From assembly GCA_013314815.1 (NCBI GenBank), contig JABUEY010000003.1, positions 1 to 64,000 on the forward strand: a stretch of DNA of 64,000 nt, in the 5' to 3' direction. The stretch is from Syntrophobacteraceae bacterium. Its GTDB lineage: Bacteria > Desulfobacterota > Syntrophobacteria > Syntrophobacterales > Syntrophobacteraceae. How positions within the stretch are numbered: position 1 is the first letter of the stretch; each line of letters opens with the position of its first letter. The notes under the pieces were generated by a model. It saw only the letters and a program-made list of their open reading frames with translations, searched no databases and was not told the DNA's origin. The translations under genes and the position numbers were made by a program. This document shows, piece after piece, positions 1 through 64,000 of this stretch.

Positions 1-213
1 AAACCCCAGCACGACTCCTGCCGCCATACCCGTCAAGACTCCCGCCACAACCCCCCGCGTAGTCTTGTGAGTACCGAACAGAGGCCTTCCGTCACGGAAT
101 GTCCAGCCGCGGTCGATGGGTTCTTTCCATCGGTGTTCAAAAAGGCAGGCCGTCAAAGGGGGAGCGAAATTGATCAACCAGAGAAGGATGAGGATTCCAA
201 CGGAGTCAGGCAT
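1..213 (-). CDS. CDP-archaeol synthase-like (DUF46/CarS family) protein, N-terminal part, cut by window edge
   Basis: The minus strand has an open frame from an ATG that runs off the left edge of the window after 71 codons. The translation starts with a hydrophobic segment (residues 5-20). It then has the motif PIDRGWTFRDGRPLFGTHKT (residues 32-51), followed by a glycine-rich second membrane segment. An Asp-Gly dipeptide followed by DGRPLFGxxKT is the signature of the DUF46/CarS family, integral membrane enzymes that use CTP to activate phosphatidic-acid-like lipids. In archaea the product is CDP-archaeol; the bacterial substrate is not established. The gene lies downstream of the sigma factor in the same direction. 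The C-terminal half cannot be judged. Confidence 0.8.
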   Translation of the reverse strand, partial: MPDSVGILILLWLINFAPPLTACLFEHRWKEPIDRGWTFRDGRPLFGTHKTTRGVVAGVLTGMAAGVVLGF

Positions 214-256
214 TATCGTGTTCGCTCGAAGACTCTCACATGGGCCGTGAAATCTG

Positions 257-345
257 GTTCAACCGGCAAACGGGCACGTCCGGCGCTTTTCACTCAATGG
301 ATCGATTGCATTTCAACGCCATTGCTGCGAAAGCGGGAATCAAGT
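257..345 (+). repeat. Dispersed intergenic repeat, family 1, copy 1
   Basis: The gap between the CarS-like gene and the sigma factor holds a segment that matches one at 44434-44540. Both share the core CCGGCGCTTTTCAC, preceded by a GTTC...CGGCAAA block and followed by a GGATC block and an AACG-CAT motif. This copy ends in a GCGAAAGCGGGAAT half-palindrome, which recalls family 2. No coding function is evident in positions 214-493. Confidence 0.6.
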
Positions 346-493
346 CCAAGCGCGGATCGCGCCATAAAGACCTCTCCACCCGGGATCGCCTGGCTCCATT
401 TATCTTGTCATTGAGGCTCCTTCGCATTAGTGGGTTTCCCCGCCCAGGTCTTACGATTCGAGCGGGAAAAACCCTCGTCTGTCAGCTGCAGGA

Positions 494-1798
494 TTATTCA
501 ATGAACGCTTTCAGGGATGCCTGCCTGTTGGGATTGCGAAGCTTGCGCAACGCCTTTTTTTCGATCTGCCGGATTCGCTCCTTGGAGACCTTGAAAGTCT
601 TTCCTATTTTTTCAAGGGTCTCGGCGGGCTGCCCATCCAGACCGAAGCGCAGGCGAAGGATCTTCTCTTCGCGTGGCTGCAAACCCGAGAGAAGCACGCG
701 GGTCACCTCGGCCAGTTCCCTGTCGGAGCATTCGTCCACGGGGGAAGTGGACCGATCGTCTTCGATGAAGTCTCCGAGTCTCTGTTCATCTTCACCGATG
801 GGAGTCTCGAGAGAAATCGGCTGGGAAGCCAGGGTCAGCACCATCTGCACTTTTTCCAGGGGAAGGTTGGCCCGGTCCGCGATTTCCTGGGCTGTGGGCT
901 CGCGCCCCAGTTCCTTGAGCAACTCATAGAAGACCTTGAAGAACAGGTTCTTGAGTTCTATGAAATGCACGGGCAGGCGAATAGTCCGCGTTTTGTCATA
1001 GATCCCACGAATAATGCTTTGTCTCACCCACCAGGTTGCATACGTGCTGAACCGGTTGCCCTTGGTGTGGTCGAAGCGCCCGACGGCCTTGAGTAACCCG
1101 AGGTTGCCCTCCTGAATAAGATCGTCGAAACTCATTCCGCGCCCGCGATATCGTTTCGCGATACTCAGAACCAGGCGCAGATTGGCCTTCACCATTTCCT
1201 GTTTGGAGTCATCGATGGATCGCATGATCTGCTGGATTCGCGTCAACATCTCGGAGTAAAGACGATTTTCCGGGTTCTCCAGCACTCCTCGTTCCAGGGT
1301 ACGCAGAATAACCTTGAGGATCTTGTCCCGAACACCGGGAAACGCTTTTTCATGGCCTATGAGCTTTTCCACCTTCTGGTGGAGATCCATGATCAACCGG
1401 TCTTCCGATGCTTGATCGGCGACCATCTTGACCAGTTCTTCCTGCCCTTCCCGGATCACCTGAGCCAGCTCGGTCTCCCGCTCCTGCGTCAGCAGCGGGT
1501 ACGTTGAAACCTCCTTCAGGTAGCAGGTAACGTGATCCTCTTCGAACTCCTGGGCCTCTGAAATCTGGCTGTCAGCGAGTTCCTCCGTTTCCTCTTCCTC
1601 TTCATAATCCGGGGTATGGAACGAATTCCTCGGTTCCCTGCGCTCAAGATCGATTCGATCGTCCAGAGAGAAATCGGCATCTTCGAATTTTTCAGCCAAC
1701 ACCTGTTCATCGTTGAGGGTCTCGTAATCCCCCTGAACATCCTTCCTCTTGAACAAATAGTCAAAAGGAAGGCATTTTTCCGCTGTGTAGGCTTTCAT
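494..1798 (-). CDS. RNA polymerase sigma-70 family factor (RpoD/RpoS-like)
   Basis: A primary-type or group 2 sigma factor of 434 residues that directs RNA polymerase to promoters. Visible regions in order are an acidic N-terminus, region 1.2 (CYLKEVSTYPLLTQERE), a short non-conserved spacer, and region 2 with the melting and -10 recognition helix (YATWWVRQSIIRGIYDKTR). Region 3 and a region 4 helix-turn-helix (EKIGKTFKVSKERIRQIEKK) follow. Region 1.1 and the large insert of classical RpoD are absent, so it may be an RpoS-like or alternative general sigma. The start was chosen because a strong GAGGAGG Shine-Dalgarno lies about 8 nt upstream. The frame is also open 39 codons further upstream, without comparable support. 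Confidence 0.93.
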   Translation of the reverse strand: MKAYTAEKCLPFDYLFKRKDVQGDYETLNDEQVLAEKFEDADFSLDDRIDLERREPRNSFHTPDYEEEEETEELADSQISEAQEFEEDHVTCYLKEVSTYPLLTQERETELAQVIREGQEELVKMVADQASEDRLIMDLHQKVEKLIGHEKAFPGVRDKILKVILRTLERGVLENPENRLYSEMLTRIQQIMRSIDDSKQEMVKANLRLVLSIAKRYRGRGMSFDDLIQEGNLGLLKAVGRFDHTKGNRFSTYATWWVRQSIIRGIYDKTRTIRLPVHFIELKNLFFKVFYELLKELGREPTAQEIADRANLPLEKVQMVLTLASQPISLETPIGEDEQRLGDFIEDDRSTSPVDECSDRELAEVTRVLLSGLQPREEKILRLRFGLDGQPAETLEKIGKTFKVSKERIRQIEKKALRKLRNPNRQASLKAFIE

Positions 1799-1948
1799 TT
1801 CAAACTCCTCCTCGGGAACAGACCGCCGTCCAATGCTCTGTCCAGGTCCATCATGCGATCCGTGTTCCCCTTCCTGCTCTTCCATTTTCGCCTCCTGCCC
1901 TCCAGTGGGCACCACGGAGCTGAAAGAATGAAAGAATATTCAAAAGAA

Positions 1949-1977
1949 AAATTAAGACTCTCTGCAATCTTAGTCAA
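1949..1977 (-). promoter_or_regulatory. Candidate sigma-70-type promoter for the sigma factor gene
   Basis: On the minus strand TTGACT is followed after 17 nt by TAATTT, in the roughly 300-nt AT-rich gap (1799-2100) upstream of the sigma factor. The -35 is near consensus and the -10 is weak. The rest of the gap shows no gene or clear terminator. Confidence 0.35.
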
Positions 1978-2100
1978 TTATTAAGAATCGGTCTGAGGTG
2001 GGGTTGTCCTGCAGGTGTCATCGCTTGTCCCGACTTTCGAGGAAGGATACGAGCCTTCTTAATAAACCAACTAAACAGCATCCTTACCATCCCGATGGAA

Positions 2101-3087
2101 TCAAATGTGAAGCTCCACAATATCTCCGTCCTGGAGCACGTAGTCCCGCTGAACCATCCGGCCGTCGAATACCGCCTTCCCCCAAACCTTTGCGTATTTC
2201 AATTTGTCCACAAAATCCTTGTGGATATTGGCAGCCAGATCCTCCAACGTGCTCTCGGCGGGGAGCACAAAAGGAGCCTTCATGTTCGGCTCCTTGCCCG
2301 GGGCCCTGGTATATACACGAATCAGGCCGGAAATACTATACAATACTTCCAAAAGCCGAGTCAAGTTCCGCCCCTTCAGCGTGGAAACCGCCATGCACGG
2401 AACCGAAACTCCCGCCAGTTCCAGAAAAGCATTGTAGTCTTCTTCATCTTTTTCACTATCGGTTTTATTCATTATTATAAGCATTTTTTTTATAAATGGA
2501 AGCTTTCTGATATCTTTTGGGATGAGGGCGCCTTCCGGGAAGATCCTCAGGCTCTCGAGGATGGCGAAGGTGTCTTCCATCTGCTGCAGAGGGTCCGCAT
2601 GAAGGTCGAGCATAATCAGCAGGATATCGGCCCGACGCATAAGATCGGCCATCCAGGGATCGAGGTAATCCTTTGTCACGGGCGGAGTATCCACCAGCTG
2701 AAACTGGATGTTCTCGAATGGGACCATGCCTGGAGTTGGTTTCCAGGTGGTATGGGGAAAATCGGCCACCTCGGGCCGGGCATTGGTCATGACTGCCACG
2801 AGGGAGGACTTGCCGGTGTTGGGGGCACCCACCAGTACAACCTGTGCAGCTCCTTCCTTTTCGATACTGAACGCCGTATCCCTCTTCGCCGTCCCCTTCT
2901 TCTGACGCGCCTCGGTCCTGAGCTTTGCAATTCGGCGCCTGAGGTCCGCCTTCAGCTTATCCGTGCCCTTGTGCTTGGGCATAATGGTAAGCATCTCTTC
3001 CAGGGCCTCGATCTTTTCTTCCGTCGTTTTCGCTTCCCTGAATCTCTTTTCCGCTTCAAAATAGGGAGGAGGCAAGTTGGCAGGCAT
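2101..3087 (-). CDS. DRG/Obg-related GTPase with C-terminal TGS domain
   Basis: A cytosolic P-loop GTPase of 328 residues. The N-terminal third is a charged helical region typical of DRG-type GTPases. The G domain follows with Walker A GAPNTGKSS, a switch II DTPP and the base-specificity motif NKTD. The last 75 residues are a TGS domain ending in YVLQDGDIVELHI, a fold seen in ThrRS, RelA/SpoT and DRG proteins and linked to ribosome or nucleotide sensing. The substrate is unknown. The gene lies upstream of the sigma factor and is separated from alaS by an opposite-strand gene. A purine-rich GGGGGA ribosome site precedes the ATG. Confidence 0.88.
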   Translation of the reverse strand: MPANLPPPYFEAEKRFREAKTTEEKIEALEEMLTIMPKHKGTDKLKADLRRRIAKLRTEARQKKGTAKRDTAFSIEKEGAAQVVLVGAPNTGKSSLVAVMTNARPEVADFPHTTWKPTPGMVPFENIQFQLVDTPPVTKDYLDPWMADLMRRADILLIMLDLHADPLQQMEDTFAILESLRIFPEGALIPKDIRKLPFIKKMLIIMNKTDSEKDEEDYNAFLELAGVSVPCMAVSTLKGRNLTRLLEVLYSISGLIRVYTRAPGKEPNMKAPFVLPAESTLEDLAANIHKDFVDKLKYAKVWGKAVFDGRMVQRDYVLQDGDIVELHI

Positions 3088-3162
3088 GTATTCAGTCCCC
3101 CGTCGCAGTCGTCACACCGTGTGCATTTCGACAAGCTGGCGTCGAACAGATACCATCGGCAG

Positions 3163-3191
3163 TTGCCAATCGGCCGGAAAGCTATTATAAG
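3163..3191 (+). promoter_or_regulatory. Predicted sigma-70 promoter for the small selenoprotein gene
   Basis: TTGCCA, a 17-nt spacer and TATAAG match the -35 and -10 consensus at five of six positions each. The predicted start point lies about 50 nt upstream of the TTG start codon of the small dual-CXXC gene. This supports a separately expressed gene in an otherwise minus-strand region. Confidence 0.65.
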
Positions 3192-3247
3192 TACACACTC
3201 TAAAAATCGACATAGAAAAAAGAATGCACTGATTTGAAGGAGAAATC

Positions 3248-3415
3248 TTGAACTGTCCCGCGTGCAAGAACAAACTGGTGATGGCCCGGACCTGACGGCA
3301 GATCATCTGGCGCTGCCGGGAATGCGGCGCATCTTATCGCCTGGCTGATTTGCATGAAGATCTCACCGAAGAAGCCGAAAGAGAACTCGCCTGCTGCAGA
3401 GTGGACCGCCTGTGA
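3248..3415 (+). CDS. Dual-CXXC-motif small selenoprotein, in-frame UGA as Sec (residue 16)
   Basis: A 55-residue reading frame interrupted only by TGA at codon 16. It starts at TTG, 5 nt after a good GAAGGAG ribosome site. It encodes MNCPACKNKLVMART, then UGA, then RQIIWRCRECGASYRLADL and a short acidic tail ending ACCRVDRL. The two CXXC motifs (residues 3-6 and 23-26) look like a zinc ribbon or a redox pair. This matches the small family annotated as dual CXXC motif small (seleno)protein in anaerobic Desulfobacterota, where Cys or Sec occupies the position between the motifs. A perfect 6-bp hairpin begins directly after the UGA. The function of the family is unknown, probably redox or metal handling. 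The alternative is a nonsense-mutated Cys homologue. Confidence 0.75.
3296..3318 (+). promoter_or_regulatory. Candidate bacterial SECIS hairpin
   Basis: Immediately after the in-frame TGA (3293-3295), CGGCAG pairs perfectly with CTGCCG across an 11-nt loop that contains guanines. Bacterial SECIS elements lie directly downstream of the Sec UGA inside the coding region and bind SelB through the apical loop. The place and size fit. The loop does not carry the exact E. coli GU arrangement. Confidence 0.6.
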
Positions 3416-3513
3416 ACCCGATTGCCGAAATCCGGCGTACCCCCGGGCTTCCAAGGGGAAGGAACGGCCGTTCAGTGCGCCGAACAAGTCAAACGTTTAT
3501 GGCTGAAACATTT

Positions 3514-3549
3514 CGAGGTCGAGGAAATGGTGAATTCCCGTCGACCTCG
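3514..3549. terminator. Strong hairpin between convergent genes (possible terminator)
   Basis: CGAGGTCGA pairs perfectly with TCGACCTCG, and the 18-nt interior can add a GGAA/TTCC stem. It lies between the convergent selenoprotein gene and alaS. No T-run follows on either strand, so factor-independent termination is doubtful. Confidence 0.35.
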
Positions 3550-3596
3550 ATGCATGACAGATCGTTATTCCAGTGAGTTGTCCTGGATAAAGCCGA

Positions 3597-6254
3597 TCAC
3601 AAGCTTTCCTCGATAAGTCTTCTCGCGAGAGCCAGAGCATTGGAGAGGTTTTCAGGCCTGTTGCCGCCTGCCTGCGCCATGTCCGGCCGGCCTCCTCCGC
3701 TGCCGCCCACCTCCTTTACAATCTGCTTGATCAGGTTCCCCGCGTGAACCCGTGAAGTCAGGTCAGGCGTGACCCCGACGAGCAGAAAAACCTTGTCTCC
3801 CCGCGTTCCTCCCAGAACGGCCACTCCGCTCTCCATCCGCTCCTTGAAACGATCGTTCATCTCCCGCAGTTCCTTGGGATTCTCGGCCTTCACGGCGGTG
3901 ACCAGCACCTTCACACCCTTGATGTTTTCGGCCTGTTCGAGAAGGTCCGCGGACTGCCTGCTCGAAAACGATGCCTTCAGGGCCTCGATTTCCTTTTCGA
4001 GCTGTCTTTGCTGCTGAAGCAGTTTTTCGACCCTGTCGGCCACCTCGAAGGGGCTGCTCTTGAGCAGTCCTGCAGCACGATAGAGGATCTCCTGCTGCCT
4101 GCCCAGGTGCTCCATGGCCCTCCGCCCCGCAAGCGCCTCGATCCGCCTCACACCAGCCGCAATACCGGACTCCTGAACAATGACAAACAGCCCTATATCC
4201 CCCGTGCGGTGCGTATGAGTACCACCGCACAGCTCCCTGCTGAACCCGGGAATCTCCACCATGCGCACCGTGTCTCCGTATTTCTCTTCGAACAGGGCCA
4301 TGGCTCCCGTTTTGAGCGCCTCATCGAGGTTCATCACGCGCACCTGGAGATCGTGATTTCGCAGGATCTCTTCGTTGACCAGCCTTTCGATCCGCATCAT
4401 TTCGTCAGGGGTCAATGCGGCAAAATGGGTGAAGTCGAAGCGCAACCGGTCGGGAGCAACCAATGAGCCCGCCTGCTTGACGTGATCCCCCAACACGGTG
4501 CGCAGAACGGCGTGAAGAATGTGCGTGGCGGTGTGGTGAAGAGCGGTGTCCTGCCGAAGCCTTTCATTCACGTTGAGTTCGACCTGGTCTCCCACCCGGA
4601 TCGTGCCTTCCTCCACCTTTGCCATGTGAACGATGATGTCGCCGGGCAGCTTAAGTGTGTCGATAACGGACAGCCTTCCAGCAGGTCCCGTGATGACTCC
4701 CTGATCTCCCACCTGCCCGCCGGAGGCTCCATAAAAGGGAGTTTCTTCTGTAACGACTTCGACTTCCATCCCCGAAGAGGCTTCGCCCGCGGCACTCCCG
4801 TGGACCACCAGCGCAAGCACAGTGGACCTGGCGCTGACGGCATCGTAGCCCACAAAGCGCGTAATGACTCCCTTCGAGGACAGCTGCCGGTAAGCCTCCA
4901 CGATCTCCCTGTCTCCGCTTCCTTTCCAGTGCATCCGGGATTGTTCCCTTTGCTTTTCCATGAGCTCCCCGAAGCCGGCTTCATCGACGGAGAAGTGGAG
5001 ATCATGAGCCATATCAGTAATGATATCAATGGGGAATCCGTAAGTGTCGTACAGTTTGAAGATCAGGGAACCGGGAATGATATCCACGCCTTCGTCCTGC
5101 AGTCGCCTGATTTCGTTCTGGAGCAGCCTCAAACCGTTGTCGAGGGTCTCGTTGAACCGCTCCTCCTCGTGCAGGATGACTTGAGTGATATAATTCCTGT
5201 TTTCCAGCAGTTCCGGATAGGCGTCCTGCATGGATTCCATGACCGAGACGGCGACTTCGCTGAGAAACGGGCGGTCGAGCCCGAGGAAGCGCCCGTGGCG
5301 AAGGGCGCGCCGAAGCACCCGCCGCAGGACATAGCCGCGGCCCTCGTTGCTGGGAAGTGCTCCGTCCCCGATCAGGAACGCCGCTGCCCGGCTATGATCG
5401 GCGATAACCTTTACAGATACGTCTTTTTCGGGTTCTTCGCCGTAGCGGTAGCCCGTAAGTTGAGCGATCTTCTCGCGCATGGGTGCAAACACGTCGGTGT
5501 CGTAATTGGACGGCACCTTCTGGATGACGGCGGCAATGCGTTCGAGGCCCATGCCCGTGTCGATGCTCGGTTTGGGAAGCGGTTCCATGGAACCGTCCGC
5601 CTTGCGGTTGAACTGCATGAAAACGAGGTTCCACAGTTCGAGATAGCGGTCGCAATCGCAACCGGGGCGGCAGTCGGGTCTACCGCAGCCGATTTCTTCC
5701 CCCTGGTCGATGAGGATTTCCGAACAGGGCCCGCAGGGCCCTGTGTCGCCCATGGACCAGAAGTTGTCCTTTGTGGGAAAGGTGAGGATGCGATCCTGCG
5801 GCAGGTAGCGAGCCCAGAAATGCCTGGCTTCCTCGTCGGGGCCGAGATGCATTTCGGAATCCCCTTCATGGATTGTGGCATAGAGCTTATCCCTGGGGAG
5901 TCCCATCGTCTCGGTGAGGAAGTCCCAGGCATATTCCACGGCTTCCTTCTTGAAATAGTCACCGAAGGAGAAGTTGCCGAGCATTTCGAAAAATGTGTGG
6001 TGCCTGGCCGTACGGCCCACATTTTCCAGGTCGTTGTGTTTACCGCCCGCTCTCATGCACTTCTGGCTGGTTGCGGCTCGCTTGTAGGGGCGTCGTTCCT
6101 CGCCCAGAAACGTGCGCTTGAATTGGACCATACCCGCGTTGGTAAACAGGAGGCTGGGATCATCGTGAGGGATAACGGAAGAGCTCTTTACAACGGAATG
6201 TCCCCTTTGCTGGAAAAAGTCCAAAAAGGCCTTGCGGATTTCGCTGGCTTTCAT
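3597..6254 (-). CDS. alaS: Alanine--tRNA ligase
   Basis: Charges tRNA-Ala with alanine in the cytosol. The 885-residue product has the usual family length. It begins MKASEIRKAFLDFFQQRGHS, and motif 1/2 sequences such as PSLLFTNAGMVQFKRTF and a GDTGPCGPCSEI segment follow. The editing domain carries the metal-binding HHTATHILH and CGGTHTHRTGDIG. A DHHA1-type C-terminal domain has the glycine-rich VGGSGGGRPDMAQAGG. The start was set at the ATG after GAGGAG, where homologues begin. The frame is open another 107 codons upstream to a GTG overlapping the recA stop, but that extension has no domain character. It lies downstream of recA in the same direction. Confidence 0.97.
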   Translation of the reverse strand: MKASEIRKAFLDFFQQRGHSVVKSSSVIPHDDPSLLFTNAGMVQFKRTFLGEERRPYKRAATSQKCMRAGGKHNDLENVGRTARHHTFFEMLGNFSFGDYFKKEAVEYAWDFLTETMGLPRDKLYATIHEGDSEMHLGPDEEARHFWARYLPQDRILTFPTKDNFWSMGDTGPCGPCSEILIDQGEEIGCGRPDCRPGCDCDRYLELWNLVFMQFNRKADGSMEPLPKPSIDTGMGLERIAAVIQKVPSNYDTDVFAPMREKIAQLTGYRYGEEPEKDVSVKVIADHSRAAAFLIGDGALPSNEGRGYVLRRVLRRALRHGRFLGLDRPFLSEVAVSVMESMQDAYPELLENRNYITQVILHEEERFNETLDNGLRLLQNEIRRLQDEGVDIIPGSLIFKLYDTYGFPIDIITDMAHDLHFSVDEAGFGELMEKQREQSRMHWKGSGDREIVEAYRQLSSKGVITRFVGYDAVSARSTVLALVVHGSAAGEASSGMEVEVVTEETPFYGASGGQVGDQGVITGPAGRLSVIDTLKLPGDIIVHMAKVEEGTIRVGDQVELNVNERLRQDTALHHTATHILHAVLRTVLGDHVKQAGSLVAPDRLRFDFTHFAALTPDEMMRIERLVNEEILRNHDLQVRVMNLDEALKTGAMALFEEKYGDTVRMVEIPGFSRELCGGTHTHRTGDIGLFVIVQESGIAAGVRRIEALAGRRAMEHLGRQQEILYRAAGLLKSSPFEVADRVEKLLQQQRQLEKEIEALKASFSSRQSADLLEQAENIKGVKVLVTAVKAENPKELREMNDRFKERMESGVAVLGGTRGDKVFLLVGVTPDLTSRVHAGNLIKQIVKEVGGSGGGRPDMAQAGGNRPENLSNALALARRLIEESL

Positions 6255-6571
6255 CAAAAAGATCTCCTCAGACTGGTTGCTTGATGTTTTCAGTTTGTCA
6301 AGGTCTGCGACGACACATGCCCGAGCCCTCACCTTCCGGGCAGACCGGCCGACGCCGGGGAGACGGAGCACGCGAACGGCCGATCGTGCAATTTCTTCCC
6401 AATGGAGATTCTTAACCTTTTTCCTTTGAGTTTTCCAGATCTTCCGACAGAATTGCCGTTGCTCGCCGCACGATCCCGCTGACGGGTGCCGCCGAGAGCG
6501 AACCCATCGACTTCGAACGGCCTTCCAATCCGCAGAGATCGCTTCCTCTTCTTCTTTTCCGTCCAGGGAAC
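6255..6571. other. 317-nt recA-alaS spacer, no recX found
   Basis: In many bacteria recX lies between recA and alaS. Here the spacer is too short for a full recX, and none of the three minus-strand frames gives a RecX-like sequence. The frame from the GTG overlapping the recA stop (GTGA) reads in phase into alaS, but it is arginine-rich and low in complexity. It probably holds the alaS leader or promoter. Confidence 0.5.
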
Positions 6572-7609
6572 TCACTCTGCCAAAGCTGTTTCTGCGGCGG
6601 ATAAGGAAGGGATCTTCAGGGAATGGATCTCACGAATTCTGGCCTCCAACCCTGAGAGCAGGTCGCGATGTTCCCTGAGGAAGCTCTTGGCATTCTCGCG
6701 GCCCTGCCCCAGTCTTTCCCCATTGAACGAATACCACGTTCCCGACTTGTCCACCACGCCTGCATCCACCGCAAGGTCCAGCACGTCTCCTTCCTTCGAT
6801 ATCCCGCGCCCATACACAATATCGAACTCCACCTCCTTGAAGGGAGGAGCGATCTTGTTTTTCACCACTTTCACCCGGGTCCTGTTGCCGATGATTTCCT
6901 GCCCGTCCTTGAGCGGTCCTACACGCCTGATATCCAGGCGCATCGTGGCATAAAACTTGAGCGCGTTGCCCCCGGTGGTCGTTTCCGGGGAGCCGTACAT
7001 GACGCCGATCTTCATGCGTATCTGGTTGATGAAAATGACACATGTTCTCGATTTGCTGATGGACGACACCAGCTTGCGCAGCGCCTGGCTCATGAGTCGC
7101 GCCTGGAGGCCGACGTGCGGGTCTCCCATTTCCCCCTCGATCTCCGCCTTGGGAACCAGGGCCGCAACGGAGTCCACGACGATTACATCGATGGCGTTGC
7201 TTCGAACGAGCACCTCTGCAATTTCGAGGGCCTGTTCACCGTAGTCTGGCTGGCTGATGAGCAGGTCTTCGGCCTGCACGCCCAGTTTGCGCGCGTAATG
7301 GATGTCCAGGGCGTGTTCGGCATCGATAAACGCAGCCAGGCCTCCCTGCTTCTGCGCTTCGGCGATAATGTGCAGAGCAAGCGTCGTCTTTCCGGACGAC
7401 TCGGGCCCGAAGATCTCGACGATCCGTCCCCTCGCCACTCCTCCGATCCCCAGCGCCAGGTCCAGGGACAGGCACCCGGTCGATATGGTGGCGACCTCGA
7501 CGGGTTGAGCCCCTTCGCCGAGGCGCATAATCGCGCCCTTTCCGCACATGCGCTCGATTTGTGAGATAGCCGTGTCGATGGCCTTCTGTCGTTCGTCAAC
7601 GGGTCCCAT
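6572..7609 (-). CDS. recA: Recombinase RecA
   Basis: The 345-residue DNA strand-exchange ATPase of homologous recombination and the SOS co-protease. Walker A is GPESSGKT, Walker B is in [10 protein letters not shown], loop L1 is in [19 protein letters not shown] and loop L2 is in [20 protein letters not shown]. The length is typical. A purine-rich AGGAG precedes the ATG. The gene follows larC, cinA and thpR on the same strand with a 154-nt gap, so it probably also has its own promoter. A clear LexA operator was not recognised. Confidence 0.98.
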
Positions 7610-7763
7610 AACGTGGGTCTCCTCTATAATGGTGCAGACCGTGGGCGGTGGATCGTGATGTGTTACGGATGGACAGTGATGGAACAGAACAACCGAAAGC
7701 GAATTCTCTATCCCGCCTCAATATCGTGCCGCTGCCGCCGCGGCTTGAATGCACGTTGTCTTT

Positions 7764-8336
7764 TCAGCTGGAGTGACCGGGGAAGGCCGCCCTGTACAAA
7801 GGCGTGTACACCGCACCGTCCGGCCTCAACTCGCTCTTATACAATACCAGCTCAGCAACGTCAAAAGCTTCCGCCTCAAACTCCCGGTGTGCCATCAGCA
7901 TTTCCTGAAGAACCTGGAGGCGCTGCCTTCCCTTGACTCTGCCCAGGGTAAGGTGTGGCTTGAAGGGCCGATCCTCCGCCTCGAACCCCAGGGGCACCAT
8001 GGCGGCTTCCACCTTTTTCTGAAGGTCTTCCAGTGCCCTGGCGTCCCCCGTCAACCCCACCCAGACAACCCTCATCTGCTTCATCGTGGGGAAAGCTCCG
8101 CACCCGGCGGGTTTGACTCGAAAGCGATCCGTGGAGGATGCCACCAGTTGGATGGCCGCCTGGATCTCGGCAATCTGCTCGGGAGGCACTTCCCCGAGGA
8201 ACTTCAGGGTCAAGTGGATGCGTTCGGGCTTGACCCAGGTGACCGCAGCATCCGACTTCTTCAGCTCCCGTTCGAAGTTTTCCAGGGCCTTCTGAACTCG
8301 AACGGGCAGGTCAATGGCAATGAATGTGCGAATCAT
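7764..8336 (-). CDS. thpR: RNA 2',3'-cyclic phosphodiesterase (ThpR/LigT)
   Basis: A 190-residue member of the 2H phosphoesterase family. The two catalytic HxTx motifs are visible as IHLTLKFLG and PHLTLGRVK. These enzymes hydrolyse 2',3'-cyclic phosphate ends of RNA to 2'-phosphates, and their physiological substrate is uncertain. The start overlaps the end of cinA by 26 nt, which implies one transcript and translational coupling. The cinA-thpR-recA order is common in this part of the bacterial tree. Confidence 0.93.
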   Translation of the reverse strand: MIRTFIAIDLPVRVQKALENFERELKKSDAAVTWVKPERIHLTLKFLGEVPPEQIAEIQAAIQLVASSTDRFRVKPAGCGAFPTMKQMRVVWVGLTGDARALEDLQKKVEAAMVPLGFEAEDRPFKPHLTLGRVKGRQRLQVLQEMLMAHREFEAEAFDVAELVLYKSELRPDGAVYTPLYRAAFPGHSS

Positions 8337-9582
8337 CGGTCAGACATCTCCATAAGATCTGCAAAGCCGTATGCACCGCACTGCCGCGAATGTCTTCGCG
8401 GTTCCCGCTGAACAGGTGCTTCTCGACTGTCTCTACCCGAGGAGTGACACACGCGATATAAACCGTTCCCACGGGCTTCACCGGGCTTCCCCCGCCGGGC
8501 CCGGCTATCCCCGTTACCGCCGCAGCAACCTCCGCCCCCGCCCGCACACGGGCGCCCCGAGCCATCTCCAGCGCCACGGGTTCGCTCACCGCCCCATGCA
8601 CTTCAATCAGTTCGCCGGGAACATCGAGCAAATCCATCTTGGCCCGGTTGCTGTAGGTCACAAAGCCCCGGTCAAAATAATCCGACGCTCCAGGAACGGA
8701 TGTCACCCGGGCGGAGAGCAGACCTCCCGTGCAGGATTCGGCCACGGCCATCCTCCAGCCGCTCTGCCTGAGCAGGCGCCCCACCACCTTCTCAAGAACG
8801 TCGTCACCATATCCGCTCACGTTGTGCGCGCCGATAAGGTCGACGACCTTTCTGCAGGCCTCGGCAAGCTGCCTTCGGCACTCGTCCTCCGATGCCCCCC
8901 TGGCAAACAAAGTCACCCAGTTTTCCCTGCCCTGCGGCAGGTACCCGATTTCCACACCCATGTGCCGGCAGTCGAGCTCCCTGAGCCGCCGCCCTATCTC
9001 GGACTCGAACAGCCCCTGCACCCGGACAACCTGCTTCAGATACACGTACCTGCCCGGAAAACGCTCCTCGAGATCGGGAATGACCATCTCCGAAAGAAGC
9101 ATCCTCATCTCCCCGGGAACTCCGGGCAAGAAGTAACAGGGCACCCCTTCGTGCTCCAGGAAAAACCCCGCCATCTCGAGGCCGATCTTGACGGCCCCCT
9201 CGGGCAGCTCAGCCAGCCTGGCCAGTTCGTCGGACCAGGCAAGCCTGCGTTCGGCAGCCCGCCCACGAAGCCACTGACAGTAATCCTCATCCGTTACCTG
9301 CGCGCGGCCAAAGGCCCGGGATGCCGCGGAACATGTCCGGTCGTCTTCCGTAGGTCCGAGCCCTCCCGTCACGATGAGAAACTGCGACCTCGAGACACTT
9401 TTTTCGAGTATCTCCGCAATTTCGTCCTCCCGGTCTCCCACCGTGACGATCCTGTCCAGGCGGAAGCCCTTCGATCGCAGCTCGGAAGCAATATGATGCG
9501 AATTCCCATTGGGTATGTCTCCCAGGAGAATCTCGTCTCCCACGGTAACCAGGGAACCGGTAACCTCAGCCCTCTTCTCCAT
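8311..9582 (-). CDS. cinA: CinA-family protein with NMN amidohydrolase domain
   Basis: A 423-residue two-domain protein. The N-terminal part is a MoCF/COG1058 domain (VTVGDEILLGDIPNGNSHHI and VTGGLGPTEDDRT), linked to ADP-ribose pyrophosphatase activity in the family. The C-terminal part is the CinA/PncC amidase domain with AESCTGGLLSARVTSVPGAS and VTGIAGPGGG, which deamidates nicotinamide mononucleotide to recycle NAD. It starts 1 nt after the larC stop and overlaps thpR at its end, so larC-cinA-thpR form one tight unit. Confidence 0.95.
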   Translation of the reverse strand: MEKRAEVTGSLVTVGDEILLGDIPNGNSHHIASELRSKGFRLDRIVTVGDREDEIAEILEKSVSRSQFLIVTGGLGPTEDDRTCSAASRAFGRAQVTDEDYCQWLRGRAAERRLAWSDELARLAELPEGAVKIGLEMAGFFLEHEGVPCYFLPGVPGEMRMLLSEMVIPDLEERFPGRYVYLKQVVRVQGLFESEIGRRLRELDCRHMGVEIGYLPQGRENWVTLFARGASEDECRRQLAEACRKVVDLIGAHNVSGYGDDVLEKVVGRLLRQSGWRMAVAESCTGGLLSARVTSVPGASDYFDRGFVTYSNRAKMDLLDVPGELIEVHGAVSEPVALEMARGARVRAGAEVAAAVTGIAGPGGGSPVKPVGTVYIACVTPRVETVEKHLFSGNREDIRGSAVHTALQILWRCLTDDSHIHCH

Positions 9583-9583
9583 C

Positions 9584-10795
9584 CTATACCTTCTCCCCCG
9601 GAGCCCGCAAACCTTGCCCTGCCTTTTCTTTCTCTTTCACCGCCGCCACCATGACATCCTCGTAAACCTTCCGTACCGGAATGCGGTATTCCCGAGCGAT
9701 CCGCCTGCAGTCTTCATATTCGGGAGTCACCCGCGTTTCTCCTCCCGGAAGAAAGGCCTGCTTGATCCGGCATGGCCCGTAAGGTGTCCCGATGCTCAGG
9801 ATCTGTCTGTCGAGTTCCACCCGCTTCACTTCCTGGATGCGCACACCGAGGGTGGTGGTTTCCCCGAGAATCAGATCGACGGTGCCGGCCTCGAGAGCGG
9901 GTTCGATGAGTGCGCGCAGCAGGATGCCGGGGCGGTTCTTTTTCATCTGGACAGGAACAAGGCCGACATCGAGGGCACCGAGTGCAAGCAGTTGATCCAT
10001 CACATAATTATACAACTCAGGGTTCATGTCATCTATACTGGTTTCCACCAGCAGCAGGTCTTTCCGGTGCAGCCCGGATCGGGCCGTTCCAATGAGCACC
10101 CTCAGCAGGTTCGGCGGGTTCTCCGCCGGATGCGTTCCCGTCCCGTACCCCGAGGCCAGAAGAGTCATATCAGGGACCGGGCCGAAGGATTCGGCCAGGG
10201 CCGCCAGTATTGCGGCTCCCGTGGGAGTCACGAGCTCCCGTTCGATGCCGCTGTCGTATACGGGCACCCCCTCCAGCAGCACAACGACGGCGGGAGCCGG
10301 AACCGGCAGAACTCCATGTTGAGTCTTCACAAAGCCACGGCCGACGGGTATGCGCGATGCACACACGCGGTCCGTGCCCAGGTGATACAGGCCGGCCGCC
10401 GTGCCGATGATATCGAGGATGGAGTCGAGGGCACCCACCTCGTGGAAATGGACTCGAGAAGGCGGGATATCGTGGACGCGAGCCTCCGCCCGGGCAAGCA
10501 CATCGAAGACGGCCAGGCTGTGTTCCTTCACTCGAGGCTCAAGTCGGCTCTCCTCGATCAGGCTGCATATGTCGGCGTAGGAACGTGCGGGCTGGTGGTG
10601 TTCGACGGAGATCTTTACACGAGTGCCGGCGATGGAGCCCCGTTTTTCCTTTTGAACATGAACGGCATACCCCCCGAGCCGGACCTTCTTGAAATCATCC
10701 AGAAGAACATCCAGGGGCAGTCCGGCATCGAGGAGGGCTCCCAGGATCATATCCCCGCTGATGCCCGAAAAACAGTCGAAATAAGCTATTTTCAT
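9584..10795 (-). CDS. larC: Nickel insertion protein LarC
   Basis: A CTP-dependent cyclometallase that inserts Ni into pyridinium-3,5-bisthiocarboxylic acid mononucleotide to make the nickel-pincer cofactor of lactate racemase and related enzymes. The 403-residue protein starts MKIAYFDCFSGISGDMILGA, the family N-terminus. It has the conserved internal TPTGAAILAALAESFG and VETSIDDMNPELYNYVMDQL. In lactobacilli larC is split by a programmed frameshift, but here it is one uninterrupted frame. larB, larE and larA are not in the window, so the recipient enzyme is unknown. Twelve more codons are open upstream but lack a better ribosome site. Confidence 0.93.
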   Translation of the reverse strand: MKIAYFDCFSGISGDMILGALLDAGLPLDVLLDDFKKVRLGGYAVHVQKEKRGSIAGTRVKISVEHHQPARSYADICSLIEESRLEPRVKEHSLAVFDVLARAEARVHDIPPSRVHFHEVGALDSILDIIGTAAGLYHLGTDRVCASRIPVGRGFVKTQHGVLPVPAPAVVVLLEGVPVYDSGIERELVTPTGAAILAALAESFGPVPDMTLLASGYGTGTHPAENPPNLLRVLIGTARSGLHRKDLLLVETSIDDMNPELYNYVMDQLLALGALDVGLVPVQMKKNRPGILLRALIEPALEAGTVDLILGETTTLGVRIQEVKRVELDRQILSIGTPYGPCRIKQAFLPGGETRVTPEYEDCRRIAREYRIPVRKVYEDVMVAAVKEKEKAGQGLRAPGEKV

Positions 10796-10948
10796 CGCAC
10801 GTCCTGCGGCGGACTCCATGCCGGGCTGCATACCCGAAGGGATGTTCGACGACTCAATGTCTTGAAAACTTCCTATTTTCCCCGCAGGCTGGGATTCTAC
10901 TTTCTCACACCCGGGGGGTCAAGGTTTAGGTTCATCGTTATCGAGCTC

Positions 10949-10977
10949 TTGACAGAGTGTGGCGCCGGTGATAAGTT
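10949..10977 (+). promoter_or_regulatory. Candidate tRNA promoter
   Basis: A perfect TTGACA lies upstream of the first tRNA-Ser. A -10-like GATAAG or TAAGTT follows at 15-17 nt. The start point would lie about 30 nt before the tRNA. The -35 is convincing and the -10 weaker. Confidence 0.5.
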
Positions 10978-11013
10978 GACGAACTCCAGAAAGCTTGATT
11001 CCAGCGGCGCTTT

Positions 11014-11106
11014 GGAGGGATGGCCGAGTGGTTTAAGGCGGCGGTCTTGAAAACCGTTGTTCCGTTAGCAGCGGGACCGTGGGTTCGAATCCTACTCCCT
11101 CCGCCA
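11014..11106 (+). tRNA. tRNA-Ser (anticodon TGA)
   Basis: A class II tRNA with a 7-bp acceptor stem GGAGGGA/TCCCTCC. The anticodon loop CTTGAAA gives anticodon TGA, there is a long variable arm, the T loop is GGTTCGAATCC and the CCA end is encoded. It reads UCA and other UCN codons. Confidence 0.97.
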
Positions 11107-11122
11107 TCGCATAGAGTGTTAC

Positions 11123-11216
11123 GGAGAGATGGCCGAGTCGGCTGAAGGCGCTCGCCTGCTAAGCGAGTGTAGGGTCAAAAGCTCTACCGAGGGTTCGAAT
11201 CCCTCTCTCTCCGCCA
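11123..11216 (+). tRNA. tRNA-Ser (anticodon GCT)
   Basis: A second class II serine tRNA 16 nt downstream. The acceptor stem is GGAGAGA/TCTCTCC, the anticodon stem-loop CTCGC-CTGCTAA-GCGAG gives GCT, the variable arm is long and CCA is encoded. It reads AGC and AGU. It is probably cotranscribed with the previous tRNA. Confidence 0.97.
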
Positions 11217-11229
11217 TTCGAATCGATCG

Positions 11230-11266
11230 AAGGGTGACTCCTGATGCTCCGTGGGTCACCCTTTTT
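11230..11266 (+). terminator. Rho-independent terminator after the tRNA-Ser pair
   Basis: AAGGGTGAC pairs perfectly with GTCACCCTT across a 16-nt loop and is followed by a T-run. It lies 14 nt beyond the second tRNA. Confidence 0.85.
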
Positions 11267-11424
11267 CCTTTCGACACCCCCATCGAGAGAAAGATAGAAA
11301 CCGTTAGGAAGTGAGTGTTCCGCGGATAGGATCGGTCCGCCGTAAAGGGTTGGCCCGGCGTAAAGCCGTTGCACAGTAAATGGATTTTCAAGGGGCGCGG
11401 CGTAGGAAATGCCTTCCGGCGCGA

Positions 11425-11853
11425 TCATTCATCCTCGGTGCGAACCTTCTTCGATCTCCGGCGTTTCAGGATGCCGCGGTGTTTCTTGGCCTCGATGCGG
11501 CGCAGTTTCGCCGTTCTGCTGACTCGAGTCTTCCTCCGGACAGCCACTTCCTTCAACGCTTCACGCAGCAATTCGACGAATCGCTCGACCGCCGTCTCCC
11601 TGTTGGCCCACTGGCTTGGCGTCTGCCCGCACACCACGCGGATAACCCCGTCTTTGCCCACGCGGCTCCCCAAACGGTTCATGATCAGCTCTTTGTCTTC
11701 CGGTGAAAGACTCGGTGAACCGGCCACATCAAACCGCAGCGTAATGCGGGTGCTCACCTTGTTGACGTGCTGGCCTCCCGGTCCACCGCTGCGGGACGCA
11801 GTGAATGTGAGTTCTTCTTCCGGAATGGAAACACGATCCGATACCTTTAACAT
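11425..11853 (-). CDS. arfB: Alternative ribosome-rescue factor ArfB
   Basis: A codon-independent peptidyl-tRNA hydrolase that frees stalled ribosomes. The 142-residue protein has the catalytic GGQ in SRSGGPGGQHVNKVSTRI. Its basic C-terminal tail (RRIEAKKHRGILKRRRSKK) inserts into the empty mRNA channel. The ATG after GAGGAG was preferred to a position 18 codons upstream because homologues begin with this segment. The gene diverges from the truncated histidine kinase, and the upstream frame of that kinase is antisense to it. Confidence 0.93.
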   Translation of the reverse strand: MLKVSDRVSIPEEELTFTASRSGGPGGQHVNKVSTRITLRFDVAGSPSLSPEDKELIMNRLGSRVGKDGVIRVVCGQTPSQWANRETAVERFVELLREALKEVAVRRKTRVSRTAKLRRIEAKKHRGILKRRRSKKVRTEDE

Positions 11854-11917
11854 TTTCGGACTCCTCGACCGGCGTCGAAAATATCCCCGGTCCGGCACAG
11901 AATACACAACCGTTCAG

Positions 11918-13654
11918 ATGCGTGCACGCAGGAATCCACCAAGGCATCTATTCCAGTCGAACCGGGCTTCGCGGTTGGAGGAGATGAATCGAGATCCGGG
12001 GCTGATGGAGCGCAGCGACATCAGGATATTCGAAGGGAAGCCTTTTTTCGTGGTTATGCGCCGTGCTGAAACCATGGAAGAATCCTGCCTGAGATGCCAC
12101 GGAGATCCCGCGAAGGCTCCTGCCGACCTGGTAAAAGTTTACGGAGAGGACAGAAGCTTTCACCGGAAGGTGGGAGAGGCGGTCTCCGCCATTTCCATCC
12201 GTATTCCTCTTTCCACCGCGTACGCCCAGGCCGATGTGTCGGCATGGAAGCTTTCAGGGCTTCTGTTTCTGGCCATGTCCCTTTTCCTGGTTGCTTCCTT
12301 GTGGTTGAACAGTCGACTGGTTCTTTCCCCCCTGTCTCTCATTCGACGAAAGGCGCAGCAGATTGCAGAATCCGACGTTCATTTGGGAGAAGAAATCCCT
12401 GTACCCTCCGGCAGGGAACTCGGCGAACTGACGGCCGCCTTCAACAGGATGTCCATCAAGCTGCGCAAGAGCAGAGACGACCTTGAAAACCGGGTGATCG
12501 AAAGGACGGCGGAAATGAGGATGGCCATCGGCAACCTGGCTGGAGGCATAGCCCATGACTTCAACAACCTGCTGGGAATCATCATGGGCAACTGTGAAAT
12601 GGCACTCCTGGATACGTCCGTGAACACGATCGTGCAACAGCACCTCGAGCAGATCGCCAGGGCGAGCCGACGGGCGAAGAACATCGTGAAACAGATCCTG
12701 GCATTCAGTCGCAAGAGCGACGCCGGCCGGACCATAGTGGATATCCGGTGGATTATCGACGAAACCGTCGGACTCCTGAAGTTCTCGACGACTCAACAGA
12801 TCGACATCCGCTGGAACGCAAGAGCCAAGGGCGTAAACACGGCCATTCTTGCGGATCCGAACCAGATCCAGCAGGCGCTTCTGAACCTGTGCACCAATTC
12901 CATCCACGCCATGCGTGACAGGAAGGGAATCCTCGAAATCGGACTCGATGTCGTGGACCTGACCGAGTCGAACACTCCCGCCGGACTCAAGGCGGAACCC
13001 GGTTCCTACGTCAAGATCCGTGTGAGCGATACCGGCCATGGGATAAGCGATGAGATCCTGCCGCGCATATTCGATCCATATTTCACGACGAAGGAAAGAT
13101 CGGAGGGGACCGGCCTGGGACTTTCGGTGGTCGAGGGGATCGTGAAAAGCCACAATGGCGCCATCCAGGTCAGGAGTCAGCCGGGCAGCGGTACGGTATT
13201 CGATATCTTCCTGCCTGGACCGCAGGTTCCGATCCCTGCGCAGAAAGGCGAGAAACCTGTGGATCCGGCAAAGGAACACCATTCCATCCTCATCGTTGAC
13301 GATGAGAAAGAGCTGCTCGCAGCTCTGAAATCAATGCTGGAACACCTGGGTTACCTGGTTGCGGCGGCGTCGGGAGCTTCCCAGGCGATGGAAATCTTCA
13401 GGAAGAAACCCGAGACCTTCGATCTGGTCATCACCGATCACGACATGCCCGGAACAATGGGTTCCGAACTTGCCCTGCAGATTGCGCGGGTGAGAAGCGA
13501 CGTGCCGATCATCCTGTGCACCGGGCATCTGGGAGACGCCCTCGTCGATCAACTGCGGGATAAAGGCATTCGCAGTGTCCTGCTGAAACCCTTTTCCCTG
13601 AGACAACTCGCCGCGGAAGTCGAGAAAGTGCTGCATGGAGAAAAGGGGGAGTGA
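11918..13654 (+). CDS. Hybrid histidine kinase with Tll0287-like (DUF3365) domain, 5'-truncated
   Basis: Recognisable parts in order are the C-terminal half of a Tll0287-like sensor domain with a heme-type CLRCH motif, and a membrane segment near residues 108-130. A HAMP-like linker, a HisKA box (GGIAHDFNNLLGIIMGNCEM), a HATPase domain (DTGHGISDEILPRIFDPYF, GTGLGLSVVEGIV) and a receiver domain with phospho-Asp in LVITDHDMPG follow. Full-length relatives have an N-terminal membrane anchor and about 100 more sensor residues before CxxCH. Here similarity begins near 11880, at the start of divergent arfB. The first ATG has no ribosome site. The gene may be decayed or use a start inside arfB antisense sequence. 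The kinase and receiver parts are intact. Confidence 0.75.
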   Translation: MRARRNPPRHLFQSNRASRLEEMNRDPGLMERSDIRIFEGKPFFVVMRRAETMEESCLRCHGDPAKAPADLVKVYGEDRSFHRKVGEAVSAISIRIPLSTAYAQADVSAWKLSGLLFLAMSLFLVASLWLNSRLVLSPLSLIRRKAQQIAESDVHLGEEIPVPSGRELGELTAAFNRMSIKLRKSRDDLENRVIERTAEMRMAIGNLAGGIAHDFNNLLGIIMGNCEMALLDTSVNTIVQQHLEQIARASRRAKNIVKQILAFSRKSDAGRTIVDIRWIIDETVGLLKFSTTQQIDIRWNARAKGVNTAILADPNQIQQALLNLCTNSIHAMRDRKGILEIGLDVVDLTESNTPAGLKAEPGSYVKIRVSDTGHGISDEILPRIFDPYFTTKERSEGTGLGLSVVEGIVKSHNGAIQVRSQPGSGTVFDIFLPGPQVPIPAQKGEKPVDPAKEHHSILIVDDEKELLAALKSMLEHLGYLVAAASGASQAMEIFRKKPETFDLVITDHDMPGTMGSELALQIARVRSDVPIILCTGHLGDALVDQLRDKGIRSVLLKPFSLRQLAAEVEKVLHGEKGE

Positions 13655-13762
13655 AACGGGACGGGTAGCCTGGATAAGCCGGTGTATCCGCTGAAGCTTT
13701 CGGGAGCTTGCCGGAATACCCGATTCGCCTGCGGACCAGGGCCTCCCCTTGCGGCGAACGGT

Positions 13763-15415
13763 TTACAGTGCAGGGTCGCGGAACAGGGTTTTGCCTTCGA
13801 ACAGGGTGAGCAGAATCCTGGTCTCGTGGATTTCCAGGGGATCGCTTTCAAGAAGGTTCCTGTCCAGAACGACCAGGTCCGCCTGCTTTCCGGTCTCGAT
13901 GGAGCCGCTCACCTTTTCGTCGAAGCTTGCATAGGCGCAGTTGCGGGTGTGGCAGACGATCATGTCTTCCAGGTCCACCCGTTCCTCCGGAATAAAGACC
14001 TTTCTTGAACCGCCTTCCACGGCCAGCCTGGTTACCCCCGTTCTTATGGCCGTCAGGGGATTGAACGTGGCGAACCTGCCGCTGAACGGCCAGTCGCTGC
14101 CGCATGCCACAACGGCCCCCGATTCGAGGAAGCTCCGGATGCGGTAGAGTTGCGCGTACCTGGCCTTGCCGAGCATCCGCAGGGTGACGGCTTCGGAATG
14201 GTCCTCCTCGTAGAACCACGCAGGCTGGAAGTTGGCGACGACTCCCAGTTTTCGGAAGCGGGGGATATCATCGGGGTGGCACAGGTCCAGGTGGACGATC
14301 TGGTGGCGGGAATCTCGAAGTCCGTTGACGCTTGCGGCGTGTTCGAACCCATCGAGAGCCATTCTTACGGCTCCATCGCCTATGGCATGGATGTGCACCT
14401 GGAATCCCTGCCGGTCGAGCTTTTCGACGGTCCGCCGGAACTCATCTTCAGCCCACAGGGGTTCTCCGCGAAAGTTCGGCCGGTCCGCATAAGGTCGAAT
14501 GAGAAAAGCCGTGTGTCCCTCGATGACCCCGTCGAGAAAGATCTTCACCGATCGCGGCTTCAGCAGCCGATGGTGAAACTCTCTGCTCATTTGCACAAGC
14601 CGGGAAAACTCCCGGGAATCCATTCCGGGTTCGCACAATATGGATGCGCTTGTACGCAGGAGGAGCCGGCCGCTCCGGTGGAGCGCCGCGTATGTTTCCA
14701 GGATATCCTCATCGACCATGGCATCGTGGACGGCCACGATACCCAGCCTGCCCGCCTCTTCCATGAAAAGCCTCATCCCCGCTGTTCTTTCCTGCAGCGT
14801 CGCGGGCGGATACAGGTCCTCGGCGAGTTTCATGGCCGACCATTCGCGCAGAGTTCCCGAAGGCTCCATAGAGGCGGCATAGCGTTCGATGAGTCCACCC
14901 GGAGGATCGGGAGTGCTCCCTGTAATCCCGGCGGCTTCCAGGACCATTGAATTCACCCAGAGAGAATGCCCGTCCACGGCTTTCAGCATCACGGGGCGAT
15001 CGGGAACGATCCGGTCAAGATGGATCCTGTCAGGACCCTGGGGCGGAAAGCCATCGTGTATCCAGCCGCTCCCCCGAATAACGGGAAGTTCCGGGTGGCT
15101 GCGGGCGTACGTGCGGATCGTGTCCAGGCAGGATTCAAGGGTCTCGATGCCCGCCAGGGAGCAGCCGTTGAAATCCAGTCCTCCCAGCACAGGGTGCAGG
15201 TGCGCGTCGTGAAATCCGGGCAGGACGGTCCTGCCGGCAAGATCGATGACCTCCGTGTTCGAGCCGATAAACGGTTTCATCTCATGGTCGGAGCCCACGC
15301 AGACAATGCGGTCTCTCGAAACGGCGACGGCTTCGGCTTTCCGGCCTTCTCCGTCGGCCGTGTAGACGATCCCGTTGTTCAAAACAAGATCAGCGTGAAT
15401 CCGTAAAGATTTCAT
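13763..15415 (-). CDS. Amidohydrolase family protein (YtcJ-like)
   Basis: A 550-residue metal-dependent hydrolase of the amidohydrolase superfamily, subgroup 3. The N-terminal beta-sandwich strand VLNNGIVYTADG is followed by the metal-binding HxH in VLPGFHDAHLHPVLGG. Later come a His-rich IHAIGDGAVRMAL, HLDLCHPDD and the late catalytic Asp in VVACGSDWPF. Relatives hydrolyse N-substituted formamides or other amides, and the substrate here cannot be told. It has its own ribosome site (AGGACACCTG before ATG) and stands alone between the kinase and the ATPase-GNAT gene. Confidence 0.87.
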   Translation of the reverse strand: MKSLRIHADLVLNNGIVYTADGEGRKAEAVAVSRDRIVCVGSDHEMKPFIGSNTEVIDLAGRTVLPGFHDAHLHPVLGGLDFNGCSLAGIETLESCLDTIRTYARSHPELPVIRGSGWIHDGFPPQGPDRIHLDRIVPDRPVMLKAVDGHSLWVNSMVLEAAGITGSTPDPPGGLIERYAASMEPSGTLREWSAMKLAEDLYPPATLQERTAGMRLFMEEAGRLGIVAVHDAMVDEDILETYAALHRSGRLLLRTSASILCEPGMDSREFSRLVQMSREFHHRLLKPRSVKIFLDGVIEGHTAFLIRPYADRPNFRGEPLWAEDEFRRTVEKLDRQGFQVHIHAIGDGAVRMALDGFEHAASVNGLRDSRHQIVHLDLCHPDDIPRFRKLGVVANFQPAWFYEEDHSEAVTLRMLGKARYAQLYRIRSFLESGAVVACGSDWPFSGRFATFNPLTAIRTGVTRLAVEGGSRKVFIPEERVDLEDMIVCHTRNCAYASFDEKVSGSIETGKQADLVVLDRNLLESDPLEIHETRILLTLFEGKTLFRDPAL

Positions 15416-15545
15416 CAGGTGTCCTGAAGCCTTCGCTGCCCGGTTCGGCGTGAGGAACGTTTACAGGGGCCGAGTTGGAGCGGAGGACGGGTTGCCCGCG
15501 GTCGTCGGCCCCCAGGCGGCACGAAGCGCAAGGACCTTTCCGCGA

Positions 15546-17054
15546 CTAAAGGGACGCGTTTGGATCATGCGCGCGGATGTAGGCCAGGATCTCTCCGGCC
15601 ATATCCGTGTGTACCATGACCCGGTCATAATCGAAGGGAACATTGTTGAGGTACTGAAGAACCAGGCAGTCTCCCGTGGATTCCCGCGGCATGATCCCGG
15701 AAAAGAAGAAATCCATCTTTTCGAACTCGGAAACCAGGAAGAAGGTAGCAGGGTCTTCGAGGTTCAGAAAGAGTTCGATGGCGGCCATCTGGTCGAGGCA
15801 AAGCTCCCTGACCGTGCGCTTTATCTCCCTCATGATGTCCCTGCCATAGCGAACCACCGTGATCCCAGCGTTGCCTTCCGATTCCACGATGTCCGTTTCG
15901 AGTATCGATCCCTCTTTTGCAAGCGCGGGTTCGCGCGTCTCCGGAACGGCAAAGTGGTGTCTTGCGTGGATGTTCGCGTAGAGTTTCTCGATCATGCCCC
16001 GGTGATGGGCGGGAGGGTAAAGGATCAGCGGCTCGGGATCTTCCAGGTACTTGAAGCTGAGAACCACGCTGATCCGCTGGAGGTTCTCACCCGGTATGCC
16101 CTTGAACTTCCATGTGGCAGGGCTCGTCGCCAGCTGTATACCGCAGTCGTTGATTCCCATGCCGACCATGACGCGCTGAGTGAAGACGTGGTTGGTTACG
16201 GCGTAGGTATAGATGCCGCAGAGCCTGTGCTGCTTGGGGACATTGTAGAGGAAGTCGCACAGCCGTTTCATGCACCCCTGACCCCGGTATTCCTCGTTCA
16301 CGAAGATAAAGGTCAGCTCGGCCGTCCTGGCTCCGGGATACGGGTAGAGCAGGGCCGCGTGTCCCATGAAGCGATTGTCTTCCGTTACGGCCACTGCCGA
16401 GATCATCCGCCCGTTCCTGTTCATCTCGATGATGACTTCCGGATAGTAGATGTGATCTTCGAAGAAGGTGTAACCGTGAGACTTGTAGGCGCAGCGTGAG
16501 ATCTCGATGGCCTCGTCGGGTTCCATCAGGCGCACCGTGTAAGGTATCTTTTCCTTGATGACGGCCGGGGCACTCCCGGGAAATTCCTGTACCGAGAACA
16601 ACTCGGCGTCTTCCGCCGCCGTCTTTCCTCCTTCCAGGTACTTGACCAGGCGGGTTTCCTTGCCTTCGGCCCCAAGGTTCAGGAACTCGACCTCGTCCAT
16701 GAGTTCCTTCATGAGGAAGATTCCCATGCCCCTCTCCGATCTTTCGTCCATACACGCGTCGGGATTGTAAGCCGCCACACGACGGGGATCGAAGGGAATG
16801 CCTTTCTCCTTGATAATAATCCTGAGGCCGCCGGGAATGTGTTCGCAAATGATATCGAACGTGTCGCTTTCGGCGGATTCATAAGCGTGTTCGACAACAT
16901 TGGTGACCGCTTCTTCGAGTACCAGTTCGATCTGCCGGAGATCCACTCCGGTGAACCCGTATTTGGTGGCTGCCTCACGCACGCAGCCCTGAACGATCCC
17001 AAGATACGAAATATCACTGGGAATCGTCAACTTGAGGAAGTCCCGCCTGCCCAT
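15546..17054 (-). CDS. RsbW-like ATPase fused to GNAT acetyltransferase domain
   Basis: A 502-residue fusion. Residues 1-135 are an anti-sigma-type HATPase (HATPase_c_2) with the N box ELVLEEAVTNVVEHAY and the G box GMGIFLMKELMDEV. The middle holds a GNAT domain (about residues 165-320) with the acetyl-CoA loop EEYRGQGCMKRL. The C-terminal 180 residues are not assigned. RsbW-type ATPases act as serine kinases or partner-switching anti-sigma factors, so the protein may link an acetylation signal to such a switch. No anti-anti-sigma partner gene is adjacent. GGAGG lies 6 nt before the ATG. Confidence 0.8.
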   Translation of the reverse strand: MGRRDFLKLTIPSDISYLGIVQGCVREAATKYGFTGVDLRQIELVLEEAVTNVVEHAYESAESDTFDIICEHIPGGLRIIIKEKGIPFDPRRVAAYNPDACMDERSERGMGIFLMKELMDEVEFLNLGAEGKETRLVKYLEGGKTAAEDAELFSVQEFPGSAPAVIKEKIPYTVRLMEPDEAIEISRCAYKSHGYTFFEDHIYYPEVIIEMNRNGRMISAVAVTEDNRFMGHAALLYPYPGARTAELTFIFVNEEYRGQGCMKRLCDFLYNVPKQHRLCGIYTYAVTNHVFTQRVMVGMGINDCGIQLATSPATWKFKGIPGENLQRISVVLSFKYLEDPEPLILYPPAHHRGMIEKLYANIHARHHFAVPETREPALAKEGSILETDIVESEGNAGITVVRYGRDIMREIKRTVRELCLDQMAAIELFLNLEDPATFFLVSEFEKMDFFFSGIMPRESTGDCLVLQYLNNVPFDYDRVMVHTDMAGEILAYIRAHDPNASL

Positions 17055-17263
17055 GCATCACCTCCACATCTGAACCCGTGCCGATCCGAAGCTCGGCGGT
17101 TCCAAGCAAGAAACCCGGGCGACTGCGCCGTTCCCGGTCTGACCCTGTCTGCCGTGCAAGAAAACAGGAAGGGATTATGGAACCAAGACGCCCGGAAGTC
17201 AACCAAGCCGGAAGAACTCCAGGGCGTTTCGTCGAGTGGAATACGGACGTGGGAAGAGACTGG

Positions 17264-18697
17264 TCAACCGAGTTTCTTCGTCATGATTTCTTTCAGCAGG
17301 CGGGGATTGGCCTTGCCACCGGAAGCCTGCATGGCCCGCCCCATGAGAAACCCCATCGCCTTGGCAGCCCCCTTGTGGAAATTTTCCACCGCCGAAGGGT
17401 TTTCCTCGAGAACACGATCCACCAGGGCGTCGAGTTCCGCAGATTCAGAAACCTGCCGATATCCGCACTCATCGACAATCTGCTGCGCCGAGGACCTGCC
17501 GTCACGGAGCTTTTTCAGAACCTCCCTGGCCGAGTTGGCGTTGATTTCCTCCCGCTCGATCATGGCAAGCAGGCCTGCCAGCCGTTCTGGAGTAACAGGC
17601 GAGTCCGCCGGGTTTTCGTCATGTTCCTTGAACAGGGGGAGAAGCTGAGCGGAGATCCATTGGGCTGCAAGCCTTGGTGACACATCGAACCGCACCACAG
17701 AATCAAAGTATTCGGACAGTTCCCGGTCTGAACTCATGAGAACAGCCTCATCCCTCGACAGGCCGTAGGCGTTCACGAAACGCTCCTCCCTGTGGGCCGG
17801 CATCTCGGGCAGGCGGCTCTTCATCGTTTCGAGCCATTCGTCTTCGATGACAATGAGTGGAACGGAAGGATCCGGTACGCAGGGGCCTTCGAATTTTGCA
17901 CGCATGGGTGAAGTCACCCGTTTGTCGGGGTCCCACAGGCGAGTGTGCAGCACAACGGGTTCGCCGGCCTTCACGCAATCCGCCTGGCGGCTGATTTCAT
18001 AGGCGATGGCATCTCCCACGTTGCGTATGGAATTCATGTTCTTTACTTCAACCTTCGTATGGAAAACATCGGTTCCTCGAGGCCTGATGGAGACGTTTGC
18101 GTCCACGCGCATGGTTCCCTGTTCCATGCTGCAGTCGGAACTTCCCGAGTAGCGCAGCTGCATCCTGAGCAGGCGTAGAAATTCCATGGCATCGGACGGA
18201 CTGCGCAGATCGGGCTCGGTCACGATCTCCACGAGGGGCACTCCCGCGCGGTTGAAGTCCACCAGGCTCACAGGATGCCTTCCTTCATATTCGTGAACGA
18301 GCCGGGCAACATCTTCTTCCATATGGATCTTCTGGATGCGGATCCTATTGGGAGCCCCGTTCTCGCCGATGATCTCCAGCCACCCGTTTCTCGCCAGGGG
18401 CTTGTGAAACTGAGACAGCTGGTATCCCTTGGGCAGGTCCGGATAGTAGTAGACCTTTTGATCGAAGGCGCTTTCCTTCTGGATTTCACAGTGGAGGGCA
18501 AGGCATGCGAGGGTTGCCTTTTCGAGGGCCTCCCGGCTGAACAGGGGCAGATTCCCGGGCATCCACAGGCAGATGGGGCAGGTGTTCCGGTTGGGGTCGT
18601 CTCCCGGCCTGTTGGGACAGCTGCAGAACATCTTGGTTTCGCAATTCAGCTGGACGTGTATCTCCAGTCCGATCACCGGCTCAAAATCCATGCTCAT
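17264..18697 (-). CDS. gatB: Asp-tRNA(Asn)/Glu-tRNA(Gln) amidotransferase subunit B
   Basis: The kinase-like, tRNA-binding subunit of the GatCAB transamidase, which turns misacylated Asp-tRNA-Asn or Glu-tRNA-Gln into Asn- or Gln-tRNA. The 477-residue protein starts with FEPVIGLEIHVQLNCETKMF. It carries the zinc-type cysteines CSCPN and NTCPIC, the conserved YYPDLPKGYQLSQ and the C-terminal YqeY-like tail domain. It looks complete. Its ATG overlaps the stop of the GatA-like gene (ATGA), implying coupled translation. Confidence 0.96.
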   Translation of the reverse strand: MSMDFEPVIGLEIHVQLNCETKMFCSCPNRPGDDPNRNTCPICLWMPGNLPLFSREALEKATLACLALHCEIQKESAFDQKVYYYPDLPKGYQLSQFHKPLARNGWLEIIGENGAPNRIRIQKIHMEEDVARLVHEYEGRHPVSLVDFNRAGVPLVEIVTEPDLRSPSDAMEFLRLLRMQLRYSGSSDCSMEQGTMRVDANVSIRPRGTDVFHTKVEVKNMNSIRNVGDAIAYEISRQADCVKAGEPVVLHTRLWDPDKRVTSPMRAKFEGPCVPDPSVPLIVIEDEWLETMKSRLPEMPAHREERFVNAYGLSRDEAVLMSSDRELSEYFDSVVRFDVSPRLAAQWISAQLLPLFKEHDENPADSPVTPERLAGLLAMIEREEINANSAREVLKKLRDGRSSAQQIVDECGYRQVSESAELDALVDRVLEENPSAVENFHKGAAKAMGFLMGRAMQASGGKANPRLLKEIMTKKLG

Positions 18698-19911
18698 CTG
18701 GCCTCTTCTCCCTTCCGGAACAACCACTCCGAGATCGACAGGATGCGTTCATCGCCGAACAGGGGCCCCACAATCTGCAGGCCCAGGTCCTCCTCCCCGG
18801 CAGTCACGAAGCCCGGAAGTGAAATCGAGGGCTGACCGGTTACGTTGGAAAGGAGTGTAAGTGAGAACGCATCGTAGATCCTGTCAAGTGTTTGAGCCGA
18901 TGCGGCATGGTTCGCCGCACGTCTTGCAGGAAAAACGAGCACATCCACCCCGCTGAACAGCTTCCTGCTTTCATCGGCCAGCCTTGCCCGAATCCTGCAA
19001 GCCTTCTCGAAAGCCTCATAGTTTTCAAACTGAAACCAGGCGCCCTGGAAGAGAAACGTTTTCAGCAACGGGCTGAAGGATTCCGAACGGGACCTCAGGT
19101 ACATCTCGTTCCAGTTTCCGCCACCCGATGCACGATGCCCGAATCGGACCCCGTCGTACTTGCCGCAACTCGATGACGCCTCCACCGAACCGATCACCTG
19201 GTGGATCGTTCGGAACAGGTCAAAGTCTTCGAATTTCACTTCCCGAACAGGGATGCCCAGCAGCCGGAGTCTTGAAAGTCCGCGTGAAAAAGCCACCCGT
19301 TCCACGGAATCCAGGGTTTCCAGGCACTGAGTGACAATCCCCGCGGATGGAGGCAGAGCCGGAGTACCGCTTTCATTTACTCGAGGCGGCACATTCGAAC
19401 CGGGCATGGACGGGTCCCGGTCGTCAATCCCCTCGATCGCCTCGAACCCCACCCGGATATCCCCCGGATTCCCGGCCATCATGCCGCAGGATTCCATGGA
19501 CGGCACCAGGCCGATAAGCCCGAACCGGGAAATCCTGCCCCAGCTGGGCTTGAACCCGCAAAGACCCGCCAACGCCGCGGCCACTCTCGCTTCCCCGAGG
19601 GTGTCCGTCATGAGGACGATGTCGGCCAGGCCCTCCGCCAGGGCTTTTCCGGAGCAGTCGCCGTAAAGGCCGAACCCCAGTTCACTTGTGCGCGTGTTCC
19701 CGACCAGGGCTGCTCCCGCCCTTCTCATACGTTCGACGACCGAGGCATCCTCGATCGCCTTGAAGCCCTTCAATGCCCTCGAACCTGCCTCGGTCGGCCA
19801 TCCACGCACGCATATGCCGGACTGAACCGCCGCCCGCCTTCCATACAGCGGGCCACCGTTCTCCCCTGAAGATGCGGATGGATCGAAATGATGGAAAACT
19901 TCCGATTGCAT
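18694..19911 (-). CDS. GatA-like protein lacking the amidase catalytic triad
   Basis: Clearly related to GatA: GPLYGRRAAVQSGICVRGWP matches GPLxGIPVAVKDNICVxGxP, and GFKPSWGRISRFGL matches the GatA GxKPTYGRVSRxGL. The Ser-cisSer-Lys triad of amidases is gone: the Lys is Gln30, the GGSSGGS signature reads GDCSGKA (Cys86 for cis-Ser), and the nucleophile in GSDTGGS is Glu107. At 405 residues it also lacks about 60 N-terminal residues. It still has a GGAGA ribosome site, an undisrupted frame and an ATGA overlap with gatB, so it seems to be a maintained gene. It cannot release ammonia from glutamine by the usual chemistry. It may be structural, or the operon may be decaying. Confidence 0.85.
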   Translation of the reverse strand: MQSEVFHHFDPSASSGENGGPLYGRRAAVQSGICVRGWPTEAGSRALKGFKAIEDASVVERMRRAGAALVGNTRTSELGFGLYGDCSGKALAEGLADIVLMTDTLGEARVAAALAGLCGFKPSWGRISRFGLIGLVPSMESCGMMAGNPGDIRVGFEAIEGIDDRDPSMPGSNVPPRVNESGTPALPPSAGIVTQCLETLDSVERVAFSRGLSRLRLLGIPVREVKFEDFDLFRTIHQVIGSVEASSSCGKYDGVRFGHRASGGGNWNEMYLRSRSESFSPLLKTFLFQGAWFQFENYEAFEKACRIRARLADESRKLFSGVDVLVFPARRAANHAASAQTLDRIYDAFSLTLLSNVTGQPSISLPGFVTAGEEDLGLQIVGPLFGDERILSISEWLFRKGEEAR

Positions 19912-20015
19912 GATATTTTCTCCGAAAATCTGCGGGTACCCCGGTCACGACACGATCTCAAGGACAGCAACGGTTCGTTGTGGAAACGTTGCAGGAAGGC
20001 GAAGCCGTCTACAAG

Positions 20016-22132
20016 TTATTCGAGGACGCTCGCCACCTTGAAGAAGTTTCCCTTTACGGACGGAGCGTTCCTGAAGATCTCCGCGATCACTTCTTCGGCG
20101 CACCGCCGAGCCTCGCATTGCTCCCTCATGCGGTTGGCTGCCGGCCATGGCGAGAAGAGAGGTTCATCGCCCGAGGCCCTGGCTGTCACCCGTTCGGCCA
20201 GACGTTCGGCATCCTCCAGCGCGGCCAGGATTGCGGGACGCTCGTCCTCCCTCACGCCGATGCGCGAGACCCAGGACAGGGAGTCGATCAGATCCCTGCC
20301 TTCCTGTATACCCGCGATCTGTTTCCCTTCCCCCATGTCGAGCAGGCCCAGCTCCCTGAGCTGCTCGGTGGCGACCGGAGACGGAGCCCGGGTAAGGGGG
20401 CAGAACGCGCTGCGGTTCTTGGGAAAGGCAGTCACTTCACGAATGGACGCCGTGCCGAGTATCATGGAAACCACCCGGTCCATGCCCAGTGCAAGGCCTC
20501 CGTGAGGCGGAGCCCCGAAATCCAGGGCTTTCACAAAAAAGCCGAACTTTTCCTCGATTTCCGAATCGCTGAGCCCCAGGGCGCGAAAGATCTTCGTCTG
20601 CGTCTTTGCATCGTTGATCCGGATACTTCCTCCCCCGAGTTCCTCGCCGTTCACCACCAGGTCGTAGGCGCGGGAACGGAGGTTCAGCAGGTTATCCCTG
20701 TCGTTGGGGTCAAAATCTTCAAAATCGGGGGCTGTGAACGGGTGATGATTGGATGTAACCCCGTCGTCCGTGGCTTCAAAAAGCGGGAAATCGGTTACCC
20801 AGAGGGGAGCGAAGGCTCCCGAAGGAACCAGGTCAGTCTTTGCGCAAGATGCAGACGCAGCAGGCCCAGTGCCGACACCACCACGTCGTAGGATGCGTCG
20901 GCGATCATGAGGATCACGTCACCGTCCCCGGCATCGAAGCGTTTGAGCACGGATCTCTTCTCTTCCTCGCTGAAGAACTGCACGATGTTGGAATCGAGAT
21001 CACCGCCGGTCACCCGCATCCAGGTCATGCCCCTGGCTCCGAACGATGGGACGATTTCCTTGGCGTATTCGTTCTGGAGCACATTCTTGCTGAGCTTTTC
21101 CGATTGCCCGCGAACATTGATTCCCTTGATACACCCGCCACGCTGCAGGATCTGCCTGAAGATCCCGTAGCGGGTGTGTTCGAAGATGTCCGTAGCTTCG
21201 ACGAACCGGAGCCCGAAGCGAAGATCTGGCCGGTCCGTTCCATACCCGTCCATGGCATCGTGCCAGGTCATGCGTGGGAAGGGGCGAACGAGTTCGATGC
21301 CTCCTGTTCTGAACATGCGGACTACCAGCTCCTCCGTGAGTTCGTAGATGAATTCCTCGTCGATGAAGGATGCTTCGAAGTCCAGCTGAGTGAATTCAGG
21401 CTGGCGGTTGGGACGCAGATCCTCATCCCGAAAGCACCGTACGATCTGGAAGTAGCGTTCAAACCCGGCCACCATGAGGAGCTGTTTGAAGAGCTGGGGC
21501 GACTGGGGCAGGGCGTAAAACTGTGCCGGATGCAGCCGGCTCGGCACAAGGTAATCCCGGGCGCCTTCGGGCGTGCTCCTGGTGAGCATGGGCGTTTCGA
21601 CTTCCATAAAACCCCGTTCGTCCAGGCAGTCGCGCACGCACTTGATGATCCGGTAGCGCTTGACGAGATTTTCCTGCATCGTCGGCCGGCGCAGGTCGAG
21701 ATAGCGGTACTGCAGCCTGAGATCTTCGGCAACCGATTCCGACCGCCTCGAAGCGCCCTCGGCGAGCATTGCCTTCTCCGAAATGGGAAAGGGCAGAGCG
21801 GCGGATGGGCTGTAGATCCGGAGGTCTTGAGCCATCACCTCGATTCCGCCCGTTTCGATGTGCGGATTCTCCGTGCCCTGCGCCCTTTTCTGCACGCGCC
21901 CTTCAACCCTTACGCAGTATTCGTTCCTGAGACTCCCCGCAAGCCTGCACACACCCGAAGGCGTCAACTCCGGGCTGAAAACCACCTGGACTACTCCGGT
22001 CCGATCCCTCAGGTGAATGAAGAGCACCTCGCCATGGTCCCTCAATGCATCCACCCAGCCGTCCAGCCGGACATCACGGCCCGCGTCGGACAGGTCGAGG
22101 TCACCGCAACAGGATCGAGCGTCTTTCGGCAT
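20016..22132 (-). CDS. aspS: Aspartate--tRNA ligase fused to GatC; frame broken by one base
   Basis: The first part is a bacterial-type AspRS: an OB-fold anticodon domain ([20 protein letters not shown]), class II motif 2 ([20 protein letters not shown]), a GAD-type insert and motif 3 ([15 protein letters not shown]). After the normal end, about 95 residues form a GatC domain with the family ending [16 protein letters not shown]. Corrected length is about 705 residues, as in the known AspRS/GatC bifunctional family. The frame breaks after codon 434: one missing base near 20830 sends the frame to a stop at 20795, and the next frame continues with [16 protein letters not shown]. No slippery site is evident, so a sequencing error or a real mutation is more likely than programmed shifting. 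The start follows a GGGAGGGGAG ribosome site. Confidence 0.9.
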
Positions 22133-22597
22133 GTTCGCTATACTCCCCTCCCTGCAGGTGCGCCCGGGATGCAGCGCCATCGCGCGACGCGACCCTGCCG
22201 GATCGAGCAGCACCGGGGCCCTGTGCTGAGAATACGATGAAGGTTATGCGGCGGGGCGTAATACCCGGGCCGCAAACACGATGCGTCTCGAAAACCACCG
22301 GGCACGCAACCGTTTTCCCGAGAACCACCCGGTCCGATCATGCACGGCGATGTTTCCTCCGGCTGGTTCTCCAACGGGCGGCGCCGTTATTCCGGGATCG
22401 AGGCACACGGGAAAAGGATCCATGAACCCGCCCTGCTGCCCGCCGTATAATCAGTTGTGCTGATTATGATCGGCTAGTATAAGTAAAACTTAATAAAATG
22501 AAAAGAACCGATAGCGGGACTTTGCCGGCCGCTGCATGCAGCCGCCAGCGAAAGTCGAAAACCTCTTTGTCCTTCCAAGCAGGGGAAAGGGAATTCC
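22133..22597. other. 465-nt divergent intergenic region, aspS-hisF
   Basis: Should hold promoters for both divergent genes. No coding sequence was recognised on either strand. The notable element is a perfect inverted repeat at 22447-22467, followed by an AT-rich stretch (about 22475-22500) before the hisF leader. Confidence 0.5.
22447..22467. promoter_or_regulatory. Perfect 8-bp inverted repeat upstream of hisF
   Basis: ATAATCAG and CTGATTAT flank a 5-nt spacer. The left arm includes a TATAAT-like hexamer, so a bound regulator could cover a -10 box. No T-run follows, so an operator is more likely than a terminator. The cognate regulator is unknown. Confidence 0.4.
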
Positions 22598-23362
22598 ATG
22601 AAGAAGATCAGTGTCATGCCGTGTCTTGACATGAAGAACGGGCGTGTAGTGAAGGGCGTCAATTTCGTCAACCTGAAGGATGCCGGGGACCCGGTCGAGA
22701 ACGCTGCGTTCTATGAAAAAGAAGGCGCGGACGAACTGGCCATGCTCGACATCGCCGCAACCCTCGAAAACCGGAAGACCCGCCTGGAGTGGGTAAAGAA
22801 CGTTTCTTCGGTCATTTCCATTCCCCTGACGGTGGGGGGCGGCATTTCGACCCTCGAGGACATCGAACTCGTCTTCGAAGCCGGCGCAAACAAGGTTTCC
22901 ATGAACAGTGCCGCCGTCCGCAGCCCGAATCTCGTAAGAGAAGCCGCAAGGACGTTCGGTTCGAACCGGATCACCGTGGCCATCGACGGAAAGCGAAACC
23001 GGCAATTGCCGTCGGGGTTCGAACTGGTCGTATCGGGCGGCACAAAGGCGGTGGGAAAGGACGCTGTTGAATGGGCAAGGGAATGCGAACAGCTCGGTGC
23101 CGGTGTCATCCTGCCCACAAGCATGGATGGAGACGGGACGCAGAACGGGTATGACCTGGAATTTACACGTGCGATTTCCGACGCCGTGAATGTACCGGTC
23201 ATTGCATCGGGAGGAGCCGGGAAGCTGGAACATTTCTTCGAGGGGGTCGTGCGGGGCGGGGCGGAAATACTTCTTGCGGCCTCGGTGTTCCATTTCCGTA
23301 TTCTGAGTATCGGGCAGGTGAAGGAGTACCTGAGGGGAAAAGGACTCGATGTCCACCCGTGA
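22598..23362 (+). CDS. hisF: Imidazole glycerol phosphate synthase subunit HisF
   Basis: The cyclase subunit that uses ammonia from HisH to make imidazole glycerol phosphate and AICAR in histidine biosynthesis. The 254-residue TIM barrel has both catalytic Asp residues, one in MPCLDMKNGRVVKGVNFVNL and one in ITVAIDGKRN. The phosphate-binding loops TVGGGI and IASGGAG are also present. It stands alone, with no other his genes nearby, which is unusual. A GGGGAAAGGGAA ribosome site precedes the ATG. Confidence 0.94.
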   Translation: MKKISVMPCLDMKNGRVVKGVNFVNLKDAGDPVENAAFYEKEGADELAMLDIAATLENRKTRLEWVKNVSSVISIPLTVGGGISTLEDIELVFEAGANKVSMNSAAVRSPNLVREAARTFGSNRITVAIDGKRNRQLPSGFELVVSGGTKAVGKDAVEWARECEQLGAGVILPTSMDGDGTQNGYDLEFTRAISDAVNVPVIASGGAGKLEHFFEGVVRGGAEILLAASVFHFRILSIGQVKEYLRGKGLDVHP

Positions 23363-23443
23363 CAGTGACACCAGGGCGGCGGCAGGCTCCCGGCCTGCCC
23401 CGTCCCTTCCCCCGGTTCCTCCTGCCTCAACGCTTTGCGTGGC

Positions 23444-24004
23444 TCACTTGACGATGGGCAGCAGCTTTCTGAATTTCTCGGTGTTGGCCCTCCTGGCCCA
23501 CTGGAAAATGACAATCTCCACCGTGGATACAACGGCCCCCGCATCACGCATCAGGTCCAGGGCGGTCTCGCGGTCTTCTTCATATCTCGAAGCCACCGCG
23601 TTCTTTGCCACGTGGACCCGGAAACCCGACTTCATGAGATCCAGGGCCGTTTGCAGGACACACACATGGGTTTCCATCCCCGCAATCACGACCATGGGAC
23701 GCCCGTATCCGCGGATCTTTTCCAGGAAGCCGTCTTCGAGGCAGGCGCTGAAATGCTCCTTGTGGAAGAACACGGCCCCGTCCAACTCCCGCTTCACCTC
23801 GTCCACCGTACCGCCCAGTCCTTTCGGGTACTGCTCCGTCGCCACTACGGGAATGTCGAGCAGCCTGGCTGCCCTGAGCAGCTGGTTGACCCTGTGAATG
23901 CATTCCTTCCCCCTGTTCATCACCTTCAGCATCCCTTCCTGGACGTCGATGACCAGGAGAATGCTGCTCTCACCTTCGGCGACAAAACTGTGGCGCATCG
24001 TCAT
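23444..24004 (-). CDS. Isochorismatase-family cysteine hydrolase
   Basis: A 186-residue cytosolic hydrolase. The Asp-Lys-Cys triad is visible: Asp in LLVIDVQEGML, Lys in FFHKEHFSAC and the nucleophilic Cys in GMETHVCVLQTALDLM. The family includes nicotinamidases, N-carbamoylsarcosine hydrolases and isochorismatases, and the substrate cannot be assigned. The ATG was chosen for the GGGGAGG site just upstream. Codons further upstream run into repeat sequence. Confidence 0.88.
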   Translation of the reverse strand: MTMRHSFVAEGESSILLVIDVQEGMLKVMNRGKECIHRVNQLLRAARLLDIPVVATEQYPKGLGGTVDEVKRELDGAVFFHKEHFSACLEDGFLEKIRGYGRPMVVIAGMETHVCVLQTALDLMKSGFRVHVAKNAVASRYEEDRETALDLMRDAGAVVSTVEIVIFQWARRANTEKFRKLLPIVK

Positions 24005-24537
24005 GATTTTTCCTCCCCGCGGGTCGTTCAATGCTTCATCAATACTGTGTACCGTTTGGTCCGCCTGCCATGATGTATACAACATGCACTGTGAGTCTTC
24101 CCGGATTCCCGCTCGCGGGAATGACGTTGTGAAGCCCAATGACGTTGTCGCCGGAATGACGCAGCTGCAGGTGTATTGCACCTTTGTGCGACAACTGTCC
24201 GGGTGCGCGATTGCCGGAAGAATCAAATCTTTCGCTCAGAAGCAGTGTACCACAACAAAACCGATTCAAGACGGATCATCCGTCCCTCGGATGCCCGTAG
24301 CGTTTCGGTTCCTGCATTTTCTCGTCCAAACACCTTGACCGGGTGAGAAGATGCATTAGTTTGCAGATAGATCCTTTTAAGCTCCCAAGTGTTTTTGTTC
24401 CATAACCATTTGTACCCTCCTGCTCTTTACCATCCGACCTTAAATTTTGCATTCAGGCAATACTCTGCATGTGAAGGTACTCTTCCGCGCTCATTAGTGA
24501 AATTGGGTACAATCTCACTGTGCCAAGGAGGAATGCC
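24005..24537. other. 533-nt intergenic region with dispersed repeat
   Basis: Lies between the divergent isochorismatase and DUF6623-like genes. It contains a family 2 repeat (24107-24217). A TACAAT hexamer about 25 nt before the DUF6623-like start could be a -10 box, but no -35 stands out. No gene is seen. Confidence 0.5.
24107..24217 (+). repeat. Dispersed intergenic repeat, family 2, copy 1
   Basis: About 110 bp that match the reverse complement of 36041-36147. Shared blocks in order are CGCGGGAATGACG, repeated AATGACG motifs, GGTGTAT, ACCTTTG and GACAA(C/T)TGTCCGG. The first part holds the palindrome ATTCCCGCTCGCGGGAAT. Both copies lie upstream of a minus-strand gene. Confidence 0.65.
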
Positions 24538-25095
24538 ATGAAGTCGAAGATCGTTTTCTGGAGTGTTGTGGTTTCGTTTGCCGTGGCGTGTGGAATTCAC
24601 ACCACGGCGAGCCCTGTCTGTGCGGGTACGGACCTGTATGCGTCCTGGGTTCAGGGAAACGTGACACAGGTGGAGTACCCGGCAAGGCTTGGAAAGCCCA
24701 AGCAGCTCCACATCGGGTGGGGTGCGCGGTTCTGGGGCAAGGAGAATACGTCCAACTGGTTTCATATCCCCGTTACAACACCGGTTATCGTAGAAAACGT
24801 GCGGACGCAGCTGAAGAAGGTGTTCGTCCTCTTCAAGACCGACGGCGACGCCAAGGTTACGTCCGTTCATGTTTACGATGGAGACAAGCTGATCAAGTTT
24901 TTCGACAACCTGTCGATCACGGGGAGTCATATGACGACCGATGCGTCCAATACGTTCAACGTGATCCCCAACATTTCCGTCAGGTATGGTTTGAGTCTGG
25001 CCGTGCGTGTGGAATTCGGGGCAAAAACCGGAAGTGACTTTGCCTCGATCCTTTTCACCTCGGCCGGGGTGGATTTGAACCGCGTCACACCATAG
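24538..25095 (+). CDS. Exported DUF6623-like protein
   Basis: A 185-residue protein with a cleavable signal peptide (hydrophobic residues 5-22, Ala-rich site near 30). The mature part reads YASWVQGNVTQVEYP, then NWFHIPVTTPVIV and KVFVLFKTDG. This pattern recalls the DUF6623 family, small beta-rich proteins of unknown function found in bacteria and fungi. AAGGAGG lies 6 nt before the ATG. It is the first of three consecutive exported proteins on this strand. Confidence 0.75.
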   Translation: MKSKIVFWSVVVSFAVACGIHTTASPVCAGTDLYASWVQGNVTQVEYPARLGKPKQLHIGWGARFWGKENTSNWFHIPVTTPVIVENVRTQLKKVFVLFKTDGDAKVTSVHVYDGDKLIKFFDNLSITGSHMTTDASNTFNVIPNISVRYGLSLAVRVEFGAKTGSDFASILFTSAGVDLNRVTP

Positions 25096-25442
25096 GGTGA
25101 TTCGGATGGAGATCCTGGACCCACACGAGCGCGGTCTTGATTCTCTCAGTCAATGTTCCATCGGCGTCTTCTCCCGGGCAAGAACAGGAGCGGGGAGGGG
25201 TTTTCTCCGATCCGCGTCACGGCAGGGCAGTCCCATGGACTTTGAAATCCTTTCTCTTTTCGCAAAGAGGGTGCAGGCGGGTCGTTGCCCAGCCGGTATA
25301 CCCGGAGGCCAGCCTGCGTAATGCATGGCAGGCGGGGTGATGAGAAACCCGCCTGCCGCTTTCCCACTCCTTTCTCCTTCTCCTCACTTCCCATGGTCCT
25401 CGCGATCTCCACACGGTCATGCCTTACACGAGGAGGATCGTC
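25096..25442. other. 347-nt spacer with two hairpins
   Basis: No gene was recognised. It holds CTCTTT-TCGC-AAAGAG at 25254-25269 and a stronger hairpin at 25327-25357. It ends in a GAGGAGG ribosome site for the next gene. Confidence 0.5.
25327..25357 (+). terminator. GC-rich hairpin between exported-protein genes
   Basis: GGCAGGCGGG pairs perfectly with CCCGCCTGCC across an 11-nt loop. The following bases are pyrimidine-rich but lack a continuous T-run. It may be an inefficient terminator or an mRNA-stabilising element. Confidence 0.5.
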
Positions 25443-27176
25443 ATGAGAGCTCATCCAAGAAGAGCGGCGGGGGGCTTTGCTTTCAGGCGGCTGATGCTGC
25501 CTGCCCTTGCCTGTATGGCAGTGCTTGTTTTCGTGAGTGGTGCCCTGGCGGCGACGGACATCCTGGTCCAGCCGCGGCTGGCATCCAAGGCTCCGAGGAT
25601 CGATGGAGTGGTTTCGAAAGGAGAATGGGAGGGGGCGCGAGTCACCCCGCTTCCCCTCAGGCCAACCAAGAAATTCGCCGTCCTGCGGACGATGAACGAT
25701 TCGAATTTTCTGTACATCCTGCTGGATGCCCTGGGCGATACGGGAAACAGCCGGGGGGTTGCCGCCGATTATTATGTTCTGGCATTCGACAGGGATCTCA
25801 ACCATAAGGTTACCCCCAACGAAGACATGTTTTACAGTTCCTGCCAGGACGGCCGTCAGTTCATCAAGAGCTACTATCTCAGCGCCGCATCCTTCACTCC
25901 CTGCATCACTCCCGAGAAAGGGTCTCTTGGAAGATACGGATTCGGGCCGACTCCGGATTCAGCCACTCCTCACCGCTTCTATGAATTCAGGATCCTTCTT
26001 TCCGAACTGGGTGCGGATCATGCCAGGTGGACGAGGTTCTTCGGAGGATTGCCGGGAGTCCGGCTCAACGTCACTATACGATCCAGCAGTCCCAAAATCG
26101 ATTATTCCTATCCTACCAACTATCCCTGGCCCGACATGGCGGACAGGATGTTCCTGATCCAGCTTGCCCCGAGTTCGGGACTCCCTGCGACGGGAGACAT
26201 TTTCGCGGGAGTCGGCCTGATACCCGCCACTCCCTACATCGACAACCTGGGCTTTGCCAACATCAATACAGCCTATTTCACGGCGGTGGACGCTCCTTTC
26301 GGTGGAAATCTGAGCATCTTCGGCAACTGGGGAAACCTGCGGTCCTACGGCGCGGCCAGGTACAAGATCAGGTACCAGCGCCGCGAGGGGGGATCGCCGG
26401 GATATCTCATCCAGACGTGGACCAACTTCCGTTACAATCCTGTCACTCTCAAGTGGGATCCTGTCGCGATCGGTCCAGTGGACGCCGAAGGCCGATACGC
26501 GATACCTCCCGTCGGCGAAACCTGGTATTACCCGAACCTCCTGGTGAACTGGCAGACCGCAAATCCGCTCTTCACCGAAGGCACATACGACCTGAACCTG
26601 GAACTCTTCGATGCGGCCGGAAATCCCAAAGCGATTCCGGCGTCCGTGCTCAACAACCTCAGCCTTTTCATCGTCAATACGCCTCCGCAGCTGAAAATCA
26701 ACCGTGTCCTGTACAACGACGCCGAGGTGGGTGCATGCCAGATCGTTAACCAGGGCGCCGCTCCCTCGGGCTTTCAATTCGACATCTCCGCCACGGACTC
26801 CAAGGGGGCGCTCGGTGGATTCAACCTGGTCGGGATTTACGGAAACAACATGAGCAGTCCGGTGTACAGCGATGCCTACAATCCGGGCCACCGGAATGAA
26901 GACGGAGCGAACAGGTGGAATGGGGAAAGCAACCTGGTTGTTCCCGTGGGGCCGCGATGGAGGGCGCCCACCACGTGCGGATACAGTTTTATCCTGTCGG
27001 CATGGAGCCGCGTCTTGAACGGGTATGGTCTGGTCTTCCCCTACGTGGATTATCATGTGAGTCTCACCATTCAAACGGGGGCGGTAACCATGGAACCCGT
27101 CGAAGCCGAAAGCTGTGCGGGCTGCGAAGGAGCCCCAACCGGCTCGGGAGCGCCGTGCAAGCCTGCCGGACTTTAG
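25443..27176 (+). CDS. Exported protein with N-terminal CBM9-like domain
   Basis: A 577-residue protein. A signal peptide spans residues 1-28 (hydrophobic core, then SGALA). The segment APRIDGVVSKGEWEGARVTPL opens a CBM9-like beta-sandwich that runs to about residue 240, a fold found in carbohydrate-binding and cell-surface proteins. The remaining part is beta-rich, with Tyr/Asn/Gly-rich segments and no recognised catalytic motif. The tail is cysteine-rich (CAGCEG). A GAGGAGG site precedes the ATG. The next gene, on the same strand, encodes a metallopeptidase, so the two may act together outside the cell. Confidence 0.75.
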   Translation: MRAHPRRAAGGFAFRRLMLPALACMAVLVFVSGALAATDILVQPRLASKAPRIDGVVSKGEWEGARVTPLPLRPTKKFAVLRTMNDSNFLYILLDALGDTGNSRGVAADYYVLAFDRDLNHKVTPNEDMFYSSCQDGRQFIKSYYLSAASFTPCITPEKGSLGRYGFGPTPDSATPHRFYEFRILLSELGADHARWTRFFGGLPGVRLNVTIRSSSPKIDYSYPTNYPWPDMADRMFLIQLAPSSGLPATGDIFAGVGLIPATPYIDNLGFANINTAYFTAVDAPFGGNLSIFGNWGNLRSYGAARYKIRYQRREGGSPGYLIQTWTNFRYNPVTLKWDPVAIGPVDAEGRYAIPPVGETWYYPNLLVNWQTANPLFTEGTYDLNLELFDAAGNPKAIPASVLNNLSLFIVNTPPQLKINRVLYNDAEVGACQIVNQGAAPSGFQFDISATDSKGALGGFNLVGIYGNNMSSPVYSDAYNPGHRNEDGANRWNGESNLVVPVGPRWRAPTTCGYSFILSAWSRVLNGYGLVFPYVDYHVSLTIQTGAVTMEPVEAESCAGCEGAPTGSGAPCKPAGL

Positions 27177-27198
27177 CCTGCGGATAGAAGCAGTGGCA

Positions 27199-27249
27199 GG
27201 GCGGGAGAACAAGGAGAGAAGGATCGACCGCATCTTCCATCTCCCGCCC
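27199..27249 (+). repeat. Long-loop inverted repeat before the metallopeptidase gene
   Basis: GGGCGGGAGA and TCTCCCGCCC form a perfect 10-bp stem around about 31 nt. It lies wholly in the 107-nt gap, and the next ribosome site (AGGAGGAG) follows closely. No T-run is present. It could control processing or expression of the downstream gene. Confidence 0.5.
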
Positions 27250-27283
27250 AAACATCATAAGGCATGAGGAGGAGTGTAGAGTC

Positions 27284-29251
27284 ATGAATCGCCTGAAACG
27301 CTTTGTCTTATTTTTTGTTCCGATATTCGGCCTGTTCCTGTCACTGGGGGTTTACAGTGCCTGTGCCGACGAACCCGCCGCCGTCATGTGGAAGGTGCTT
27401 GAAGCGGCGAAGTCGGGCAACTACAGTGCGGGAGTCCAGGCGCGCGGCGACGCCCGCGTCATGATAGGGATGTCCGCCAGGCCGATCGCCGAAAAAACAA
27501 GTCTGCTCGTGCTTCTTTATCCGTCCGAAGATGCCAGGACCGCCGGGAAGCCCATCTCGAACCTCGAGGAAGTCCTGTCGGGCAAAGAGACCTCGGCCAG
27601 GTATCATGAATGGAAAGACCCCGGACCGCGCTGGCGGGCGAATCCTTCCGTCAACGCCGTTTTGTTGAAACCGGGTGCGAAATCCCAGTTCATGATCGAG
27701 GTGGATTTTCTCCGCGAAGTGGCGGAGTCGATGAGTGTAAGAGTTCATGGCAAAGTGTTTGAACTGAGCAGAGCCGATCTCGCTCAGACTCAAGACCCCC
27801 TCGAGCTTGCGTTCCTCATGCATGGCAGGCAGCATGCCTCGAGCTTTGCCATCGACCTGTATTACGCCCTCCAGACCGGTGGCAAGTGGACTTTCGGTTC
27901 TTATGCGGAGATATTCGGAGCCGGGGTCAGATCGATCCAGCAGGGGAAGAGCACGGCCGACTACCAGGAAATGGCTGCGGTCCTGCCGGTCAACCTGATT
28001 CAATACAGGAGAAACCTACGACTGCCCGCCAAATTCAAAGACGACGGTGGAGCCATGTTCAACAAGACGCTTTCGAAGGTGCTGGGGGGAGGCAGTGCCA
28101 CGGCTGGAGACGAGTTCTGCTTTTCGGAGGACATCGAAACGTCGGGACGGCAGGTCGCCAGGGAAGGAGTCGGTGAAGCCCTCACGGCATCCTACAGCCA
28201 TACCCTGAGAGGAAGGTTCTCGACGAAATGGTCGAGTGACCATTCCCTGCATCCCGGGTTCGGATTTAAAGTGGAGGCATGGACGAACGAGACGGGGAGC
28301 TGGAAAAAACTTGCCAGCGGCTGGGTCGAGGTGGACGGATACTGGCAGCTGCAGGTTCCGTCGAGTCTCGGGTACCAGGGCAAACAGCTCCGCGTGGTCT
28401 ACCTGTCTTACAACAGCTATTATGCGCCCCAGGATCAGAGCGGGTCCAAATACGCCTGGAAGGATCCGGACAGGGAAAACATTCCCACCAATTATGATGC
28501 CGGTCACCGCTATGCGGATACGGACGGTGGAGCCTACAACGGGGTGGGGGAACTTGTGGAAGCGGCCATGTTCATGTGGTCGAGGCTTTACTGGGACGCC
28601 GGAATCAACCCGGTTCCCTCCTCACCTATCAAGCTGTATTTCCCGAATACCTGGTACGACTGCGGTGACGGGACGGGGTCGCCCTGGAGCTGCGCCAACG
28701 CGAGCGGGGAGATATGGCTGATCGCGGCACACGGAATACAGGCGGAAGTCGTTACCCATGAACTCAGCCACCAGCTGAACAACAAGTTCTGGGGCAACAA
28801 GAAACCGGCAGGCAGCGGAGGCAGCCACAGCCTGACAGGGTGTTATCCGACACGGCTTGGAATGGCCCTGCGTGAAGGTTTCGCCGAATTCATCCCCGCA
28901 TGGGTGGGATACCCGTCGCGAAATGTCGCAGAAGGTGGATTCTCATCCGGCCGCTGGAACCTGGGCTACGACATCGAGACCCGTTTCAGCCCTCCGGCCT
29001 GCAGCAACGGCTGGGAAAATGAACTGTGGGTTGCTCGAACATTCTGGGATCTGCACGATACCCGGTCCGACGGTGATGACATTCTCTGGTTTACGCACAA
29101 GGGAGCGGTCATCGCCATCTACCTTGGAAACGGCATCGCCAGTGACGGCGATGCCAGGGACATGAGATATTACGAAAACATCTACCGGGATGCAGCATCG
29201 GCAGGGCATGAATCGTTCATCACGGACATCTTCGAGCAGAACCGGATGTAG
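27284..29251 (+). CDS. Exported HExxH zinc metallopeptidase
   Basis: A 655-residue protein with a signal peptide (hydrophobic residues 7-25, cleavage near SACA). The first half has no recognised domain. The catalytic motif VVTHELSHQL places zinc ligands at His492 and His496 with Glu493 as base. GMALREGFAEF about 40 residues on offers Glu535 (or Glu531) as a third, gluzincin-type ligand. Several Cys residues surround the catalytic part, as expected for an exported enzyme. The peptidase family could not be named. A small GACTGAA/TTCAGTC stem just past the stop may be a weak terminator. Confidence 0.78.
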   Translation: MNRLKRFVLFFVPIFGLFLSLGVYSACADEPAAVMWKVLEAAKSGNYSAGVQARGDARVMIGMSARPIAEKTSLLVLLYPSEDARTAGKPISNLEEVLSGKETSARYHEWKDPGPRWRANPSVNAVLLKPGAKSQFMIEVDFLREVAESMSVRVHGKVFELSRADLAQTQDPLELAFLMHGRQHASSFAIDLYYALQTGGKWTFGSYAEIFGAGVRSIQQGKSTADYQEMAAVLPVNLIQYRRNLRLPAKFKDDGGAMFNKTLSKVLGGGSATAGDEFCFSEDIETSGRQVAREGVGEALTASYSHTLRGRFSTKWSSDHSLHPGFGFKVEAWTNETGSWKKLASGWVEVDGYWQLQVPSSLGYQGKQLRVVYLSYNSYYAPQDQSGSKYAWKDPDRENIPTNYDAGHRYADTDGGAYNGVGELVEAAMFMWSRLYWDAGINPVPSSPIKLYFPNTWYDCGDGTGSPWSCANASGEIWLIAAHGIQAEVVTHELSHQLNNKFWGNKKPAGSGGSHSLTGCYPTRLGMALREGFAEFIPAWVGYPSRNVAEGGFSSGRWNLGYDIETRFSPPACSNGWENELWVARTFWDLHDTRSDGDDILWFTHKGAVIAIYLGNGIASDGDARDMRYYENIYRDAASAGHESFITDIFEQNRM

Positions 29252-29460
29252 ACTGAAGATCTTCCGGCAGATTGCCGACATGTCCCGTTCAGTCTTTGTT
29301 CCGCGAAGACGGCGAGCCGGCGGCCTGGCTCTAGACCCGGTTCCCGCCTTCGCGGTTCGATTGTGTACCCGCTGCAGGGGCGGTGCCACCAGGCTGCCGG
29401 CTCCCGACTGGATGGCTTCGAATAACCATTCGAACCTCGCAATGGATTCAACGTAAGGTG

Positions 29461-30045
29461 TCAGCCCGCGCCGTTCTCCCTCTCGCGCCAACTGCGCACC
29501 ATGTCTCGCTGAACCTCGGTCTCCGGGGATGGATAATCCCCGTGGGGCGTATTCCTTCGAAGCTCCGCTATTCTCTTGAGTGCCATATCCCCGCTCAAGC
29601 CGTGCCTGACCAGGTAACATCCCACAACGGTGCCCGTACGGCCGACTCCCCCCAGGCAGTGAACATAGACGGGAACATAGTGTGATACCGCCCAGTCGAT
29701 TTCATCGAGGATGACTTTCATCTGGTGCGTCGAAGGCACTCCCAGGTCCCTGACAGGCATCCTCGTCTGCCAGATCCCGGACCCGCGGTCCCTGGCGATT
29801 TCACACAGGATCTCTCCGTACGGCGTCATCAGCCTGCCGTAGCGGTCCAGTTCGTTTTCTTCCATAAGGTTGATCACCCGCCGCACACCACTTTCGAGCA
29901 GGCGGACCATCCTTTGCCTGGTTTCCGAGATATCCGGGCTGCCGGGGTAGGCCCCGGCCAGGAACCTTCCCGGCATCACCCAGTAGGAAAGAGGGTGCGG
30001 AACCGGCAGTCGAAATTCGATGCCGTCTTCCGTTCTGTATTCCAT
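29461..30045 (-). CDS. Dual-specificity/tyrosine protein phosphatase
   Basis: A 194-residue cysteine phosphatase. The P-loop HCLGGVGRTGT carries the nucleophilic Cys and the Arg. The upstream MPVRDLGVPSTHQM is in the place of the general-acid loop. The ATG two codons after another in-frame ATG was preferred because the nearer AAGGA then has normal spacing. Substrate unknown; no kinase gene is adjacent. Confidence 0.85.
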   Translation of the reverse strand: MEYRTEDGIEFRLPVPHPLSYWVMPGRFLAGAYPGSPDISETRQRMVRLLESGVRRVINLMEENELDRYGRLMTPYGEILCEIARDRGSGIWQTRMPVRDLGVPSTHQMKVILDEIDWAVSHYVPVYVHCLGGVGRTGTVVGCYLVRHGLSGDMALKRIAELRRNTPHGDYPSPETEVQRDMVRSWRERENGAG

Positions 30046-30492
30046 CCAGCCCATCCTTTCCGTCCCCCGCGAAGAGACTCCCGGCGGCTGCCGCATGTCC
30101 AAACGCCAGGCAACGTTCCCTCTTGTCTTTATTCATTATCACCCATCCAATCGCCATCCGCCACCTTTCATTCTTCTCCATAACCACGCCGCCCCTCACG
30201 TTTGCGTGGCGTGGCGTTATTCTTCTGGTTTGGGTTTGTCCATTCCACCAGAGCCTAACCCCGGCTCGACCTGTTTTCATCGTTGTGTGTGAGCCCACGG
30301 CTCATGGAAGTTTGCATGGAAGTTTACCGGACGAACCAATCTTTTGAGTCCCTCTTTGTTCCGCTTTTGTGAGAGAATGTCTTCCCAGGAAGCCGAAACC
30401 GGCGTGTCGGCTGTAGCAACGAACTGGTTTCCCTCGCTGAGGATGCGTTTCGAGGGAAACGATCCCACGATCGTCAGTCAAAGAGGATTCCT
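30046..30492. other. 447-nt intergenic region
   Basis: Divergent spacer between the phosphatase and the ASCH protein. Contains one copy of repeat family 3 (30276-30336). No gene or clear terminator was seen. Confidence 0.45.
30276..30336 (+). repeat. Dispersed intergenic repeat, family 3, copy 1
   Basis: Shares GTTGTG, GAGCCCACGGCTC, TGGAAGTTT and CCGGACGAACCA with 36211-36261 in the same order and orientation. This copy has a 12-bp internal duplication of CATGGAAGTTT. Confidence 0.55.
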
Positions 30493-31197
30493 ATGAAAGC
30501 CATCACTGTCCAGCAGCCGTTCGCATTCGAGATCATGAGCGGCCTGAAGACCATCGAGGTGCAGACATGGGACACTCTGCACCGAGGGGACCTGCTGCTC
30601 TGCTCGACGCGAAAGCCCGCGTTTTCCATGAAAGATATGGAAGAAATCGAAGAGGAATACGGATGCACGTTCCTCCATGGGTACGCACTGTGTCTTGTCC
30701 GCCTTGTGGATGTTCGACTCATGCAAAAAGGAGACGAGGAACCCGCCTTAATGGATGAAATCGATCCTGAGAGCTATTCCTGGGTATTCGAAGACATCCG
30801 TCCCGTCATTCCTTTTCCCGTGAAAGGCAAGGAGGGACTCTTCCATGTCGATGACAGTCTCATCACGGTGTCGCCGTTTCGATACGATGAAGCAGTCGTT
30901 GTAAAGAGCGGGACCATCGACCAGGATTTTGGGATCGACTTTTCGGGATGGCAGGGAAGAACATCGGAAATTGTCCTCATCGACGAGGGGGAACCGAGGA
31001 TACAGGTGATATGGGACAGTGTTTCCCTCCGATCCCTGCCGCTTTCCGTCATAGAACGATGCGAGAAGGAAGGGATCGACTGGACGGGGATTCTCCTGCG
31101 CCTGGGTGAGATCGACCATGCGGAACCGAGGGACACCTGGGATGAGGTGCAGGAGGCGGTCGAGCGGATCATCGAGGAGAATCCGGCCCTGTTTTAA
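30493..31197 (+). CDS. ASCH-domain protein
   Basis: A 234-residue cytosolic protein. The N-terminal 110 residues read ITVQQPFAFEIMSGLKTIEV, then HRGDLLLCSTRKPAF, the typical opening of an ASCH (PUA-like) RNA-binding fold. The C-terminal half is acidic, with no recognised motif. ASCH proteins are thought to bind RNA or act as nucleases; no function can be fixed here. AAAGAGGA stands before the ATG. Confidence 0.75.
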   Translation: MKAITVQQPFAFEIMSGLKTIEVQTWDTLHRGDLLLCSTRKPAFSMKDMEEIEEEYGCTFLHGYALCLVRLVDVRLMQKGDEEPALMDEIDPESYSWVFEDIRPVIPFPVKGKEGLFHVDDSLITVSPFRYDEAVVVKSGTIDQDFGIDFSGWQGRTSEIVLIDEGEPRIQVIWDSVSLRSLPLSVIERCEKEGIDWTGILLRLGEIDHAEPRDTWDEVQEAVERIIEENPALF

Positions 31198-31229
31198 GAG
31201 ATCGACCCATGGCCTGAAAGCATCGATTC

Positions 31230-33974
31230 TCAATCGTCGTCCTTGATCGTGACCGTGGCACTGCCCGGCGAACCCACCTGGTATGAAGGAAGGGGAGAAA
31301 GGGTCAGGATCACGGTCTCATCGTCTTCGGGCTTCTTGCCGTTGTCCAGGGGAATGATGCGAATCACCTGGAAAGCCTTTCCCTTCGGAATGACAAGTTT
31401 TCCCGACAGGCGGACGTAGTCGGTGCCGTTGGTTGCCGTTCCGGAAATCTTGTACCTGACTGTGAGAGGTTTACTCCTGTCCCCCTTTCGGTTCACTCTT
31501 ATCTTCCCTGTATTCGTTCCGGGTTCCGACGCCACCGCGTCCGTGGCGGTGATCGTGACCACGGGCGGCTGCCTGGCATAATCCCCTGCCGCCTGGACGG
31601 ATCCGCCGGCCTGGGTCGTGATGGTTTGAGGTGCCGGCCTTGTCCAGTACGGGATCTTCTTGAACGAGACGGTGTGACTGCCCGCCGCCAGACCGGACAG
31701 TACCTCGCCGGAATTTTTCCAGGCACCTCCATCCACCCTCCACTGGGCGCCGGCGGCAACGGCCTTTGGAGGAGAAATCTTTACGCTCAGGGTCCCTGTC
31801 TCTTTCTGCAGCTGGTAGACTCCAGTGGCTGCAGTGGTCTGGCCGCCGACGATGTTGACGGCCTGGTCGGTTGGCGACACCCAGCCGGCAATGCTCTTGA
31901 AGGAAAGGGTGTGTGAACCGGCTGCAAGATTGGAAACCGTCTGGCCGCTGTTCTTCCACGCGCCTCCGTCCACTCTCCATTGAGCACCCGCCGTGGCTGC
32001 CTGCCCGGGAGTGATGGTGACGGAAACCGCTCCCGTCTGGCTGGCCCCCGCCGCAGTCAGGGAAAGAGTGTACTGGGAGATGACGGCATTGTTCCCCACT
32101 TCCTGGATCTTGAGATAGTAGGTGCCCGCATCGAGCGCGTTCGCACCGGTCCGCTCGATCAGGGAAAAGCTCCCGTTGCCGTCGTCATTGTCATATTCCA
32201 CCAGTGAGGTGCTGCTGTTGGGACCGAACAGCCACATTTCGGTATCGCCCACGGATCCGTTGGTTTCGATGCGCACTTCGCCCGGCTGAGTGAGTGTGAA
32301 CTTCACCCAGTCCACGTCGGCGGGCACATGGATGGACCTGGTCTGCATCTGCCCCACTGCTATGTTTTTCGCCTCTGCCGGCGTATCGTCCGGTTCGTAT
32401 TCGTCCCCCGCGGATCCCCCCAGTATATCCACGGTAAAGGTGATAGAGCTGCCGACGCTGCCCACATTGTAGATTTTCAGTCCACCCGGACCTCCGCTGG
32501 AGAGGAAACTCGATGGATTGGTGGAATCGTTGATCTGGGTCCTGGAGACGTTGCTGCTGAAATGGGCCTGAGCCGGCGTGCCGTTGGCGTTGAGTGTCCC
32601 GCCCGGGCGGTACACGTAGACTTCATCCGGCGGGCCATTGGCATTGCCCTCACATTGCGTATTGATCCTGTAAACGAGCAGCCCCTCGCCGGGCAGGCTG
32701 CTTTCGAACGTTCCTTCTTTCTTTCGGTATTCGACCACGAAGTATTCGGACGAAGAATTGGGAGAAGCGATGCGGTAGGCACTACCGGGCGAAGACCTGA
32801 GAGAGGGCAGCGAGTAAGTCCCCGATGCCGTTATCTGGGGGATGGAAGAAATCCACGAACCGTATTTCCATTTCATGTGGGCGCTCATATGCTGCGGCGG
32901 ATTGGTCTGGTATTCCATCAGGTCCCACTGGTAAACGGGATTCTTCCCATCCTGTGAATAATGATAGAGGTCCGGGGCCCCCAGGGAATGGAACATTTCA
33001 TGGCACAGGACACCTACGTTGATGCTTTTCTGCAGCTGAAGATTGTACGCCCCGACCCTCTTGCCGTTGATGTAGACCTGCTCGCTGTACAGGTTCCACT
33101 GGTGAGGCCACAGAAGAGAACCCCAGGCGCTGGGATCTCCCTGCACGACAAACACCACGTTATCCACATATCCGTCGGCATCGGAATCCACGTTCAGACC
33201 TGACGGAACCTGCGATTTTACCGCTTCCACCGCCCTTTTGAGCAGCCCATGCTCCCTGGAGGCGCGTTCGCTTTCCTGGTAGCCGATGGTATTGGATGCG
33301 CTGTAAGGCATGAAATATTCTCTCGGGTTGCTGTCCAGGTAGCTGTTCACAGAACCCGAAGACAAAGGATAAAAGTGGGAAACGATAGACAACTGGTTGT
33401 ACGAAGCTTCCTTGAAATAGTTGTTCACGGAGCTCTGGGCGGAATTGAACATCCCCTCGTAGGTGCTTATGTCCTGCCAGAAGTTGGGATCGCTGGCAAA
33501 GCGGATAAAAATGACGATGTTGTTTATCGTGCCCAGTTGAGGAGTGCCGACGATCATGACGTCGTAGGCTGGAGCTGCCTGGCCCAGGAGCTGCCTCTGA
33601 ACCAGGACCTTATCCTGAAGCCTGCCTGGAGCGATATTCACGTTCTTCTTCAGGTTCAGCGCCCGGGGATCCTCCTCCCCCACCCGGTAGGGAGAGGGCA
33701 CTACATCTTCATCGCCCTCCAGCGCATACACGTAGTAGCCGGTGTCCGGGTCCTGGACGATGGTGTAGCCGTCTTCATCGTGGAGCCAGTTGTGGAATTC
33801 GTCTCCGCTGGCCAGGCACTCGATGACCGTGCCGTCCGGCTGCTTCAGGGTTACAGGCACATTGCGCAGCAGGGCGCCGTGTACGCATGTGGCGGCGGAA
33901 GCCAGGATCATGAAGCATACGGTCCAAAGGATCCAATGCTGGAACCGGGTCACACGGCCTTTCGATCGCTGCAT
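31230..33974 (-). CDS. Secreted M6-family metalloprotease with PPC, PEGA-like and Calx-beta domains
   Basis: A 914-residue exported protease. A signal peptide spans about residues 1-33. The M6 (immune inhibitor A-like) catalytic domain has CHEMFHSLGAPDLY, with zinc ligands His325 and His329 and Glu326 as base, and the Met-turn-like QWDLMEYQ. A pre-peptidase C-terminal domain follows (DEYEPDDTPAEAKNI). Two tandem 75-residue PEGA-like repeats each contain AGAQWRVDGGAWKNSG. A C-terminal Calx-beta domain ends in acidic KDDD. Such proteases degrade extracellular protein, which fits an amino-acid-using lifestyle. GGGGGAGAGG precedes the ATG. Confidence 0.88.
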   Translation of the reverse strand: MQRSKGRVTRFQHWILWTVCFMILASAATCVHGALLRNVPVTLKQPDGTVIECLASGDEFHNWLHDEDGYTIVQDPDTGYYVYALEGDEDVVPSPYRVGEEDPRALNLKKNVNIAPGRLQDKVLVQRQLLGQAAPAYDVMIVGTPQLGTINNIVIFIRFASDPNFWQDISTYEGMFNSAQSSVNNYFKEASYNQLSIVSHFYPLSSGSVNSYLDSNPREYFMPYSASNTIGYQESERASREHGLLKRAVEAVKSQVPSGLNVDSDADGYVDNVVFVVQGDPSAWGSLLWPHQWNLYSEQVYINGKRVGAYNLQLQKSINVGVLCHEMFHSLGAPDLYHYSQDGKNPVYQWDLMEYQTNPPQHMSAHMKWKYGSWISSIPQITASGTYSLPSLRSSPGSAYRIASPNSSSEYFVVEYRKKEGTFESSLPGEGLLVYRINTQCEGNANGPPDEVYVYRPGGTLNANGTPAQAHFSSNVSRTQINDSTNPSSFLSSGGPGGLKIYNVGSVGSSITFTVDILGGSAGDEYEPDDTPAEAKNIAVGQMQTRSIHVPADVDWVKFTLTQPGEVRIETNGSVGDTEMWLFGPNSSTSLVEYDNDDGNGSFSLIERTGANALDAGTYYLKIQEVGNNAVISQYTLSLTAAGASQTGAVSVTITPGQAATAGAQWRVDGGAWKNSGQTVSNLAAGSHTLSFKSIAGWVSPTDQAVNIVGGQTTAATGVYQLQKETGTLSVKISPPKAVAAGAQWRVDGGAWKNSGEVLSGLAAGSHTVSFKKIPYWTRPAPQTITTQAGGSVQAAGDYARQPPVVTITATDAVASEPGTNTGKIRVNRKGDRSKPLTVRYKISGTATNGTDYVRLSGKLVIPKGKAFQVIRIIPLDNGKKPEDDETVILTLSPLPSYQVGSPGSATVTIKDDD

Positions 33975-34363
33975 GGCGCCTCTCCCCCTTGAGGATCAGG
34001 ATGCACTCCGGATGGCTCGAATCGGTTCGCGCTTCGACCGCGGCCATCTCGGGTCGGTCTTCCTGAAAAAGATGATCTGAACGAATCGGTATATTGGAGA
34101 AATGTGAAAACTTGAGCGCAAAGCTGACCGCACAACGAAGCGCCCCGCCGGCCATCCGCCTGCTGGACCGCACCCCGGCCCCCCCCTGTCGAAAGGGCGA
34201 TCATGGGCCATACGTATACTATGGCATTTTTTGCGTGACAAGAGAGAAGAACCGGGCGAATCTGAAAGGAGACCAGAAGGATTTCCGGTCCCTCCGGAAC
34301 CATTTTTTCCACCGCGGACTCCATCCACTGCGGGCGGCTGCGAACCTGCCCGGGGAGTAGATT
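33975..34363. other. 389-nt divergent intergenic region
   Basis: Separates the M6 protease and ADP-ribosylglycohydrolase genes and should hold both promoters. It has a small palindrome around CCATACGTATACTATGG (about 34208-34224) and no recognised gene. Confidence 0.45.
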
Positions 34364-35134
34364 ATGATCGGAGCCATCGCTGGAGACATCATCGGGTCCA
34401 TATATGAACACCGCCCGATCAAGACGAAAGATTTTCCCCTGTTCGATTCCCGTTGCACCTTTACCGACGATACCGTTCTTACCGTGGCGGTGGCCCAGGC
34501 CATCCTGGACGGGCGAAGCTACCTCGACGCCATCGTCGAATACGGCCGCCGCTACCCGTACGCCGGATACGGCGGTTCCTTCATCCAATGGCTGCGCTCG
34601 GCCAACCCCATTCCCTACAACAGCTGGGGAAATGGTTCGGCCATGAGGGTGAGTCCAGTCGGGTTTGCGTTTGAGTCCAGGGAGGAAGTGCTGCGTGAAG
34701 CGGCCAGGACCGCTGAAATCTCCCACAACCACCCCGAAGGCATCAAGGGAGCCCGGGCCGTCGCGCTTGCGGTGTTCCTGGCAAGAATGCGCCTGTCGAG
34801 AAACGACATCCGGCAGGAGATCGAGCAGGCATTCGGCTACGATCTCCACCGCACCGTCGACGAGATACGCCCTGTCTGCCGCTTCGATATCTCCTGCCAG
34901 GGCACGGTTCCCGAAGCGCTCATCGCCTTCCTTGATTCGGATTCATGGGAGGATGCCGTTCGCAATGCCGTTTCCCTCGGCGGCGACAGCGACACCCTGG
35001 CCTGCATCACCGGTGGTGTCGCCGAAGCCTTCTACGGCGCCGTACCGGATTTCGTTCAAAAGAAGGTGGAAGAAACACTCCCGGAAGAACTCTGGGAGAT
35101 CGCACTTCGATTCCGCCGCAAGTTCATGAACTAG
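34364..35134 (+). CDS. ADP-ribosylglycohydrolase family protein
   Basis: A 256-residue relative of DraG, which removes ADP-ribose from proteins or small molecules. The Mg-binding motifs are clear: GAIAGDIIGSIYE at the N-terminus, TDDTVLTVAVAQAI, and the C-terminal GGDSDTLACITGG. GWGNGSAMR-like sequence (SWGNGSAMRVSP) completes the active site. A GGGGAG ribosome site lies before the ATG. No ADP-ribosyltransferase gene is nearby, so the target is unknown. Confidence 0.92.
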   Translation: MIGAIAGDIIGSIYEHRPIKTKDFPLFDSRCTFTDDTVLTVAVAQAILDGRSYLDAIVEYGRRYPYAGYGGSFIQWLRSANPIPYNSWGNGSAMRVSPVGFAFESREEVLREAARTAEISHNHPEGIKGARAVALAVFLARMRLSRNDIRQEIEQAFGYDLHRTVDEIRPVCRFDISCQGTVPEALIAFLDSDSWEDAVRNAVSLGGDSDTLACITGGVAEAFYGAVPDFVQKKVEETLPEELWEIALRFRRKFMN

Positions 35135-35215
35135 GGTTTATCGGAATCCCTTTTCATGCCGAACGAACCCCCTCATCGAGGAGACAGGATCCCACGGCGC
35201 ATCGTACGTTCATAT

Positions 35216-36019
35216 CTATGCCCGGCCGAAGGTTTTCCTGTCCACGCATACGACTGTCACTGCGCAGGCTGTCAAGATAAGCGTCTGGATGATCTTTGCA
35301 GACTGTTCCAACTGTAGTGCCTCACCGGCAAAATTGGCGGAGAAATGCAGCAGAATAGCTGCGAGAGTACTTCGCTTGTTGTTGTAATAGACCCACATGA
35401 TGAGGAGGGTCTCGGGGAGCATGGCGAAAAAGTAGGAAGCCAGGGCCGCAATGTCCTCGAGAAGCTCGTTCTGGTAAGAACCGGCCATGAAGACCAGCGG
35501 AACATGCCAAAGGCTCCACAGAGCACCCGCAACCAGCCCTGCGACCAGTCCGCTGAACCTGCTTCTCAGGCTGTCCAGACCATATCCACGCCATGCGAGT
35601 TCCTCGGGCAGCGGTCCGAAGATGAGCAGCCAGAAGACGAACACCAGGGGCCTTTCCAGGAAGTTCTCATCCAGGGCGAACCAGCCGGAAGATCCGCCCG
35701 TCAGAATGGAAAACGCCATACCGGCCATTGCCGATACAGGAATACCGAAAAGGATGACTGGCCACCACAGCGGCTGGATGCGCCGAAAGTTGTATGCCCG
35801 GTCCCAGAAATCCGTGATGAAGGAACGGTCGCCGGTCGCATAGACCAGGATAAGCGCGGATCCAACGGCTCCACTTCCAGCCAGGATGAAGGAAATGCCG
35901 AATAGAACCGGACTCTCGGTTCGGCGTGCTGCAACTGCCGTCCACAGGGGTATCCACGTGAGAAGAAAGTACAGCACGATGAAATGAAAAGGTCTGTAGT
36001 TCACCGCTGTCCCGTCCAT
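35216..36019 (-). CDS. CPBP family intramembrane metalloprotease
   Basis: A 267-residue multi-pass membrane protein. The CPBP (Abi/CAAX-like) motifs are present: GPLPEELAWRGYGLDSL with the paired Glu, SLWHVPLVF and LHFSANFAGE. About seven membrane helices are visible. The family includes glutamic-type intramembrane proteases that process peptides, and some members give immunity to bacteriocins. The start is uncertain: an in-frame codon 15 residues upstream is possible, and neither has a strong ribosome site. Its upstream region carries repeat family 2. Confidence 0.87.
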   Translation of the reverse strand: MDGTAVNYRPFHFIVLYFLLTWIPLWTAVAARRTESPVLFGISFILAGSGAVGSALILVYATGDRSFITDFWDRAYNFRRIQPLWWPVILFGIPVSAMAGMAFSILTGGSSGWFALDENFLERPLVFVFWLLIFGPLPEELAWRGYGLDSLRSRFSGLVAGLVAGALWSLWHVPLVFMAGSYQNELLEDIAALASYFFAMLPETLLIMWVYYNNKRSTLAAILLHFSANFAGEALQLEQSAKIIQTLILTACAVTVVCVDRKTFGRA

Positions 36020-36040
36020 GGAACCACAACCGAGGTTCTT

Positions 36041-36147
36041 CGGCCAAGCGCGTACCCCGGACAATTGTCACTCAAAGGTAGCATACACCCGCAAACCGTG
36101 TCATTGTTCCAACAACATCATTCCCGCAGCAGCGTCATTCCCGCGAA
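36041..36147 (-). repeat. Dispersed intergenic repeat, family 2, copy 2
   Basis: The reverse complement aligns with 24107-24217 along its length, including CGCGGGAATGACG, AATGATG, GGTGTAT, ACCTTTG and GACAATTGTCCGG. It lies just upstream of the CPBP gene. Confidence 0.65.
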
Positions 36148-36210
36148 ATGCAGGAACTGTTTGGACAGTTCTTTCGAGAAATCAGCTGGTTAGAAGTTTC
36201 CTTGTGCGTT

Positions 36211-36261
36211 TTCACAGTTGGTTGTGAACCCAGGGCTCGTGGAAGTTTCCCGGATGAACCA
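36211..36261 (+). repeat. Dispersed intergenic repeat, family 3, copy 2
   Basis: Matches 30276-30336: GGTTGTGAACCCAGGGCTC, GTGGAAGTTT and CCGGATGAACCA. It lacks the internal duplication of the other copy. Confidence 0.55.
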
Positions 36262-36812
36262 CCATCGACTCCTCGATGTGATACCGTTCGAATCCGCCCG
36301 GGTTCAGGATGCCGAGGCATCGCCCTTGCAACGGAGATGCCCCGCATCGCACGCCGGTTCCACGAATAAGGCATATTCGGAGAACCGTGTCAAACACAAC
36401 GCGCATCCTGGGGTCTCGATCGGTTCCTCACCTGTCAGCAAAGCAGCGTGGCGGATGACTTCGAATGGATGGAATCCAGTACCGACCGGGGCAGGTTCAA
36501 AACGGCGTTTGCATCTGGAATCCGTTCGGTTCATAATGTGGATGAAATCGCGCAGTACTGCCGACAGACGCGAACGCACCGGTTTTCTTCGATCCTCCGC
36601 TTCATGTTCCTGGTGTCCCTGGTTCGACATGGTTTTACTTCAAATAGGCCCTTTTTGCCGCATCTGCCTTTGGGCTGGAGTTGTTCCGAAGCCCGGCCGG
36701 GCAGGGGAAACAAACCGCCCGTGGCTGTGTAAACATCGCCGGCCCTGTGCCCGGCACTCAATATCCGCACGAACCGGAACTGGAAGATCAAGCCAGAGAA
36801 AGGAAAAGTGCC

Positions 36813-37742
36813 ATGGCTTCTCGAACGAGCGAACTGATCGTGCCTCTCGACGTGCGTGAAAGCATGAGGGACGTATACGTCGAGAACTACATGAAAATCA
36901 CGAAGGAAACCGGCCGCCTGATGCTGTTCGCGGGAGACCAGAAAGTGGAGCACCTGAACGATGATTTTTTCGGCGAAGGGATTCACCGGGACGACAACGA
37001 CCCGGAACACCTGTTCAGGGTTGCTTCGACGGCAAAGATCGGGTGCTTTGCCGCTCAACTCGGTTTGATATCCAGATACGGCATGCACTACCCTAACATC
37101 CCCTACCTGGTGAAGATCAATTCTAAGACCCACCTGGTCAAGACATCCCAGGCTGAACCCATCAGCCTGCAATGGTACAGCATGGACCAGGTGATGGATT
37201 TCAAGTACAATTCGGGTCTCAACATCCTGGGAATCGGGTATACGGTGTACCTCGGCAGTGAACGGGAGCCCGAGATCCTGCGCGAGGCCGCCCAGGCGGT
37301 CTATGAAGCACACCGAAACGGGCTGGTGGCCGTCTTGTGGATGTACCCCCGAGGCAAAGCCGTCTCGGACGAAAGAGACCCGCATCTCATTGCGGGAGCC
37401 ACGGGAGTTGCGGCGTGCCTTGGAGCGGATTTCGTAAAGGTCAATTATCCGCACAAGGCGGGCTGTGAGGCGCGCGAAGTTTTCAAGGAAGCCGTCCTGG
37501 CCGCCGGGCGGACGAAGGTGGTGTGTGCCGGCGGTTCAGCTGACGATGTGGGGATCTTTCTTTCGAGACTTTACGATCAGATCCACATCAGCGGCGCCGC
37601 GGGAAATGCCACGGGGCGCAACATCCATCAGAAGTCTTTGGAGGAAGCGGTCCGCATGTGCAACGCCGTCTATGCCGTGACGGTGGAAAATGCGGGCGTC
37701 AAGGAGGCGCTGAAGATATACGAGGGCAAACCGGCCAGTTAG
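36813..37742 (+). CDS. Archaeal-type class I fructose-bisphosphate aldolase (DhnA/FbaB family)
   Basis: A 309-residue TIM-barrel aldolase that interconverts fructose 1,6-bisphosphate and triose phosphates. The Schiff-base Lys is in GADFVKVNYPHKAG. Other conserved parts are RLMLFAGDQKVEH, ALWMYPRG-like VAVLWMYPRGKA, VCAGGS and the phosphate loop GAAGNATGRNIHQ. Related sugar-phosphate aldolases cannot be excluded. The ATG was set after AAAGGAAA; the frame is open 44 codons upstream without such a site. With gpmI in the window it fits gluconeogenic or glycolytic carbon flow. Confidence 0.9.
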   Translation: MASRTSELIVPLDVRESMRDVYVENYMKITKETGRLMLFAGDQKVEHLNDDFFGEGIHRDDNDPEHLFRVASTAKIGCFAAQLGLISRYGMHYPNIPYLVKINSKTHLVKTSQAEPISLQWYSMDQVMDFKYNSGLNILGIGYTVYLGSEREPEILREAAQAVYEAHRNGLVAVLWMYPRGKAVSDERDPHLIAGATGVAACLGADFVKVNYPHKAGCEAREVFKEAVLAAGRTKVVCAGGSADDVGIFLSRLYDQIHISGAAGNATGRNIHQKSLEEAVRMCNAVYAVTVENAGVKEALKIYEGKPAS

Positions 37743-37873
37743 CTCTCCCCGCTTCCGAGAGTCTTCGTCCTGCTCTGCCCCGGTTTCACGGGCGGGAATC
37801 CTGTGCGGATCGATCCTGTTCCGGGTGCACGGCCTTCTTTTCGGGATACGTCCGTTCGTGACGACCCTTTCGG

Positions 37874-37901
37874 TTGACAGAGCCCACGGAATGAATACCA
37901 T
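37874..37901 (+). promoter_or_regulatory. Candidate promoter for the EndoU gene
   Basis: A perfect TTGACA, a 16-nt spacer and TACCAT (four of six -10 bases) lie about 60 nt before the start codon. Confidence 0.45.
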
Positions 37902-37961
37902 GGCTCCCCAGGAACGACGACCGGTGTTCCAGTCCATGTTCTTTGATCTCCGGAGGTTCTC

Positions 37962-38486
37962 ATGCTCTTGAAGACCACAAAGCGCGTGCCGTTCATTGCC
38001 TTTCTTGTCGTGGTGTTTCTTATCATATCGAGCATTCCGCCTGCGGAAGCGCGGCGGCACCAGGCGGAAGATTCCGGTGTACAGTGGAGTCTCACCACAC
38101 CGCCCGTCAACGAAACCCATATTTTTGAAGGGGAAATCAACCGCGGGGGCAAGGCCGTAGGATTTCATTCCAGGCCCGGAGGCAGGGACCCTGCCAATGC
38201 CCGGGTTTGCGCCGTTACAGACGGTCCCAACAGGCGCGGAGTCTATTCGGCCCAGGTAGAAATACGGAAACCCGGGGGACCATGGCTGCGCAAGCGGTCC
38301 ACCTTCTTCCCCGATGACATGAACCGGGCCGAAGTGATCCAGGCCATACTCCACGCCTACCACAACCGCTCCAGGGAAGACGGGCCGAAGTTCAGCGGCC
38401 CTTCGGGCAAAGGGTTTACCATCGAGGGCTACCTGCTCCCCGACGGAAGAATCAACACTGCGTTTCCCCTCTACAGGCGGGACTGA
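37962..38486 (+). CDS. Exported EndoU-family nuclease
   Basis: A 174-residue protein with a signal peptide (hydrophobic 10-26, then PPAEA). The mature part is almost only a bacterial EndoU domain: ETHIFEGEINRGGKAVGFHS gives the paired catalytic His (53 and 69). It continues with a conserved STFFP and ends GYLLPDGRINTAFPLY. EndoU domains are RNases, common as the C-terminal toxin of CdiA and other polymorphic toxins. Here the domain is free-standing, with a plain secretion signal. GGAGG lies 5 nt before the ATG. A small acidic protein gene follows on the same strand and could be an immunity gene. Confidence 0.85.
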   Translation: MLLKTTKRVPFIAFLVVVFLIISSIPPAEARRHQAEDSGVQWSLTTPPVNETHIFEGEINRGGKAVGFHSRPGGRDPANARVCAVTDGPNRRGVYSAQVEIRKPGGPWLRKRSTFFPDDMNRAEVIQAILHAYHNRSREDGPKFSGPSGKGFTIEGYLLPDGRINTAFPLYRRD

Positions 38487-38598
38487 TGCGCAGCGAATGC
38501 AGTGCCTGCAAAAGTATTTTTATTCTCATGTCCGTGAACAGGGGAAGATTCAGCAGGCTTCCGAAGTTCCCCCGACCATCATCGCTGGAGGATAAGAC

Positions 38599-38937
38599 TT
38601 GAACGGACGGATGGACCTGGAGTTCTATCGCGACGCAGATGGCAGCCCGAGGGTCCGTGCCGGCAGGCTCTGCGAAATCCTGGGGCGCTTTCTGGAGGAG
38701 GATCTGCAGGAAAGCGCGGACTTCTGCCGCGCCGTGCTGGGCGCCATAGACGATGTATCGGCCGGACGGATCCTTTCCTGGGAGGAAACGGGAAACGCTC
38801 ATACCCTCGCCCTTTCGCCGGACGAGGCCATCATCGAATCGAACTTCGATCCCGGTGCAAAACACTGCCTGCTGAAACTCACCTGCCTCAAGGACGTCGT
38901 CAACGCGTGGCTCGAGTTCGTCCAGGAACCGGCCTAG
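38599..38937 (+). CDS. Small acidic protein, YacL (UPF0231)-like; possible EndoU partner
   Basis: A 112-residue acidic protein with no signal peptide, so cytosolic. It starts at TTG, 8 nt after GGAGG. The sequence MDLEFYRDADGSPRVRAG and the later HTLALSPDEAIIESN recall UPF0231/YacL, a family without a firm function. The position right after an exported EndoU nuclease, and the charge, would fit an immunity protein. That is inference only. Confidence 0.6.
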   Translation: MNGRMDLEFYRDADGSPRVRAGRLCEILGRFLEEDLQESADFCRAVLGAIDDVSAGRILSWEETGNAHTLALSPDEAIIESNFDPGAKHCLLKLTCLKDVVNAWLEFVQEPA

Positions 38938-38992
38938 AACGGTTCAAGAGCCGCAAGGGAGCAGGAAAGGAGAGACGCTGAGGGGCAAGGCA

Positions 38993-39631
38993 CTAGATCA
39001 GGCCTTTGTCCCGGGCGTAGCAGAGCAGCTGCAGGCGGCCATCGAGGTTGAGCTTCCTGTAGATATTGTGCAGGTGGATCTTTACGGTGCCCTCGCTGAT
39101 AAACAGCTTTTCGGCTATCTCCTTGTTCCTCAGCCCGGCGGTAACCATCCAGATCATCTCGACTTCCCGAGGTGTCAGACTCGCCAGCATCTTGTGAGAC
39201 AGGGGTTTTTCCCGAGCCGCCTTGTCCAGGGTGCAAGCGAGATAGCCGTCGTCAGTCCAGCGCTCGCCCGCATGCACCTTGCGAACGCACCGGATGAGGA
39301 GTTCCGGGGCCATTTCCTTGAGTACGACTCCCCGCACGCCGAGTCGCACGGCTTCGGTGACTTCGCTCTCATCGAGTGCCGCAGTAAGGAGCACCACTTT
39401 GACTTTGATCTTCTCTTTTTTGAGTTCTCTGAGCACATCCAGGCCGTCCTTATTGGGCATGCGGATGTCGAGAATAAGGATGTCGGGAAGATGAGTCCGC
39501 ACGGCTTCGAGTGTCTGCTCGCCGTCGATGCAGCGGGCAAGCACTCGAAAGCCGGGTTCGTGGCGGAACAGGCTTTCAAGTCCTTCCAGTATGAAAGGAT
39601 GATCGTCAGCCAGAACTAGACGGATCGACAT
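38993..39631 (-). CDS. NarL/FixJ-type response regulator
   Basis: A 212-residue DNA-binding regulator. The receiver domain has LVLADDHPFI and phospho-Asp in ILILDIRMPNKDG. A LuxR-type helix-turn-helix is at the C-terminus (LTPREVEMIWMVTAGLRNKE, EKLFISEGTVKIHLHNIYRK). It overlaps the kinase gene by 26 nt and is surely its partner. Targets are unknown; the TauE operon upstream on the same strand is a candidate. Confidence 0.94.
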   Translation of the reverse strand: MSIRLVLADDHPFILEGLESLFRHEPGFRVLARCIDGEQTLEAVRTHLPDILILDIRMPNKDGLDVLRELKKEKIKVKVVLLTAALDESEVTEAVRLGVRGVVLKEMAPELLIRCVRKVHAGERWTDDGYLACTLDKAAREKPLSHKMLASLTPREVEMIWMVTAGLRNKEIAEKLFISEGTVKIHLHNIYRKLNLDGRLQLLCYARDKGLI

Positions 39632-41354
39632 CGGGCACTCCGTAACGCGTCATGGGCAGCAGGATCTGAAGATGGGATCCGGCCTCGGTCGAGTCGATGC
39701 CCAGGACTCCCCCGAGAGAGGAGATGCGTTCCCGGAGTGTTGCCGGCCCCAGTTTCTTGGCTACCAGTTCTGAATGATCGTACCGGCCGATGAAGGGAAA
39801 ACCACGGCCGTTATCGGTTACGGTGATCCGCACGAAATCCCCTTCCGCTGCCAGCGAGACCCGGACGAGGGAAGCATGGGAATGGCGTGCGGCATTCACG
39901 AGGGCTTCGTGTATGATGAAGAGTATATCCTGGCAGAGCGCATCGGGGAAAGGGATTTCAGCTTCGGTGATTTCCAGCGAAACGCGCAGCCCCCAATGGT
40001 ACTCGACTCTCTCATTCAATTCCCTCAGACGGGCTTCGAGGCTGACGTTGTCACACATTGAGACTCCCGCCCCCTGCCTCATCTCCCTGATGGACAACCG
40101 CAGGCTTCGCTGCTCGGCCACGAGCAGCCTCTGGATCTCCTGGATTTCCCGGTCTGCCTCTTTCGGGTCGGATTCGAGGACGTATTTCACTGTCTGAAGC
40201 TTCAGAGCCATTCCGGCCAGGGACTGGAGGAGGCCGTCATGAAGGTCGCGGGCCAGACGGATGCGTTCCTCGGTTGCCGCCAGGTTTCGAAGCTGCTGCA
40301 GCAGGTAGAACTGGATGAGGATGTCGATGGCTCTGCCGGCGACAATTCTGCCAAGCAGCAATTCATCCGAACTGACGGTGGCACCATCCAGAATAAAAAG
40401 CCGGCCGGCCAGGTTCTCTCGTTCGAGCTTCAGGGACAGCACGGAAGTGATGGAGAATCGAGCCTGAAGTTGGGGATTGAGCGGCGGGCCGCTCCAGCGC
40501 TGGAAACCCGACGGCGACAGGTACAGGACCGGCGGCCTGGGGTCGCGGGTGTTCAAGCAGAGAAAGTCTTTTCCCTTGAGTTCGTCCGTAACGAGAGGCA
40601 GGAAATCTTCGGGGGATTCACGATTGTACCGGTATTCAGCCTGGCTCCACAAAGCCACGTGCAGCCACGGTTCACCGGGTTCTTCCCAGACCATCAGCAC
40701 GCGCCTGGCACCGAAGACGGCTGCCGTGTGTTCGAGGATGTCTCGTGCAATCCCGCGCACATCATACCGGATGGTTCTCGGCCACACGGCGAGAGTGGTC
40801 AGCTCGCTTCTGAGCCTCTGTTCATAGACTCCCAGATAGCCCAGCAACGTCGCGATAACGGCCAGATCGACACTTCGAATGATGAACCGGTTGATGTGAA
40901 AAGCGGGGTCTTCGAGGATCTTTGCCGAGTATACCCCCATTGTGATAAAGATCACGAGAGCCGCCGCAGCGGTCCAGAGTGCCCCTCGCCACTGCCATCG
41001 AAGGGTCGCGCACACGATGAAGAACACGAGGTAAACAAAGAAGGGACTGATGGGGCCTTCCGTAAGAAACATGAACACGGAGAAGGCAACCAGGTCGAAA
41101 ACATGCGTCGTCACACGCAGGGGTTCAGGGGTGACATCGATGTGCCAGATCATCAAGGCCAGCAGAAAAGCGTAGACGACGTAGCCCGTGAGGAGGGAAA
41201 CGGCCAGGGCGGAATACCTTGCGGGCTCGAACGGTTCCAGCCAGACAGCCAGAAGGGAAAATGCCGCCAGGACCAGCCGCCCGGTGACGATGAGTCTTTC
41301 GGCGCGGCGCTGCGGGGAATATTGCCAGTCCATGTCAGCCATGCGTAGAAGCAT
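39606..41354 (-). CDS. Membrane-bound sensor histidine kinase (HisKA_3/NarX-LiaS type)
   Basis: A 582-residue kinase. About five or six membrane helices occupy residues 20-180, then a GAF-like region (about 195-350). A HisKA_3 dimerisation domain has phospho-His in LARDLHDGLLQSLAGMALKL, and the HATPase domain has the N box FIIHEALVNAARHSHA and G box TDNGRGFPF. The sensing part is intramembrane or GAF, so the signal could be membrane state, a gas or a small ligand. Operon with the NarL-type regulator. Confidence 0.93.
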   Translation of the reverse strand: MLLRMADMDWQYSPQRRAERLIVTGRLVLAAFSLLAVWLEPFEPARYSALAVSLLTGYVVYAFLLALMIWHIDVTPEPLRVTTHVFDLVAFSVFMFLTEGPISPFFVYLVFFIVCATLRWQWRGALWTAAAALVIFITMGVYSAKILEDPAFHINRFIIRSVDLAVIATLLGYLGVYEQRLRSELTTLAVWPRTIRYDVRGIARDILEHTAAVFGARRVLMVWEEPGEPWLHVALWSQAEYRYNRESPEDFLPLVTDELKGKDFLCLNTRDPRPPVLYLSPSGFQRWSGPPLNPQLQARFSITSVLSLKLERENLAGRLFILDGATVSSDELLLGRIVAGRAIDILIQFYLLQQLRNLAATEERIRLARDLHDGLLQSLAGMALKLQTVKYVLESDPKEADREIQEIQRLLVAEQRSLRLSIREMRQGAGVSMCDNVSLEARLRELNERVEYHWGLRVSLEITEAEIPFPDALCQDILFIIHEALVNAARHSHASLVRVSLAAEGDFVRITVTDNGRGFPFIGRYDHSELVAKKLGPATLRERISSLGGVLGIDSTEAGSHLQILLPMTRYGVPDVDPSSSG

Positions 41355-41430
41355 CCCCGTTCCGGAACATCCGGAGGCTCAATAGGATGCCGGAATCTCA
41401 GACTGTGTGAACTGCAGGATCTGATAAGAT

Positions 41431-41865
41431 TCAAATGCGGCCGGGGCATTCCCAACCGGAAAGCAAGGTCCCGCCTCTCGGCAGCCGCCTCAGCCTGCGG
41501 CCGTGCACTGCGGCACCTGTTATCATATCAAGCAGTTTCATGACAGGGAAGGGTTTCATTACGGCGGCAAAAGCACCTTCGCAGGAGGCGTTGCCGTCCG
41601 GCTTTGCCGGGAATTGCCCGCTCAGGAGGATCACCTGGGTGACGGGCGCAAGCCTCTTGATTTCGCGGAGAACCCGGAATCCGTTCATCCCGGGCATCCG
41701 GATATCCAACACGACAACGTCAAAACTACTTCGAGCGATGAAATGCAGCGCCAGCAGCCCGTCTGCCGCAACATCCACCTTGAATCCACGGCGCTTCAGT
41801 ATCCTGGAGAAGCTCGAAGTGAAGTCTTTTTCGTCGTCGACAACAAGAACCCTTATCCCGTCCAT
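41431..41865 (-). CDS. Receiver-only response regulator
   Basis: A 144-residue CheY-like protein without an output domain. Acidic pocket VLVVDDEKDF, phospho-Asp in VVVLDIRMPGMNGF, conserved Ser in ILLSGQ and Lys in VMKPFP. The start follows AAAGGACGGG. Such proteins act as phosphate relays or sinks. It lies between the kinase pair and the TauE operon on the same strand, which suggests a link to one of them. Confidence 0.88.
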   Translation of the reverse strand: MDGIRVLVVDDEKDFTSSFSRILKRRGFKVDVAADGLLALHFIARSSFDVVVLDIRMPGMNGFRVLREIKRLAPVTQVILLSGQFPAKPDGNASCEGAFAAVMKPFPVMKLLDMITGAAVHGRRLRRLPRGGTLLSGWECPGRI

Positions 41866-42038
41866 GCCCGTCCTTTCTTTCTCATTGAACCCATTACCCA
41901 CCCTTGTGCACCGTCTCCTGGGACGAATGGGAATCGAGAAGAGGGCCGCGGATGTGATCAAGATTCCGCGGCCCCACTCCTTTCGTCCATGGTATGGCGG
42001 AACCCGCAGGATGGACGCGGGAATCCGTCGCTGTGAGT

Positions 42039-42233
42039 TCAGTGCTCTTCAAACGGGTATTCGCCCGGCGTCGGACGCGATACGTGAAGACCCGGCATCA
42101 GGGTCGTGATGACGGCCACCGTCATGACAAACCCCACAACCACCGCAAACCACGGATCCAGCTGGACGACAAGGGATTCATAGAGGAGCCAAAGCATGAA
42201 ACCGTAAAGTATGATGTTGGCAAGAACTTGCAT
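42039..42233 (-). CDS. Small two-helix membrane protein
   Basis: A 64-residue protein with two hydrophobic helices (about 5-22 and 27-47) and a short polar tail ending PFEEH. An AGGGAG ribosome site precedes the ATG. It is the last gene of the TauE/SafE operon, 11 nt after the 36-residue gene. No family recognised. Confidence 0.75.
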   Translation of the reverse strand: MQVLANIILYGFMLWLLYESLVVQLDPWFAVVVGFVMTVAVITTLMPGLHVSRPTPGEYPFEEH

Positions 42234-42244
42234 GTTCTTACTCC

Positions 42245-42355
42245 CTACATGTAGCCGCGAAGCCAGATCATATAAATTGCAGCCGCTATGCCCAGGGAAA
42301 CGAGCAGAAGAGCTGTCCAGTAGCCAATCATGGAATCGAGGATCTTCATCATCAT
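42245..42355 (-). CDS. Very small single-helix membrane protein
   Basis: A 36-residue protein that begins with three Met codons after an AAGGAGG site and consists of one hydrophobic helix followed by WLRGYM. It is held tightly between the TauE gene and the 64-residue gene, so it is probably an accessory subunit of the exporter. No named family. Confidence 0.65.
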   Translation of the reverse strand: MMMKILDSMIGYWTALLLVSLGIAAAIYMIWLRGYM

Positions 42356-42384
42356 GGCTGATTGCCTCCTTATGTACCGTGACC

Positions 42385-43452
42385 CTATTCTTTCACCACG
42401 AGGGCGGGGACCCATGGCGGAACGGTTTTCCCTTGGCGGTAGCGCACTGAAAAGATGACCAGGCTCATGATAAAGAAACACAGGAAGAACATCTCACCCA
42501 GAGTGAATACGACCGCAAAGAAGGACAGGAATTCGTACTGCTGGCCTGTGAGCATGTAGACGAGCCGCAGCGCGGCGCCCACCGTCGCAAGAACCAGCGA
42601 GTAGCTCAGGATGTACCGGATGGCGGGACCGCGAACATACATCGTCGCGATACTGCCGAACTGTGCCCCGACCATGGCCCCGATGATCATGAAAAGCACG
42701 GCGATCATGTCGACGTTGCCCATCATCGAATGCCGCATGGCTCCATACCCGCCTGAAACCGCGATTTCGAGCAGGTCCGTACCCACGGCGATGTGTGTTG
42801 TCGCGCCGATGACATAGATCAGTGCAGGAACACGAACGAAACCTCCACCGACACCCAGAAACCCTGCAAGGATTCCCGTGATGACACCCACGACCACGAT
42901 AACCCACATGGAGATAACCAGCCGGGCGGTCTTGCAGCGGACGATGGGATAAAGAGGAATCCTCTGAAAGAACAGGGGGAACTTGCTGACCACCACCTCA
43001 CGACCCGCCGCCTTGCCTGACTCCGCATCCGCCTCTATCTTCTTGTGTGCCTTGCGGGTTTCGAGCTGGGTGTAGATGAAGAGCGCGAGCATGATCGCAA
43101 CGGAACAGGTGAGGAGCACAATGCCGGACAGGCCGAGTTTCTTGGTGTAATTGAGGAGCCTTACGCCCAGTTCGACACCGAGCATAGTGCCGCCCACCAT
43201 GGCAAGACCCAAAACCCAGTCTATGTTCCCCAGTTGCCGATGCCGTACCGTGGCGACGATGGATTTTCCGGCAATGTGAGTCATATCGATCCCCGACGCC
43301 ATGTAGCCGGGAAAGCCGAACACGATGAGGGCGGGAGTCACCATGTAGCCGCCGCCGACCCCGATGAATCCACCGACAATGCCCACTGTGAATCCGGTCA
43401 GGACGAGCAGGAATACCGGAGCTTCAATTCCAGCGATAATGAATTCAAACAT
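42385..43452 (-). CDS. Sulfite exporter TauE/SafE family permease
   Basis: A 355-residue membrane protein with about eight helices. The two family repeats both contain Gly-rich motifs: GGFIGVGGGYMVTPALIVFG and AGFLGVGGGFVRVPALIYVI. Members export sulfite, sulfoacetate or related small anions, or take up C2 compounds. In a sulfate reducer or syntroph, a sulfur oxyanion is likely. A cytosolic loop of about 50 residues sits in the middle. Strong AGGAGG site. Second gene of a four-gene operon. Confidence 0.9.
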   Translation of the reverse strand: MFEFIIAGIEAPVFLLVLTGFTVGIVGGFIGVGGGYMVTPALIVFGFPGYMASGIDMTHIAGKSIVATVRHRQLGNIDWVLGLAMVGGTMLGVELGVRLLNYTKKLGLSGIVLLTCSVAIMLALFIYTQLETRKAHKKIEADAESGKAAGREVVVSKFPLFFQRIPLYPIVRCKTARLVISMWVIVVVGVITGILAGFLGVGGGFVRVPALIYVIGATTHIAVGTDLLEIAVSGGYGAMRHSMMGNVDMIAVLFMIIGAMVGAQFGSIATMYVRGPAIRYILSYSLVLATVGAALRLVYMLTGQQYEFLSFFAVVFTLGEMFFLCFFIMSLVIFSVRYRQGKTVPPWVPALVVKE

Positions 43453-43477
43453 GATTGCCTCCTGTCATGACTTGTGA

Positions 43478-44032
43478 TCAATGGCCGTAATGTTCGATCT
43501 TCTTGAGCTTCAGCCCGAACAGGTCTGTGAATCCTTCGGCCATGTATCCGAGGGCAATCCCAAGTGCGAAGACGATTCCCACATTCCATGCGCCGGACCA
43601 CGGATTGGTCTTGATCCCCTTGTGCTTGTACGTGTCCTTGTATTTGAAGCCCTTCGCTTCCTTGACCTCCGTTGGAACCATCACTTTGATCGTGTCGCCT
43701 TCAAGCTTGACGCGTTTTCCCTCCTTCAAATCCTTGGTACTGATGATACCCGTGGCATTGATGGGCAGTCGATCACCCGCCTTCACCGGAACCGCCTGGA
43801 GGTTAACGATCTGCTCAAAAGCGCCGACCTGGAGCACCGCTGGATTCTCCTTTGTCGCTTCCTTGAATGAAAACGCGTTGATCGCATACCCGTCGACACT
43901 TGCCTGGTAGTAATACCATGCGACCATTTGCCCTGAACTGTAGGAATGCCATGCATAGACCAGGATCCCAAAAGATATGATGGTCCAAAAAATGAATTTT
44001 ACAGCACCCTTCTTTTTCTGATCCGCTGACAT
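43478..44032 (-). CDS. Membrane-anchored protein of the TauE/SafE operon, unknown function
   Basis: A 184-residue protein with helices at both ends (about 13-30 and 146-166) and a 110-residue domain between them, presumably periplasmic. That domain is Lys/Val-rich, with GDRLPINATGIISTKDLKEG, and could be a beta-rich OB-like module. GGAGG lies 7 nt before the ATG. As first gene of the operon it may be a substrate-binding or regulatory part of the exporter. Confidence 0.72.
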   Translation of the reverse strand: MSADQKKKGAVKFIFWTIISFGILVYAWHSYSSGQMVAWYYYQASVDGYAINAFSFKEATKENPAVLQVGAFEQIVNLQAVPVKAGDRLPINATGIISTKDLKEGKRVKLEGDTIKVMVPTEVKEAKGFKYKDTYKHKGIKTNPWSGAWNVGIVFALGIALGYMAEGFTDLFGLKLKKIEHYGH

Positions 44033-44433
44033 GATGCAACCTCCATTATTCAAGTATAACTTGCGTCCAGAAAAGTTAATCTCACATTATCCTTATCAAT
44101 AAGACACCTCCTTTCCACTGTACTCTCAAATGAATCGATGGAAATTTGATAAAATAGATTTATAAGATTCCATTGATTGCCATGTATCACGGCCAAAATA
44201 TAAGAACAATATACCGTTGGATATATTTTATTACTCTTTGATATCCCATGATAATTATTCTGGAAAGATTATTTCCTTCAGAATTCTGACGACATCCCAT
44301 CAAGAAATGCTCAGCCGCTTCATGTCTATATCTAAAGTTATAGTTCTCTAAGACTATTCAACTATGGAATACCGGATACCGTTCAGGGATCATCAGAGGC
44401 CGTTTCAAAGCATGCGGGTGGCGAGGGATAGGG

Positions 44434-44540
44434 GTTCGTTCGGCAAAGGGGTACCTCCGGCGCTTTTCACGCAGAGGATCCATGGCATCACAACGTCATC
44501 CCCACAACAACGTCATCCCCCCGAAGGCGGGAACTTATGC
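44434..44540 (+). repeat. Dispersed intergenic repeat, family 1, copy 2
   Basis: Matches 257-345 in the order GTTC, CGGCAAA, CCGGCGCTTTTCAC, GGATC. It then has two tandem ACAACGTCATCCCC motifs, related to the ACAACGTCATT motifs of family 2 (read on the opposite strand). Confidence 0.6.
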
Positions 44541-44556
44541 GCCTGCGAGCAGGCGC
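44539..44556. repeat. Perfect 8-bp hairpin
   Basis: GCGCCTGC and GCAGGCGC flank a 2-nt centre. It is adjacent to the family 1 repeat and part of the same repeat-rich gap. Confidence 0.55.
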
Positions 44557-44724
44557 AATCAGGGGGTAAAAGTTCCCTGCGGGAGATGCCCGGGGAACGG
44601 ACAACCGGGCCGGTGAACAGCCACCCGGTCCGGTCCCTGGATCGCCGTTGAAGAAGGGATCGAGATGAATGGGTGATTGTGCCGAATCATTTACATGGAA
44701 TCCCTGTAATCACGGGTGATTGCA

Positions 44725-44746
44725 GGGGCGGTTCGTGAACCGCCCC
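44725..44746. repeat. REP-like palindrome
   Basis: GGGGCGGTTC and GAACCGCCCC form a near-continuous 10-bp palindrome with a 2-nt centre. A GGGTGATTG motif is repeated at about 44670 and 44714. Similar palindromes are scattered between genes in many bacteria. Confidence 0.6.
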
Positions 44747-44919
44747 TACGGGATCCCCCCCATGGAAAGGGAGCCGTAGAAGGTACTGGTTCTCGGCATG
44801 AATCCGATTCGGGAAGGTCTCCGCAGGCGCCGGGACTCAAACCATGTGCAACTTCCTATCGAGTGGAGCTTCGCGGATCCGTGGGGGATGTTCTTCCCTG
44901 CCACCCCTGCAACGTGGTG

Positions 44920-46578
44920 TCAGCTGCAGACCAGCAGGGGGGGATCATAGAGTTCAGGCGGTTCGAGCCCGAGGAGTTGGAAGCATGTGGCGGCGACGTG
45001 GGTAAGGCCGGGGTTTTTCACATCGGGATTGATGCGGATGGCGCCGTTGCCCGAGGGGTCGTAGACGATAAAACGGACGGGGTTCAGCGTATGGGCTGTC
45101 TTCGGCTTGGGAAGACCATTCTCGCCCAGTTTCGGCATGCCGGTTTTCCTGTCGAGTTCGAACATTTCGTCGGCGTTGCCATGGTCGGCGGTGACAATAA
45201 GGATGCCGCCGGCCTTTTCCACGGCGTGCATGATTCTGCCGATGGCCAGGTCCACGGATTCCACGGCGATGACCGCAGCGTGGAACACTCCCGTGTGGCC
45301 CACCATGTCTCCGTTGGGAAAGTTCAGGCGGATCATGTCGAAACGGTTGGACATGACGGCTTCCACCACCCGGTCGGTGATTTCGGCCGATTTCATCCAC
45401 GGGCGCTGTTCGAAAGGCACTCGATCCGATGGAACCTCGATGTATTCTTCCAGGTCCTCGTCAATCTTTCCCGAACGGTTTCCATTCCAGAAATAGGTTA
45501 CGTGTCCGTATTTCTGGGTTTCGCTGATGGCCATCTGCCGGATGCCTGCCGCGGCAAGGTATTCACCCATGGTGTGTTCGATACAGGGAGGCTCCACGAG
45601 GTAGCTCTTCGGGATATGGGCCTCGGTGTCGTATTCCATCATCCCCGCATAGGCGACATCGGGACGGGGGATTCTTTCGAACTTGTCGAAGTCCTCCTCT
45701 TCGAAGGCCCTGGAGATTTCGATGGCCCGGTCGCCGCGGAAGTTGAAGTAGACAACGGCATCCCCGTCCCGCATGGCCCCGGCCGGCCCGTCTTCTCCGG
45801 CAATAACGAAAGGAGGCAGGTCCTGGTCGATAACGCCGGGGTTCTCCTCGCGCAAGGCTCTGATGGCCGCTTCGGCGGAAGGGAACATGCGGCCTTCGCC
45901 TGCGACGTGAGTCTTCCAGCCCAGGGCGACCATGTTCCAGTCGGCCTCATACCTGTCCATGGTGATCTTCATCCGGCCTCCGCCGCTCGCAATGCGGCAG
46001 TCGCACCCCGTGGCTTCACGGATGTCCTTCAGAAACGATTCAAAGGGGACAACGTAATCCAGGGCCGAGGTTTCTCCGACGTCTCGGCCGTCAAGCAGGA
46101 TATGGATCCTCACGCGGGCAATCTCCTCCTCGCGGGCGAGGCGGTTGATCATGGCCTTCAGGTGATCCAGGTGGCTGTGGACGTTGCCGTCGGAAAAAAG
46201 CCCGAGGAAGTGAAAGGTGCCGTTGTGGCGGCGGCAGAAATCGACCAGGCGTTTCCAGCCCCTGCCTTCGAAGATCCGGCCTGAAGCAATGGCTTCATTG
46301 ACCAGCCGGGCGCCTTGAGGATAGAAGCGGCCGGCGCCGAGGGCGTTGTGGCCGACTTCGGAGTTTCCCATATCTTCGTCGGAAGGCAGGCCCACCGCAG
46401 TTCCATGGGCCTTGAGGAGGGTGTGCGGGCAGGTTTGGACGAGCCGGTCCAGATGGGGAGTCGAAGCCGCAGCAACGGCGTTGCCGGGGTTGCCTTCCCG
46501 AAAGCCGATTCCATCCATGATGACGACGGTCAGGGGCCGTGGCCTCCGGTTCTTCAGGACGGGATAACGGTTTTTCAT
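44920..46578 (-). CDS. gpmI: 2,3-bisphosphoglycerate-independent phosphoglycerate mutase
   Basis: Interconverts 3- and 2-phosphoglycerate through a phosphoserine. The 552-residue protein has the catalytic Ser in DMGNSEVGHNALGAGR, substrate motifs HILLDGRDV and ALGWKTHVAGEG-like sequence, and metal sites including VTADHGNADEM. It is about 40 residues longer than typical. A CAGGAG site precedes the ATG; upstream codons are open but unsupported. Confidence 0.94.
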   Translation of the reverse strand: MKNRYPVLKNRRPRPLTVVIMDGIGFREGNPGNAVAAASTPHLDRLVQTCPHTLLKAHGTAVGLPSDEDMGNSEVGHNALGAGRFYPQGARLVNEAIASGRIFEGRGWKRLVDFCRRHNGTFHFLGLFSDGNVHSHLDHLKAMINRLAREEEIARVRIHILLDGRDVGETSALDYVVPFESFLKDIREATGCDCRIASGGGRMKITMDRYEADWNMVALGWKTHVAGEGRMFPSAEAAIRALREENPGVIDQDLPPFVIAGEDGPAGAMRDGDAVVYFNFRGDRAIEISRAFEEEDFDKFERIPRPDVAYAGMMEYDTEAHIPKSYLVEPPCIEHTMGEYLAAAGIRQMAISETQKYGHVTYFWNGNRSGKIDEDLEEYIEVPSDRVPFEQRPWMKSAEITDRVVEAVMSNRFDMIRLNFPNGDMVGHTGVFHAAVIAVESVDLAIGRIMHAVEKAGGILIVTADHGNADEMFELDRKTGMPKLGENGLPKPKTAHTLNPVRFIVYDPSGNGAIRINPDVKNPGLTHVAATCFQLLGLEPPELYDPPLLVCS

Positions 46579-46679
46579 GATATCGGTTTCTCCTGGTGAA
46601 AGCCCGTCAACCGTCGATACCGCGGCAGGCGGGCCTTCCATGACGCCCGGCGATGAGCCGAGCAGAGTCGAGCCCGGGC

Positions 46680-47771
46680 TTATCGCCTGCGAACGGGCCT
46701 GGGACGCTCCCCGAGGGTCACCCTGACGGTTTCACGTTTTCCTTCCCAGGTTACCACTTCGAGGACCACGCGGTCTCCGGGGCGAAGCCTGCGAATGTAG
46801 CGGATGAGTGCATCGGCATCCCTGATGGGTTCTCTGTCGATTTTGACGATGATGTCTCCGCCCACCACAACGATATTGTTGCCGATCTGGGCGCGGCGGT
46901 CTCCTCCTCGGAGCCCCGCTTTTTCCGACGGACCACCGGCGGTCACCTCCACCAGCATCGCTCCGGCTTCCACCGGCAGTTTGAGAGCCTCGGCCAGGCC
47001 GGGCGAGAGCGTCATGAGTGTGGCTCCGATGAACGGATATGCATAATAGCCTTTTTCGATGAGGTCATCGAGCACTCTCTTGGCCGTGTCGATGGGGATG
47101 GCGAACCCGATGCCCACGCTGGCTCCCGTCGGGCTGAATATGGCGGTGTTGATTCCGATCATCTTTCCGGACGAATCAATAAGCGGCCCTCCAGAGTTTC
47201 CCGGGTTGATGGAAGCATCGGTCTGGATAACGTCTTCCACGAGCATTCCGTTGGATGCCCGCAGGGTGCGGCCAACGGAGCTGATCACTCCAGTGGTGAG
47301 GGTCTGGCCGAGTCCGAAGGGGTTGCCGATGGCCAGAGCCTTCTGGCCCACCTTCAGGTTTTCGGAAGTGCCCATGGGAATGACGGCGAGTTCCTGCCTA
47401 GGAGCGTCGATCTTAAGCACGGCCACATCGGTGTCCGGGTCCGAACCGATCAGCTGGGCGGTGTATTTCTTTCCGCTGGCCAGAGTGACTTCCAGCTTGC
47501 GAGCGTCTTCGATCACATGGTGGTTGGTGAGGATATAGCCCCTCGAGTCGATTATGGATCCCGAACCCGCCCCCTGCCTGGGAACAACGTTAAAAAAGAA
47601 ATCCCGTTCCATGACCGTACTCGTGATGTTCACCACACCGGGAGCCAGCCTCTCATAGAGGTCGATATTGTTCTTTTCGTCTTCGGTCATCGCTCCGGCC
47701 CACCCGCAGTACAGCGCAACGATGGAGAGAGCGACGAAATTCAATGCCAGATTCTTGTGTATGAAACGCAT
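46680..47771 (-). CDS. Periplasmic DegP/HtrA-type serine protease
   Basis: A 363-residue S1C protease with an N-terminal signal or anchor. The triad is complete: His in LTNHHVIEDA, Asp in DPDTDVAVLKI and Ser in NPGNSGGPLID. One PDZ domain follows (about 235-340). The tail is Arg-rich. It should degrade or sense misfolded envelope proteins. It lies 9 nt after a paralogue in the same direction. Confidence 0.93.
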   Translation of the reverse strand: MRFIHKNLALNFVALSIVALYCGWAGAMTEDEKNNIDLYERLAPGVVNITSTVMERDFFFNVVPRQGAGSGSIIDSRGYILTNHHVIEDARKLEVTLASGKKYTAQLIGSDPDTDVAVLKIDAPRQELAVIPMGTSENLKVGQKALAIGNPFGLGQTLTTGVISSVGRTLRASNGMLVEDVIQTDASINPGNSGGPLIDSSGKMIGINTAIFSPTGASVGIGFAIPIDTAKRVLDDLIEKGYYAYPFIGATLMTLSPGLAEALKLPVEAGAMLVEVTAGGPSEKAGLRGGDRRAQIGNNIVVVGGDIIVKIDREPIRDADALIRYIRRLRPGDRVVLEVVTWEGKRETVRVTLGERPRPVRRR

Positions 47772-47780
47772 GATCCTACC

Positions 47781-48596
47781 TCACACTCGCCGGATCCGTC
47801 CGTAGATCCATAAAAGGATAATAAGAACCAGTAGCCACCCCATCAACCTGTCCCAACCGTGCATCAGACCGGGGGTTACCTCTTTGACCCTGTTCACGGG
47901 AATGGCAAAACCAATGCCGATATTGCTCCCCGTCGGACTGAGAATCATGGTGTTTATTCCCACTAGTTCCCCGGACGAATTCACGAGCGCGCCTCCGGAA
48001 TTCCCGGGATTGATGGAAGCATCCGTCTGGATCAGGTCCTCCATTACCCTGCCTCCGTTCTTGATGTCTCGCCCGGTCATGCTCACTACTCCGGTGGTGA
48101 GTGTTCCTCCGAGGCCGAATGGGTTCCCGATGGCCAACACCTTTTCTCCAACCCGCAGGTTGTCCGAATTGCCCAGGACGATTTCCTTCAAGGGCTTGTC
48201 ACCGACATCGACACGTATTACCGCCAGGTCATGCCGGGGCGACGATGCAATGACCTTTGCTTCGAGGTTGCGGTTGTCCGCCATCGTGACGTAGATATCC
48301 CTGGCGCTGGCCACCACGTGGTGGTTGGTCACAATAATGCCTTCTGCTTTCAATACGATTCCCGATCCGGAACCTGTTGAAGAAGGGACCGCACAGAAAA
48401 AGAACTCGGGGTCACAGGCCATGGTGGTGATGTTCACCACGGAAGGTGCAACCGCTTCGTAAACAGATATGGTGTTGAGTTCCTCCGCGGTAAAGCCCGG
48501 CAGCACGGATGGGAAGGCGCATATCAGGGGCAGTGCGGCGGCGGCCGCACTAAACATTCGCACGATGGCAGATCGAGCTTTCCGGTGAAAACGCAT
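47781..48596 (-). CDS. Trypsin-like S1C protease without PDZ, C-terminal membrane helix
   Basis: A 271-residue paralogue of the next gene. Signal-like N-terminus, then the full triad: VTNHHVVASA, SPRHDLAVIRV and NPGNSGGALVN. Where HtrA proteins have PDZ domains, this one ends in a membrane helix (WLLVLIILLWIYG) and basic RIRRV. It is thus anchored at both ends or by its C-terminus, with the protease domain in the periplasm. A tandem duplication followed by loss of PDZ is likely. Confidence 0.9.
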   Translation of the reverse strand: MRFHRKARSAIVRMFSAAAAALPLICAFPSVLPGFTAEELNTISVYEAVAPSVVNITTMACDPEFFFCAVPSSTGSGSGIVLKAEGIIVTNHHVVASARDIYVTMADNRNLEAKVIASSPRHDLAVIRVDVGDKPLKEIVLGNSDNLRVGEKVLAIGNPFGLGGTLTTGVVSMTGRDIKNGGRVMEDLIQTDASINPGNSGGALVNSSGELVGINTMILSPTGSNIGIGFAIPVNRVKEVTPGLMHGWDRLMGWLLVLIILLWIYGRIRRV

Positions 48597-48747
48597 ATGC
48601 GTATTCTTCTTTCATCCTCCCGATCCCCAGACCGAAAATCCCAGCAATTTCATGCCATACGGCAAATGCAGGACGGCAGTTTCCACTGGACAAGGATCGG
48701 GATATAAGCAAATATGCTTCGGTCTGCCGCGCTGGAAGGCGGCAGAA

Positions 48748-49413
48748 ATGCAATCCAGCAAGGATGAGGATATGCTTCGGGCTGATTTCAAATCAATGAA
48801 GAAGAACAGCGATCCCAAAATGTCTTTGCCTCTTCTTGCAGGGGATCCGTTCAGCACACCGGTTTTCTCCCCCTGGGTCTGGATTGCATTGATCTTTTTC
48901 ACCCAGGCTGCCGGTGCTGTTGTGCTGGCGCTGTACCTGAACATGGACTTCAAGCAGGTGACGGTTCCATTCGTGATTCTGCTGCTCGGCGGTGGAATAT
49001 CGCTGCTTTTTGTCGCATATGATTCTTCAGCCGGAATATCCAGCTGGAAAAGAGGTATCCCGGCTCTTCTTTACGCTTTTTTTATCTTCTCCCTGTCGAA
49101 CAGATCCTATCCCGGAGTATCCGCCCCGTTCAATACCAACCTTTTCCATCCCTTCCAGTATTTCACCCTGGGTCTCCTGCTCGGATGGATCTGGTATCCC
49201 ATTCTGCAAAACAAGGGCTTTTCCCCGTTCAGCCTGCGGGTTCTGCCTGCAGGCATCTTCTATGGCATAGCGGACGAAATACATCAATCCTTTATTCCCG
49301 GTCGCGACCCCAGCTGGGGCGACGTGCTGCTCGACGCCCTCGGGCTTTCGGCTGCCTGCCTGGTTTTTGTTGCGTTGCGGAGGTTCCGCAAAAGAATAGC
49401 CCGGGGGAGCTGA
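48748..49413 (+). CDS. VanZ-like family membrane protein
   Basis: A 221-residue protein with about five membrane helices. The VanZ-like signature is visible near the end: GIADEIHQSFIPGRDPSWGD, then a last helix. VanZ lowers teicoplanin sensitivity, but most family members have no known role. The start is uncertain; several in-frame ATG codons lie between 48652 and 48830. It diverges from the S1C genes. Confidence 0.83.
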   Translation: MQSSKDEDMLRADFKSMKKNSDPKMSLPLLAGDPFSTPVFSPWVWIALIFFTQAAGAVVLALYLNMDFKQVTVPFVILLLGGGISLLFVAYDSSAGISSWKRGIPALLYAFFIFSLSNRSYPGVSAPFNTNLFHPFQYFTLGLLLGWIWYPILQNKGFSPFSLRVLPAGIFYGIADEIHQSFIPGRDPSWGDVLLDALGLSAACLVFVALRRFRKRIARGS

Positions 49414-49471
49414 TGCCATCCCGAGTGGGTGGAGACGACGCACGGGCGGAGAGATCTTCGAGCCCGGTCGA

Positions 49472-49933
49472 TCAGATTCCCATCCGGAGCGCAAGCCAGA
49501 CCAGTGCACAGGCATACACGCCGGCACCCACATCATCCATGACTACTCCTGCCCCCCCCTTCAGCCTGTCCTGCAGGAGGTTGACGGGCCAGGGTTTCCA
49601 TATGTCGAACAGGCGAAACGCAGCGAAGCCCAGGAGGAGAGATTTCCAGGATACGGGAAGAAGGATCATGGTAACCAGGTAGCCGGCGAGTTCGTCGATT
49701 ACGATTTCCCTGCTGTCTTGTTTTTGAAGCACCTTTTCCGCTGTTTCCGATACCCGGAAGCCCACGAGGACAACGGTCACAACCACCGGGATCGAGAGGA
49801 ACAAGGGGAGGAAACCAAGGAGAAAAGCGGAGGGGACCCCCACTGCAAGAGTCGCCAGGGTGCCGGGGGCATGGGGAGACCTGCCCAGGACTCCCAGTGT
49901 GGCAACCTTTAAATGAAGAGACTCCCTGTTCAT
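49472..49933 (-). CDS. pgpA: Phosphatidylglycerophosphatase A
   Basis: Dephosphorylates phosphatidylglycerol phosphate in membrane lipid synthesis. The 153-residue membrane protein has GRSPHAPGTLATL near the N-terminus, the catalytic VIDELAGYLV and FRLFDIWKPWPV, and an Asp-Asp near the C-terminus (VMDDVGAG). AGGAG lies 4 nt before the ATG. In many relatives pgpA stands next to cinA; here it is 40 kb away. Confidence 0.94.
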   Translation of the reverse strand: MNRESLHLKVATLGVLGRSPHAPGTLATLAVGVPSAFLLGFLPLFLSIPVVVTVVLVGFRVSETAEKVLQKQDSREIVIDELAGYLVTMILLPVSWKSLLLGFAAFRLFDIWKPWPVNLLQDRLKGGAGVVMDDVGAGVYACALVWLALRMGI

Positions 49934-50158
49934 GTTTCTCCTCCTGAACTTTGTGCTGCTGTTCGGGCTCCTTCCCCCGTACTGGAGCCTTACTTCAACT
50001 CCTTCCGATTCTTCGGAATTCCGCTTTGAAACCTCTTTCCGGCTTGTTAAGATGTTTCAAGGGAATGCTTGTCGGTCGAACATCAGCCAGTAGTGATGTG
50101 CAGAAGGTTATATAATGCGTCAGGGACCTTCCGCCAAGCAGGATTTTTGGAAAGAGCA

Positions 50159-53100
50159 ATGAACGAAAAGAAGCACAGCCTGCCCTCCAGGCAATACGAA
50201 CGCCGGGACACCTTCTTTCGGCTGATCAACCCCGAAGACTACTACCAGTACGGGATCAATCCCCGGGATGTTCCCATGGGGACCTTCGCCGCCGAGGATC
50301 ATCCCGGTTTTCTTCCCAGCCGATTCGGCGGAAACGCCTACGGCCTGGGGCTCATCGAGCAGGCTGTCTTGAACGCTGCGGACATGGATTTCCTTGAAAG
50401 CCTGGACTTTCAGGACACCCAGGGACTCGGTGATCACGCAGGCAAGCTCAACGCCATCTACCAGAAGCTCGGACTTCTCATTCGATTCAGCCTCACCGGG
50501 AAACCCTACTTCCTCATTCCCATCAACCTGGTCGCCCATTCGCTCCAGGAAATCAAGAACAAAGCCGACGAAATCGAGGAACTCATCGTCCGGCACGTAT
50601 TCGAAACCCGCACGGACCGACTGGACATCGGCCTGCTGACATCGAGCCATGACCTCATCGTACACGAACTGACGGCCAGACTGTCCTCTCAACGGATCTT
50701 TCTTTTCGAATCACTCGAAAAGCTGCGTTCATGGCGCACCCCCCTCGATATCGTCATTCTGCCCAAGGATCCTTTCGAATACCTTCTCGAACAGAAGCTG
50801 CCCAGAACGTCCAGGAGGGGAATGAACCGCAGGCGCCTCATGGATTACGCCATGTACCTTCTCGGAAAGGTCTACGACCTCATCGACGAGGGCGGAAAGA
50901 TACATGTCCTGGCTCATTCGTCCTGCCCGCAGGAGGATGAAAGCTGCAGGGTGCGCTTCAAGAGCGAGGAGGAACTGAAGTTCTTCCTTCTCTTTTCCCA
51001 CACCTTCAAGACGCGGCGGAGATACGAGGGGCATTCGACGGACATGGCCCTGGAAGTCCACCTTTCGGACCTGCACTATTATCTGAACCGGTTCGCGTTT
51101 TTTGAACCGCAACTCAAGCGCCTGCTGAACCATCACAAGCCCGAGGAACTCACCATCGACCAGATCAACAGGCTTCCTCACCTCAACCTTCGCCTTCCGA
51201 AACCCTACATCAAGAATCATGAAAAACAGTGGAAGATGATTTTCGAACCGTACTTCGAGGCGGAGTCCCTGCAGAGAAAATCGCCGAAGGGCCTGCACCA
51301 TTACTGGAAGGAGCGGCTTGAGATCGACCGCGAAATGCCCGAAAGCCTCCTCACCTTTGTGGGCAAGCCCCGCAAGCCCTGTGTAACCCTTGCCGACCTC
51401 GAAGAGGAAATCAAGACATCCGGGATGCAGGGTTGCAGCCTCCCCCTGGTGGCCGAATACCGCAAGACGTTCCGGTATGTGATCGATGTTCTGAAGACCC
51501 TGGTGCGCATCCGGGACCACAAGTACGAAAAGCTGTCCGAACTGGAACTCACTCGATTGACCAATCCGTTTCGCAGTCAGAACGAAAGATTCAGTGCGGT
51601 GGTGAAACTGCTCTCTCACATACCGAAGCTGGAAAGAATCCGCGATACCCTCAATCCCGACGAGATCGAAGGACCCGTTACCCCGATTCTTGAGAACATC
51701 CCCAAACTCGCCCTTCATGGGTTCACTCCCGCACAGCTCCGTGAAATCCTCCTCATCGTGGTGGGGCATACCACCATGAGTCGCATCGTGTTCGGCAAGC
51801 TCCCGGCAAAAACCCTCAAACCCATCACCGACAGGGCGAAAAGCGGGAGGCACCAGGAAAGCTTGGATCTCCTCCGCGCATGCCGGCTCATGAGCATGGC
51901 AGAAATCATCGTGTCACTCGGGGATTCCTTCGCCGGGGAGCAGGCCAGGGAACTTTACCGCATCTATGACGACGCCATCAATGTGGCCACCGAACCCAAT
52001 CTCGACTGGGACAAGCTCAACGATCTTCGCATCAGCGCTCTGGGCGGAGTCCAGAACAGGGCTATCCGGGAGATGATGAAGATCTTCAACCTTTTCGAAT
52101 TCCTCGACGAATGGCAGGAATATCTGCGCAAGGGTCCGTCCCAGAAGGAAGTCATCTGCGACTATAATTTCGACGAACTGTTCAAGATGGAGGAGGCCCT
52201 GCAGCTCGCCCGAATCGCCGACGAATTCAAACAAAGGTTCATGGGGGACTATGTCTTCGGCCAGTCCTATTTCTTCCGGCAGTTCCTGGACACCGAATTC
52301 CACGGCACAGGTCACCTTTTCAGAGAACTGGGCACACGGGCCGGCTTTGTGCTGCTGTGGATCGCGGTGAATTCGTCCGAACGCAACATTATCAACTTCA
52401 ACCCCATACTGGCCGGGATTCCCAGGGACCGCCGGGAACCGCGCATCCGCAAGATAGAGGAAATACTGCTCCGAATTCCCGTGGAACGACTGCAGCCTGC
52501 TTTCTTTGACGAAATCAAGAAAACCCTTGCCGCCAACCGCCCCGCTTTCATTTTCGACAGCGGCATACGGCTCATCAGCCACCCGGTCACCCGGGTGATC
52601 GATATTTCATTTGTGGATGTGGATGAAAACATCCAGCAGATCGAGGCCCTTCTGGCTCATTTCGAATCCCAGAAACTGCGCGGCATTTCCCTGAAGAATC
52701 TACAGGAGATGGAAAGGCGCTTCTCGGAACTCGAAAGCTTTCACGAATATCTCGATCGCGAGGGATGCTTTCTGCAATGCGGGATTTACGAGAGAGTTGG
52801 AGGGGTTGAAGAGAAGGACCGGGAGATTGTCGAGATCGAGCAGAGGCTCAAGCGGATCATTCAGAGCCAGATCTTCGTCCCCGAGGAGATCTACGACACG
52901 ATCAGCGTTCTGGCCCAGCATTGCCCGGAGATCCTGAGATTCATTCTGCCGGAGTTCCACGCTCTGGGCAACCTTGTAGAAAACTGGCCCACGAGAAAGA
53001 GTCAGTCCATGGGCGCTTACGTCATGCGCTGCCTCGAAAAATTTCAGGCCCTGGTCATCAAGGACCGCAACGCCTTCCAGGATCGCAATACTTTTTACCA

Positions 53101-54868
53101 GCTTGCCAAGCAGGAGTTCGGAGCCCTGGCCGAGGAAGGTATCGGAGCCACCCACTCCCAGCTCGAAACCCTCGAATTCTGGGTCGAACGCATCCAGGAA
53201 AAGCCCGTGCTTTACCAGGCGCTTACCCTCGCTCTCCTCTTCCAGGAAATAGGCAAACTCGAACCCTACTCGGCGGCCCTCTTCGATGAAGGCATTCGCT
53301 GGACGCACGCGGAAGAAGGGGCACTCATCCTCGAAAAATCCGCCATTCTCGACAAATACGGCCTCGATCACCAGGTGGAACAGCTCGTTGTACTCCTCGT
53401 CAAACACCACGGCCTCATCGGCCACGTCATCCAGGGGGAGGAACCCATCGTCGCCCTCGAGAAGCTTACCAGCGAACAGGATTCCAGGCTCCTCGACGTC
53501 TTTGTGCTTCACTCCATCCTTTCGGCTTCGGCCGTCGAGGAAGGCCTGATGATCTCGGACCTCCTCGATGCCTTCTTGAAAATCAGGTCGATCTCCCTCG
53601 AGATCATCAAGTCCAAGAGCAACTGGGAGACTGGACTCCGGGATTATTTCCGCGACAAGGGCGCCGCGGTGCTTACGGATCTTCAGCTGGACACTCACAG
53701 CATATGGACGCCGCCGTCCGAGCAGGCACTCCAATGCGGATTTGTGGACGCGGATATCGAAGACGAGGCCTTATGGCACGGCAGGCAAAGCGCCGCCGTG
53801 GAAAGGCTGCTGAAGCTGGTCGGCGCAACCTGGGTGGACTACCAGGACCTCCAGATGCACCTGCTCAGGATGCCCGTCCATTTCATCTACCATAAGAAGA
53901 AGTTGAAAAGCGTGGGCCTGGCCACGTTTGAAAAACAGCTGCAGACCGCCGTGCAATTGATCCAAGCTGTCTCAGGCCTCGATGCCGAAGTCCGCTACTA
54001 TCTCCTGTACTGCCTCGATCACCTGGGCGGCAGGATGCGCATCTACGATTTCCACCCTCTCACCCGGTTCCTCGGCATGGAAGAGTGCCTCAAACTGCTG
54101 ATTGCAGCCTTTCAGGCATTTCACCATCACTTCGGGCTTTCCGCCAGGGAGGGTCTCATCAGTTTCAGGCTGCTCAGCCGTGACATCCAACGAAGGCATG
54201 AGGTTTTGAGGAGCATCCTGCGGGGCATGAGCATGCCTCGATCCTGCTTCGAGAACGGGAGTCTGCTGTATGTCGCGGGGGAGCTGGGGGACCTGCGTTT
54301 CGAGGCGAGTGCTCACGAACAGGCCGTGAGGATCAATTACCAGGACGCCATCCAGTTCGACATCCTGACAAGGTCCCTGACGGTGCTGTGGGAGCACGGA
54401 GAACTCAACGAGCGTTACGACGAGGTTGTCCGCGAGCTACAGCAGAAGCTGCCGTATGATACGAAAAGCTTCCGGGAGGAACTGCAGAGGGTATACGAGG
54501 AACAGCAGAGGAAGATCAACGACCGGGTTCTCAAGTCCTTCCAGGAGAAGTTGAGCAGATCCGGGAGTTTTGAAGAATTCAGGAACATCAGGCGAGAAAT
54601 CGAGGAGACTCAGTCCGCCATGTCCTTCTCCGAGGAGCAGCAATTCCTGCTCGAAGAGGTCCTCGAATTTCATCTCTCCCGGCTTCGTGAAATATACCTG
54701 GACAACATCTTCCGAGAAATCAACAAGCACCAGACTCGTGAAAGCCTCTCCGCCTACTGGAACAACATCAAATATGAACTCTTCTCCCTGCGCTCCTCCG
54801 TCGGGAAGGAATACGAATCGCTCATCGCCCGTTTCGTTGACGAGAGGTTGAACGAGATGGACGAGTAG
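50159..54868 (+). CDS. Giant cytosolic protein of unknown function, degenerate HD-like segment
   Basis: A 1,569-residue protein with no signal peptide or membrane helices. Residues about 190-280 have an alternating strand-helix pattern with LDIVILPKD and DLIDEGGKIHVLAHS, which could be a degenerate Rossmann fold. Residues 1020-1130 look like an HD phosphohydrolase whose first motif is lost: LALLFQEIGK stands where HDxGK is expected, while THAEEGALI and VKHHGLIGH keep the later His residues. The last 200 residues are charged and coiled-coil-like. GGAAAG precedes the ATG. It stands alone between convergent and divergent neighbours. The single uninterrupted frame implies selection. Confidence 0.85.
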   Translation: MNEKKHSLPSRQYERRDTFFRLINPEDYYQYGINPRDVPMGTFAAEDHPGFLPSRFGGNAYGLGLIEQAVLNAADMDFLESLDFQDTQGLGDHAGKLNAIYQKLGLLIRFSLTGKPYFLIPINLVAHSLQEIKNKADEIEELIVRHVFETRTDRLDIGLLTSSHDLIVHELTARLSSQRIFLFESLEKLRSWRTPLDIVILPKDPFEYLLEQKLPRTSRRGMNRRRLMDYAMYLLGKVYDLIDEGGKIHVLAHSSCPQEDESCRVRFKSEEELKFFLLFSHTFKTRRRYEGHSTDMALEVHLSDLHYYLNRFAFFEPQLKRLLNHHKPEELTIDQINRLPHLNLRLPKPYIKNHEKQWKMIFEPYFEAESLQRKSPKGLHHYWKERLEIDREMPESLLTFVGKPRKPCVTLADLEEEIKTSGMQGCSLPLVAEYRKTFRYVIDVLKTLVRIRDHKYEKLSELELTRLTNPFRSQNERFSAVVKLLSHIPKLERIRDTLNPDEIEGPVTPILENIPKLALHGFTPAQLREILLIVVGHTTMSRIVFGKLPAKTLKPITDRAKSGRHQESLDLLRACRLMSMAEIIVSLGDSFAGEQARELYRIYDDAINVATEPNLDWDKLNDLRISALGGVQNRAIREMMKIFNLFEFLDEWQEYLRKGPSQKEVICDYNFDELFKMEEALQLARIADEFKQRFMGDYVFGQSYFFRQFLDTEFHGTGHLFRELGTRAGFVLLWIAVNSSERNIINFNPILAGIPRDRREPRIRKIEEILLRIPVERLQPAFFDEIKKTLAANRPAFIFDSGIRLISHPVTRVIDISFVDVDENIQQIEALLAHFESQKLRGISLKNLQEMERRFSELESFHEYLDREGCFLQCGIYERVGGVEEKDREIVEIEQRLKRIIQSQIFVPEEIYDTISVLAQHCPEILRFILPEFHALGNLVENWPTRKSQSMGAYVMRCLEKFQALVIKDRNAFQDRNTFYQLAKQEFGALAEEGIGATHSQLETLEFWVERIQEKPVLYQALTLALLFQEIGKLEPYSAALFDEGIRWTHAEEGALILEKSAILDKYGLDHQVEQLVVLLVKHHGLIGHVIQGEEPIVALEKLTSEQDSRLLDVFVLHSILSASAVEEGLMISDLLDAFLKIRSISLEIIKSKSNWETGLRDYFRDKGAAVLTDLQLDTHSIWTPPSEQALQCGFVDADIEDEALWHGRQSAAVERLLKLVGATWVDYQDLQMHLLRMPVHFIYHKKKLKSVGLATFEKQLQTAVQLIQAVSGLDAEVRYYLLYCLDHLGGRMRIYDFHPLTRFLGMEECLKLLIAAFQAFHHHFGLSAREGLISFRLLSRDIQRRHEVLRSILRGMSMPRSCFENGSLLYVAGELGDLRFEASAHEQAVRINYQDAIQFDILTRSLTVLWEHGELNERYDEVVRELQQKLPYDTKSFREELQRVYEEQQRKINDRVLKSFQEKLSRSGSFEEFRNIRREIEETQSAMSFSEEQQFLLEEVLEFHLSRLREIYLDNIFREINKHQTRESLSAYWNNIKYELFSLRSSVGKEYESLIARFVDERLNEMDE

Positions 54869-54879
54869 ACGCAGATCGA

Positions 54880-55494
54880 TTAGAGCTCTCTGCCCAGGGT
54901 ATAGCCTGTTTGGAAGGCACGCCGGTTCACTTCCTGGACACGTTCGGGCAAAATCCTCCTGAGAGCTTCCTGCCAGCTTTTCATGGACACGGGAAGCCGG
55001 CCCGTACCTGCCAGGACTCCGAGCATCACGAGGTTGGCCGCCCTTTCCGAACCGGCATCCCGCGCCAGGGCTGCCGTGTCCACCTCGATGACCGAGGCAA
55101 CCCTGGATCGTACTGCTCCAAGAAGGTCTTCGATCGCCGGGTATTCGGCCTGCCCCGTGGCAACGGTGAACGGCACCACGGGAACCGTACTCGATATCAC
55201 CAGGGTCTTCGAATGACACTTGGGAAGGGCGCGAGCGGCTTCGAGTGGTTCGAAAGCCAGCACGATGTCCGCTTCCCCGTCGGCGATGGTAGGGCTGCAG
55301 ACATTGCCCACAACAACCGACGATTCAACGACTCCACCCCGCTGCGCCATCCCGTGAATCTCGCTCATGGCAACGGGAAGTCCTTCTTCGAGGGCCGCTT
55401 CTCCCACCAGGCGGGTAGCCAGAAGGGTCCCCTGGCCTCCGACACCCGTGAAAAATATGCGCAAGGCCTGGAAAGTCTGTTCTGCCTGGGTCAT
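54880..55494 (-). CDS. iorB: Indolepyruvate:ferredoxin oxidoreductase, beta subunit
   Basis: The gamma-type subunit of the 2-oxoacid oxidoreductase. The 204-residue protein has FTGVGGQGTLLATRLVGEAA and SEIHGMAQRGGVVESSVVVG. Together with IorA it converts aryl pyruvates to aryl-acyl-CoA and reduced ferredoxin. Start chosen at the ATG that overlaps the iorA stop (TGATG), with GGAGGG 8 nt upstream; a GTG one codon earlier is possible. Confidence 0.93.
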   Translation of the reverse strand: MTQAEQTFQALRIFFTGVGGQGTLLATRLVGEAALEEGLPVAMSEIHGMAQRGGVVESSVVVGNVCSPTIADGEADIVLAFEPLEAARALPKCHSKTLVISSTVPVVPFTVATGQAEYPAIEDLLGAVRSRVASVIEVDTAALARDAGSERAANLVMLGVLAGTGRLPVSMKSWQEALRRILPERVQEVNRRAFQTGYTLGREL

Positions 55495-57377
55495 CACTCG
55501 TTCCCTCCTTTGCCCTCTCCGATCTTCTTCGGTCTGATGGATTTACAGATCTGTGCACAGACGCTGCATCCGCTGCAGAGCGCTTCGTTGATGCGTATGC
55601 ACGTGTCTCCCGCCGCCGAAGTACTCCAGGAAAATGCCGGACAACCCAGGTCTTCGAGGCATCTTTTGCACAGGTCGCACGAGGATTCATCCACTTCGAA
55701 GACCACCTTCCGCCTTTTCCCCAGCAGCCGGTTTTCATAAAGAGGGCAGGGGCTCTTGGAAATGAGAACCGATACTCCGGGTTCTTTCATGGTCCGGCGC
55801 AGTTCCTGCAAAACGTCCTGGGTCTTCTTCACCTGCAGGGGGTTCACTGTTGCCGCGTGTTTGACTCCACACCCCGCAATCACCTTCTCCAGGCTTACCT
55901 TGGGCTCGATTTTCCCCTCGGGGGTGAGTTCGATGCCGGGATGGGGCTGATGGCCCGTCATGGCGGTCGTACCATTGTCCAAAACAACCAGGAGGAAGCG
56001 GTGATCGTGGGAGATGCCGTTGATGAGTCCCGTGATGCCGCTGTGAAAGAACGTGGAATCTCCTATGAAGGCGACAACAGGCTGGTCGAGCACCTTGCTG
56101 AAACCTCCCGCCGTGGAAACACCGGAACCCATGCAGATAAGAAAATCCGCCATTCGCAGGGGAGGAAGGACCCCAAGGGTATAGCATCCAATGTCCGTCG
56201 GGTAGACAGCTTCGTCTCCGAAGACCTTCTTCACGGAATAATAGGTAGCCCGGTGAGGGCAGCCGGGGCAGAGGTTGGGCGGCCTCGAGGGCAGCTGCGG
56301 CGCTGTGAAGACCTCGGGAGGTTCATAGTCCACCTGAAAGAACGAACTCATGGCCTTCTTCACCTTTACGGCATCGAGCTCGAACGCCCGGGGCACCAGG
56401 TCGTCGCCCTTTCCCGCCACGAGCACGGGCAGTCCCGCTTCCTGGGCCGTAATTCGCACGGCCTCTTCCAGGAACGGATCCAGTTCCTCGACTACCAGGA
56501 CCTTTTCGAGATCCGACATGAAATCCCGGATAACAGCCTTCGGGTAAGGAAAAGTGAAGCCCAGCTTCAAGACCTTCACCCGGCCTTCGAGTTCGAGGTC
56601 TCGCACGGAATCCTTCACGAAGAGATAGGATGCCCCACTGGTAACGACGCCCCACTTGCCGGACCCTTCGGTGAAGTTCAGAGAACTGTGTTCGGATGCG
56701 TCCTGGAGTTTCTTGAGCTTATCGAGGAGTGCGAGCCTCAGTTTACGGCCGACCATGGGGACAACCACCAGGTTGAAGGGATCCTTTTTGAAGACTGCGG
56801 CTGGAGCTTTGGAAGGAAGATCTCCGAAAGTCACCGGTCCGCGGCAGTGGTTCACTCGAGTGGTCGTACGCAGGATGCACGGGATCCCGTATTCTTCGGA
56901 CAGATCGAGGGCCTCTGTGGTCATCGCCCTGGCTTCCTCGGGAGTCGAAGGCTCAAGCATGGGCACTCCCGCCATCTTTGCGTAATAGCGGTTGTCCTGC
57001 TCGTTCTGACTCGAATGCAGAAAAGGATCGTCGGCGACGACAATCACCATCCCTGCCTTGACTCCCACATACGCCAGGGTCATGAAGGCATCGGCGGCGA
57101 CATTGAGCCCCACGTGCTTCATGGAACACAGGCTGCGCACGCCGGAGACAGCCGCCGCACAGGCCACTTCCATGGACACCTTTTCGTTCACCGAATATTC
57201 CGCGTAGATTCCGGCTTCCAGAGCCAGCTGCGAGAACCGGTCGATGATTTCCGAAGAAGGGGTTCCAGGGTATGCAGCCACAAACCGGACGTTCCCCTCG
57301 ACAGCCCCCCGAACAATAGCCTCATTGCCCAACAGCAACCGCCTGCGGCCGTTGCCGGGCATCAACAGTTCATGCAT
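55494..57377 (-). CDS. iorA: Indolepyruvate:ferredoxin oxidoreductase, alpha subunit
   Basis: A 627-residue thiamine-diphosphate enzyme for oxidative decarboxylation of aryl pyruvates. An N-terminal pyrimidine-binding domain (YPGTPSSEIIDRFSQ) is followed by a middle domain. The TPP domain follows, with the FIGDSTFFHSGITGLING and LDNGTTAMTGHQPHPG motifs. A C-terminal ferredoxin domain holds two 4Fe-4S clusters (CDLCKRCLEDLGCP and CSGCSVCAQICK). In anaerobes it lets aromatic amino acids serve as substrates and gives low-potential electrons. GGAGG lies 6 nt before the ATG. Confidence 0.96.
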   Translation of the reverse strand: MHELLMPGNGRRRLLLGNEAIVRGAVEGNVRFVAAYPGTPSSEIIDRFSQLALEAGIYAEYSVNEKVSMEVACAAAVSGVRSLCSMKHVGLNVAADAFMTLAYVGVKAGMVIVVADDPFLHSSQNEQDNRYYAKMAGVPMLEPSTPEEARAMTTEALDLSEEYGIPCILRTTTRVNHCRGPVTFGDLPSKAPAAVFKKDPFNLVVVPMVGRKLRLALLDKLKKLQDASEHSSLNFTEGSGKWGVVTSGASYLFVKDSVRDLELEGRVKVLKLGFTFPYPKAVIRDFMSDLEKVLVVEELDPFLEEAVRITAQEAGLPVLVAGKGDDLVPRAFELDAVKVKKAMSSFFQVDYEPPEVFTAPQLPSRPPNLCPGCPHRATYYSVKKVFGDEAVYPTDIGCYTLGVLPPLRMADFLICMGSGVSTAGGFSKVLDQPVVAFIGDSTFFHSGITGLINGISHDHRFLLVVLDNGTTAMTGHQPHPGIELTPEGKIEPKVSLEKVIAGCGVKHAATVNPLQVKKTQDVLQELRRTMKEPGVSVLISKSPCPLYENRLLGKRRKVVFEVDESSCDLCKRCLEDLGCPAFSWSTSAAGDTCIRINEALCSGCSVCAQICKSIRPKKIGEGKGGNE

Positions 57378-57449
57378 TCATGACCTCCATCCATTGATTA
57401 GGAATGTGGAAGCAGCCAAAGCGACCTTTGCGGCCGATGGCAACGCAGA

Positions 57450-58760
57450 TCAACGCACCGGGTTGCGGCAGTCGACGAAAAGGCGCACGACGCCGTCCTG
57501 CCGCACGAGGGATCCTTTTTCCACCAGCTTTATTCTGGGGGTAATACCGATAAAGTTCGCTACCTTCGTTCGCATCCCGTCCACCAGAGTGCGCTGCTCA
57601 CGCATCTTGTCATAGAAGAACTGTTCGGTCACTTCGACGCGGATTTCGAGCTGGTCCTTGTGACCGTCGCGCACAGCCACAAGCTGGTAGACGGGCCGCT
57701 CCCCCTTGATCTGTTCAAGGATATCACCTATGCGTTCGGGGATGATGTTTATGCCCTTGATGACCACCACGTCATCGCAGCGCCTAAGGATTCGCCCGAT
57801 CCGGTGGAAGGTCCTTCCACAGGGGCAGGGTTCCGTAAGAATCCGGCACAGATCTCCAGTCCTGTAGCGTATGACCGGGAAAGCCTCCTTGGTGAGCGTC
57901 GTAATGACCAGTTCGCCTTCTTCCCCCGGTTCGAGGATCCTGCCCGTCCCAGGGTCGATGATCTCTGCATGGAACTGGTCTTCCTGGATGTGCATGCCGT
58001 TCTGTTCAAGACACTCTCCGGCCACCCCCGGACCCATCACCTCGCTGATGCCGTAATTGTCGGTGACCTTCACATAGAGCCTTTCCTCGATTTCCCGGCG
58101 CATGTCCTCGGTCCAGGGTTCTCCGGCGCAGATGCAGTACCTGAGGGAAAGCCTTTTGGGATCGACCTTCATTTCGTCCAGCTTGTCGGCGATAACCAGG
58201 GCATACGAGGGAGTCGAAACCAGTACGGTGCTCCTGAAATCCTGCATGATCTTGACCTGACGCTCCGTTCTTCCCACGGACGTGGGAAGAACGGAGGCCC
58301 CGATACGTTCGGCTCCGTAATGAATCCCCAGTCCGCCGGTCATAAGCCCGTATGCGAAGGCCACCTGGATGACATCGTCCTGCGTGACTCCTCCGGCGCT
58401 GAGAATCCGGGCCACAAGACTGCTCCATGTCCTGAGGTCCTGCCTGGTGTAGCCGACCACCCTCGGATTCGTCATGGTTCCCGACGACGAATGCACCCGA
58501 ACCACTTCGCGCAAAGGCACCGCGAACATATCGTAAGGGTAGCTGTCGCTTACATCCAGGCTCGTCGTAAAAGGCAGCCGCTGCAGGTCCTTCAGTTCGG
58601 TCAAATCGTTCTCAGGATGGAAATCGCATTCCTTGAATCTGCGCCGGTAGAAGGAAACGTTTCGGTAGACACGGTTCAGTGTCGCCTGCAACCGCTCCAG
58701 CTGGAACTGCTGGAGTTCGTCCCGCGACATGCATTCTTTGTCCGGTTCCCAGATGGGCAT
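57450..58760 (-). CDS. paaK: Phenylacetate--CoA ligase
   Basis: A 436-residue adenylate-forming ligase that activates aryl acetates to CoA esters. The phosphate loop is HSSSGTMTNPRVVGYTRQDL, later motifs include DNYGISEVMGPGV and YRTGDLCRI, and the C-terminal domain contains VIKGINIIPERIGD. It lies between iorA and livF on the same strand. With IorAB it may activate acids that arise from aromatic amino acids, or run in reverse to conserve energy as ATP. Confidence 0.93.
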   Translation of the reverse strand: MPIWEPDKECMSRDELQQFQLERLQATLNRVYRNVSFYRRRFKECDFHPENDLTELKDLQRLPFTTSLDVSDSYPYDMFAVPLREVVRVHSSSGTMTNPRVVGYTRQDLRTWSSLVARILSAGGVTQDDVIQVAFAYGLMTGGLGIHYGAERIGASVLPTSVGRTERQVKIMQDFRSTVLVSTPSYALVIADKLDEMKVDPKRLSLRYCICAGEPWTEDMRREIEERLYVKVTDNYGISEVMGPGVAGECLEQNGMHIQEDQFHAEIIDPGTGRILEPGEEGELVITTLTKEAFPVIRYRTGDLCRILTEPCPCGRTFHRIGRILRRCDDVVVIKGINIIPERIGDILEQIKGERPVYQLVAVRDGHKDQLEIRVEVTEQFFYDKMREQRTLVDGMRTKVANFIGITPRIKLVEKGSLVRQDGVVRLFVDCRNPVR

Positions 58761-58829
58761 GGAGGCATCCTCTTCTTAGTGACCTGTTGCCTGCAATCGA
58801 TAACCTGCTTCCGTTCGCCCTCGGACAGG

Positions 58830-59561
58830 TCAGGCATCCACGATCTGCCCGGCTCCCTTGCCGAGGTAGGCCCTCTGCACTTCACGATGTTCGAGGAGAG
58901 TGTTCCCTTCCCCCTGGAGCACCACCTTGCCGGTTTCGAGCACATAGCCCCGGTCGGCAATCTGCAGGGCTGCCCGGGCATTCTGTTCGATGAGCAGAAT
59001 GGTCCGCCCCTCGCGCCTCAGCTCCTCGATAATGGAAAAAATCTCCCTGACGATAAGAGGGGCAAGCCCCATGGAAGGCTCGTCCAGCACCAGGAGCTGC
59101 GGGCGGGACATGAGAGCACGGCTGATAGCCAGCATCTGCTGCTCGCCGCCGCTGAGTGTTCCGGCCAGCTGGCGGCTGCGCTGCCTGAGTATTGGAAAGC
59201 GGTCGTACATGCGGGTCATATCTTCCCGCACCTGCCTGTGGTTGTTGCGATGTACGAAGCCCCCCATCTCGAGGTTGGATTCCACCGTGAGGGTTGCGAA
59301 GATCTGCCTTCCCTCGGGAACCAGGGCGATTCCCCGGCGCACGATCTCCTCGGGAGCGAGCCCCTCTATGGGCTGTCCCTGGAACTCGATTCTGCCCTTG
59401 AGCGGTTTGATCTGGCCACAGATGGTATTGACAATGGTGCTCTTTCCAGCCCCGTTTGCTCCGATCAGGGCAACGGTCTCCCCGGGACGCACATGCAGGG
59501 ACACTCCTTTGAGAGCGTGAATATTTCCGTAGTAGGTATGAACGCTTTTGACCTTGAGCAT
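58830..59561 (-). CDS. livF: Branched-chain amino acid ABC transporter ATPase LivF
   Basis: A 243-residue ABC ATPase. Walker A GANGAGKST, signature LSGGEQQM, Walker B LLVLDEPSMGLAP and the switch His in LLIEQNA region are all present. With LivG it powers import through LivHM. The ribosome site is weak. Confidence 0.95.
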   Translation of the reverse strand: MLKVKSVHTYYGNIHALKGVSLHVRPGETVALIGANGAGKSTIVNTICGQIKPLKGRIEFQGQPIEGLAPEEIVRRGIALVPEGRQIFATLTVESNLEMGGFVHRNNHRQVREDMTRMYDRFPILRQRSRQLAGTLSGGEQQMLAISRALMSRPQLLVLDEPSMGLAPLIVREIFSIIEELRREGRTILLIEQNARAALQIADRGYVLETGKVVLQGEGNTLLEHREVQRAYLGKGAGQIVDA

Positions 59562-59649
59562 GGGTTGTCCGAAAAAATACGGCCTGTTTTCCCCTGTTGC
59601 GGAGGTCCGGAGCGAAAACGAGCCCGATGGAACGCTCCGTCCCGAAGCC

Positions 59650-60429
59650 CTATCCTTCTCCGAGGTAAGCTTCTATGACCGCCGGGTGGTCCTTGATCTC
59701 CACGGGAGTGCCTGTCGCCAGGTGCCGGCCATAGTGAAGCACCAGGATGCGGTCCGAGATCTCCATGATCAGGTTCATATCATGCTCGACCAGCATTACG
59801 GTAGTTCCCTTTTCACGAATACGCCGGATGAGTTCGCCGAGTTCCTCGGTTTCACGCATGTTCAGGCCCCCCGCGGGCTCATCCAGTAACACGAGCCGCG
59901 GTTCTGTAGCAAGGGCTCGCGCGATTTCGAGAATCTTCTGTTTGCCCAGGGGCAGTGTGCCGGCTTCGAGGTGAGCGTCGTCCTCAAGGCCGACAAAATC
60001 CAGGAAGCATGCCGCCGATTCCCTGATCTGCTTCTCCTCGGAACGCATGCCCGGCAGCCTGAAGCCCGTCGCAAGGAATCCGCTGTGCGTCCTCGGGTGT
60101 CTCGCAAGCATCACGTTCTCCAGGACAGTCATGGACTTGAACAGGGCTACGTGTTGAAAGGTACGGGCGATGCCCAGCGCGGTAATTCGGTGGGGAGGCA
60201 GTCCGTTTATTCTGTGGCCATTCATACGGACGCATCCCGAAGTCGGCTGAAGAAGACCGCTTATGCAGTGAAAAAGCGTGGTCTTTCCCGCGCCGTTCGG
60301 CCCGATCACCGCCTGGATGACATCCGGGGGCACCTGGTACGTCACGCCCTGCAGGGCGGTGATTCCGCCGAACTGCATGGTGATGTCTTCGAGTTCCAGG
60401 ATTGCCTTCCCGAAATCGTGAGAGTCCAT
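59650..60429 (-). CDS. livG: Branched-chain amino acid ABC transporter ATPase LivG
   Basis: A 259-residue ABC ATPase: Walker A GPNGAGKTT, Walker B LVLLDEPAGGLN, switch His in MLVEHDMNL. The LSGGQ signature is replaced by LPLGKQKILEIARAL, a common LivG variant. The ATG with best spacing from GGAGG was used; another ATG two codons upstream overlaps the livM stop (ATGA). The same frame stays open far upstream through livM and livH, but that part is a shadow. Confidence 0.94.
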   Translation of the reverse strand: MDSHDFGKAILELEDITMQFGGITALQGVTYQVPPDVIQAVIGPNGAGKTTLFHCISGLLQPTSGCVRMNGHRINGLPPHRITALGIARTFQHVALFKSMTVLENVMLARHPRTHSGFLATGFRLPGMRSEEKQIRESAACFLDFVGLEDDAHLEAGTLPLGKQKILEIARALATEPRLVLLDEPAGGLNMRETEELGELIRRIREKGTTVMLVEHDMNLIMEISDRILVLHYGRHLATGTPVEIKDHPAVIEAYLGEG

Positions 60430-60431
60430 TC

Positions 60432-61415
60432 TCATGAACCTCCGTCGCTCGCGGCAGGGATTGGATCCTTCCGGGGACCCGGCCACCGCGGAACGAGGGA
60501 AACCAGCCCTCCCGGGAAAAACATGGCCACAACCAGCAGAATGGCACCGTAGATCAGCACTTCGAAGTCGGCAAAAACCTGGAGCCATTCGTTGCCCACG
60601 AAAGTAAGAAGCACGGTGCCCATAATGGCTCCCCACAGGCTCCGCATGCCGCCGACCATGACCATGAGCAGAAAACGGATGGACCACATGAGATTGAAGG
60701 AGCCCGGGTTGAGACACGTGACGTAATGAGTGTACAGGCTTCCGGCCACTGCGGCGAAAACGGCACTCAATACAAAAACCTGGAGTTTGAACCTTGCCGT
60801 GGGAACCCCCATCGCCTCGGCGGCGGTTTCCTCCTCGTGAATGGCACGAAGTGCCCTGCCGACCCTCGAATGGATCACATGCAGGCAGAAGACAAGTGCC
60901 AGAAAGACAATGCCCCAGACCAGGTAGTACCAGTGTACATCGTTCGTAACGGGTCGACCGAAGAGGCTCAGACCGGGAATGTCCACGAGGCCCGACGGCC
61001 CTCCCGTCCACTCCACTTCCTCGCCCAGGATGATATGCACGATAACCCCGAAGCCGAGGGTGGCCATAGCCAGGTAATGCCCTTTCAGGCGCAGGGTGGG
61101 GATTCCGATCAGCCAGGCCACGGAGGCGGAAAGGGCAACTCCGACAGGCATGGCGGCCCACGGATTCAGGCCGAACCGGCTGGTCAGGATTCCCGACGCA
61201 TAGGCTCCTATGCCGAAAAACGCCGCCTGGGCCATGGAAATCTGGCCCGCAAAGCCCATGAGCATGCTCAAACCCAGGCACACCAGGCTGAATATGCCGG
61301 CAAAGATCATCACATCCACGTAATGGGAGACGGCCTTGAACTGCAGAACCACCAGCGGGAAAACCCCGATGAAAAGACCGACACCCAGGAAAAGCAACCA
61401 ATCCTTCCTGTTCAT
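60432..61415 (-). CDS. livM: Branched-chain amino acid ABC transporter permease LivM
   Basis: A 327-residue inner-membrane permease with about nine helices. Conserved LSMLMGFAGQISMAQAAFFG and the EAA-like loop IHEEETAAEAMGVPTARFKL are clear. Pairs with LivH, encoded just upstream. Confidence 0.94.
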   Translation of the reverse strand: MNRKDWLLFLGVGLFIGVFPLVVLQFKAVSHYVDVMIFAGIFSLVCLGLSMLMGFAGQISMAQAAFFGIGAYASGILTSRFGLNPWAAMPVGVALSASVAWLIGIPTLRLKGHYLAMATLGFGVIVHIILGEEVEWTGGPSGLVDIPGLSLFGRPVTNDVHWYYLVWGIVFLALVFCLHVIHSRVGRALRAIHEEETAAEAMGVPTARFKLQVFVLSAVFAAVAGSLYTHYVTCLNPGSFNLMWSIRFLLMVMVGGMRSLWGAIMGTVLLTFVGNEWLQVFADFEVLIYGAILLVVAMFFPGGLVSLVPRWPGPRKDPIPAASDGGS

Positions 61416-61427
61416 TCCGAAACCCTG

Positions 61428-62309
61428 TCAGAATTTCTTCAATTTTGCCGCTTCCCCGCTGCCGAATATGCCCTCGGGCTTGAAAAACAGGGCAAGGAGG
61501 AGCAGAACAAGGGCCACCGCATCCTTGTAGCCCGATGACAGGTACCCCGCGCAGAAGGACTCCGCCAGCCCGAGAATGGCTCCCGCCACAAGGGCTCCGA
61601 AAAACTGGCCGAGTCCTCCCAGCACCGCGGCCCCGAAGCCTTTCAGACCCAGCATGGCGCCGCGATCGTATTCCATCATGGAAATGGGTGTGATGACCAC
61701 TCCGGCTGCAGCTCCAATGGCGGCACTCAAAATGAACGACAGCAGCACCATCTGCCTCACGGGAATCCCCACCATCCGGGCGGCTCCCGGGTTGTCCGCG
61801 CAAGCGAGCATGGCCTTGCCATAGACGGACCGGCGAAAGAACAACGTAAGCAACAGGACCACCAGGGCACTTACGCCGAAGATCCAGAGCGCCTGGGGCT
61901 GCAGGGCGGCCCCGCCGATCATGATGGGACCGCCGGAACTGAACGGGGGCAGGCTGTACGGATCCTTGCCCCACCACAGCATGGCACTCCCCTTGAGCAT
62001 GATGGAAATCGCGATCGTTATGATGATCAGAGACAGGACGCCGGTGTTTCGAGCCCGTCGGATGACAAAGCGCTCCATGATCAGGCCCACGCATGCCGTG
62101 GTGAAAACCGCTGAAAAGAAAGCGAAATGAATGGGCATTCCGAAGGTGCCCACAAAAAAGGCGGCGAACAGCCCGCCCAGCATGACGAATTCCCCTTGAG
62201 CGAAATTGATGATCTCGGTGACGTTATAGATGATATTGTAGCCAAGAGCCACCATGGCATAGATGACGCCCACGGTGAGTCCGCTGATGGTGTACTGCAG
62301 AATATCCAT
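61428..62309 (-). CDS. livH: Branched-chain amino acid ABC transporter permease LivH
   Basis: A 293-residue permease with about eight helices. The N-terminus reads GLTVGVIYAMVALGYNIIYN, then INFAQGEFVMLGG, as in LivH proteins. The later ADNPGAARMVGIPVRQM is the EAA-like cytosolic loop. The start was placed at the ATG matching homologues; a GTG seven codons upstream is possible, and neither has a strong ribosome site. Confidence 0.93.
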   Translation of the reverse strand: MDILQYTISGLTVGVIYAMVALGYNIIYNVTEIINFAQGEFVMLGGLFAAFFVGTFGMPIHFAFFSAVFTTACVGLIMERFVIRRARNTGVLSLIIITIAISIMLKGSAMLWWGKDPYSLPPFSSGGPIMIGGAALQPQALWIFGVSALVVLLLTLFFRRSVYGKAMLACADNPGAARMVGIPVRQMVLLSFILSAAIGAAAGVVITPISMMEYDRGAMLGLKGFGAAVLGGLGQFFGALVAGAILGLAESFCAGYLSSGYKDAVALVLLLLALFFKPEGIFGSGEAAKLKKF

Positions 62310-62669
62310 GGCCAGAGTATGTTCAGTCACGGCTGAGGGAAAATCCTTTGTATGGCTTCACATCGTATGAAGCCTTCCCGGTTCGACGTCCGCCCAGGGG
62401 CCGCAGGCAAGCCTCGAACCGTTCCGGAGAACCGATCGAGGCAAAGGCAAAAAACCCCCTTGGGCCTGCCCCCGTCTTCAAAGCGAGGCCAAACGGAGAC
62501 CGACGCAGCAAGGCGGCGGAGGTTGGTTCCCCATCGGAAACCAACCTCTTATGGCTTCACTGCAAGTGGTTACGATGTCTTAAAGCCTAATGAGAAGCTT
62601 CTGTCAATAATGGAATGGAAGTCGCTTTCCATACAACCGGTTTTCGGCGTCTGGAGACCGGCCCGTCGA
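62310..62669. other. 360-nt livK-livH spacer with hairpins and direct repeat
   Basis: No gene. TATGGCTTCAC occurs at 62351-62361 and again at about 62550-62560. The first copy forms GGCTTCA/TGAAGCC with nearby sequence. A 10-bp hairpin is at 62519-62548. The region is probably a processing or attenuation site that keeps binding-protein mRNA in excess over permease mRNA. Confidence 0.5.
62519..62548 (-). terminator. Strong hairpin between livK and livH
   Basis: GAGGTTGGTT pairs perfectly with AACCAACCTC across a 10-nt loop. No T-run follows on the minus strand, so partial termination or 3'-end protection of livK mRNA is more likely than full termination. Confidence 0.5.
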
Positions 62670-63854
62670 TTACCTGGCAAGAGCCCATTTGCCGTCTTTC
62701 ACCACAACCATCTCGAGATCGTTCTTGCTCAGTCCGTTGTGGTCCTGGGGCGAGAAATTGAAGATACCGTGCATGCCCACAAAGCCCCGCGTATTTTCGA
62801 TGTGGTCCCTGATTTTTGCGGAGTCGGGTCCGACGGCCTTGAGTGCCGCGATGGCCAGGTGCATCGCGTCCCAGGCATGCCCGCCGAACGAGGAAATGGG
62901 TTCCTTGAAACGCTGTTCATAATCGGCGGTGTAGGCCATGATGACCTTCTTCTGCGGCTGGTCATCAGGGAGCAGCGGGCCGACATTGACCCGGGCCAGG
63001 GGGAGCAGGACTCCCTCGGCGGCCGGTCCGGCCAGTTCGAGATTCTTCAGGCTGCCAAAGCCGTGGCTCTGAAAGAGCGGTATGGAATCCAGTCCGAGAT
63101 CCCGCCAGTTCTTTACGGCAAGAATCTGAGTGGGACCGACGGACCAGTTGACGATGGCCTGGGGCTGGGTTCCCCGAATCTTCGTGAGCTGGGCGGTCAG
63201 GTCCGTATCCTGAGGTCCGAAGCGTTCGTCGGCCACAATGGTCATCCCGTATTCAGGAGCGAGCCTTAGAAACTCCTCGCGCGCACTGGCCCCGTATCCC
63301 GTAGAATCGGTCATGATGGCCACCCGCTCGATGCCTTTTGACTTCATGTAATCGAACATCCTGCCCACCACGTGGGCGTCGGAGCCGGCAACCTTGAAGA
63401 TCCATCGGCGGCTTTCAATGGGAGTGACAATCTTGTAGCTGGTGGCACAGGAAATGAGGGGAACCTGTGCTTCCTCGGCCACGCTGACCACCGCAAGGCT
63501 TTCGCCGCTGCGCGTCGGCCCGATGATGACCGGCACTTTGTCCTTCTTGATGAGCTTCTTCACGGCAAGATTGCACTTGGTGGCATCACTTTCGTCGTCG
63601 TAGACGATCAGTTCCAGCGGCTGACCGTTGATTCCGCCCGCCTTGTTGCTCTGGTCGGCGATCATCTCGGCGGTCTTCTTTTCAGGCTCTCCGAGAAAGG
63701 ACCCTACCCCCGTGATGGAGAACACGGCTCCTATCTTGTACGGCTCCCCGGCCAGCGCGTTCGTACTGATGGCGGGATTGAAAAGCAGTCCCAGGAAAAT
63801 CGGCAGAAAGAATGCCGCTGCGATCCGGCGTGCGAGGTGTTTCGGATGTTTCAT
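62670..63854 (-). CDS. livK: Branched-chain amino acid-type ABC transporter substrate-binding protein
   Basis: A 394-residue periplasmic binding protein with a signal peptide (hydrophobic 11-29, then ALAGE). The Peripla_BP_6 fold is evident from YKIGAVFSITGVGSFLGEPE, VIIGPTRSGESLAV and the C-terminal NFSPQDHNGLSKNDLEMV. The ligand may be branched-chain or aromatic amino acids or aryl acids, given iorAB and paaK downstream. AAGGAG lies 5 nt before the ATG. Confidence 0.93.
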   Translation of the reverse strand: MKHPKHLARRIAAAFFLPIFLGLLFNPAISTNALAGEPYKIGAVFSITGVGSFLGEPEKKTAEMIADQSNKAGGINGQPLELIVYDDESDATKCNLAVKKLIKKDKVPVIIGPTRSGESLAVVSVAEEAQVPLISCATSYKIVTPIESRRWIFKVAGSDAHVVGRMFDYMKSKGIERVAIMTDSTGYGASAREEFLRLAPEYGMTIVADERFGPQDTDLTAQLTKIRGTQPQAIVNWSVGPTQILAVKNWRDLGLDSIPLFQSHGFGSLKNLELAGPAAEGVLLPLARVNVGPLLPDDQPQKKVIMAYTADYEQRFKEPISSFGGHAWDAMHLAIAALKAVGPDSAKIRDHIENTRGFVGMHGIFNFSPQDHNGLSKNDLEMVVVKDGKWALAR

Positions 63855-63909
63855 AATGGCTCCTTCCATGCATTGGTCCCGTCCTGTCCATGTCCTTATC
63901 CAACGAAAA

Positions 63910-63937
63910 AAGCCGTGGTTCACACAAACCACGGCTT
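63910..63937 (-). terminator. Intrinsic terminator-like hairpin upstream of livK
   Basis: AAGCCGTGGTT pairs perfectly with AACCACGGCTT across a 6-nt loop, followed on the minus strand by six T. It either ends a gene beyond the right edge or acts as an attenuator in the livK leader. Confidence 0.7.
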
Positions 63938-63947
63938 GAAAAATAAA

Positions 63948-63980
63948 CCGTGGGCAGTCGCTTGTGCGGTCTGCCCACGG
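63948..63980 (-). repeat. Second tandem hairpin upstream of livK
   Basis: CCGTGGGCAG and CTGCCCACGG form a perfect 10-bp stem with a 13-nt loop, 10 nt from the previous hairpin. Confidence 0.6.
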
Positions 63981-63997
63981 CCTCGAAACTTGAGGCC
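63979..63997 (-). repeat. Third tandem hairpin upstream of livK
   Basis: GGCCTC and GAGGCC flank 7 nt. It shares two bases with the second hairpin, so the two cannot fully form together. Confidence 0.45.
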
Positions 63998-64000
63998 CTT

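Follow-up and report, generated by a model that had tools for sequence, protein, structure and literature searches.

Positions 3248–3415 of the forward strand of a 64,000-nucleotide stretch of DNA (the window) from a Syntrophobacteraceae-type bacterium very probably form a functional gene for a selenoprotein of the NF041197 / OS_HP3 family, within which we infer that an internal UGA is read as selenocysteine (Sec). The gene, its family, the decoding machinery, the exchange of Sec with Cys and the selection on the frame are each demonstrated by comparison of sequences, and for the product we infer metal binding and redox chemistry. The features discussed below are as follows.

2101–3087, reverse strand: Obg-like GTPase-domain protein, divergent neighbour, below all family cut-offs
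3163–3191, forward strand: promoter-like TTGCCA-17-TATAAG, 10/12 by eye, weak
3237–3242, forward strand: ribosome-binding site AAGGAG, read from the sequence, 5 nt ahead of the TTG
3248–3415, forward strand: putative selenoprotein gene, 55 residues, TTG start, UGA as Sec at codon 16, UGA stop
3254–3265, forward strand: first CXXC (C3, C6), predicted zinc knuckle, invariant in 48 homologues
3293–3295, forward strand: UGA predicted to encode selenocysteine, residue 16; each homologue read has Sec or Cys here
3296–3318, forward strand: 6-bp hairpin of the preliminary description, in conflict with the likely SECIS and not conserved
3310–3330, forward strand: likely SECIS GCGCUGC-CGGGAAU-GCGGCGC, loop 21 nt after the UGA
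3314–3325, forward strand: second CXXC (C23, C26), predicted zinc knuckle, invariant in 48 homologues
3597–6494, reverse strand: alaS, convergent neighbour, start codon uncertain

A selenoprotein gene of the NF041197 family

The frame comprises 55 sense or Sec codons, with one internal TGA (3293–3295) and a terminating TGA (3413–3415), and its translation with TGA as U is MNCPACKNKLVMARTURQIIWRCRECGASYRLADLHEDLTEEAERELACCRVDRL. An in-frame stop at 3230 lies upstream of the TTG at 3248, which leaves that TTG as the sole possible start. The preliminary description of this DNA had reported the TTG start with its ribosome site and a 55-codon frame with a single TGA between two CXXC motifs, and all of these are present in the sequence. 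It had also claimed that standard gene calling misses the gene; ORF calling with the standard code indeed returned no ORF of ≥50 aa in the frame of 3248–3415, so ordinary gene callers would pass over it, and a gene lost in this way is now confirmed. The good promoter that was described holds up only in part, because TTGCCA-17-TATAAG can be seen by eye but is absent from the list of a promoter scanner that requires T as the last base and that gave only a different weak site; the promoter at 3163–3191 is an unproven candidate.

With the UGA read as Sec, the protein scores 49.9 bits against NF041197 ("dual CXXC motif small (seleno)protein"), above the curated cut-off of 40, in agreement with its earlier assignment to a dual-CXXC (seleno)protein family. 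The gene scored 40.8 in a six-frame search of its own genome, where it was the only NF041197 match, and the same family gave no match in a search of 14 control genomes; on the strength of this homology, chance is excluded as the origin of the frame. The protein shares with the family its length, both CXXC motifs (C3-C6 and C23-C26), the intervening Sec in the form RxU (R14-T15-U16) and the C-terminal DR-[LIVF], and it differs in nothing essential. A 2026 review enters the NF041197 family as OS_HP3 with the motif RxU (PMC13188914), and a 2022 review attributes OS_HP3 to the selenoproteome of the Olavius algarvensis symbiont (PMC9312934). The window gene is a further member of a catalogued selenoprotein family without an assigned function.

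Named relatives come from Desulfoferrobacter suflitae DRH4, Desulforhabdus sp. TSK, and MAGs of Syntrophobacteraceae and other Desulfobacterota. Of 148 relatives, 66 carry the family, almost all with a single TGA; across the phylum it occurs in 112 of 395 genomes (28%), and there too a single UGA at a constant position is almost universal. The preliminary description had spoken of a small family in anaerobic Desulfobacterota; the family is known and common there, but it is not small, and this functionally blank family now extends to more than a quarter of the sampled phylum genomes. A related-locus search, for which a subset was used because the 48-sequence alignment was too diverse, gave 25 relatives, every one with its Sec where the window gene has it.

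Conservation and exchange of Sec with Cys

The residues C3, C6, C/U16, C23 and C26 are invariant in 48 main-clade sequences. Position 16, which the preliminary description had singled out for alignment, holds either Sec or Cys in each homologue that was read, and the TGA-free relatives read with residue 16 covered all have Cys (the partial match L154 leaves it uncovered). That Sec is exchanged with Cys only suggests a chemically reactive residue, and the natural Cys variants offer material for functional comparison. Many Cys-containing members (L055, L057, L142–L153) end in IIYD and not in DR-[LIVF], which suggests a separate Cys subclade.

Mean pN/pS values against 18 relatives were 0.37/0.80 before the UGA and 0.27/0.64 after it, and synonymous change exceeded non-synonymous change on each side of the UGA in 18/18 comparisons with the window gene. 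By this measure, purifying selection acts on the frame both upstream and downstream of the UGA.

Predicted fold and function

The AlphaFold2 model, of moderate confidence (pLDDT 79.6, pTM 0.54), contains a β-hairpin (strands 9–14 and 19–23) with Sec16 in the turn between the two strands, followed by a short strand and two helices. The best shapes found by Foldseek in the PDB were zinc ribbons at an E-value of 0.1, and no PDB match reached 0.001. The 55-residue product would fold as a zinc ribbon that holds one metal through the four cysteines of its CXXC motifs and displays Sec16 at the hairpin turn. Arg or Lys commonly stands at the second residue ahead of the Sec, and Arg immediately behind it; the two short helices would lead into a conserved C-R-x-D-R tail. 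To our knowledge, a zinc ribbon with Sec at its tip has no characterised precedent, and no relative, solved or annotated, has a known function.

We slightly favour a selenol-based redox role for this ribbon-borne Sec, which would act as the reactive residue either in a redox reaction or in a reversible selenenyl-sulfide switch, with a C-terminal Cys as a possible partner in most members. Such a Cys is present in 38 of 44 Sec members, and since the other 6 lack it, it is no obligatory resolving residue.

The protein could instead be mainly a structural or regulatory zinc ribbon in which Sec is an extra or alternative metal ligand and not a redox catalyst. The invariance of the five Cys/Sec positions is compatible with this role, as is a weak similarity to the double zinc ribbon of Escherichia coli YfgJ (PF07191; PDB 2jne, 2jrp), one of the nearest sequences, whose second ribbon aligns through CPxCxxxLxVLxAC and places a Cys at the Sec position. 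YfgJ, however, has a pair of ribbons and lacks both Sec and a second CXXC within the half that aligns, and the window protein, at 15.4 bits against a Pfam gathering score of 25, is not a member of PF07191. Given that the two CXXC motifs already supply four ligands and that the AlphaFold2 model places Sec16 in the turn, between the strands, we consider a role mainly as a structural or regulatory ribbon, with Sec as a ligand, rather unlikely.

Two further kinds of zinc ribbon bear comparison. The Lar restriction alleviation zinc finger (PF14354, TIGR03655) has a CxxCGG...CxxCG pattern that is resembled by a divergent clade of the present proteins (the GRU clade, below), but at E-values of about 1e-4 to 1e-5 at best; the window protein itself, at 13.1 bits against a Pfam gathering score of 28.6, is not a member of PF14354, and we know of no Sec in Lar. 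Over the β-hairpin ribbon, the best shape matches from Foldseek include ribbons of the RPB9 / C11 type, although with E ≥0.1 and no significant sequence relationship.

The probable SECIS element

The SECIS is probably the hairpin at 3310–3330 and not one lying directly after the UGA. It has 7 bp, a 7-nt loop (CGGGAAU) with G in second place and an energy of −10.9 kcal/mol, and it fits the published bacterial model, in which the loop lies 16–37 nt after the UGA and is 3–9 nt long (PMC13188914). It is common to the Sec relatives and was not seen in the Cys relatives. Across the alignment, 78% of cells pair at 3310–3330, with 16 double-changed cells and covariation greater than in all 500 shuffles, and synonymous recoding gave a mean z for the hairpin of −1.9 in 55 Sec members versus −0.2 in 5 Cys members, figures that are indicative and not exact, since the sequences are related to one another. 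The window's own hairpin has an energy that does not stand out from synonymously recoded versions (p 0.18), yet only 1.2% of random window positions match it. The CGGGAAU loop is the form found in the window's taxonomic family; other families, among other NF041197 members, carry CUGC-AAGGA or AGGUC-type loops at the SECIS position, and the hairpin is weak in some family members, e.g. L081, L084 and L085. An Rfam search of 3200–3500 gave no match.

The preliminary description had pointed to a perfect hairpin immediately after the TGA, and six perfect pairs do exist there (CGGCAG...CUGCCG, 3296–3301 with 3313–3318, starting at the base after the TGA; −8.0 kcal/mol). As the SECIS this structure is improbable: its loop starts 6 nt after the UGA and is 11 nt long, outside the published model on both counts, 56% of cells pair across 44 Sec relatives with covariation no better than in shuffles, and it overlaps in bases with the more stable and conserved hairpin at 3310–3330. 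The latter provides a testable candidate SECIS.

Selenocysteine machinery and decoding of the UGA

The genome encodes SelB (382 bits), a tRNA-Sec with the UCA anticodon (73.4 bits), selA, split across two contigs, and two selD genes (L020 and L019), one with a UGA in the motif SAGUAAK and the other without an internal stop. The search for selA, selB, selC and selD that the preliminary description had proposed thus finds the whole set, and with this machinery and a selD that itself contains UGA, decoding of UGA as Sec is expected elsewhere in the genome too. The preliminary description had named two findings that would refute it, a genome lacking this machinery and homologues without Cys or Sec at position 16, and the analysis came upon neither. 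The selA gene occurs in 110 of 112 family-positive genomes, the two exceptions being incomplete MAGs, versus 245 of 283 others; since selA is carried by 90% of the phylum sample, this co-occurrence conveys little information.

Translation would begin at TTG 3248; at UGA 3293–3295, SelB and Sec-tRNA-Sec (UCA) would insert selenocysteine, directed by the 3310–3330 hairpin, and UGA 3413–3415, which lies downstream of that hairpin, would terminate. Comparison across the family supports Sec insertion at this UGA well.

The same genome also carries a selC*-type tRNA-Cys, with a fold like that of tRNA-Sec and a GCA anticodon, upstream of its second SelB gene (G000:C208; L010:1020-1108; L002:1483-3450), an arrangement known in Syntrophobacterales, and a UCA version of selC* occurs in some Desulfobacterales (PMC7609411).

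The UGA could instead be decoded as Cys, by the selC*-type tRNA-Cys with its own SelB*, a reading to which both of these observations lend some weight. We regard this as very improbable, because the selC* anticodon here is GCA, which should read UGC/UGU; a canonical tRNA-Sec (UCA) is present, and most family-positive genomes have selA. That the UGA is a true stop, leaving a 15-codon 5′ peptide, an untranslated downstream part and the residual similarity of a decayed gene, can be set aside almost entirely, for although UGA serves as a stop elsewhere in the genome, including at the end of the window gene, the protein is conserved on both sides of a single UGA at one position in >100 genomes, pS clearly exceeds pN in both parts, and the remaining members have Cys in place of the UGA. 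Insertion of Sec is the reading we retain.

Gene neighbourhood and a divergent paralogous clade

Within the same order, the gene lies in a vertically conserved context of sigma factor, GTPase, selenoprotein gene, alaS and recA, flanked by the divergent Obg-like GTPase gene on one side and the convergent alaS on the other, and the synteny from the GTPase to recA helps to locate orthologues. Outside the order the neighbours vary (def/fmt, fabD, fabF, rlmH, pyrE and others, named by eye), a variation that leaves the gene without an assignable operon partner. The links to selD, to yedF and to selB each occur in no more than one or two lineages. In one such case (L168), a main-clade (RxU) gene is followed after 152 nt by a yedF-like gene made up of TusA-like and DsrE-like parts, with a GRU-clade gene ~4 kb further.

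The GRU clade (L099–L110, L159–L170), with the pattern CxxCGGxAxIxGRU..AxVxCxxCG, is divergent and paralogous to NF041197, nearly always has an in-frame TGA, and is found together with the main clade in several genomes. At an hhalign probability of 98, it is clearly homologous to the main clade. In two genomes (L166, L159) the gene directly upstream of selD is a GRU gene whose C-terminal part is extended (about 165 residues). We offer as a tentative proposal, doubtful at present, that the dual-CXXC selenoproteins form a superfamily of two or more paralogous clades, among them RxU and GRU, with a selenol exposed at the zinc-ribbon tip, and that some members may handle selenium, a role put forward because the GRU gene adjoins selD in two genomes and the RxU gene adjoins yedF in one. 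In the genome searches the GRU clade fell mostly under the NF041197 cut-off, although a scan of one member with its Sec read as Cys gave 41.3 bits; this paralogous clade, divergent and only partly captured by the present family model, is the most novel side result of this analysis.
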